Under the pieces are notes generated by a model, which had not been told where the DNA came from, searched no databases, and saw only the letters and a program-made list of their open reading frames with translations. Both the position numbers and the translations under genes were made by a program. A stretch of 28,796 nt of DNA from an uncultured Actinomycetes bacterium (GTDB taxonomy: Bacteria; Actinomycetota; Actinomycetes; Mycobacteriales; Nakamurellaceae). This document shows, one piece after another, positions 1-28,796 of this stretch. The stretch's first letter is position 1, and each line of letters opens with the position of its first letter. The DNA lies in NCBI GenBank assembly GCA_937926105.1, contig CALANS010000164.1:1-28796 (forward strand). The letters are read 5' to 3'.

Positions 1-95
1 AAGTTTATTCAGGGGTAGAAGGCACCTTGGTGCCAGTCGTGTGAACGATTTTTTTGCGCCGCCCGGCATGGGCGCATCTTGGGTCCGAGAGGCTC

Positions 96-127
96 CGTCG
101 ACCCGACTGTCGGCGGCCGGGTCGACG
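96..127 (-). terminator. Hairpin downstream of the DUF6933 gene
   Basis: Perfect 10-bp inverted repeat: CGTCGACCCG at 96-105 and CGGGTCGACG at 118-127, with a 12-base loop. It begins about 30 bases beyond the stop codon of the minus-strand gene at 157-651. There is no T-run on the minus-strand exit side, so it would be an actinobacterial-style terminator without a U-tract. This is inferred from position and symmetry only. Confidence 0.4.
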
Positions 128-156
128 AGCCGGTGCGGACGGGCGGCGGGGGCGGG

Positions 157-651
157 TCAAGCGCCCGCAAGCCGGTCCGCGATGAGATCCAACGGGCTCT
201 GATACATGCGGGCCGAGACGATGTTGTTTTGCAGATGACGGTGGATCCCCCCGAGGTCCGCGCGGGCAAGACCCCCGTCCTGCTCGACGATCCAACGGAT
301 TGCAAACGCCTGATCGTTCATGCACCCCAGGATCTGCCGACTCGCAGTCTTCCCGACCGTGGCGTGTGGCCCGTCGAGATCCCCCAGCGCGTTGGTGGGT
401 AGTCTCTCGGCTGCGAGCTGCTCAGCAACCCTGGTGGCGAGAAACGGTCCGAGAGGACGCAGGTCATCCGCCCGGACGCCGGGGGCGTAGATCGCAAACA
501 GGGTGGCCGCGTGGGTGGCATGCAGGCACTTGCGGCCCTCGAGCCACATGATGTTCGCGTACCAGTCGTCATCGGCCGGCGGCACCTCGACCGTGGCCGG
601 GTCCGGTTTGCCGGCGATCTTCAGCAGTCGAGCCGTGCACCGAATCATCAT
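157..651 (-). CDS. DUF6933 family protein
   Basis: Protein of about 165 residues starting MMIRCTARLLK, followed by DDDWYANIMWLEGRKCLHAT and an acidic/hydrophobic remainder. The start 'IRCTxxLLK', the WYAN motif and 'RRKCLHATH..TLFAIY' are what I recall of the DUF6933 family, small proteins of unknown function. Two consecutive ATG codons (649-651 and 646-648) are candidate starts. The reading frame stays open further upstream, but that part is Arg/Cys-rich and unlike a real protein, so I chose the ATG pair. No signal peptide or membrane segment is seen. It lies downstream of the GGATGCGC array at 764-868, which points away from it. Function is unknown. Confidence 0.75.
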   Translation of the reverse strand: MMIRCTARLLKIAGKPDPATVEVPPADDDWYANIMWLEGRKCLHATHAATLFAIYAPGVRADDLRPLGPFLATRVAEQLAAERLPTNALGDLDGPHATVGKTASRQILGCMNDQAFAIRWIVEQDGGLARADLGGIHRHLQNNIVSARMYQSPLDLIADRLAGA

Positions 652-763
652 GACGGCGACGGTAGCAGTGGCGGCATATGCGGTGCGTCGACGTGTGCAC
701 CGCGTCGCGCCGCGATCTGAAGGGCTTGCATGGTCGATCCAACATCGGTCGCGCCTGCCAGGG

Positions 764-868
764 GCGCATCCTGGATTTTCGACACTGCCACGCAAGGATG
801 CGCAGGTCAACAGGGTAACGTGCGCCAGGATGCGCTGTCGAAAGCCCCAGGATGCGCTCGGGATGCGC
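764..868 (+). repeat. GGATGCGC motif array, copy 1 (no intact gene behind it)
   Basis: An inverted GCGCATCCTG at 764-773 is followed by direct copies at 794-803 (AAGGATGCGC), 826-835 (CAGGATGCGC), 848-857 (CAGGATGCGC) and 859-868 (CGGGATGCGC). Start-to-start spacings are 32, 22 and 11 bases, close to whole helical turns. The same inverted-then-direct layout occurs at 6738-6857 and 28406-28558, where it precedes paralogous genes. Here the region beyond the array (880-915) still resembles the leader of the other copies, up to GCCGGCC, but the ATGGATACC gene start is missing. I read this as a decayed copy or an array separated from its gene. Confidence 0.7.
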
Positions 869-918
869 CCCAGTTGCGGGCGCGGGTCGCGTGCCGATCG
901 GCGTCGCCGGCCTCGCTG

Positions 919-1476
919 CTACCGGCGGCGTACGACAGTCGTTCCCCTACCCTCGTGCCACGTTATTATGGCGAGCTCGTCGCCACCGGGCGCGACGGCG
1001 GTCAATGTGGCGCTGTGGATGTCGAGCCTGAGCCGGTCAGGTTCGACCTCGACGGCCGTGGCAGGGCTCTTTCCGTCGCCGAGCCAGTCCGCTGGATTGT
1101 CTGCCGGCGGATCAACGGTCGGGCAATGCACCGCAACACGCGGATCCCGCCGAGTATCCCGCGCTCGCTTGGTCCCCGGCATCATGCCCACGTAGATCTC
1201 CTCGTCGTCAGCGAAGTCGACATCGGTGCCGCTGTTACGAGGCGAATCATCGCGCCAAGTGGTCGCGATTGTGGCGTGCTTGCGCAAACGAAACGCGGCC
1301 GAGGCAATCTGCGCCAGCCTCTGTACTTCCGCAGCGAACTGCGCCTGCGGACTCTTCTTTTCGACAGTAGCCGAAGTCTGCCCAGCGGTGTCCCGCCATC
1401 CGCTTGCGGCAACCTGGAGAAGAATGATTCGGCCGAGTCGACGAGACCCAGTGAGCAAGCCAACGAGCAGATGCAC
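919..1476 (-). CDS. Pyridoxamine 5'-phosphate oxidase-like split-barrel protein
   Basis: From about residue 47 the protein reads as an FMN/F420-binding split-barrel family member: FAAEV..LA at 47-54, KHATIATTWRDDSPR at 66-80, MMPGTKRARDTRRDPRVAVH at 98-117, then CPTVDPP and a C-terminal TWHEGRGTTVVRRR. Such proteins bind a flavin-type cofactor and often act as F420- or FMN-dependent reductases or oxidases; the substrate cannot be inferred. The first ~40 residues do not fit the family, and I see no ATG or GTG between residue 1 and the domain. The true start is therefore uncertain and the native N-terminus may have been lost. The gene is convergent with nothing and has the motif array beyond its 3' end. 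Confidence 0.65.
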   Translation of the reverse strand: MHLLVGLLTGSRRLGRIILLQVAASGWRDTAGQTSATVEKKSPQAQFAAEVQRLAQIASAAFRLRKHATIATTWRDDSPRNSGTDVDFADDEEIYVGMMPGTKRARDTRRDPRVAVHCPTVDPPADNPADWLGDGKSPATAVEVEPDRLRLDIHSATLTAVAPGGDELAIITWHEGRGTTVVRRR

Positions 1477-1576
1477 GATCGACGGCGGCTACGACGCCCA
1501 CGAAGCGCGGAGCGCTAGCCGCATTGTTTTCGGCGCGGAGGGGCCGTGCCGGATACCTCGTGAACGCCGCTGTTCA

Positions 1577-2104
1577 TCATGAGGCGGCAGTCGGCACCCG
1601 GTCCCTGAATCTGCCTAGGTCGTCGACAAGGCGCACTAGTCGCAGGATGAGGTCGCGAAACCAAGCTTCGTCCGTATCGAGATGCAGAGTGAAGTCGGGG
1701 TCGCTCCGTAGGCGTTTGTTTGCTGTCACCGGGCGCCACGCAAATGCGGTCTCCAAAGTCGGGCTTGGCCACGCGCTGTGGACCACGGTGTTTCGATCCT
1801 TGAACGCGGTCTGAATTCGACGTAGGAGCGCGGTGCCCTCATCGCGAAGATCTGCGAACTCCGGCACAGCGAGTAACTCCCCACAGCAGTTGATCATTTG
1901 CTGTGCTGACTTTCCTGCGTATTCGTGCTGCGGCTTCGTGCGATCGAGCACCTGAGCCAGATCCCACAGGCGCAGTTCGACGATAGCCGAGACCATCACA
2001 ACCCGGCCGACAACTGCATAGAACTCTTCTGGGACGGACCCGAGCATGTTAGCCGGGACGCCGAAGGCGTCTCGTGAGTTCGACCAGCTCAAGAATTCTG
2101 TCAC
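1577..2104 (-). CDS. Hypothetical protein with possible HEPN-type R-x4-H motif
   Basis: Protein of 175 residues, soluble and mostly helical by composition (VVGRVVMVSAIVELRLWDLA at 31-50, then a long helix around residues 85-103). Residues 104-109 read RNTVVH, an R-x4-H arrangement typical of HEPN-domain RNases and of related small accessory proteins in defence and TA loci. The rest matches no family I can name. It is transcribed divergently from the helicase-DarT-ARH operon starting at 2451, with about 350 bases between. HEPN membership is an inference from one short motif and helical context; a non-catalytic helical protein is equally possible. Confidence 0.6.
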   Translation of the reverse strand: MTEFLSWSNSRDAFGVPANMLGSVPEEFYAVVGRVVMVSAIVELRLWDLAQVLDRTKPQHEYAGKSAQQMINCCGELLAVPEFADLRDEGTALLRRIQTAFKDRNTVVHSAWPSPTLETAFAWRPVTANKRLRSDPDFTLHLDTDEAWFRDLILRLVRLVDDLGRFRDRVPTAAS

Positions 2105-2450
2105 TGCGCAAGTGTATGGACGGAATCACCAACGGCTAGCCGCGGTGAGGTCGTGCGCAGGCCGTTCAATGGCCGGACGGATCGCGAGCACCTTCGACGA
2201 TGACCCGGTTGCGGCTGTAGGCGCCGTGACCACCCCAGTGTTGAGTCCGAACGGCGGGCTGGCCCTCTGCTGTGGCGTATTGGGCCACGAGGTGCACTGG
2301 CAGAACGATGCCATCGGTCAGGCTGCGTTTCGCCTGCCAGGACCGCCTACCGAAGCCTTCTGGTTGAACCTGGAATCCCTTTCGCGCTTGCCGTTGTGCT
2401 TAATGAGAAGCGGGTGACTGTCCGATATATTGCACCAGGAGGCGACTCGC
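2105..2450. other. Intergenic region upstream of the helicase operon
   Basis: This 346-base divergent gap holds no gene I can support. Reading frames are open on both strands for part of it, but the translations have no recognisable domain and poor coding character. Near the right end, TATATT at 2426-2431 could be a -10 element for the operon; no convincing -35 was found at normal spacing. AGGAGG at 2437-2442 is the ribosome binding site for the helicase start at 2451. Confidence 0.4.
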
Positions 2451-3881
2451 ATGGTCTATGCAGACAGCCCCAGGCCCGGGCTCGGCACGATCGTGCCGAA
2501 AGGACGCCAATCGGACGCGATCTACTTCGCATCCGACAGCGACATGGTCGCGCTCGGCAGCGCTGGCACTGGGAAGAGCACCATGGCGGTCCTTCGAGCC
2601 CGGTATCTCGCTGACCCAGACTGCTCGAACTTCGGCCCAGTCCTGTTCGTCACCTACAACAACACACTCGCCCAGTACCTCCGGCACCTCGTACCCGGCG
2701 CGAACGAGAGCATCCACGTCGAGACTTACTCCAAGTTCGCCCGGGGCTACCTGGCCAGCATCGGCAAGATGCCCACTCGGAACGGCATTCTCCAGAACGG
2801 CCATTTGCGCAGCATGGTCGCCGGCGCCGTCAGGGAGATCCGGAAGGCGTACAAACCAAGCCCCTTCTTCGACCTCGACACCACGTTCTTTGAAGACGAG
2901 ATCGCCTGGATAGCCGACATGGGCATCGTCGATCTCCAGCACTATCTCGACATCGAACGCATCGGCCGCAGACGTGGTCTGAGCGAGTCGCGTCGTAAGG
3001 CCGTGTGGGAGGTCCGCACCGCGTACCTCAAGGCCCGCGCAGCCGCGGGCATCCCGTACGACTGGAATGACATCGCAACTGCCGTACTCAACGGGCTCAA
3101 GAGCGACGCGAGACCACGCAACTACCGGCACGTCATCATCGACGAAGGCCAGGACCTTTCTCCCGAGGCAGTCAGGTCACTGAAGGCAGCAGTCCAGCCG
3201 GGCGGCACTGTCAGCTTCTTCGGCGACTACCACCAGCAGATCTATGGCCAGGGCCTCTCGTTCCGCAGCTGTGGACTCGAGATCACCGCAGTCGAACGGT
3301 TCCAGGACAATTACCGCAACACAGCCCAGATCGCCAGAGTGGCAATCGCGATGAGCGGCATGCCGCACATGGACGCGGACTCCCAAGACCTGGTTGAGCC
3401 GAAGGAACCGTCGGCCGGCGGTACGAGGCCAGCATTGGTTGAGTGCAAGAGCTACTCCGCCGAGATCGCCGAGATCCAGCGCATCGCTGTCGACCAGGGT
3501 GACGCGAGCGTCGTTGGAATCTTGACCCGGACCTGGTCTGACGCTGCGAAGGCTGTGCATGGAATGGAGAAGGTGCACGTGCTCCCGAAAAACGGAAATA
3601 CTCCTTGGGACCCGACTCCGGGCATCTATTACGGTACGTACCATTCTGCGAAAGGTCTTGAGTTTGATGTCGTTCTGATGCCGTTTTGTACCGACGTCGA
3701 CATGCCCAACAAGCAGGTCGTCGATGCGTATGGCAACGCTGACGCTGCCGCCCGCGAGGGGAAGCTTCTGTACGTCGCGGTCACCCGCGCCAAGGCCGAG
3801 CTGACGGTCACGTACTCCGGCGCCATCACTCCGCTTCTGCCGGTGGACGAAGGACTTTGGCAGCACGAGGAACTCCTGTGA
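2451..3881 (+). CDS. UvrD/Rep-like superfamily 1 helicase
   Basis: The 476-residue protein carries the SF1A helicase motifs in order: Walker A GSAGTGKST (36-44), motif Ia LFVTYNNTLAQYL (65-77), motif II HVIIDEGQDLSPEA, motif III VSFFGDYHQQIYG, motif IV around FQDNYRNTAQIA, motif V YHSAKGLEFDVVLM and motif VI LLYVAVTRAKAELTV. It is much shorter than UvrD or PcrA (about 700 residues), so accessory subdomains 1B/2B are reduced. Members unwind or translocate on DNA using ATP. ATG 2451 was chosen because AGGAGG ends 8 bases upstream. Its stop overlaps the GTG start of the DarT-like gene (GTGA), so translation is probably coupled. The box II sequence DEGQD replaces the usual DEAQD. Confidence 0.9.
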   Translation: MVYADSPRPGLGTIVPKGRQSDAIYFASDSDMVALGSAGTGKSTMAVLRARYLADPDCSNFGPVLFVTYNNTLAQYLRHLVPGANESIHVETYSKFARGYLASIGKMPTRNGILQNGHLRSMVAGAVREIRKAYKPSPFFDLDTTFFEDEIAWIADMGIVDLQHYLDIERIGRRRGLSESRRKAVWEVRTAYLKARAAAGIPYDWNDIATAVLNGLKSDARPRNYRHVIIDEGQDLSPEAVRSLKAAVQPGGTVSFFGDYHQQIYGQGLSFRSCGLEITAVERFQDNYRNTAQIARVAIAMSGMPHMDADSQDLVEPKEPSAGGTRPALVECKSYSAEIAEIQRIAVDQGDASVVGILTRTWSDAAKAVHGMEKVHVLPKNGNTPWDPTPGIYYGTYHSAKGLEFDVVLMPFCTDVDMPNKQVVDAYGNADAAAREGKLLYVAVTRAKAELTVTYSGAITPLLPVDEGLWQHEELL

Positions 3882-4594
3882 CCGCGAACACGGCGCCGAT
3901 GACGGTCGCGGAGAAGATCGCCGAGATCGGGCTCACGAGAGTTGTGCATTTCACCCCGGCGAAGAACTTGCACCACATCGTGGCCGACGGTCAGATCACC
4001 TCGAACAAGGCCTTGGCCGAGTACTCCCCGGAGTACTTCGACCCGACCGACCTGTATCGGTTCGAGGACCATCCCGAGATGACGTGCGTGACGTTCACCT
4101 ACCCGAACCCGTTCTACTTCGAAAAAGCACGGACGCAGCCGCGATTCCGCCGGTTCCCGGACTGGGTGTGCTTGCTCATCAACGCTGAAATCTTGACCCG
4201 CGACGGCGTGATGTTCTGTGAGTGCAATGCCGCCAAGAATGCAGGCGCCCACTTGAAGCCTGGCGTCGAGGGCCTCAGAGGGTGCTTCGCCGACACGACT
4301 ACTCTCGGATACCAGCGGGGACTGGCACACGATCCGCTCGCTGCGACCGACCTGCAGGCCGAGGCGCTCATTCCTGGGCCGATTCCTTTGTCGGACATCA
4401 CCGCTATCGTCACGCCGACCGGTAAGGCCGCGGGAGATGGGCACGCACAGCTCCGGGCTGGCGGCCTGGACCCCGACCAATTCACGTGGACGGTGTCAGA
4501 GATGATGTTCACCAAGGGGCCTCTGACGAACGCAATCCAGTCGGGCCAGCCCGTCGGAGAGACCTTGTGGACTCGAGCCAGAGAGGAGAACTAA
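3878..4594 (+). CDS. DarT-like DNA ADP-ribosyltransferase (toxin)
   Basis: Protein of 238 residues with DarT/DUF4433 features: N-terminal RVVHFTPAKNLHHIVADGQI (21-40), a region CVTFTYPNPFYFEKAR (70-85) corresponding to the NAD-binding segment, and QAEALIPGPIPLSDI (160-174), in which Glu162 occupies the position of the catalytic glutamate. DarT enzymes use NAD+ to ADP-ribosylate thymidine in single-stranded DNA and act as toxins or antiphage effectors. The GTG at 3878 is chosen because GAGGA sits 6 bases upstream and GTGA overlaps the helicase stop; an in-frame ATG lies at residue 8. The stop codon overlaps the ATG of the next gene (TAATG). Expected antitoxin DarG (macrodomain) is absent; the next gene encodes an ADP-ribosylglycohydrolase instead. 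The DNA target is inferred from the family. Confidence 0.8.
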   Translation: MTANTAPMTVAEKIAEIGLTRVVHFTPAKNLHHIVADGQITSNKALAEYSPEYFDPTDLYRFEDHPEMTCVTFTYPNPFYFEKARTQPRFRRFPDWVCLLINAEILTRDGVMFCECNAAKNAGAHLKPGVEGLRGCFADTTTLGYQRGLAHDPLAATDLQAEALIPGPIPLSDITAIVTPTGKAAGDGHAQLRAGGLDPDQFTWTVSEMMFTKGPLTNAIQSGQPVGETLWTRAREEN

Positions 4595-6354
4595 TGCCCA
4601 ATCTTAGATCTCTCGGCACGCGGTCGCGAGGCATTTTCCTCGGAGCAGCGGTCGGTGACGCGCTCGGCTGGCCCCAGGAACAGAACTCCAACATCGTCGG
4701 CGGAGACCGGAACCGATACGTCGACGCCACTCCGGACTTCCGCGACTGGCAGCGGTACGGCGGTGGTCGATACCAACAGTACATCGACCCAGTGCAGGCC
4801 GGCAGCTACAGCGATGACACGCAGCTCATGTTGGCCACCGGTCGCGCGCTTCAGTCTGAAGACTGGTTTGCGGCACTGACTCGACGGGAGCTTCCGCTAT
4901 TCCCGCTGTACTCACGGGGTGCGGGCGGTGCGACGTTGCGTGCGTGCCGCATGTGGGCGACCGGGCTGGGGCCGTGGGCGATCGGGACGACGCAGAAGGC
5001 GCAGAAGTCGACCGATTCGTACTTCAGGGCCGGTGGGAACGGCGTCGCTATGCGCATCGCTCCGCACGCCATAGTGCACGTCGCACATTCAACTCGGGAA
5101 CTCGTCGCTTGCGTCGTCCAAGATGGTATCGCGACGCACGGGCATCCGCGGGCCCTCGTCGGGGCTGCGACCTTCGCGGTCGCTCTGCACATACTGGTCA
5201 ACACCGAAGGCACCCTGGAATTTGGTGAGCTTACCGCTCGGGTTGTGTCGGACAAGTCGTGGCAGTCGCCGGAGACGCTCCTGAGGCGTGTTCCTCCTGA
5301 ATGGATGCACGTTGCCGCTGAGGAAAGTCGCGACCTCAGGGGCAATTGGACTTACGCCATCCAAGAGATGCTTGAAATGCTAATGCTGATTGGGGATGCT
5401 GCACGGGCCGGCACGAGAGGTGACGACCTCGGGACGCTCGAGCGGCTCGGCGTTTTCAATAAGAAAATTAACGGTTCCGGCACCATCACCGCCGCTGCTG
5501 CAATCTACCTTGCATCGCGGAACGCACCACGGCCCATGGGCGGAGTCCTTAGGGCCGCGTTCGTGAAAAACGCTGACACCGACACGCTGGCGTCGATGAC
5601 GGGCGCGCTAATGGGTGCATTGCATGGGCCTGACTGGTTGGCTGATCTGAGAGTGCGGGTCCAGGACCGTGAGTACATCGAGCGCATGGCTGACGACTTG
5701 ACCGCGCGTGCACTGGGCGAGGAACGCCTTGTCTTGGAGATGAAGGACTTCGTCAACGATCACTCCATTCGACGGTTCAAGCACCAGCTCGAAGTCGGCG
5801 AGATCACAGGCCCAGTGCAGTTGCCGGACATGCGTCAAGGGCGTCTGGTCCGGAACTTCGCGCTTGATTCGAGTGGCAACACCCGTGCGCACCGGTGGGT
5901 CCTAGAGGTCGATGGCCAGACGCTATTCGTCGACCAGTCGGCAAAGTTGCCGATCGTCGATGTCGAGGATCGCATCCGACTGTCGGGGTTCAAGGCGACG
6001 CCGCAAGGTGCTCAGCCCGAGTCCATGGAGAGGACCACGGAGCAAGGAAGGTTCATTGGACTAACGCTGCGTGTGAACGACCTGGGTTCGATCGCGAGCT
6101 TCTACTCCGGAGCCCTCGGTGTTTCTGTCGAACGTGTGGGCTCTCGTGAACTTCTGGTGGGTGGGGCTGTGAGGTTTCTCGAGGACCCGAAGGCCACGTT
6201 TGGGATGTCGATTGTTCTGCTTGCGCTCGAGGTGCCGGACCTACCAGCGGCGGCCCGCCGGCTTGGACATAGTTCACGAGGGCCAGCCGATAGATTCCGG
6301 TCGACCGACCCTGCCGGGCACGACCTAGACATCAGGCCGATTCGGAAGCGATGA
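4594..6354 (+). CDS. ADP-ribosylglycohydrolase with C-terminal VOC-like domain (putative antitoxin)
   Basis: Protein of 586 residues. Residues about 10-345 are an ARH/DraG fold: GAAVGDALGWP (17-27), metal-binding SYSDDTQLM (71-79), RAGGNGVAMRIAPHAI (145-160), THGHPRALVGAA (181-192) and NADTDTLASMTGALMGALHG (326-345), so both metal-binding aspartate clusters are present and catalysis is plausible. The linker (350-485) matches nothing I know. Residues 487-582 look like a glyoxalase/VOC module (IGLTLRVNDLGSIASFYSGA, ending DPAGHDLDI). ARH enzymes remove ADP-ribose from targets. Start ATG 4594 has GAGAGGAGAA just upstream and overlaps the DarT stop. In context it probably reverses DarT modification, i.e. 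acts as the antidote; this is inference. The ARH-VOC fusion is unusual. Confidence 0.85.
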   Translation: MPNLRSLGTRSRGIFLGAAVGDALGWPQEQNSNIVGGDRNRYVDATPDFRDWQRYGGGRYQQYIDPVQAGSYSDDTQLMLATGRALQSEDWFAALTRRELPLFPLYSRGAGGATLRACRMWATGLGPWAIGTTQKAQKSTDSYFRAGGNGVAMRIAPHAIVHVAHSTRELVACVVQDGIATHGHPRALVGAATFAVALHILVNTEGTLEFGELTARVVSDKSWQSPETLLRRVPPEWMHVAAEESRDLRGNWTYAIQEMLEMLMLIGDAARAGTRGDDLGTLERLGVFNKKINGSGTITAAAAIYLASRNAPRPMGGVLRAAFVKNADTDTLASMTGALMGALHGPDWLADLRVRVQDREYIERMADDLTARALGEERLVLEMKDFVNDHSIRRFKHQLEVGEITGPVQLPDMRQGRLVRNFALDSSGNTRAHRWVLEVDGQTLFVDQSAKLPIVDVEDRIRLSGFKATPQGAQPESMERTTEQGRFIGLTLRVNDLGSIASFYSGALGVSVERVGSRELLVGGAVRFLEDPKATFGMSIVLLALEVPDLPAAARRLGHSSRGPADRFRSTDPAGHDLDIRPIRKR

Positions 6355-6737
6355 CGTCCGCGTGCCCCTTCGGTTTTTCTCGTGCCATCCGCCGTGCAGA
6401 CCACATTCGGTGTAGCAGGCATCTCCAGAGGCTGGCCGGGTACTGCAACGGTTGGCGAGCCGGCAGCTGACCCTGTCTTGATGGGGGATCGTGGTGCAGA
6501 GTTCCTCGCAGGGGTGGCGTGGGTAGCCGTCATAGATGCTGATTCTGCGAATCACGACGCGGCGCCCCGTAGCGCCTGTCCGGTGGTTTCCACTCGGGGG
6601 CATCAAACGGTACTGCGCGACTTGGTGGTTGCGGTCTGTTCATCACCACCGGTGATACCCGCGCCGCACTTGATGCTCCGACAGCAGGCAGGGGGCGTTG
6701 CTCGATCGACAACTTTTCGCGAAACTTCCATGGAAGG
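6355..6737. other. Gene-poor stretch after the ARH gene
   Basis: No gene is supported in these 383 bases. Open frames exist on both strands but their translations are Arg/Pro/Ser-rich shadows without domains. I saw no clear terminator hairpin for the preceding operon. The stretch ends at the second GGATGCGC motif array. Confidence 0.4.
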
Positions 6738-6857
6738 GCGCATCCTGAAGTCGACGTTCCAGGATGCGCAGGTCACAGGCCTGCGACGCGCCGGGATGCG
6801 CCTCAGAATTCCCAGGATGCGCCCTACGGTCCGACCCAGGTTGCGCTCGGGATGCGT
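6738..6857 (+). repeat. GGATGCGC motif array, copy 2 (upstream of the 6890 gene)
   Basis: Inverted GCGCATCCTG at 6738-6747 pairs perfectly with CAGGATGCGC at 6760-6769 (12-base spacer). Further direct copies lie at 6792-6801 (CGGGATGCGC), 6813-6822 (CAGGATGCGC) and 6848-6857 (CGGGATGCGT). Spacings of 32 and 21 bases match copies 1 and 3 and correspond to 3 and 2 helical turns. The array ends about 32 bases before the ATG at 6890. It is probably a multi-site operator or promoter element bound by an oligomeric regulator. The leader also keeps GCCGGCC directly before the ATG, as in copy 3. Confidence 0.75.
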
Positions 6858-6889
6858 TCAGGTAACGGGTCGCGGCGACGTTGCCGGCC

Positions 6890-7765
6890 ATGGATACCAA
6901 CGGCAATGCCAGCGCGGGACTCCAGGCGCGGGCGAAGGAAATGGATTGGGCGGCAGCGTTCGCCTCCGGGGATCCGGCGCGGCAGTGGGCGGCGTCATGC
7001 TCGATCGCGCGGATCGTCACGCGCGGCGATTCGTGCGCGGATTCGACCGCACTGCACGAGGCGGCGACCGGCGCGTTCGATGCGGTCATGGGGCGCGGCA
7101 CTTTCGATGCTGTGGCGGTTGCGGTGCTCGGTGCACGGCGGGCTGCGCAATGGGAGCGGCAGGCCCGGGTTCGTCTTGTGCCGCCGGCCTCGCACATGGG
7201 CCACCGGTGGCGCTCCGACGAGCGTGCCTGTAGGGATCACCCGGCACTGCTGCAGCCGATCGACGAGCAGACGCTGCCGACCATCCAGCCGCGGCCGGAA
7301 CCAAGGCCGCCGTCGCGGATCGCGCCGTGGCTCGGCGCCGCGCTGAGCAAGGCCGGCCGGCGGTGGCAGCCTGCGCCGGACGAAACGGTCGATGGCGCGA
7401 TCGATGTGATTGTCGACGTGGGCCGGGATGCCGCGCCGCGAGAGATTCGCCTGAGGTATCCCGGGTTGCCGTGGCCGGTAGTCAACAATCTCGTACTGCT
7501 GCTAGCCGGGTCGAGGTTGCGCGACGGCCTGGGATGGCAGGGCCTGGTGTGGATCGAGGCCCACCACGGCCGGCACGCGGCCGAGACCGACCGCGGCGCC
7601 CAATCCGTCATACGCGCTCTGGTCAAAGAGCGGCGCGGCCGGCCGGTCAACTCGATTGCCGAAGCAGACCGGTCCCGCATGGCGAAGCCCATCCCGTTAC
7701 GCCTCCGCTCGACGGCTCATCGTCAGCCTGCACGCGAAGACCTCGGCCGGGAGGTGGCGTCATGA
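6890..7765 (+). CDS. Hypothetical protein, MDTN family (paralogue at 28591)
   Basis: Protein of 291 residues starting MDTNGNASAGLQARAKEMDW. I recognise no domain. The first ~70 residues are closely similar to the partial gene at 28591, which shares the ATGGATACCAACG start and the same upstream motif array; that conservation fixes the ATG at 6890 rather than the in-frame TTG 9 bases earlier. Residues about 135-220 have hydrophobic strands (VVNNLVLLLAGSRL, GLVWIEAHH). No signal peptide or clear membrane segment. No Shine-Dalgarno sequence is visible. Its TGA overlaps the ATG of the next gene (ATGA at 7762-7765), so the two form a coupled pair. Function is unknown. Confidence 0.65.
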   Translation: MDTNGNASAGLQARAKEMDWAAAFASGDPARQWAASCSIARIVTRGDSCADSTALHEAATGAFDAVMGRGTFDAVAVAVLGARRAAQWERQARVRLVPPASHMGHRWRSDERACRDHPALLQPIDEQTLPTIQPRPEPRPPSRIAPWLGAALSKAGRRWQPAPDETVDGAIDVIVDVGRDAAPREIRLRYPGLPWPVVNNLVLLLAGSRLRDGLGWQGLVWIEAHHGRHAAETDRGAQSVIRALVKERRGRPVNSIAEADRSRMAKPIPLRLRSTAHRQPAREDLGREVAS

Positions 7766-7850
7766 TCAGCCCGGCGCAACGCTACGAAACCGCGGCGGTC
7801 AACGCACTCTCGGCGGCGCTGTGGTCGTCACACGACGCCGACCGCGTGTT
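7762..7850 (+). pseudogene. 5' fragment of a coupled hypothetical gene, cut by intron remnant
   Basis: An ATG overlapping the stop of the 6890 gene opens a frame reading MISPAQRYETAAVNALSAAL and then WSSHDADRVFA. After roughly codon 30 the plausible protein sequence stops and the downstream DNA codes in another frame for a group II intron maturase tail. The most economical reading is that an intron (or an intron-bearing fragment) entered this gene and later lost its 5' part together with the 3' coding portion. No domain can be assigned from 30 residues. The right boundary is approximate. Confidence 0.5.
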
Positions 7851-8368
7851 CGCAACTCACCTACAAGTGGGCCAAACACAGCCACCCGAACAAGCCGAGG
7901 AAGTGGATCTTCCACCGCTACTTCGGCCGGTTCAACAGGTCCAGTCAAGACCGGTGGGTGTTCGGCGACCGGGATACCGGCGCCTACCTACTGCGGTTCG
8001 GCTGGACCAAGATCGTCCGACACCGATTGGTGCCAGGCGGTGCGTCACCCGACGACCCGACCCTGGCCACCTACTGGACCAGACGGCGACGAGGCACCAC
8101 GCCACCACTCGACCGGGTCAGCCAGCGCCTGCTTCATGCGCAGCACTGGCGATGCCCGGCCTGCGGTGGTCTGCTGCTCGCCGCCGACCAGGAACCCAGC
8201 ACCCCCGAATGGGAACAGTGGACCCTGGCCATCCGCGAGGCCGTCCGCAAGAACGCGGTCACGGCCGACACGGCGCCTGGTCGACCGGACGATTCCGCCG
8301 CGCTCCGCCTCCTACACGCCTGGTGCCGGACACCCGACCCCAGGCCCCACGCTTCTGCCAGCCTGTGA
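7850..8368 (+). pseudogene. Group II intron maturase, C-terminal fragment
   Basis: From 7856 the frame reads LTYKWAKHSHPNKPRKW, then RYFGRFNRSSQDRWVFGDRD, GAYLLRFGWTKIVRHRLV, ASPDDPTLATYW and CPACGGLLL before stopping at 8368. These are the maturase (X) and C-terminal HNH-like segments of bacterial group II intron proteins; homologues read close to 'RLTYKWA..HxNKPxxWVFARYFGKFN'. The reverse-transcriptase domain (about 300 residues) is absent and no start codon or ribosome site precedes the frame. The final residues diverge from the usual HAHC ending, so the 3' end may also be damaged. Confidence 0.8.
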
Positions 8369-8384
8369 CTCCTTCGGGTCTGCT

Positions 8385-8460
8385 TGCGCCCGGTGCGGTG
8401 AAAGCCGTGCGCCGGGTGCTGAGGGGGCCCCGGCGCAGCAATGCGCCGGGGCTACCCGAC
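8385..8460 (+). ncRNA. Group II intron domains V and VI
   Basis: Domain V is seen at about 8385-8420: TGCGGTGAAAGCCGTGCG forms the GAAA-capped upper helix and bulge region, flanked by a lower stem GCGCCCGG / CCGGGTGC. It is nearly a match to the standard bacterial domain V core TGCGGTGAAAGTCGCACG. Domain VI follows as a hairpin CCCCGGCGCA / TGCGCCGGGG with loop GCAA, ending CTACCCGAC. The catalytic triad position reads TGC or CGC rather than AGC, which may reflect decay. Confidence 0.8.
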
Positions 8461-8602
8461 ATGAGCAGCTCATCGTAAGGGCCGGCCGCAGAGCTTCTCG
8501 TCGTCACCGTTCAGCGTTTCCCTAAATGCGCTGGTTCTCATACGGAGCGACGCCTCACTCCGCGAAGATGGACGCACCTGTTGTGCGGTGAGCCCAGCAC
8601 GT

Positions 8603-8635
8603 GTGCAGTGCCCGCTCAGACCGCGGGTGCTGCAC
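8603..8635 (-). terminator. Terminator-like hairpin after the SIR2 gene
   Basis: GTGCAGTGCCCGC at 8603-8615 and GCGGGTGCTGCAC at 8623-8635 form a 13-bp stem with two G-U wobbles and a 7-base loop. It begins 8 bases beyond the stop codon of the minus-strand SIR2 gene. No U-tract follows. Confidence 0.55.
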
Positions 8636-8643
8636 GGCCGCAA

Positions 8644-10170
8644 TCAGGAACCACCGCGGCCATAGCGCATCCAGTCGTAGGCCACTGTGGCCTTCGCGAA
8701 CTGGGTAGCCCACCAATCTTGGGACCGCAGCGCATTGTTGCGGGTAAGGAACTCCCGAAGTCCTTCAACATCGTCTGTTAGCGACGGCAACTTCATGGCG
8801 TTGTTCAGGACGCCTTCCACTCCTTTATCCGCTTCCAGTTTGGCCAGTGTGAGGAGATTTGGCTCCGGCTTGAGCTTGCCGAAGATCCCCGCGTACTTGT
8901 CCGCACGCTTCTTAGCTGCCGCGTTTACCGCGACGTTGGGGAGCCACTGGCCGTCCTTCCAGAGGCCCGCGCCGACCAGGAACTTGAAGACGGGCACATA
9001 GGTAGTGATCGCGTGCTTAGCCAGTGCTTTGCCGACGACCAGGTCACAGGGCAAGCCACGGTCGGGGCTCTCAAGCACCTCGTCCATGAGATCCCACCGC
9101 GTGAGGCCGACAACGCCGACCGCGGTCATCTTCGCGCCGACTCCAAACACCACATCTAGGGTGTCGCTGTCGTCCTCGATCGCGGAGACCGCAACCAGAC
9201 GTCCGTCGGGGTCGTTGCTCTTCACTAGCTCGAAAACTTGTTCCTTCAGGATCCGGAGAATGCGGGCAGGCATAGCTCGGTCTCGGGCGCCGAGCGCGGT
9301 AAACACTTCGGTGAAGTCCGGCACCGTGGCACGGATGATGGGCAACGACACCCCGCTCACGTTCATCACCGTGGTGGCGATGTCCGGCGGCTCCGCCGGA
9401 TTCCACTCCACGAAGATCAGCCGATCCTGCAGTTTGGAGACGTTCTCCGGTCGAAGGCCAGTGATTAGCGACCCCAGAAGCGCCTGGATGTTTGGGTCAC
9501 CGAGGCTGTAGCCGAGGAAGACCACTGGGTGCTCTACGAAGATGGTGGCAAGCTTGGCTGCGAGGTAGGCGTTCCGGGCGTTGTAGTCCGCATAATCGTC
9601 GGCGGTGAGGATGAGCGAGTCAGGTCGGCGCTCCGACCCATGGATGTAGTAGATCTCGGCGATGCCCTGTGTGTCGGAAAAGAGCAACTCGTCCTGTCCA
9701 ACGAAGGGCCGGAACTCTGGGAAGACTTCCAAGAGCATCCGGTCGTAATTCGTGGTGATGATGCCGTCAATCACGGCATCTTTGAGCAGTTCGAACTCAT
9801 CCTCAAGGCCGCGCGGGACGGAGAAGGAGTCCATCGCTGTGCGGGTGTACTTCGCTACCTCATACTTCAGGGGCGAGTCCCGGGCGGTCACCGAGTCCTT
9901 CCAGTCCTTCACGGAGTCCGCGAACTCCGGGTCACTCCACCACTTGTCGTAGAAAGCGTCCGCGATCATGGACGCCGCCTTCGGGTAGTCATCGCCCGCC
10001 GCGCCGCGGTAGTACTCGAAGGGCTGGCCCGTCATGTCGGCGAAGTGGCTGAGCAGGTCCTTTCAGTCGCCCAAACCGACGTTGCGGCGGGAAAGTCCCG
10101 CACCGACGAAGAGGTAGGGGCCGGCCAACGAGTGCAGGTGCTCGCGAAGATAGTCCTCGACCTTAGCCAT
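8644..10170 (-). pseudogene. SIR2-domain protein with an in-frame TGA
   Basis: From the ATG at 10170 the frame reads [30 protein letters not shown], then TGA (10063-10065), then continues in the same frame to 8644 as KDLLSHFADMTGQPFEYYRG. The SIR2 NAD-binding GAGxS motif is thus separated from the rest: TTNYD (about 139-143), the catalytic-type IHG (about 176-178) and VFLGYSLGDPNIQALL. Related SIR2 proteins usually have D-W-x-x-L here, so TGG to TGA is likely. The C-terminal half (after about 245) matches no family I know. SIR2 defence proteins deplete NAD+ on phage infection. A product starting at ATG 10035 (463 residues) would lack the NAD-binding motif. A sequencing error is possible. Confidence 0.8.
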
Positions 10171-10520
10171 GTGCTAACCCTAAGGGCCGTGCTTCGAAAT
10201 TTTGCGGCGCCCCGCCAACCGGGTACGGTGCCCCGCAAGGGGCACCGGTGCGGCGTCGGTATACGTCACGGCGTCCACGACTCACCCTCACTTCCACCCC
10301 GACATCACCCGCGGCCGAAAGCCGATCGGCAATCGGATACGCCCGCTCTAGTCGGTATCAGTTGCAGCCGGTCGGACGCCGCAGGATGAGATTCCACCCG
10401 ATTTGCATCCCACTCAGCACGACAGGCTGACGATTCCGTCAGCGCCACTACGAGCGGCACCGTTTGCGGATCCGCGTGCGGACGGATGCGGATAGTGAGA
10501 GGGCGGGGTCGGCCAGTTGC
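10171..10520. other. Intergenic region with two perfect hairpins
   Basis: No gene is supported in these 350 bases. CGGTGCCCC at 10226-10234 and GGGGCACCG at 10239-10247 form a perfect 9-bp stem with loop GCAA. GCTGACG at 10426-10432 and CGTCAGC at 10437-10443 form a 7-bp stem with loop ATTC. Either could terminate the minus-strand membrane-protein gene ending at 10521 before the SIR2 gene; the second lies about 80 bases past its stop, the first sits in the SIR2 upstream region. Confidence 0.5.
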
Positions 10521-10850
10521 TTACAACAGGAAGTGCGACCCGAGGTCGACCGCTGCTGCTCCGGCTCCCAACGCCGCCGAGGACCACCAGTAGGCGCGAG
10601 GCTTCAGGCTCTTGTCGAAGAGCCGGAACAACGCATTGACAATGACGAACGGTATCAGCGCCACCGCCACCATGACGACGGTGAATATCAGGCCGAGCAC
10701 GACGGTGTCGTAGACGCTCGGGGCAGGATCCTTCGGATCGGGCCGGAACGCCAGGATCGAGAAGAACGCCGCAGCGAACCACACGAGGGATCCGATGACC
10801 AGGTTCGCCACGATCCACAGGGCTCGAACATGGACCGCACCCGTGGACAT
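10521..10850 (-). CDS. Small membrane protein
   Basis: Protein of 109 residues starting MSTGAVHVRALW, with three hydrophobic segments: LWIVANLVIGSLVWFAAAFF (11-30), VLGLIFTVVMVAVALIPFVI (about 51-70) and a C-terminal Ala/Gly-rich helix (about 88-104). The second and third are separated by a basic loop (RLFDKSLKPR). I chose the ATG at 10850 because the longer open frame upstream is Arg/Gly-rich and unlike protein. No family is recognised. It is divergent from the gene at 11077. Confidence 0.6.
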   Translation of the reverse strand: MSTGAVHVRALWIVANLVIGSLVWFAAAFFSILAFRPDPKDPAPSVYDTVVLGLIFTVVMVAVALIPFVIVNALFRLFDKSLKPRAYWWSSAALGAGAAAVDLGSHFLL

Positions 10851-11076
10851 GACATGACCGTGTACCGACGGCGGCACGCTGTCGCCGCCGCTCGTGCCGC
10901 AGTCCGCCGCCGCGCCCTGACCGTCGCTGTCCACACCCTCCACCGTGCCACACCCCCGCCGGCGCCGCGGCGAACGCAGCCATCCCCGGGACGGGCCAAC
11001 ATCGTGCACACCATCTCTTCATGGGGAGGCGCCGCCGCTATTGCGGATCGGAGAGCCGAACGGCCACACTCACAGG

Positions 11077-11400
11077 ATGGGGCGCCCGGGGCATGGTGAC
11101 TACGCTTGGCGATTCGCCGCCCAGGCGAGGCAGTTGCCCGCGGAGCAGCGGATGAAGCCGGGCTGGCTGCTGATCGGGAACAAGCTATTGATGTATGCGC
11201 TGCAGGTGCCGTGGATGGACCTGGTGCTCCGTGCCATACGCGCCGCGGTCCGCCAGGGCGACAACCGGCCACGGGCAATGCTGCGGGCCGCCTGGTCGCC
11301 GACGCTGGGCGTAGCGACCGGGCTGGTGCTGGCCCAGCGCATCGGCCACCCGTACCTCATGCGGGCGTTCTACCGCCGGGTATCGAACAACCAGCGCTGA
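11077..11400 (+). CDS. Hypothetical protein
   Basis: Protein of 107 residues beginning MGRPGHGDYAWRFAAQARQL, basic, with amphipathic/hydrophobic stretches (WLLIGNKLLMYALQVPWMDL, ATGLVLAQRI) that could lie at a membrane but are too short and mixed for confident transmembrane segments. An AGG lies directly before the ATG at 11077; the open frame extends upstream to 10945 but that part is Pro/Arg-rich. I do not recognise the family and codon position bias is only moderate. Confidence 0.5.
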   Translation: MGRPGHGDYAWRFAAQARQLPAEQRMKPGWLLIGNKLLMYALQVPWMDLVLRAIRAAVRQGDNRPRAMLRAAWSPTLGVATGLVLAQRIGHPYLMRAFYRRVSNNQR

Positions 11401-11786
11401 CGCGTCCGGTCGCGGATCGCCAATCGGCGACAGGGGCAGACGATGGCGTGCACGAACCTCGGAGGCCCGCCCGTGGTGCGTGCGATCCTTGACCCAGGTG
11501 GTTGCTCTGGATCAGGAAGCGGGTACGTGCGTGGACGATAGGCTAGCGATCGACTCGGCGAGCAAATCGGGTAGTGAGTTCTTCACCCGGCAGGCGGTGT
11601 GCGAGCCGATTGCCCAATTGACCGTCGTTGGCACGACCGCAGTCAAAAGAGGCTGCGACCAGGTGTGCTGCTCGGGATCTTTGCTTCTCAGCTTCGCGAA
11701 GGTGCGAGGCAGAAAGAAGGTTCGCCGTATCGTCCTCGGTGAGGAGTTCGGCCCGCGCTCCTTCGGTCTGATCTCCCGTCGGGGCG
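11401..11786. other. Gene-poor stretch upstream of the YobI-type ATPase
   Basis: About 386 bases without a supportable gene. Overlapping open frames exist on both strands (plus strand 11480-11794, minus strand 11543-11800), neither with a recognisable domain or convincing third-position bias. It may be a decayed gene. No clear promoter for the downstream ATPase was identified. Confidence 0.35.
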
Positions 11787-14700
11787 GTGAATGAACCCAT
11801 GGCGGATGCGTCGCAAAGCGCTTCGTCCGGTCAGCTCGTACCGCTGACGCCAGAGTACCGCGCCGCCGATCACAAGTACTACGTAGAGCTGATCGAAGGC
11901 GCGCTCGGGCAGGGCGACCGCATCAAGAACATCGCCGTCACCGGCGGCTACGGAGTCGGCAAGAGCAGCGTCTTGCGTCAGGTCGCATCGCTTCACAAGA
12001 AAAAGGTCGTTGAGGTGTCGCTCTCGACCCTGGGCTTGCCCGAGGGCGACGGAGGTGGCGAGAACTCGACAACTAATCGCATCCAAAAGGAAATAGTCAA
12101 GCAGCTTCTGTATCGCGAGCGACCCGAGAAGATGCGGGGCTCGCGATTCCGTCGGCTCGGCCGGTTCGGATTCTGGCGGGGCCTGGCAACGGGAGCACTC
12201 GGCGGTCTGGCAGTCTGGCTGACCTTCTTCCTTGCTGGTTGGACGGGAAACCTCGCTGCCCTGTTCCGTGTGAACAGCCCCAGCCTCTGGTTCCAGCTAG
12301 TCCTGTTCATCGTTCTGACCGCGGCCACTTTCGGGGTCCTCGCCCTGGCGCACAATCGGATCGCGGTCAAGAGCGTCAAGGTCGCGACCGCGGACATTGC
12401 GCTGTCATCGGCCAGCACGACCTACTTTGACCAGTATCTCGATGAGATCATCTACTTCTTTGAGGTCACGAAGCGAGACCTCGTTATCTTCGAGGACATC
12501 GACCGGTTTGATGATCCCCAGATCTTCGAGACGCTGCGTGCACTCAATACTCTGCTCAACGCATCGAAGCAGCTCTCGCGGAGCATTCGCTTCATCTATG
12601 CAATTAAGGACAGTATCTTCGCAATACTTGGGTCCGACGACAACCAGCGAGGCGCGGATCCCCGTCGTGCCGTCTTGGAAGTCGCGCCCGCGAACCGCAC
12701 CAAGTTCTTCGACATAGTTATCCCTATTGTTCCGTTCATTACGCATCGGAACGCTCGTGAACTGGTAGCCAGAGTGTTGAGCGATGTCGATGCGAAGATC
12801 AGCCCCGGATTAATCGATCTCTGTTCGCGGCACCTGACCGACATGCGTCTGGTGAAGAACATTCGCAACGAATTCGTCGTCTTCCGCAAGAAGGTCGCGA
12901 TCAGCCAGCACGCCGCGCTGACCGACGACAGGCTACTCGCGATGATGCTGTACAAGAATCTCCAGCTGGCCGACTTCGAGCAGATCCCTGCTGGACAGAG
13001 CAAGCTGGACAAGATCTACGACGCGAGTCGCCGCATGGTTAGGCAAGGCGTCAGCGAACTGGACAACACGGCTGCCGAGCTGACGAAGCGATTGACCGCG
13101 ATCGATGGCGGCGCGGAGCGGAGCGAGGAGCTCGGGAGTCGGCTCGCGGAATACGCGGGCCGGCTCGCGCGACAGGTATGGCCCGGCCGCGACCCTGGTT
13201 TTCAACTCGCTTTCGGCAGCATTACAAAGGGGCCCAACGACGACTTAGGCGATCCAGGGATGTGGCGCGCGATCGCCGACGCCGGCCCGGACCAGAGTGT
13301 CGTTCTGCACTTCTCGAGCAGCGGTCAGCAAGTAGCCATCAGCAAGACCGATCTGAGCGAAGTTGTCGGCGATCCGCTATCGTCCGCCGACTGGGACGCG
13401 GCTGCGAGAGATCAGACCGTTCGTCGACTCCAATCAGCTGGTGAGGATCGTGAGTTTCTCGTACACGCCAGCTACACGGACCTCCTCGACAGGCCGGATC
13501 TCGTCTCGTTCGAAGACGGCGCGTTCCGGGGCGTATTGCAGCGGCAACTCGGCGATGGTCTCGCCCGTGAACTCATCGAGGGAGGGTTCCTCGACCAGAA
13601 CTTCGTGTTGTATACGTCGAACTACTACGCTGATAGGGTCAGCATTCAGGCGCTGAACTTCATACTGCGCAACGTCGACCGAAACGTGATGGACGTCGAT
13701 TACGTTCTCGCCACGGACGACGTACAGGCGATCCTGGCCGAGCGTGGAGACGACATCCTCCGGGAGCGTTGCGCCTTCAACGTGAGTCTGCTCGACCAGC
13801 TCCTGAGCGACGGCGACCCCCGCGCTGAGGTGTTATTGGCCACATTGTCGCGGACTGCTGACTCGGAAGCGTCCGCATTCTGGACCGCCTATCTCGCGGG
13901 TGGGCAGCAGGTGGATGCGGCAATCTCGCGCCTGGCGCCAACCTGGCCCAAGATCATTACATTCTTGGTGAACCGCGAAGACCTCGATGACACTCGGAAG
14001 ACAAAGCTTGTAGATCTCGCACTAGGCCAGGTTGACAGCTCGATCGCCTACGCCGTCGACTCCGACGCAAGGACCTTCATCGAGAGGGTAGCGCCACAAC
14101 TTGGGTCGCTCACGCGCGAGCAGGACCCCAACAGGGCAGAGTCCTCGGTGTCCGTGCTCGGTCGTGCCCGCGTCCGGCTAGCCTCGCTGGGTCCGTTAAG
14201 CGAACCCATTCGTTGCGCCGTCGTCCGCGCGAGCGTGTACGAGATTTCAGCTGAGACACTCCGACAAGCGGCCGGAGGCAACGCGATCGCACTAGATCAA
14301 CTGCGAGACCCGTCGCCAGCCGTATACCAGTACATGATCGAGAATATTCGGCACTACTTGAACGCCCAGTCGGGTGTCGCGGGTAGCGCCAGCCTCGTCG
14401 GCACCGACTCAATGCCGACGGTTCTCAATGATCTTGTCGAGAACGCGACCGACGACCTGAGCGCTGTTATCGATCAGGCCGCTCCGTCGGCAAGGGTGTC
14501 GGATCTTGCAACCGTGCCTAAGCAGACGTGGCCTGTGCTCGCGGCCTCGGACCGATTCCCGACCAGCTACGCGAACGTCGTCGCCTACCTAGAGTGGTCG
14601 CGCACCATCGACCAGTCACTCGGCAGTCTGCTCGCTCGGACTGGCTCGGTGACCGAACTCGAGAGTATTGGCCAAGCGGCACGTGCGGCGTTGGGCGTCC

Positions 14701-15416
14701 GTCTCTTAAGTGCAACGAGCGGCATTCCCGATCCGGCGGTCAGGGTTACGCTCGTCGCTGGTCTTGGGCTCGATGAATATCTCGCGCCGAGTGACGTTCC
14801 TTTCGAGGACGGGCCACTGGCTGGCCTCTTGCTAGAGCATCGCTTGATCGAAGACAATCAGGATTCCTTTGCGCTTGTCCAAGGACGAGGATGGGACACC
14901 GTCGGTCCGTTCGTCGAGACCTCGGTGAAGTTTTCGGCATACATGACACCCGAGATTGTCCCCGCCGCACAGGTTGTTGAACTGCTGCAAAGTCCTCGCG
15001 TTGATGCCGCCGCCAAGGACCGGATCCTCGAAGGATTCGACACATACCTGCCAACGGGCAGTCCCCCAGACGCCATCGCGGCTCTGGCCCGCTACGCGTT
15101 GGGGCGGAAGCACCGCTTCACCCAGCCCCAAATCCTGAGGATCTCCGCCGCTGGCATCGATCGGGACTTGTCCACCAACCTGCTGGCATTGTCCATCACC
15201 GGTATGACGATCGAGGACTTGTCACCCATCGCAGACGCAATTGGTGGCTGGTTCAAGTCATTGTTCGCACGAGACGGCAAGCGACCGAAGATCAAAAACA
15301 CTGCCGCGAATCGCGTCATCGCCACACACTTGAAAGAGATCGACGAAGTAAGCTCGTTCAAGGAGTCGATGGGCGAGATCGAGATCCGCCTCAAGCGATC
15401 CAGCTCAGAGCAATAG
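11787..15416 (+). CDS. YobI-type membrane-anchored P-loop ATPase
   Basis: A 1209-residue protein. N-terminal P-loop domain: Walker A GGYGVGKSS (53-61), two hydrophobic segments inserted at about 132-154 and 168-188, then Walker B in KRDLVIFEDIDRFDDPQIFE (229-247) and sensor-like SIRFIYAIKDSIFA (266-279). The 'DLVIFEDIDRF' block and the inserted membrane hairpin are characteristic of the YobI-like NTPases, which resemble KAP/STAND ATPases and are suspected conflict or defence proteins. The remaining ~850 residues are a long helical region with no domain I can name. Two ATGs (11787, 11799) are possible starts. It appears monocistronic, with the next gene on the opposite strand. Role in phage defence is an inference from family and neighbourhood. 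Confidence 0.8.
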   Translation: MNEPMADASQSASSGQLVPLTPEYRAADHKYYVELIEGALGQGDRIKNIAVTGGYGVGKSSVLRQVASLHKKKVVEVSLSTLGLPEGDGGGENSTTNRIQKEIVKQLLYRERPEKMRGSRFRRLGRFGFWRGLATGALGGLAVWLTFFLAGWTGNLAALFRVNSPSLWFQLVLFIVLTAATFGVLALAHNRIAVKSVKVATADIALSSASTTYFDQYLDEIIYFFEVTKRDLVIFEDIDRFDDPQIFETLRALNTLLNASKQLSRSIRFIYAIKDSIFAILGSDDNQRGADPRRAVLEVAPANRTKFFDIVIPIVPFITHRNARELVARVLSDVDAKISPGLIDLCSRHLTDMRLVKNIRNEFVVFRKKVAISQHAALTDDRLLAMMLYKNLQLADFEQIPAGQSKLDKIYDASRRMVRQGVSELDNTAAELTKRLTAIDGGAERSEELGSRLAEYAGRLARQVWPGRDPGFQLAFGSITKGPNDDLGDPGMWRAIADAGPDQSVVLHFSSSGQQVAISKTDLSEVVGDPLSSADWDAAARDQTVRRLQSAGEDREFLVHASYTDLLDRPDLVSFEDGAFRGVLQRQLGDGLARELIEGGFLDQNFVLYTSNYYADRVSIQALNFILRNVDRNVMDVDYVLATDDVQAILAERGDDILRERCAFNVSLLDQLLSDGDPRAEVLLATLSRTADSEASAFWTAYLAGGQQVDAAISRLAPTWPKIITFLVNREDLDDTRKTKLVDLALGQVDSSIAYAVDSDARTFIERVAPQLGSLTREQDPNRAESSVSVLGRARVRLASLGPLSEPIRCAVVRASVYEISAETLRQAAGGNAIALDQLRDPSPAVYQYMIENIRHYLNAQSGVAGSASLVGTDSMPTVLNDLVENATDDLSAVIDQAAPSARVSDLATVPKQTWPVLAASDRFPTSYANVVAYLEWSRTIDQSLGSLLARTGSVTELESIGQAARAALGVRLLSATSGIPDPAVRVTLVAGLGLDEYLAPSDVPFEDGPLAGLLLEHRLIEDNQDSFALVQGRGWDTVGPFVETSVKFSAYMTPEIVPAAQVVELLQSPRVDAAAKDRILEGFDTYLPTGSPPDAIAALARYALGRKHRFTQPQILRISAAGIDRDLSTNLLALSITGMTIEDLSPIADAIGGWFKSLFARDGKRPKIKNTAANRVIATHLKEIDEVSSFKESMGEIEIRLKRSSSEQ

Positions 15417-15663
15417 TCTGGCATTTGCTCGGCAGATGGGACTGTCCGTAGACCGAACCGTGAGCGGTGACGATTGCGGCCGTCCGGGCCATGATCGCGG
15501 AATTGCCGATTCACGATCGATCAGCGGCAAGAGCCACCTTTGAACGTGGCCGCTGCGGGAGCGTGAAACCGTCATTGGCGAGATGCCGCACGCGGTGCGG
15601 TTATCGCACCAGCCATCGCATCGACATGAAGTTAGGGCGATTGCTTGCGTGAGTAATCTCGCC

Positions 15664-15861
15664 TCAGCGGTGCCGAAAGATCAATACAGAAAGCATCACT
15701 AAGCCCGCAAAGACCAGTACCGAACCCAGGAGAGAAAGCCAACGCGGGCCCCCGACCGCGACGCTAATATTGCAAGCGACACCGAGCAGACCGACCACCA
15801 CGTACAAGGCGAATAGCCGCGGAGATCTCCGTATCGCGCTTCTCTCAGCCGGCCATTTCAT
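15664..15861 (-). CDS. Small two-helix membrane protein
   Basis: A 65-residue protein starting MKWPAERSAIRRSPRLFALY with two hydrophobic helices (LFALYVVVGLLGVACNISVA and WLSLLGSVLVFAGLVMLSVL) and a short basic tail (IFRHR). The ATG at 15861 gives a compact basic N-terminus followed by the first helix; a longer frame reaches 15921 but adds an Arg-rich run. No family recognised. It lies between the YobI-type ATPase and the recombinase without obvious linkage to either. Confidence 0.5.
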   Translation of the reverse strand: MKWPAERSAIRRSPRLFALYVVVGLLGVACNISVAVGGPRWLSLLGSVLVFAGLVMLSVLIFRHR

Positions 15862-16003
15862 CGGTTCATGGTAACTTCGGCGCGAGTGGCTAGGGCGTTG
15901 ATCGCCACGACGCGGCCGCAAGTCGCGGGCCCCGAGGCGCCCGAGGTCGTCCCGGTTGCCGAACCATCAGCGGTGACGACTGCGCCGTCCGTGGGGTCCG
16001 TGC

Positions 16004-16042
16004 GCCGGTGTCCCGCATGGGTGCTGCATGCGGGACACCGGC
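16004..16042. terminator. 15-bp perfect inverted repeat next to the recombinase gene
   Basis: GCCGGTGTCCCGCAT (16004-16018) and ATGCGGGACACCGGC (16028-16042) are perfect inverted copies around a 9-base loop. It starts 12 bases beyond the stop codon of the minus-strand serine recombinase. It would make a strong terminator hairpin, but could also be a recombination or binding site for the recombinase. No T-run follows. Confidence 0.55.
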
Positions 16043-16053
16043 ATCCGGGCGAT

Positions 16054-16662
16054 TCAGCGGTGGGCGGCGGCAAGGTCGGCGCGAGCTTCGCGATGTTGCC
16101 GTTCGATCGCGCGGTAGATGGTAGAGCGGCCAACGTTGAACAGCTCGGCGACCTCGGCGGTGCTGTACTCTCCGCTGTGCACCAGCGACACCAGGTGCGC
16201 CTCTTGGCGGCGGGACAGCTTCGGCTGCTTGCCCCGCAGGTGACCTTTCGCCCTGGCCACCCGCATGCCCTCCTTCGTGCGCAGCCGAATCAGGTCGGCC
16301 TCAAACTCGGCCACCATAGCCAGCACGTTGAACAGCAACCTGCCGACCGCGTCCGTCGGGTCGTACACCGACCCGCCCAGGTTCAAGCTGACCTGCCGGG
16401 CGGTCAACTCGTCCGCGATCGCGCGGGCGTCGGGCAGCGAGCGGGCCAGCCGATCCAGCTTCGTCACCACCAGGGTGTCGCCCGCCCGGCACGCGGCCAG
16501 CGCCTCCCGCAGGCCAGGTCGCTCCCGGTTGGTGCCCGTCAAGCCGTGGTCGGTGTAGACCCGATCAGGTTCGACTCCCAGCTTGGCCAACCCGTCGCGT
16601 TGGGCAGTGAGATCCTGCTCCTCGGTGGAGCATCGGGCGTACCCGACAAGTAGCGCGCTCAT
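16054..16662 (-). CDS. Serine recombinase (resolvase/invertase family)
   Basis: Protein of 202 residues with the full small serine recombinase layout: LLVGYARCSTEEQDL with nucleophile Ser12, TDHGLTGTNRERPGL, TLVVTKLDRLARSLPDA, the long dimerisation helix MVAEFEADLIRLRTKEGM, and a C-terminal helix-turn-helix (STAEVAELFNVGRSTIYRAI). These enzymes cut and rejoin DNA at short sites. The ATG at 16662 is preceded by GGAGGT 5 bases upstream. Length and active-site residues look intact. Its substrate is unknown: no transposase is seen nearby, so it may resolve a plasmid or transposon remnant or be a resident recombinase. The sequence between it and the next gene (16681-16720) has repeated GCAGCGGCA units that could belong to a site. 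Confidence 0.9.
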   Translation of the reverse strand: MSALLVGYARCSTEEQDLTAQRDGLAKLGVEPDRVYTDHGLTGTNRERPGLREALAACRAGDTLVVTKLDRLARSLPDARAIADELTARQVSLNLGGSVYDPTDAVGRLLFNVLAMVAEFEADLIRLRTKEGMRVARAKGHLRGKQPKLSRRQEAHLVSLVHSGEYSTAEVAELFNVGRSTIYRAIERQHREARADLAAAHR

Positions 16663-16726
16663 CGCGCACCTCCATAGATGGGCCGGCCCGCAGCGGCAGC
16701 CCGGTCACCGGCAGCGGCAAGAGCCG

Positions 16727-16754
16727 TTGCAGATGAATCTATGAGCTTTATGAT
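16727..16754 (+). promoter_or_regulatory. Promoter of the HigB/HigA-like toxin-antitoxin module
   Basis: TTGCAG at 16727-16732 and TATGAT at 16749-16754 are separated by 16 bases in an A/T-rich patch within otherwise GC-rich DNA. The predicted start point falls a few bases before the ATG at 16769, giving a nearly leaderless transcript. ATGAT (16750-16754) and ATCAT (16766-16770) flank the start as a possible antitoxin operator. Confidence 0.55.
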
Positions 16755-16768
16755 ATAACGTAAACATC

Positions 16769-17124
16769 ATGGACTGGGAGGTGGAAACCGAGCCCGAGGT
16801 CACCGAGTGGTATCTCGACCTCACCCCGACGAGCGCGACATCGTGGCGGCGCACGTGGACTTGCTGGCCGAGCTCGGGCACAGGTTGCGGATGCCGCACT
16901 CGAAGCCGCTCGGCCAGGGCCTGTTCGAGTTGCGTTTCGACATGACCCGCAGGTCCTGGCGGATCAGCTACTACTTCGGCCCCGACAGGATCATCGTGCT
17001 GCTCACCGTGTTCCACAAGCAGTGCAATAACGAAGCCAAGGAAGTGGCCCGCGCCCGAGCCGCGTTGGCGCGATGCCAGGCAGATCACCAAACCAAGAAC
17101 ACGGGAAAGGACCAGAAACGATGA
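16769..17124 (+). pseudogene. HigB/Gp49-like toxin with a frameshift near the start
   Basis: From ATG 16769 the frame reads MDWEVETEPEVTEWYLDLTP, a normal RelE/HigB start, then falls out of register and stops at 16943-16945. The rest of the toxin is in the next frame: DERDIVAAHVDLLAELGHR, MPHSKPLGQGLFELRFDM, RISYYFGPDRIIVLLTVF, ending at 17124. One extra G at the CCCCGACGAG near 16823-16832 would restore the family sequence, so a one-base deletion is likely. A GTG at 16807 in the second frame could give a 105-residue protein lacking the first strand. Such toxins cleave mRNA on the ribosome. The stop overlaps the antitoxin ATG (ATGA). Ribosomal -1 slippage at the C-run is conceivable but unproven. 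Confidence 0.75.
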
Positions 17125-17435
17125 AATTCAGCGATCTCGACGCCACCGCTCGCCAAGACGAGACCGGCGCCGAACGAGACGTACACGATCGGCGTCGCGC
17201 CGAACTGCGCGCAGCACTCAGAGCTGGGATCGCCATCCGCGACGCCCGCGAAGACGCAGGGTTGACACAAACCGAACTCGCGGCCAGGATCGGCATCGCC
17301 CAATCCGCCCTGTCCCGGATCGAGGCAGGCCGAGCCAACCTCACCCTCGGAACACTCCAGCGCGTCACCGAAGCGCTCGATCTGCCCCTACGACTCGCAG
17401 TCGGGACCCACGACATCACCCTCACCGCAGCATAA
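17121..17435 (+). CDS. XRE-family antitoxin (HigA-like)
   Basis: Protein of 104 residues with an Xre helix-turn-helix at about 37-92 (REDAGLTQTELAARIGIAQS, ALSRIEAGRANLTLGTLQRV), and an N-terminal helix rich in Asp/Arg. In HigBA-type modules the antitoxin follows the toxin and represses the shared promoter; the order here is the same. The ATG at 17121 overlaps the toxin stop. It looks intact even though the toxin frame is broken, as expected if only the toxin is under pressure to be lost. Confidence 0.85.
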   Translation: MKFSDLDATARQDETGAERDVHDRRRAELRAALRAGIAIRDAREDAGLTQTELAARIGIAQSALSRIEAGRANLTLGTLQRVTEALDLPLRLAVGTHDITLTAA

Positions 17436-17482
17436 CCGCAAGCCGATCGCTGACCGAAAGAAGTTTGGCAACCTTCGTCGAC

Positions 17483-17794
17483 CTAGGGCTTCTTGAAGAC
17501 GTCGTGATCGCCGACACGCCGCCAACGGCAACGCATCTCACCATCGACGGTGACGAGCTCGAACGTCGCGCGTCCGTCCGGGCTGGCGAACGACCACATC
17601 ATTTCGAGAATGCCAGGAGCCGACCGTACGGACTTGATGCGTAAGGATGCAGGCCACGGTGTGGTCGGCTCCTTGGCATAGGCATCGCACGCCGACGCAA
17701 ACTTCTCCCGGACGACGGCCTTGAACGCCGCCGCGTGCTCGCGCCCCAGACGGCGATAGTCGGCATCGAACGCCGGGGTGGTCTCGAACTTCAC
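17483..17794 (-). CDS. RelE/ParE-like toxin
   Basis: Protein of 103 residues beginning MKFETTPAFDADYRRLGREH, with the RelE-superfamily pattern: a first strand, two helices (ADYRRLGREHAAAFKAVV), then strands SLRIKSVRSAPGILEMMWSF, GRATFELV and MRCRWRRVGDHDVF ending in KKP. Toxins of this class typically act on translating mRNA or on gyrase; the exact target cannot be read from the sequence. The start overlaps the stop of the AbrB-type antitoxin gene by four bases, giving an antitoxin-first operon. No lesion seen. Confidence 0.75.
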   Translation of the reverse strand: MKFETTPAFDADYRRLGREHAAAFKAVVREKFASACDAYAKEPTTPWPASLRIKSVRSAPGILEMMWSFASPDGRATFELVTVDGEMRCRWRRVGDHDVFKKP

Positions 17795-18099
17795 TCGGCG
17801 TCGAGCTCGTCGAGGTGGCCGAGGAAGTCCTCGGTCGAATCGTGAACTATCACCCGGCCGGCAGCGACGTGCTCGTCGACCTCGCGTTCACGCTCTTGCC
17901 ACCGCTTGTCCCAGAACCAGCGCTGATCGGCCGGTACGGGTAAGGCGGCCCGCAACTCGATGACGCCATCGGCGCGTTCGGTTATCTCCAACTGCGCGCC
18001 CGGCTGATCCAGATGCAGCCGGCGACGGACGTCGGCGGGCAGCGCGATCGTGCCGCGACCCTGGACGCCGAGGTACCGGCGCTTGATAGGAGAACTCAT
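17791..18099 (-). CDS. AbrB/MazE-type antitoxin
   Basis: Protein of 102 residues. The N-terminal half is a SpoVT/AbrB swapped-hairpin DNA-binding domain (GRGTIALPADVRRRLHLDQP then GAQLEITERADGVIELRAAL), preceded by KRRYLGVQ. The C-terminal half (RWFWDKRWQEREREVDEHVA..DFLGHLDELDAE) is an acidic helical toxin-binding tail. It probably neutralises the adjacent RelE-like toxin and represses its own promoter. The ATG at 18099 has TATTCT about 7-12 bases upstream and little room for a ribosome site, suggesting a leaderless mRNA. Confidence 0.85.
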   Translation of the reverse strand: MSSPIKRRYLGVQGRGTIALPADVRRRLHLDQPGAQLEITERADGVIELRAALPVPADQRWFWDKRWQEREREVDEHVAAGRVIVHDSTEDFLGHLDELDAE

Positions 18100-18105
18100 G
18101 AGCCC

Positions 18106-18154
18106 AGAATAGCACTGCTAAGCAGCTGTGCAGTTAAACAGCTACGCAGCTAAA
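18106..18154 (-). promoter_or_regulatory. Repeat-rich operator region of the AbrB/RelE module
   Basis: On the minus strand this stretch carries repeated AGCTG/TAGCTGC units: GTTTAGCTGC, GTAGCTGTTTAAC, ACAGCTGC and TTAGCAG. It lies directly upstream of the antitoxin ATG with TATTCT close to the start. Clustered short repeats upstream of an AbrB-type antitoxin fit autorepressor sites; inference from layout only. Confidence 0.45.
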
Positions 18155-18307
18155 CCGGGCTTGAGCCCTGCCAGCACCCACGGTCCATCGGGCCACTCCC
18201 GACCTCAAGCCCAACGCGAACCGGTGACGTCCGCGCGGCCCGCAGCGCCGTCACCATCATGATCGCGAAATCACCGGTGCGGATCGGCTTACGACAAGCA
18301 GGCCGGA

Positions 18308-18931
18308 TCAGCTGGATAGGAGCCGGACGCTCGGTTCGAACGGCGATACGGCGACAGTATTGCCAGGGTCCGCGTTGCCGCTGCATAAGCTGAACAGTCC
18401 GCTGAGCCACGAGCCGGGAATGGCATGGACCGAACCGCTGTGGGTCAAAGTCACCGTGGCGCCATCCGACTGTTCGGCGTCACCGACGTCGCAGCGGTAC
18501 TTCGCGACCAAGAAGTAGGCCGCCGCGCCGGCGCCCACGGTGACCGGAGCCGGCGCTTGGTGTGTGACGTATTGTCCTTTGCCCTCGAGGTAAACGAACG
18601 GAATCGGTGTCTTTCCCCGAAGAAATGTGACGGTGGGGTAGCCGCTAACCGTGCACGGGGTCGGCGACGTACTCGAGACGGCGAGGATGACGCCATGCTC
18701 GCCGGTCTGCGGGGAGAGCGGCGGTCCAGGTTGGATAGCGAGTGTTGCTGACGGGCAGGCAGGCGCGGCCGACTCGACTGGAGCCGAGGTGGACGACGAG
18801 GGTCGGGAGCGGTCGGGCTGCGAACTGCCTGCCTGCATTCGAGCGGCAGGAGCGCAGGCCGCGACAACGAGCACCGCGGCAGCGGCGACACCGATGCGCG
18901 CGAAGACAGGCGAAAAACGCTGACGGAACAT
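18308..18931 (-). CDS. DUF4232 lipoprotein
   Basis: Protein of 207 residues. A signal peptide (RIGVAAAAVLVVAACAP) ends in a lipobox with Cys26, so it is probably a lipid-anchored exported protein. A low-complexity Ser/Pro/Thr linker (about 33-56) leads to a domain with PACPSATLAIQPG, CTVSGYPTVTFL, AAAYFLVAKYRC and a paired-cysteine tail, matching DUF4232, common in secreted actinobacterial proteins and of unknown function. Conserved cysteines probably form disulfides. GGAG lies just before the ATG at 18931. It is monocistronic in appearance. Confidence 0.85.
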   Translation of the reverse strand: MFRQRFSPVFARIGVAAAAVLVVAACAPAARMQAGSSQPDRSRPSSSTSAPVESAAPACPSATLAIQPGPPLSPQTGEHGVILAVSSTSPTPCTVSGYPTVTFLRGKTPIPFVYLEGKGQYVTHQAPAPVTVGAGAAAYFLVAKYRCDVGDAEQSDGATVTLTHSGSVHAIPGSWLSGLFSLCSGNADPGNTVAVSPFEPSVRLLSS

Positions 18932-19227
18932 CTCCGGTCACCGACCCCTCGCGAGGAATGTTCTCCGATGACGCGTCAGCCACCGGTGCGGTTGCGCAGT
19001 AATTTTTCTCGCATCCAACGCCACCGGCAGAGGTGACGCGCTACCCGAATACACGCGAGGTAAGCGCCATCGGCGGTCCAGCCACCTTGCCCTCTCCGTG
19101 CTTGCCCTAGCCGTTCGCAGTTCCGCTGTCGGTCGTTGGCGCCCTGGTTGGGGCCTCGAACCGCAGTTTCAGTGAAGGATCGCTATCCGATATAGCTGCT
19201 AAGCAGGACTGCTTGTTGTCGTACGGG

Positions 19228-20586
19228 TCACTGCGTGGGCTGGGTCGTGACCATTGTCCAGGTGTCGCCCCCGTCGGTCGTCGTCAGGAGCTCGCCAGCG
19301 GCGACCGACCAGCCCTGCTGCGGGGAGACGAAATCGACGTCACTGATGCCCCGCAAGACGGCCGGTAACTGCTCGCAGTGCCAGGACTGGCCGGCGTTGC
19401 CCGTCACACACCAGGTCATGTCGCTGGCGGCCACCCCGTCCCCGGTGGTGGGCCAACTCCACACCTGCATGGGATCGCCAGATTCGATGGGCGTCTCGGG
19501 ATGCCACGTGGTGCCGCCATCGTTGGTGACGTAGAAGGCGGTAGTGCTCGTACTGCCCGGCCAACTCACCGGAAGCACGCCGTTGTCCGCGTCAATAAAC
19601 CGTGGCGGGTAGCTGCGCGGCGATCCGGCAGCGCTGATCCCCGGCGGCGTCGGGAGCACCGACGGATGCCATGTCCGGCCGCCGTCACCCGTCTCATACA
19701 GCCACAGTTCGGGCTGACTGCCGCGGTATCCGGTGAGCCATCCGTGTCCCTGCTCCGTGAACGCGATGCCGGTCTTCACGCCTCCGGCCGGCAGGCCGGT
19801 CGGCGACGGCCGCTGCTGGGTGGCGGCGCCGAGCAGTGTCCATGTCGCCCCGGAATCGGCGGTCCGGTACAGCTCGATGTCCTCGACGCCGGCTGCGATT
19901 CCACCCGCTGAGGCCATCAGCCACCCGTCGTGCGGCGTCGGAAAATTCAGCCCGATCACGGTCGGGGTATCGGTTGTCGTCATCCCGGCGTCGGTCTCAG
20001 GGCCGACGACTGCCGATGACCAGTGCAGGCCGGCGTCTACGGTATGGAACACCGTCATCGTGCCGGGCGACGCCACCGTCACCCACGCACTGGTCGTGCC
20101 CTCGAACGCCGAGTTGCCCCACGCGCGGGTCGCGGGCGACGGCCGCAGATCGGCCGGGTCCACGCCGGGAGGATTTCGCACCTGCCAGCTCCCACCCGCG
20201 TCCGTCGTGTACAGCACACCGGCGTCGGCGACGGCCCAGCCCGCGGTGGCACTCACCATGTGCACCCCCGCAAACGACAACACATCAACCGGCGTCGGCG
20301 CGGGCTGCGACGCCGTCGTCGTCAAGCCCGCCGACGGCGAGGACACAGCCGGGGGTGGCACCGAACGTGAACCGGATTGGGTCGACATCTCGGTCGACGA
20401 GTCCGCCGAAGGAGTGACCGCCGATTGCGTACCTGGGCCGGGCGTCGAAGCCTGGGACGTCGGCCCGACCGCCGTGGAACCACACGCAGTCAGCACCACC
20501 GCGCTCAACGCCAGGCACCCCAAAGCTCCACTCCGAAGCCATCGTCGCCGAATGGAACCGCAGCCTTCCGGATGGTTACCTCTCAT
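19228..20586 (-). CDS. Beta-propeller lipoprotein (Ycf48/BNR-like repeats)
   Basis: Protein of 452 residues. The signal segment LGCLALSAVVLTACGS has a lipobox Cys35, so it is a predicted exported lipoprotein; a Ser/Thr/Pro linker follows to about residue 105. The rest has about seven repeats ending in T-x-D-G-G-x-T-W: for example AGVLYTTDAGGSWQ, ELYRTADSGATWT, WLYETGDGGRTWH, FYVTNDGGTTWH and LLTTTDGGDTWT, typical of Ycf48/BNR propellers. The ATG at 20586 is preceded by ACAGGAG; an in-frame GTG at 20607 is the alternative. It starts 23 bases after the membrane-protein stop and completes the PadR operon. Likely a surface sensor or binding protein; the ligand is unknown. Confidence 0.85.
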   Translation of the reverse strand: MRGNHPEGCGSIRRRWLRSGALGCLALSAVVLTACGSTAVGPTSQASTPGPGTQSAVTPSADSSTEMSTQSGSRSVPPPAVSSPSAGLTTTASQPAPTPVDVLSFAGVHMVSATAGWAVADAGVLYTTDAGGSWQVRNPPGVDPADLRPSPATRAWGNSAFEGTTSAWVTVASPGTMTVFHTVDAGLHWSSAVVGPETDAGMTTTDTPTVIGLNFPTPHDGWLMASAGGIAAGVEDIELYRTADSGATWTLLGAATQQRPSPTGLPAGGVKTGIAFTEQGHGWLTGYRGSQPELWLYETGDGGRTWHPSVLPTPPGISAAGSPRSYPPRFIDADNGVLPVSWPGSTSTTAFYVTNDGGTTWHPETPIESGDPMQVWSWPTTGDGVAASDMTWCVTGNAGQSWHCEQLPAVLRGISDVDFVSPQQGWSVAAGELLTTTDGGDTWTMVTTQPTQ

Positions 20587-20609
20587 CACGCTCCTGTCTT
20601 GGTGCACCG

Positions 20610-21866
20610 TTATGGCGTGGGGGTTTCGCGGTGGCTGGCCGTGATCGACAGTCGGTAGTCGACGGGCGGGAACGTGCGGGACTTTCGGCGTGCCACGGTC
20701 AGACCGACAACCGCAACCGCCGCGGCCAGCAGTATCTGCGTGACGGTTCCAATGATGGCGCCAAGGTAGTCGGCGCTGTGGGTGGGATCGTTTCGTGCCG
20801 CAGCGGCCAGGTTAGTGATGAGCGGGATACCGCTGGCCAACCGCAGCGCCAGGACGGCGCCGGCCAGGTAGCCCAGGCCCAGGAGCGTTTCGCCCCGGGC
20901 AGGGCCGGAACGCTTGACCCGTATCGCGATGATGCACGCCGCGAGAACAATTCCCCAGCACCACAGGCCGTATTCGTCGACCGTTGCCCACCCGAGCGCA
21001 AGGAGCCACCAGTGCGAGCTGCCCCCGCCCTCGGCGAAGCTCGGGTAGAGCGCCACGTAACTTGCTACCTGAATCACGGCTAGGGCGGCGGCTGCCGCGC
21101 CGGCCGTGGCCAGCCACATTCGGCTCCGCCCGGCCGTGACCTCCCCGCCGGTGGCCGCAAGCGCCGCCAGAAGCAGAGTCACCGCGGCGTAGATCGACAC
21201 GGTGACGATACTTTCCGCGATCCAGTAGTAGCCGAAGGCGGTGAAGACGCCGACGACGGCCACCATGGTCGGGATCGCGGCAAATGCGGCGGCACATGTC
21301 AGAGCAATTCGGCCGCCCCGCAGCGCCAAGCCGGCCGCCGGGATCCACGCGGCGAACGCCCACGCATCGATCGACGGCCACACACCCACGACCTGAGGCA
21401 GACCGAAACGCGCGGCCATCGGCAGCGAAGCGTCGAACGCCGTCGGCGGCCACAGGACGAAAACGATTCGAAACATCAGATTCACCGCGGCGATCGCGGC
21501 CGCCAGAACCAAAAACCCGTACAGCGACCGGCGCAGCGCACCCGAGCGCATCCGGTAGCGCACCGGCCCGGTGGGATCAGCCAGTAGCAGACGCAACGCG
21601 AGTGCCACTATCGACCACCGCTCCGTCCACGAGGGCGAGCCATGTATCAGGGCAAGATCGAAGTTGTCCGGATCGGATCGCTCCTGCGCTTCAAGGAACG
21701 TTGCGACCATCTCACTGCCGCGCGCGTCCCGGTAGGGGCGCGGAAGCAGACGCAGCAGCCGCCTGTATCGCACCTCCAACGCCGACGGCCCGTCGACGGC
21801 GGAGCGGCCATCCGGGCCACCATCGGCATCCGTGCGCGACTGCGCGCCCGGGTCGGCGGTGTTCAT
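20610..21866 (-). CDS. Multi-pass membrane protein of the PadR operon
   Basis: Protein of 418 residues. A cytoplasmic N-terminal region (1-115) contains RYRRLLRLLPRPYRDARGSEMV, the pattern found in proteins paired with PadR regulators, followed by about eight to nine hydrophobic helices (for example LYGFLVLAAAIAAVNLMFRI, MWLATAGAAAAALAVIQVAS) and a basic tail. No transporter signature is visible. The ATG at 21866 overlaps the padR stop (ATGA), so it is translationally coupled. Function unknown; context suggests PadR-controlled envelope function. Confidence 0.8.
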   Translation of the reverse strand: MNTADPGAQSRTDADGGPDGRSAVDGPSALEVRYRRLLRLLPRPYRDARGSEMVATFLEAQERSDPDNFDLALIHGSPSWTERWSIVALALRLLLADPTGPVRYRMRSGALRRSLYGFLVLAAAIAAVNLMFRIVFVLWPPTAFDASLPMAARFGLPQVVGVWPSIDAWAFAAWIPAAGLALRGGRIALTCAAAFAAIPTMVAVVGVFTAFGYYWIAESIVTVSIYAAVTLLLAALAATGGEVTAGRSRMWLATAGAAAAALAVIQVASYVALYPSFAEGGGSSHWWLLALGWATVDEYGLWCWGIVLAACIIAIRVKRSGPARGETLLGLGYLAGAVLALRLASGIPLITNLAAAARNDPTHSADYLGAIIGTVTQILLAAAVAVVGLTVARRKSRTFPPVDYRLSITASHRETPTP

Positions 21867-22207
21867 GACGTCGCCAGGGCCAGCCGCGTGACACCTCGAA
21901 GCCGTCGCGCCACCACGCGGGCATTGGCCGCCTGCCGGGCCACCTCCGCCTCCAACAGGCTCCGCCCGTCAGAAGTCAACCGGTAGTAGCGCCGTAACCG
22001 CGAATCGACGATCTCCTCGCGGTCAATCTCGATCCGCCGCGCCGCGGTCAGCCGATCCAAGATCCCGTACAACGTGCCCACCGGCATCCGGATCCGTTCG
22101 GCGGATAGCTCCGCCACCTCGGCAAGCACCGCATACCCGTGCAGCGGGCCGCTGGCCAGCGCCGCCAACACGAAAAACACCTGCTCCGAAACCGGACGCA
22201 CATCCAT
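21863..22207 (-). CDS. PadR-family transcriptional regulator
   Basis: Protein of 114 residues starting MDVRPVSEQVFFVLAALASG with the PadR winged helix: PLHGYAVLAEVAEL, MPVGTLYGILDRLTAARRIE, then the wing RLRRYYRLTSDGRSLLE and a C-terminal dimer helix. PadR proteins are repressors that often sense drugs or metabolites and control a neighbouring membrane gene, as here. The ATG at 22207 was chosen over 22228 because it gives the family's usual short N-terminus and fits a leaderless promoter directly upstream. Confidence 0.9.
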   Translation of the reverse strand: MDVRPVSEQVFFVLAALASGPLHGYAVLAEVAELSAERIRMPVGTLYGILDRLTAARRIEIDREEIVDSRLRRYYRLTSDGRSLLEAEVARQAANARVVARRLRGVTRLALATS

Positions 22208-22213
22208 AGCCTG

Positions 22214-22244
22214 AATATATCGCGACAATATGCATAGACGTCAA
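22214..22244 (-). promoter_or_regulatory. Promoter and possible operator of the PadR operon
   Basis: On the minus strand TTGACG (22239-22244) lies 17 bases from GATATA (22216-22221), with TATATT overlapping it. The -10 is about 10 bases before the padR ATG, implying a leaderless transcript. ATATTGTCGCGATATAT is partly palindromic and may be the PadR autoregulatory site. Confidence 0.5.
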
Positions 22245-22648
22245 GGCCCGGAACCCACTCATCGATCCGTCTATGCAGCTCACAGATGGAATGGAGCACT
22301 GGGGCGACAAGCCGCTCCCGACAACCCGCCGCCCACAGCCAGCCGATCAGCTGCCACACCTCGACCGCAGGGCCGAAGTACCGCACCATCGCCTGGCGAC
22401 CGTATCCGGAAGCGAGCCGAACTCGATTGAGGAACGCTGAACGGCGACATCGGTAGAGGGGCGGATCGGACACCGCTTCAAGATCGCCGGATCGTCGCAA
22501 CGGGATCGTTGAGCGGACACCCAGCACCCTGGTGACGCCCATACGGGAGCCGACTGAAGGTCGGACATGCGGACCGATGGATTCTTCCTGCGCGTATTGT
22601 CAATGGACAGGGCCGCGCTACGCGGCAATTGTCCGTCAGCGGCTCAGA
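22245..22648. other. Gene-poor stretch between padR and the OLD nuclease
   Basis: About 400 bases with no gene I can support. Open frames on both strands give Arg/Cys/Ser-rich translations without domains. It lies upstream of padR and beyond the 3' end of the OLD gene. Confidence 0.4.
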
Positions 22649-24592
22649 TCAGACTGTCAGCTTCAGGAACAGTGTCTCGAACCGATCCAGGGTCTCATCG
22701 TCGACCTGAGCGAGGAACTCAGTCAGGTTCCCGGTGAGATAGTGCGCAGGCTTTGCGTGATCGAACTGAGCATGCCCTGCGACGCTGATCCGTCTCAGAA
22801 TTGGCTCGGACGTCACTGGCAGATCGGCTTCGCTGATCGGTGCGACCGCGCGATCGTAGAGCCAGAGGTAGTCCTTAGTCGTGAACAGATCCTCGATGTC
22901 GGCGGTCGCTGGCAGGCCGTGGCCAAGCTTTCCTAGGACGACGATCTTGTCTGCGTCGATTCCGACAGCCTCGGCAGCAGCACTAACCTTCTTCGCTGTC
23001 GAAACGGTATCCGCGCCGTCAACGAGCGCGCGCACGTCGAGGCGCCGTCCCATGATGGCGACGAAGGCAGGCATGTTGCCAACGCCGCCCACGGGAATGA
23101 TCGAGAGCCGAGGGTCCAGGCCGGTCCGCCCAAGACGGGCGAGGTGGTCGGAGAGGCGCAGGAGGTAGACGAAGTCGCTGCTGCCCTCGACGGCCAGGTG
23201 CGGCCCGGTGCCGAGGAAGAGGTGCTGCGACACCGAGTAGCCGATCGCTGCCTCGACGGGCAGGATCGTGTGGCGGTCGGCGGAGAGGTCGACCGGCGTA
23301 ATCACGACGCCAAGCTCAGGGATTTCTCGTGTGGCCCGATCGTGGATGGCACGCATGGTTTCGTAACGTGTCGGGTCAAGCATGTGTTGTGAGTGGGTCG
23401 TATAGAGAACCTGCTGCCTCGCGCCAAGCTCATCGACTATATAGCTTAAAAAGTCCTTCTGTGCCTCGCCGTGAAGGCTCATTGCAGGCTCGTCGAGTAG
23501 CACGACAACGCGTTTCGGATCGTCGCGGTAAACGCTGAATGCCGCCAAGAATGAGAAGAACCAACGGAATCCTGCAGATCGCAGCTCAAAGTTGGTGCTG
23601 ACGCCGCCGTGACGCTCATCGCGCAACTCGATTTTGAGGAACCGATGGCGAATAGGGTGTCCGTCCGAATCGTTGCCCACGATCGGCATGTCGGTATCGA
23701 AGTCGACCGTTAGGGCGTCGTTGGACTTCCAGTACTTGAAAACCTGATCGGTTAGATCGGCACCGGCTGCTTGCAACTCTGCCTTGCGGCTCGTGTAGTT
23801 CTCGTCTAGCAGGCTAGCGGGATCCTCACCGGCGAGGCGCAACAGCGCTAGCAGTGCTTCGTCGCCGCGATTGCGCTTGCCTGAGGCAGCTCGCGCGGCA
23901 AGTTCCGTCAGGTCGCAATCGCCGGGTAGAAGAGCATAGTTGTCGAAGTAGAAGAACCGCGGGAGCAGTGGCTCGATTTGCTGATGCTGCTCCTCGCTAA
24001 TTTGCTCCGTCGTGAGAAGCACATAAGGCTTAAGCGCGTTGGGAAGCTTCGCGACGGCGTTCGAGCGGGCCTGTTCGCTCGCGGCTTCGAGGTCTTTCGC
24101 CAACTGGCGAGCTGCACTGCCGACCTCATCGAGAGTATGCCCAGTCAGCGCATCCCGGTCCGCATCGTCGACACCAATGTCCTTACACGCGGCGGCAACG
24201 ATGGCTGCGACGTCTGCGTAGATGTCGATGCTCAGCTGGCCGTCGTAGCTGCGCGCAGCGACGACTTGGGCTCCTTCTGGCGGTTCGAAACCAAGGATGG
24301 GCTTGAGAGCAGCTACATCGCCCGGTTCGAGGTCGAACCATGCGGTGATCGGCTCCACCTCTCCCAGGTTTTGCGCCTGTCGATCACGCGACAAACGTCG
24401 TCGCGGGTACTCGGTTACAACATCGAACACGTCGCTCGCGTTCGCCGGGTTCAGCCGGTGCAGCGCCTTGAGCACGGTCGTCTTGCCCGACTCGTTCTTT
24501 CCGACGAGGCAAGTCACATGTTCCTCAACGTCCATCGTCTGCGCGTCGATAAAGTTGCGAAACCGCTCGATCTGGATCTGGGTCAGGATCAT
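22649..24592 (-). CDS. OLD-family ATP-dependent endonuclease (AAA + TOPRIM)
   Basis: Protein of 647 residues. The N-terminal ABC/SMC-like ATPase begins ILTQIQIERFRNF, with Walker A GKNESGKTT (31-39), Walker B VVVLLDEPAMSLH (362-374) and H-loop TTHSQH (398-403). The C-terminal TOPRIM domain has LAVEGSSD (Glu469), IIPVGGVGNM and RALVDGAD (Asp525), the metal-binding acids. OLD nucleases are used in phage exclusion, for example P2 Old and GajA. There is no UvrD-type GajB next to it; the only such helicase in the window is 19 kb away in another operon. The ATG at 24592 has GAGGG 6 bases upstream and TATACA (24605-24610) as a possible -10. Confidence 0.9.
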   Translation of the reverse strand: MILTQIQIERFRNFIDAQTMDVEEHVTCLVGKNESGKTTVLKALHRLNPANASDVFDVVTEYPRRRLSRDRQAQNLGEVEPITAWFDLEPGDVAALKPILGFEPPEGAQVVAARSYDGQLSIDIYADVAAIVAAACKDIGVDDADRDALTGHTLDEVGSAARQLAKDLEAASEQARSNAVAKLPNALKPYVLLTTEQISEEQHQQIEPLLPRFFYFDNYALLPGDCDLTELAARAASGKRNRGDEALLALLRLAGEDPASLLDENYTSRKAELQAAGADLTDQVFKYWKSNDALTVDFDTDMPIVGNDSDGHPIRHRFLKIELRDERHGGVSTNFELRSAGFRWFFSFLAAFSVYRDDPKRVVVLLDEPAMSLHGEAQKDFLSYIVDELGARQQVLYTTHSQHMLDPTRYETMRAIHDRATREIPELGVVITPVDLSADRHTILPVEAAIGYSVSQHLFLGTGPHLAVEGSSDFVYLLRLSDHLARLGRTGLDPRLSIIPVGGVGNMPAFVAIMGRRLDVRALVDGADTVSTAKKVSAAAEAVGIDADKIVVLGKLGHGLPATADIEDLFTTKDYLWLYDRAVAPISEADLPVTSEPILRRISVAGHAQFDHAKPAHYLTGNLTEFLAQVDDETLDRFETLFLKLTV

Positions 24593-24873
24593 CGTGTGCC
24601 CTCGTGTATATTCGTGCCGGGTTCGCGTCGTTGATCGATCTCGATCAGCTGCCGCCTCAATTGTGCTGAATTCCTGGAAGGAAGGCCAGCAGATCCGCTT
24701 GTCGATCCCGCTAAGGGACAGCGCGCTCGATTTTGACGCTGTCCATTTCGTCCCGGTGCGTCGGCACCGTAAGCCGTTCTCTCACCGGTCACCGATCGGC
24801 TTGGTGATGTGATGCGGCGTCCGGTCGCGATGGAAAGTGGCACCATTAATAGCACCTCAATTAGCCTGACCGT
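24593..24873. promoter_or_regulatory. Divergent promoter region (OLD and 24874 genes)
   Basis: Divergent gap of 281 bases. On the minus strand TATACA (24605-24610) is a possible -10 and GAGGG (24599-24603) the ribosome site of the OLD gene. On the plus strand an A/T-rich patch TTAATAGCACCTCAATTAG precedes the GTG at 24874, with no ribosome site, suggesting a leaderless start. No gene seen. Confidence 0.4.
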
Positions 24874-25365
24874 GTGACAACCGGTGATTCAGATGGTGAG
24901 CGGCGTATGTGCTTGGAGGCGCTAGGGTTCGCCATCGATCGTTGGGAAGGAGCAACGGCTCTTGCGACAGATGCAGCCATCTCGGAACGTGCGCTGCGCT
25001 TCGCGACGATCGGGGAGGCCCTGTTCTGGGCATCTTGCCTGGACGAGGCAACTGCAAACTTGCGCGATCGGCCGGATCGGGAAGAGTCGCAACTGCTCGA
25101 CGGCTTGCGTTACGCTCGGAACCGGATAACCCACGATCTAGTACAGACGACTGTGGAACATCCCGATGCAGTTCTCCCGATCCGTTTGCCAGCCCGCCTC
25201 GCGCACTACCGGTGGCAGGACGCTGACAAGATTCCCCCACCTGAGCGAGGGCTAGGCTCTGGTGATGCCCGCGGTCGGCGCTCAGGCTACGTCGCGGCAT
25301 GGCAGGGCCAACACGTGGATCAGACTTTACAAGCGCTGCTCTCGCACTTTCAGCAGCTCCAATGA
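24874..25365 (+). CDS. Hypothetical protein with R-x4-H motif
   Basis: Protein of 163 residues, helical, with LRYARNRITHDLVQ around residues 78-91. Arg82-x4-His87 resembles the catalytic motif of HEPN RNases and related helical proteins, here followed by a tail rich in Pro and Gly (KIPPPERGLGSGDARGRRSG). I do not recognise the family. GTG 24874 is the longest reasonable start; an in-frame ATG at 24907 (MCLEALGFAIDRWEG) is an alternative. It is divergent from the OLD nuclease, and its stop overlaps the next ATG (ATGA at 25362-25365). HEPN membership is inference from one motif. Confidence 0.65.
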   Translation: MTTGDSDGERRMCLEALGFAIDRWEGATALATDAAISERALRFATIGEALFWASCLDEATANLRDRPDREESQLLDGLRYARNRITHDLVQTTVEHPDAVLPIRLPARLAHYRWQDADKIPPPERGLGSGDARGRRSGYVAAWQGQHVDQTLQALLSHFQQLQ

Positions 25366-25574
25366 CCGATCGGCCCGCGGAGCGCCTGGGTCCTTCGGTG
25401 TTCATCCGCCCTGGTGGGGCACTTCGGCAAGTAGCGTTGGCGGGCGCTCTGACAGAAGGACTCGACGGCGAGGACCCGGCTAGCTCCGACCAAGGTCTAC
25501 TTGGCCCGCTGGATTGCGCACGGATCGGGGCATGCGGATGGCATCCCCGACCCGTTCGCGGCTGCGGCCGCTAA
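25362..25574 (+). CDS. Small coupled hypothetical protein, possibly frameshifted
   Basis: ATG overlapping the previous stop gives a 70-residue protein beginning MTDRPAERLGPSVFIRPGGA and continuing LRQVALAGALTEGLDGEDPA. After about residue 44 codon usage worsens and the tail turns Cys/Arg/Gly-rich. In the next frame the same DNA reads TKVYLARWIAHGSGHADGIP then DPFAAAAAKRR to a stop at 25606-25608, with much better G/C at third positions. A one-base insertion near 25488-25492 would explain this, so the native product may have ended at 25608. No family recognised. Confidence 0.5.
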   Translation: MTDRPAERLGPSVFIRPGGALRQVALAGALTEGLDGEDPASSDQGLLGPLDCARIGACGWHPRPVRGCGR

Positions 25575-25655
25575 ACGGCGATCAAGGATCCGAGTCGTCG
25601 TCGGATAGACGGCAGTAGAGCCCGCTGTCTGCGGCGGCGCACTGCAGAAGGTCGG

Positions 25656-26321
25656 TCAGCTTGAGGCCCACTGCGCGAGCGTCAAAGGGTTCAGTCGCTG
25701 CCCGAAGCGCAGGTGCTTGCCCGCGTTCAGTTGGTTGGCAAGGTCCGCCAGCTCCAAAGGGCTCGTACCGGGCCACTGGTTGCGGATGGCTTCGACGGCC
25801 AGCTGGTTTGGCACCAGTATGTGGCCACGATCGCGCATGTAGGTGAGAGCCTGGACTGCCATCGAACGTTCCCTGGAGTCGATGAGCCCTTGATTGAGCA
25901 CCGGCAACAGCGAAATCCCCTCGATCATCGCCTTGATCGGAGCGCTTGCTTCAGGCACGGGAGGGACAGGTTCGCCACCGAGGAACTCGACGCGATGGGC
26001 TGTGATCCAGGGCGCGTGGCCCTTGGAACCGCGGACCACAGCGAGCCCGTCGAGTTCAGCGCGACGCTCGATGTTAAGTACTTCGTCCAGGTGCAGGCAC
26101 CACGCGATTACTACGCCGGTTCGAGCCCGCGCGGTGTATCGACTGTGACGGTTGCTGGTCGTCCCAATGGGCCAGCCGGTGTGCTCCAGCCATGGCGACG
26201 CCTCGATCGCGCTCGTGCTTGGGCCAATGATCGTAATTGGGGAATCTTTGCCGGCCCACGTCGCGGCGAGACGGAAAGAGTCGCGTAGGTCGACGTGGGA
26301 AGTGATGTAGGCGCGGCGCAT
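25656..26321 (-). CDS. Hypothetical protein, paired with the 26411 gene
   Basis: Protein of 221 residues starting MRRAYITSHVDLRDSFRLAA. Seen: an alternating strand/helix pattern (SPITIIGPST, GVVIAWCLHLDEVLNIERRA, LAVVRGSKGHAPWITAH) and a C-terminal helical part (SMAVQALTYMRDRGHILVPN, PLELADLANQLNAGKHLRFG). I cannot place it in a family; the first half might be an alpha/beta domain, without an obvious nucleotide-binding loop. It follows the 554-residue gene on the same strand after about 90 bases, so the two may be one transcription unit. It is convergent with the 24874/25362 genes. Start at 26321 is the first ATG of the frame. Confidence 0.65.
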   Translation of the reverse strand: MRRAYITSHVDLRDSFRLAATWAGKDSPITIIGPSTSAIEASPWLEHTGWPIGTTSNRHSRYTARARTGVVIAWCLHLDEVLNIERRAELDGLAVVRGSKGHAPWITAHRVEFLGGEPVPPVPEASAPIKAMIEGISLLPVLNQGLIDSRERSMAVQALTYMRDRGHILVPNQLAVEAIRNQWPGTSPLELADLANQLNAGKHLRFGQRLNPLTLAQWASS

Positions 26322-26410
26322 AGGACGAGGATAGGTGCACAGTCTGACAGCGCTACCTCCTGGCGGCGAGAGCGGTCCCTACATGGTGAGCCGGTCGTGG
26401 TCCGCGCGTC

Positions 26411-28075
26411 TCATCCGGCCGTTGCTGTTGAAATCACCATGGCGATGCTGTCGACTGCGCCGATCAGTTTGACGCAGATGTTCTCAAAAATTTCCGTCGG
26501 TAGAGTCGCACCGCCCGCTACGCGGGCAAGCGCCTTATCGGCGGAGCTACCGGTGTAATGGGCAAAGCCACCCTGTGAGCGAAGGTCTTGCAGTTCGCGC
26601 AGCGGCTGCACTGCGTCCTCGGGACCGTCCAGTTCATCGACGTACTGCTGTAGGAGGGCGAGGCTCTTCGCATCCCTGTGCGGCTCGGTGCGCAGCACTT
26701 TCCTGAGCCGTGAGGAGTCGATGCTGTCGACGAGAACTTTTGACAGCGTGAGTAGGGGGCCCTGCAGGGCGCTCCTGTCGCTGACAACGGGGGGATGCAG
26801 GGCTGCCCACTCGGTAGCCGTGGGTTCGGCGAGCGGTCGCCATAAAGGCCAACCCAAACGACGCTGCGATGCGTTGTTTGCCCGACCGAGCGCCGCTCGG
26901 ATGTCCCGCACGACATCGGGGCTGGACGCCACCTGGTTGAGCCGCTCACGGCGGAGCTTGCCTTCATCGGGATCGCCACCTGCCGGAGCCACGTTGTGTG
27001 CCCGCCAGTGATCCCACTCCCGCCATGGCATGCGAGAAAGGTCATAGAGATCGACTTCCACGAGATTGTCGGAAGTTCGCCCGATGGACAGGCTCCAGAC
27101 ATGCAGGCAGGAGATGCGACTTCCGGTGACGGTATACCGGCGTGGCTCTGCGAGATAGCGATCGAGCACCTGGGCGTTGAAGTAGATCCGGGTCCAGAAG
27201 TGGGGGCCGGGGCTCCCGTCCACCCCGGTGTTGTCGGTCGTGGGCTGGACCGTCAAGGGACGTCCTGTCGATGCGTTGAGGCCATAAATGAACTCAGGGT
27301 AGTCATCTGGCTCTTCGTCGGTGCACCATGCTGGACCTGGCGCGCCGTCTGCCGGGAGGACAACGTACTGGCCGTGCAGTGAGCTCGCGGCCAGCGGCTT
27401 TCCGCCATCGGCACCGTCGTAGTCGTAGACCTGGAATTCCATCGACGCCCAGCCGCACGCCAGTGGATGTTCCTCGCGCTCCACCTCACTTGTACCCGGA
27501 TGGTCTTGATCGACCTGGACGGCAAGCAGCATCGCTCTGCCTCGAAGGTGTAGGTAGTGACGAAGAGCGAGTGCCCGGACCTCGACCGCGTAATCGTCGG
27601 GCGCGGCTACGCGCACCCTTGCCAGTTCGACGTCCCGTCCAGCCGAGTCGAGATAGATCCACTGGTCGCCTCGGCGAATGGCTCGCCAATACCAAAGGAA
27701 CGGCAGCGCCCACTCCACGGCGGGTACGGTCGCAGGCTCCTGCCATCTCACCTGACAAAAGAACTCTGCACACCCACCGAACCGATCGGCCATCCCATCG
27801 TGAAAGATCCCGTCAAATATCTCAACCTCGCCAACCTCCCTGGCCACGCACTGCGGCCGGGCCAGCTCTGTATCGACATCTTCGATGGGTATGAGTGCGC
27901 AGCATCGAACGTCCGATGCCGGGCCAGGCGTTAGTTCAACGATCCGGACCCAGTCAACCGGGAACGGTGCGATCGACCGCATCGCGTCGACAGGCCACCA
28001 CTCCAGATGGCGACCAGCCGGAGCGAACTCGGCAGCTAGCGAAGTTCCACTGGGATTGCTCACGGGATCCATCAC
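26411..28075 (-). CDS. Large hypothetical protein with possible C-terminal HEPN-like motif
   Basis: Protein of 554 residues, soluble. Two blocks stand out: a central one, FWTRIYFNAQVLDRYLAEPR (293-312), ISCLHVWSLSIGRT (321-334), VDLYDLSRMPWREWDHWRAH (341-360), and a helical C-terminal part ending LRELQDLRSQGGFAH (492-506), in which Arg499-x6-His506 fits the R-x4-6-H pattern of HEPN-type domains. I recall similar uncharacterised proteins with 'DLYDLSRMP..E..HWR..N' motifs but cannot name the family. Two adjacent ATGs (28073-28075, 28070-28072) are possible starts. It probably forms an operon with the 25656 gene. Defence involvement is a guess from neighbourhood. Confidence 0.7.
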   Translation of the reverse strand: MMDPVSNPSGTSLAAEFAPAGRHLEWWPVDAMRSIAPFPVDWVRIVELTPGPASDVRCCALIPIEDVDTELARPQCVAREVGEVEIFDGIFHDGMADRFGGCAEFFCQVRWQEPATVPAVEWALPFLWYWRAIRRGDQWIYLDSAGRDVELARVRVAAPDDYAVEVRALALRHYLHLRGRAMLLAVQVDQDHPGTSEVEREEHPLACGWASMEFQVYDYDGADGGKPLAASSLHGQYVVLPADGAPGPAWCTDEEPDDYPEFIYGLNASTGRPLTVQPTTDNTGVDGSPGPHFWTRIYFNAQVLDRYLAEPRRYTVTGSRISCLHVWSLSIGRTSDNLVEVDLYDLSRMPWREWDHWRAHNVAPAGGDPDEGKLRRERLNQVASSPDVVRDIRAALGRANNASQRRLGWPLWRPLAEPTATEWAALHPPVVSDRSALQGPLLTLSKVLVDSIDSSRLRKVLRTEPHRDAKSLALLQQYVDELDGPEDAVQPLRELQDLRSQGGFAHYTGSSADKALARVAGGATLPTEIFENICVKLIGAVDSIAMVISTATAG

Positions 28076-28405
28076 ACCATCAAGTGGTCACCATCGCAGT
28101 GGTGTGCCATGCGGTTCTACCAATCGGCGCCAACTGTGATATTGGAAGGTCAACGCCGATAGCGGAACCGTGACCGGGACGCTTCCGGTCGCGCTGGCGT
28201 TACGTGTGCGGCGAATGGGGTCGCGTCCCGTGGGGGCCGTCCGGTCGTCGTCGCCGGGACACGGCGGCTAAACGGTACCCGGTGAATGCGGCGCTGACGG
28301 CGGCTTGAACGCCGCTGGCGTTGCACGGACCCCGTGCCTCGATCTGGCGATGGGCAGTGCCGGGCGGTACTCCTGCAACGGTCTCTGCGATAGCTCCTGC
28401 GCCGA
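28076..28405. other. Gene-poor stretch before the third motif array
   Basis: About 330 bases with no supportable gene. GC-rich, with open frames but Arg/Pro-rich translations. No hairpin or promoter element stood out. Confidence 0.4.
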
Positions 28406-28558
28406 GCGCATCCTGAGCGCATCCTGAAGTCGGCGTTCCAGGATGCGCAGGTCACGCACCTACACGACGCCAGGATGCGCCTCCGAAATCCCAGGACGCG
28501 CCCCTCGCACCTGCCTGAGTTGCGCCCAGGAAGCGGGCAGGTTGCGGCTGGGATGCGC
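28406..28558 (+). repeat. GGATGCGC motif array, copy 3 (upstream of the 28591 gene)
   Basis: Two inverted copies GCGCATCCTG (28406-28415, 28417-28426) are followed by direct copies at 28439-28448 and 28471-28480 (CAGGATGCGC), 28492-28501 (CAGGACGCGC) and 28549-28558 (TGGGATGCGC). The 12-base spacer between the second inverted copy and the first direct copy differs by one base from copy 2. Spacings 32 and 21 recur. It precedes the paralogue of the 6890 gene by the same distance (about 32 bases). Confidence 0.75.
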
Positions 28559-28590
28559 TCAGGTTGCGGGTGGCGGCGACGCTGCCGGCC

Positions 28591-28796
28591 ATGGATACCA
28601 ACGACAATGCCCGCGCGGGAGTCCAGGTGCGGGCGAAGGAAATGGAATGGGCCGTCGCTTTTGCGTCCGGGGATCCGGCGCGGCAGTGGGCGGCGTCATG
28701 CTCGATCGCGCGGGTCGTAACGAGCAATGATTCCTGGGCGGATTCGACCGTGCTTCAGGAGGCTGCGGTCGGCGCATTTGACGCGGTGACCGAGTC
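28591..28796 (+). CDS. Hypothetical protein, MDTN family, partial (cut by window end)
   Basis: The ATG at 28591 opens a frame that runs off the window: MDTNDNARAGVQVRAKEMEW, then AVAFASGDPARQWAASCSIA, RVVTSNDSWADSTVLQEAAV and GAFDAVTE. It is collinear with the first ~68 residues of the 6890 gene with few changes and keeps the same leader and motif array. No domain is recognised. Whether an ATGA-coupled second gene follows cannot be seen. Confidence 0.65.
   Translation, partial: MDTNDNARAGVQVRAKEMEWAVAFASGDPARQWAASCSIARVVTSNDSWADSTVLQEAAVGAFDAVTE

What the first reader, a model, noticed from the sequence alone, without database searches (positions are those of the whole stretch)
2451..6354. 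Helicase + DarT-like toxin + ARH hydrolase operon: a possible DarTG variant
Three genes with overlapping start/stop codons (GTGA, TAATG) encode an SF1 helicase, a DarT-like ADP-ribosyltransferase with its catalytic Glu position intact (Glu162), and an ADP-ribosylglycohydrolase with both metal-binding Asp clusters. Known DarTG modules pair DarT with macrodomain DarG; here no macrodomain is seen and an ARH-type enzyme sits in the antitoxin slot, with a helicase added upstream. Helicase translocation on ssDNA, DarT's substrate in known systems, would link sensing or substrate exposure to modification. The helicase link to DarT activity is inference.
Basis: partly seen in the sequence, partly recalled or inferred. 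Interest (0 to 1): 0.85.

Follow-up and report, generated by a model that had tools for sequence, protein, structure and literature searches.

The report
Helicase–DarT–ARH three-gene module
Three tightly overlapping bacterial genes, a DNA helicase, a DarT-type enzyme predicted to put ADP-ribose on DNA and an enzyme of a class that removes ADP-ribose, form a widespread unit that looks like a new version of a known toxin-antitoxin and anti-phage system.

The parts
2451..3881 (+). SF1 UvrD-like DNA helicase, 476 aa, compact, motor motifs present
   Evidence: Pfam PF13361/PF00580; Q20, G36, G39, G41, K42, D231, E232, Q234, D235, D259, Q262, N287, R289, G402, E404, F405, R446 identical in 36 of 36 aligned helicases (35 of the module plus the NADAR-linked L189)
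3878..3881 (+). GTGA: DarT start codon overlaps helicase stop codon (4-base overlap; translational coupling likely, inferred)
   Evidence: read; the same 4-base overlap in 20 of 25 loci
3878..4594 (+). DarT-family ADP-ribosyltransferase, DarT1-like, 238 aa
4361..4363 (+). codon of the ART catalytic glutamate Glu162 (aligned with E152 of E. coli C7 DarT1)
   Evidence: invariant in A1; aligned with the position of E152 in 8baq
4592..4596 (+). TAATG: DarT stop / ARH start overlap
4594..6354 (+). ADP-ribosylhydrolase (ARH/DraG family) with two extra C-terminal domains, 586 aa
   Evidence: PF03747 residues 13-349; model pLDDT 88.7
4594..5724 (+). ARH catalytic domain (residues 1-377); metal-site residues S73 D74 D75, D328 D330 T331; E29
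5746..5988 (+). middle four-stranded beta domain (residues ~385-465), conserved GQT motif around Q442
   Evidence: secondary structure of the model; Q442 in 34 of 36 rows; fold not searched alone
6046..6342 (+). VOC/glyoxalase-like C-terminal domain (residues ~485-583), variable between members

Best explanation
A third class of DarTG-type module, most likely an anti-phage toxin-antitoxin system. The DarT1-like enzyme takes NAD+ and attaches ADP-ribose to a base in single-stranded DNA, probably guanine, blocking replication. The ARH enzyme, in place of the macrodomain (DarTG2) or NADAR (DarTG1), removes the mark from the host's own DNA and so acts as the antitoxin; its middle domain and exchangeable C-terminal domain probably hold it on DNA or on its partners, or sense a trigger. 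The helicase works with the transferase: it tracks on or opens DNA and hands single strands to DarT, or activates it where foreign DNA is being unwound. Shown here: gene content, order and overlap, folds (predicted), intact motor and active-site residues, co-occurrence. Inferred: DNA as substrate, guanine, toxicity, antitoxin activity, the helicase's role and phage defence.
For: Fixed order in 21 of 25 genome loci and 4 of 5 plasmid loci, 4-base helicase/DarT overlap in 20 of 25; all three subfamilies in the same five of 394 genomes. DarT fold, DarT1 well above DarT2; R61, N117 and E162 in 31 of 31 module DarTs. ARH: D22, E29, S73, D74, D75, D328 and D330 in 36 of 36 rows, T331 in 34 with Ser in 2. 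Of 36 downstream neighbours of the other surveyed DarTs, 20 have a macrodomain, 3 are NADARs and none matches PF03747 at E<=0.001, so the ARH stands where hydrolase antitoxins stand. One locus combines a related helicase and DarT with a NADAR (PF22397 E=1.6e-89) and no ARH. Defence and mobile context: SIR2 PDC-S25, YobI/Tmn and OLD-like genes in the window; RADAR near it in E. coli; Tn7-like genes; a plasmid typed conjugative; viral-collection contigs.
Against: No experiment. ARHs tested in the literature seen here do poorly on base-linked ADP-ribose: S. coelicolor SCO5809 and human ARHs were inactive on guanosine-ADPr RNA (PMC11833690, passages); S. coelicolor ARH-like proteins were inactive on a uridine-ADPr probe, human ARH3 had low but detectable activity (PMC13036486, passages). 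Asn at position 117, the guanine-reading position of DarT1, is also present in 16 of 23 macrodomain-group or other DarTs aligned here, so it does not prove guanine. The window has Glu63 where 27 of 31 module DarTs have Asp (D54 of DarT1). The helicase is found at only 1 of 14 NADAR-type loci examined, and that helicase is only about 30% identical to module helicases. Deep support in the DarT tree is weak. The neighbour scan for defence genes had no control set. No relative was found in 50,697 phage records.
Confidence: 0.6

Rival explanations
1. The helicase belongs to the reversal side: helicase and ARH together find and clear ADP-ribosylated host DNA (the helicase unwinds or strips blocked forks so that ARH reaches the adduct), and DarT acts alone.
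For: UvrD-type helicases serve repair in general (family knowledge). DarT adducts need repair: the title of PMC7003065 (search listing) names RecF-mediated recombination and nucleotide excision repair.
Against: The helicase gene overlaps DarT (4 bases in 20 of 25 loci), and a related helicase stays with DarT where ARH is absent (L189). Being first in the operon it could not overlap ARH, so the overlap alone is weak evidence.
Confidence: 0.17
2. The transferase modifies RNA or a protein, not DNA, and the module is a different kind of ART-ARH toxin-antitoxin pair, in the manner of the ART-ARH toxin/immunity pairs.
For: ART-ARH pairs of toxin and immunity protein exist (6dre, 8za7); ARH-like enzymes act on phosphate-end RNA adducts (PMC11833690, passages).
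Confidence: 0.13
3. A non-toxic, regulatory or self-marking DNA modification: DarT marks ssDNA at replication and ARH erases it, with no killing role.
For: DarT of the M. tuberculosis complex is reported to coordinate growth and transcriptional adaptation (start of abstract of PMC12170906, listing).
Against: Patchy distribution (5 of 394 Actinomycetes genomes; 21 of 5426 E. coli genomes) and presence on plasmids and in defence-like islands fit conflict systems better than housekeeping.
Confidence: 0.07
4. Chance neighbours or a lineage-specific accident.
For: None found.
Against: Conserved order across Actinomycetota and Pseudomonadota and the coincidence of the three subfamilies in 394 genomes.
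Confidence: 0.01

Closest known systems
DarTG1 (DarT1-NADAR)
   Different: Hydrolase is ARH, not NADAR; a helicase is added upstream; protein 238 aa against 208 in 8baq
DarTG2 (DarT2-macrodomain DarG)
   Different: ARH instead of macrodomain; the transferase groups with NADAR-associated DarTs in the tree, with weak deep support; no module-type helicase at the other, non-NADAR survey loci
ARH/DraG hydrolases (ARH3, DraG, Tri1-like immunity proteins)
   Same: Fold and metal residues
   Different: Extra middle domain and variable C-terminal domain; next to DarT in all five genomes found by the ARH profile
ARG-centred antiviral systems predicted by Iyer and colleagues 2022 (PMC9503650, section 3.8 read)
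   Same: ARH-type hydrolase in conflict neighbourhoods, sometimes linked to helicases
   Different: Those were chosen for lacking a linked ART; here a DarT is adjacent
Gabija GajB and NERD-UvrD helicases
   Same: UvrD-like helicase in defence operons (PADLOC matches)
   Different: Module helicases score 491-692 bits with the module profile, the next best of the 394 Actinomycetes genomes 232.5

Membership tests
DarTG2 | DarT-fold ART with catalytic Glu | tested here: met
DarTG2 | adjacent macrodomain antitoxin DarG | tested here: not met
   adjacent hydrolase is ARH by Pfam and fold; no Macro hit in the ten window ORFs scanned
DarTG2 | thymine-specific ssDNA ADP-ribosylation | not testable with these tools
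   needs biochemistry
DarTG1 | DarT1-type ART (profile and fold) | tested here: met
DarTG1 | DarT1 catalytic residues F18, R52, D54, M71, N104, E152 | tested here: inconclusive
   F25, R61, N117 and E162 match; D54 is Glu63 in the window (Asp in 27 of 31 module DarTs); M71 aligns with Tyr80; N117 is not diagnostic
DarTG1 | adjacent NADAR antitoxin (PF22397) | tested here: not met
   adjacent gene is PF03747; a NADAR was found beside a related helicase-DarT pair only in L189
DarTG (either class) | transferase toxic, neighbour neutralises it | not testable with these tools
   needs expression assay
ARH/DraG hydrolase | ARH fold with metal-binding Asp clusters and catalytic-loop Glu | tested here: met
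ARH/DraG hydrolase | removes ADP-ribose from its substrate | not testable with these tools
   needs biochemistry
SF1 UvrD-like helicase | Walker A/B and helicase motifs | tested here: met
   17 of 20 checked positions identical in 36 of 36 rows, position 43 Ser or Thr in all; H398 in 30 and K401 in 35 of 36
ARG-centred antiviral system (PMC9503650) | no genomically coupled ART | tested here: not met
   DarT is adjacent in the window and in all five genomes found by the ARH profile
Known PADLOC defence system | a PADLOC model for the hydrolase component | tested here: not met
   no PADLOC hit at E<=0.01 for the window, L001 and L029 ARHs; DarTs hit PADLOC DarT only at 15-31 bits

The most novel reading that the evidence does not exclude
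A third DarTG class whose ARH-fold antitoxin removes ADP-ribose from a DNA base, most likely guanine, a reaction that the papers seen here do not report for any ARH (one reports weak activity of human ARH3 on a uridine probe), and whose helicase is a motor that loads DarT on unwinding foreign DNA, so that modification is aimed at phage replication rather than at the cell. The hydrolase's C-terminal domain is a swappable sensor or adaptor.
Probability: 0.3. Interest if true: 0.88.

Novelty: new variant of a known kind. Interest (0 to 1): 0.74.

Why it matters
DarTG systems are known in two classes that differ in base and in hydrolase superfamily. A third class with the remaining hydrolase superfamily (ARH) would mean that all three can serve as DarT antitoxins and would give ARHs a nucleic-acid-base substrate. 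A dedicated helicase next to DarT would also bear on an open question: how DarT meets single-stranded DNA at the right time and place. Because a second subtype sits in E. coli chromosomes and the module is compact (3.9 kb in the window), the question is directly testable with standard coliphage panels.

Tried and rejected
Chance adjacency: rejected by the co-occurrence counts. Thymine (DarT2-like) reading: less likely by profile, fold and tree. Asn117 as proof of guanine specificity: considered and dropped, because 16 of 23 macrodomain-group or other DarTs aligned have Asn there too. One origin of the module: the DarT tree puts the module DarTs in two clades; a single clade is not rejected (p-AU 0.2) and not shown; module plus NADAR DarTs form one side of a branch, but with support only 52/49. 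Tree caveats: L096 and L101 have odd composition and are probably wrong-frame ORFs; L107, L122 and L125 are long branches. Rows dropped before the tree: L098 (same genome as L022), L087, L092, L094, L099, L103-L106, L118, L121, L123, L126 (fragmentary, fused or uncertain ORFs), L021, L025; L031 and L032 were left out as copies of the L029 type; L006, L011, L027 and L122 were cut to their last 235-245 residues.

Phage records: no relative found for the window DarT, the L029 DarT, P0302 or P0319 in 50,697 records. Fusion lead: metagenomic P0082 has ARH-like sequence after DarT but looks broken or garbled; not used. Neighbour scan: 113 ORFs from 20 loci gave PADLOC hits at E<=1e-20 such as RmrA, type II methyltransferase, type IV REase, DrmA, DrmD, MkoA and PD-T4-6 (25 of 94 families shown, mostly one ORF each, related models overlapping), while Pfam also showed ordinary genes such as MFS transporters; no control set. 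PHROGs: no family for the DarTs, ADP-ribosylglycohydrolase family for the ARH. Literature: no paper describing DarT with ARH and a helicase appeared in searches of the open-licence PMC library (listings capped); the 2012 de Souza and Aravind paper, most subscription papers and bioRxiv are not held, so prior description cannot be excluded. DefensePredictor (PMC13092281), the Tn7 cargo paper (PMC8649781), PMC11125620, PMC11618068, PMC8883491, PMC11833690, PMC13036486 and PMC11543638 were seen as term passages only; of PMC9503650 section 3.8 was read whole, the rest as passages; other papers as listings.
Full report
WHAT IS THERE. The window holds three same-strand genes with overlapping ends: a 476-aa UvrD-like SF1 helicase (2451-3881), a 238-aa DarT-family transferase starting with GTG inside the helicase stop (3878-4594), and a 586-aa ARH-family hydrolase whose ATG overlaps the DarT stop by one base (4594-6354). 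Curated models: PF14487 62.4 bits for DarT, PF03747 126.7 bits for ARH, PF13361 and PF00580 for the helicase. NCBIfam's DarT toxin model gives only 19.7 bits against a cut-off of 150 and PADLOC's DarT 22.5 bits, with no PADLOC hit for the ARH, so defence annotation could well miss the system.

IT IS A CONSERVED UNIT. A profile of 36 DarT sequences found 25 loci in the species-genome collection. In 21 of these 25 the helicase, DarT and ARH follow in this order on one strand; in one more (L021) the contig begins inside DarT and ARH follows; L023 and L024 are DarT-NADAR loci; L025 is a doubtful weak match. Hosts include Actinomycetota and alphaproteobacteria. Of five plasmid hits, four carry the three genes and one (L030) is a NADAR type. 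Helicase and DarT overlap by exactly four bases in 20 of 25 loci (the other five are a zero gap, a 14-base overlap, and three where the first possible start codon lies further upstream).

CO-OCCURRENCE TEST. In one even draw of 394 Actinomycetes genomes, Pfam DarT occurs in 25, the ARH subfamily at E<=1e-40 in 5 (the best three candidates per genome were scored), and the helicase profile scores 491-692 bits in 5, the next best being 232.5 bits (157 of 394 have some match at E<=1e-20). The five are the same genomes, G001, G002, G128, G167 and G237, and the three genes are adjacent in all five. G001 was the centre of the draw; G001, G002 and G167 are also the genomes of L001, L003 and L022. In 385 Alphaproteobacteria, 20 have Pfam DarT; two, G005 (again the centre) and G573, have the module. 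Over both draws the module accounts for 7 of 45 DarT-bearing genomes and NADAR types for 3. Of 36 downstream neighbours of the other surveyed DarTs, 20 have a macrodomain, 3 are DarT1-associated NADARs and none is an ARH at E<=0.001; the rest are other or no families. Two further surveyed DarTs had no downstream ORF to scan.

A SECOND SUBTYPE. The plasmid search also hit a Salmonella plasmid whose DarT is only 24% identical yet stands between a helicase and an ARH. The same 3.76-kb segment is in 21 of 5426 complete E. coli genomes, each on a chromosome, each at >=99% identity; two were inspected and lie next to ychF with a tyrosine integrase and insertion sequences, with RADAR genes downstream. 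Related modules lie on a Cereibacter plasmid typed conjugative and beside Tn7-like transposition genes on a Streptomyces plasmid. This DarT subtype has 903 homologues at E<=0.001 in the large protein collection, with names from Klebsiella, Yersinia, Xenorhabdus, Acinetobacter, Xanthomonas, Pseudomonas and Rhizobium among the 120 listed; the neighbours of these relatives were not examined.

THE HYDROLASE SWAP. A search of 398 Pseudomonadota genomes with the subtype II DarT profile found matches in three at E<=1e-5: G005 (module), G963 (DarT with NADAR, no helicase) and G1046. In G1046 a helicase that scores 307 bits with the module profile, at about 30% identity to module helicases, overlaps a DarT by four bases and is followed, on the opposite strand, by a gene with PF22397 NADAR-DarT1 at E=1.6e-89; no ARH was found in the 12 kb read. 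It is the only one of 14 NADAR-type loci examined (L023, L024, L030, L107, L122, L125, L189, L190-L196) with the helicase. It shows a related helicase tied to DarT without ARH, and ARH and NADAR in comparable places beside related DarTs; it is one locus. In the DarT tree the module enzymes group with NADAR-associated DarTs and away from macrodomain-associated ones, but deep support is weak (84/90 for the group that holds all 31 module rows and five of six NADAR rows; 52/49 for the full split).

THE HELICASE. Seventeen of 20 checked motor positions are identical in 36 of 36 rows, the NADAR-linked L189 included; position 43 is Ser or Thr in all, H398 is kept in 30 and K401 in 35. By sequence it is nearest, among solved proteins, to HelD, UvrD and PcrA. 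Pfam shows no nuclease domain in the window helicase or the L029 one, so the label '3'-5' exonuclease' on E. coli relatives looks like a naming of the UvrD family.

CONTEXT. The window also holds a SIR2 protein matching PADLOC PDC-S25 (396.7 bits), a YobI/Tmn-like ATPase and an OLD/AriA-like ATPase and a serine resolvase. Neighbours of 20 genome loci include restriction, methylation, DISARM and other defence hits, without a control set. Full modules are also on viral-collection contigs L162, L187 and L188, and one with a shortened ARH ORF on L186; none was found in phage records.

MECHANISM. The most economical reading: DarT1-like modification of ssDNA as toxic step, ARH as erasing antitoxin, helicase as partner of DarT. 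The overlap of helicase and DarT genes, and a related helicase with a NADAR locus, favour a role in substrate supply or sensing over a role in repair, without excluding the latter. The main difficulty is biochemical: in published assays (PMC11833690 and PMC13036486, passages) ARH enzymes did not remove ADP-ribose from guanosine RNA, and on a uridine probe only human ARH3 showed low activity. Either this ARH branch has gained such an activity on DNA bases, or the module's DarT makes a different linkage.

NOVELTY. Known DarTG classes use macrodomain or NADAR (PMC11543638, passages; PMC9503650 section 3.8). No description of DarT with ARH and a helicase appeared in nine searches of the open-licence library, which lacks most subscription papers and bioRxiv. 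I file it as a new variant of a known kind: it looks as if it works like DarTG but fails the defining hydrolase test of both named classes.

Noticed in passing
L189 525-3334 (G1046:C116): Helicase-DarT followed by a convergent NADAR gene instead of ARH; nearby ORFs look, by eye only, like a phage-type replication gene and dusB/prmA. A possible transitional form of the module.
   Followed up: partly
window 8644-10035 (-): SIR2-domain protein matching PADLOC PDC-S25 at 396.7 bits; candidate defence gene near the module.
   Followed up: no
window 11787-15416 (+) and L031 22081-25983 (-): YobI/Tmn-like P-loop NTPase near the module in the window; an annotated P-loop NTPase gene also lies beside the distant E. 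coli module. In strain SCU-484 (L032) that stretch is annotated as two genes. Recurrent pairing not tested.
   Followed up: no
window 22649-24592 (-): OLD/AriA-like AAA ATPase with moderate hits to several defence ATPases, no partner gene identified.
   Followed up: no
window 26411-28075 (-) and 25656-26321 (-): Two ORFs (554 and 221 aa) without any Pfam or PADLOC match.
   Followed up: no
L192 2081-4621 (Deinococcus sp. QL22 plasmid): DarT match at the C-terminal end of an 846-aa protein, directly after an N-6 DNA methylase gene and before a NADAR gene: DarT-NADAR apparently inside a restriction-modification operon.
   Followed up: no
L122, L185/L190 and L191: DarT-NADAR loci whose DarT ORF is about 360-370 aa, with extra N-terminal sequence of unknown type; L191 lies beside BREX genes.
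   Followed up: no
ARH C-termini of L002, L004, L008, L021: The VOC-like domain is replaced by other sequence of unknown fold (by eye).
   Followed up: no
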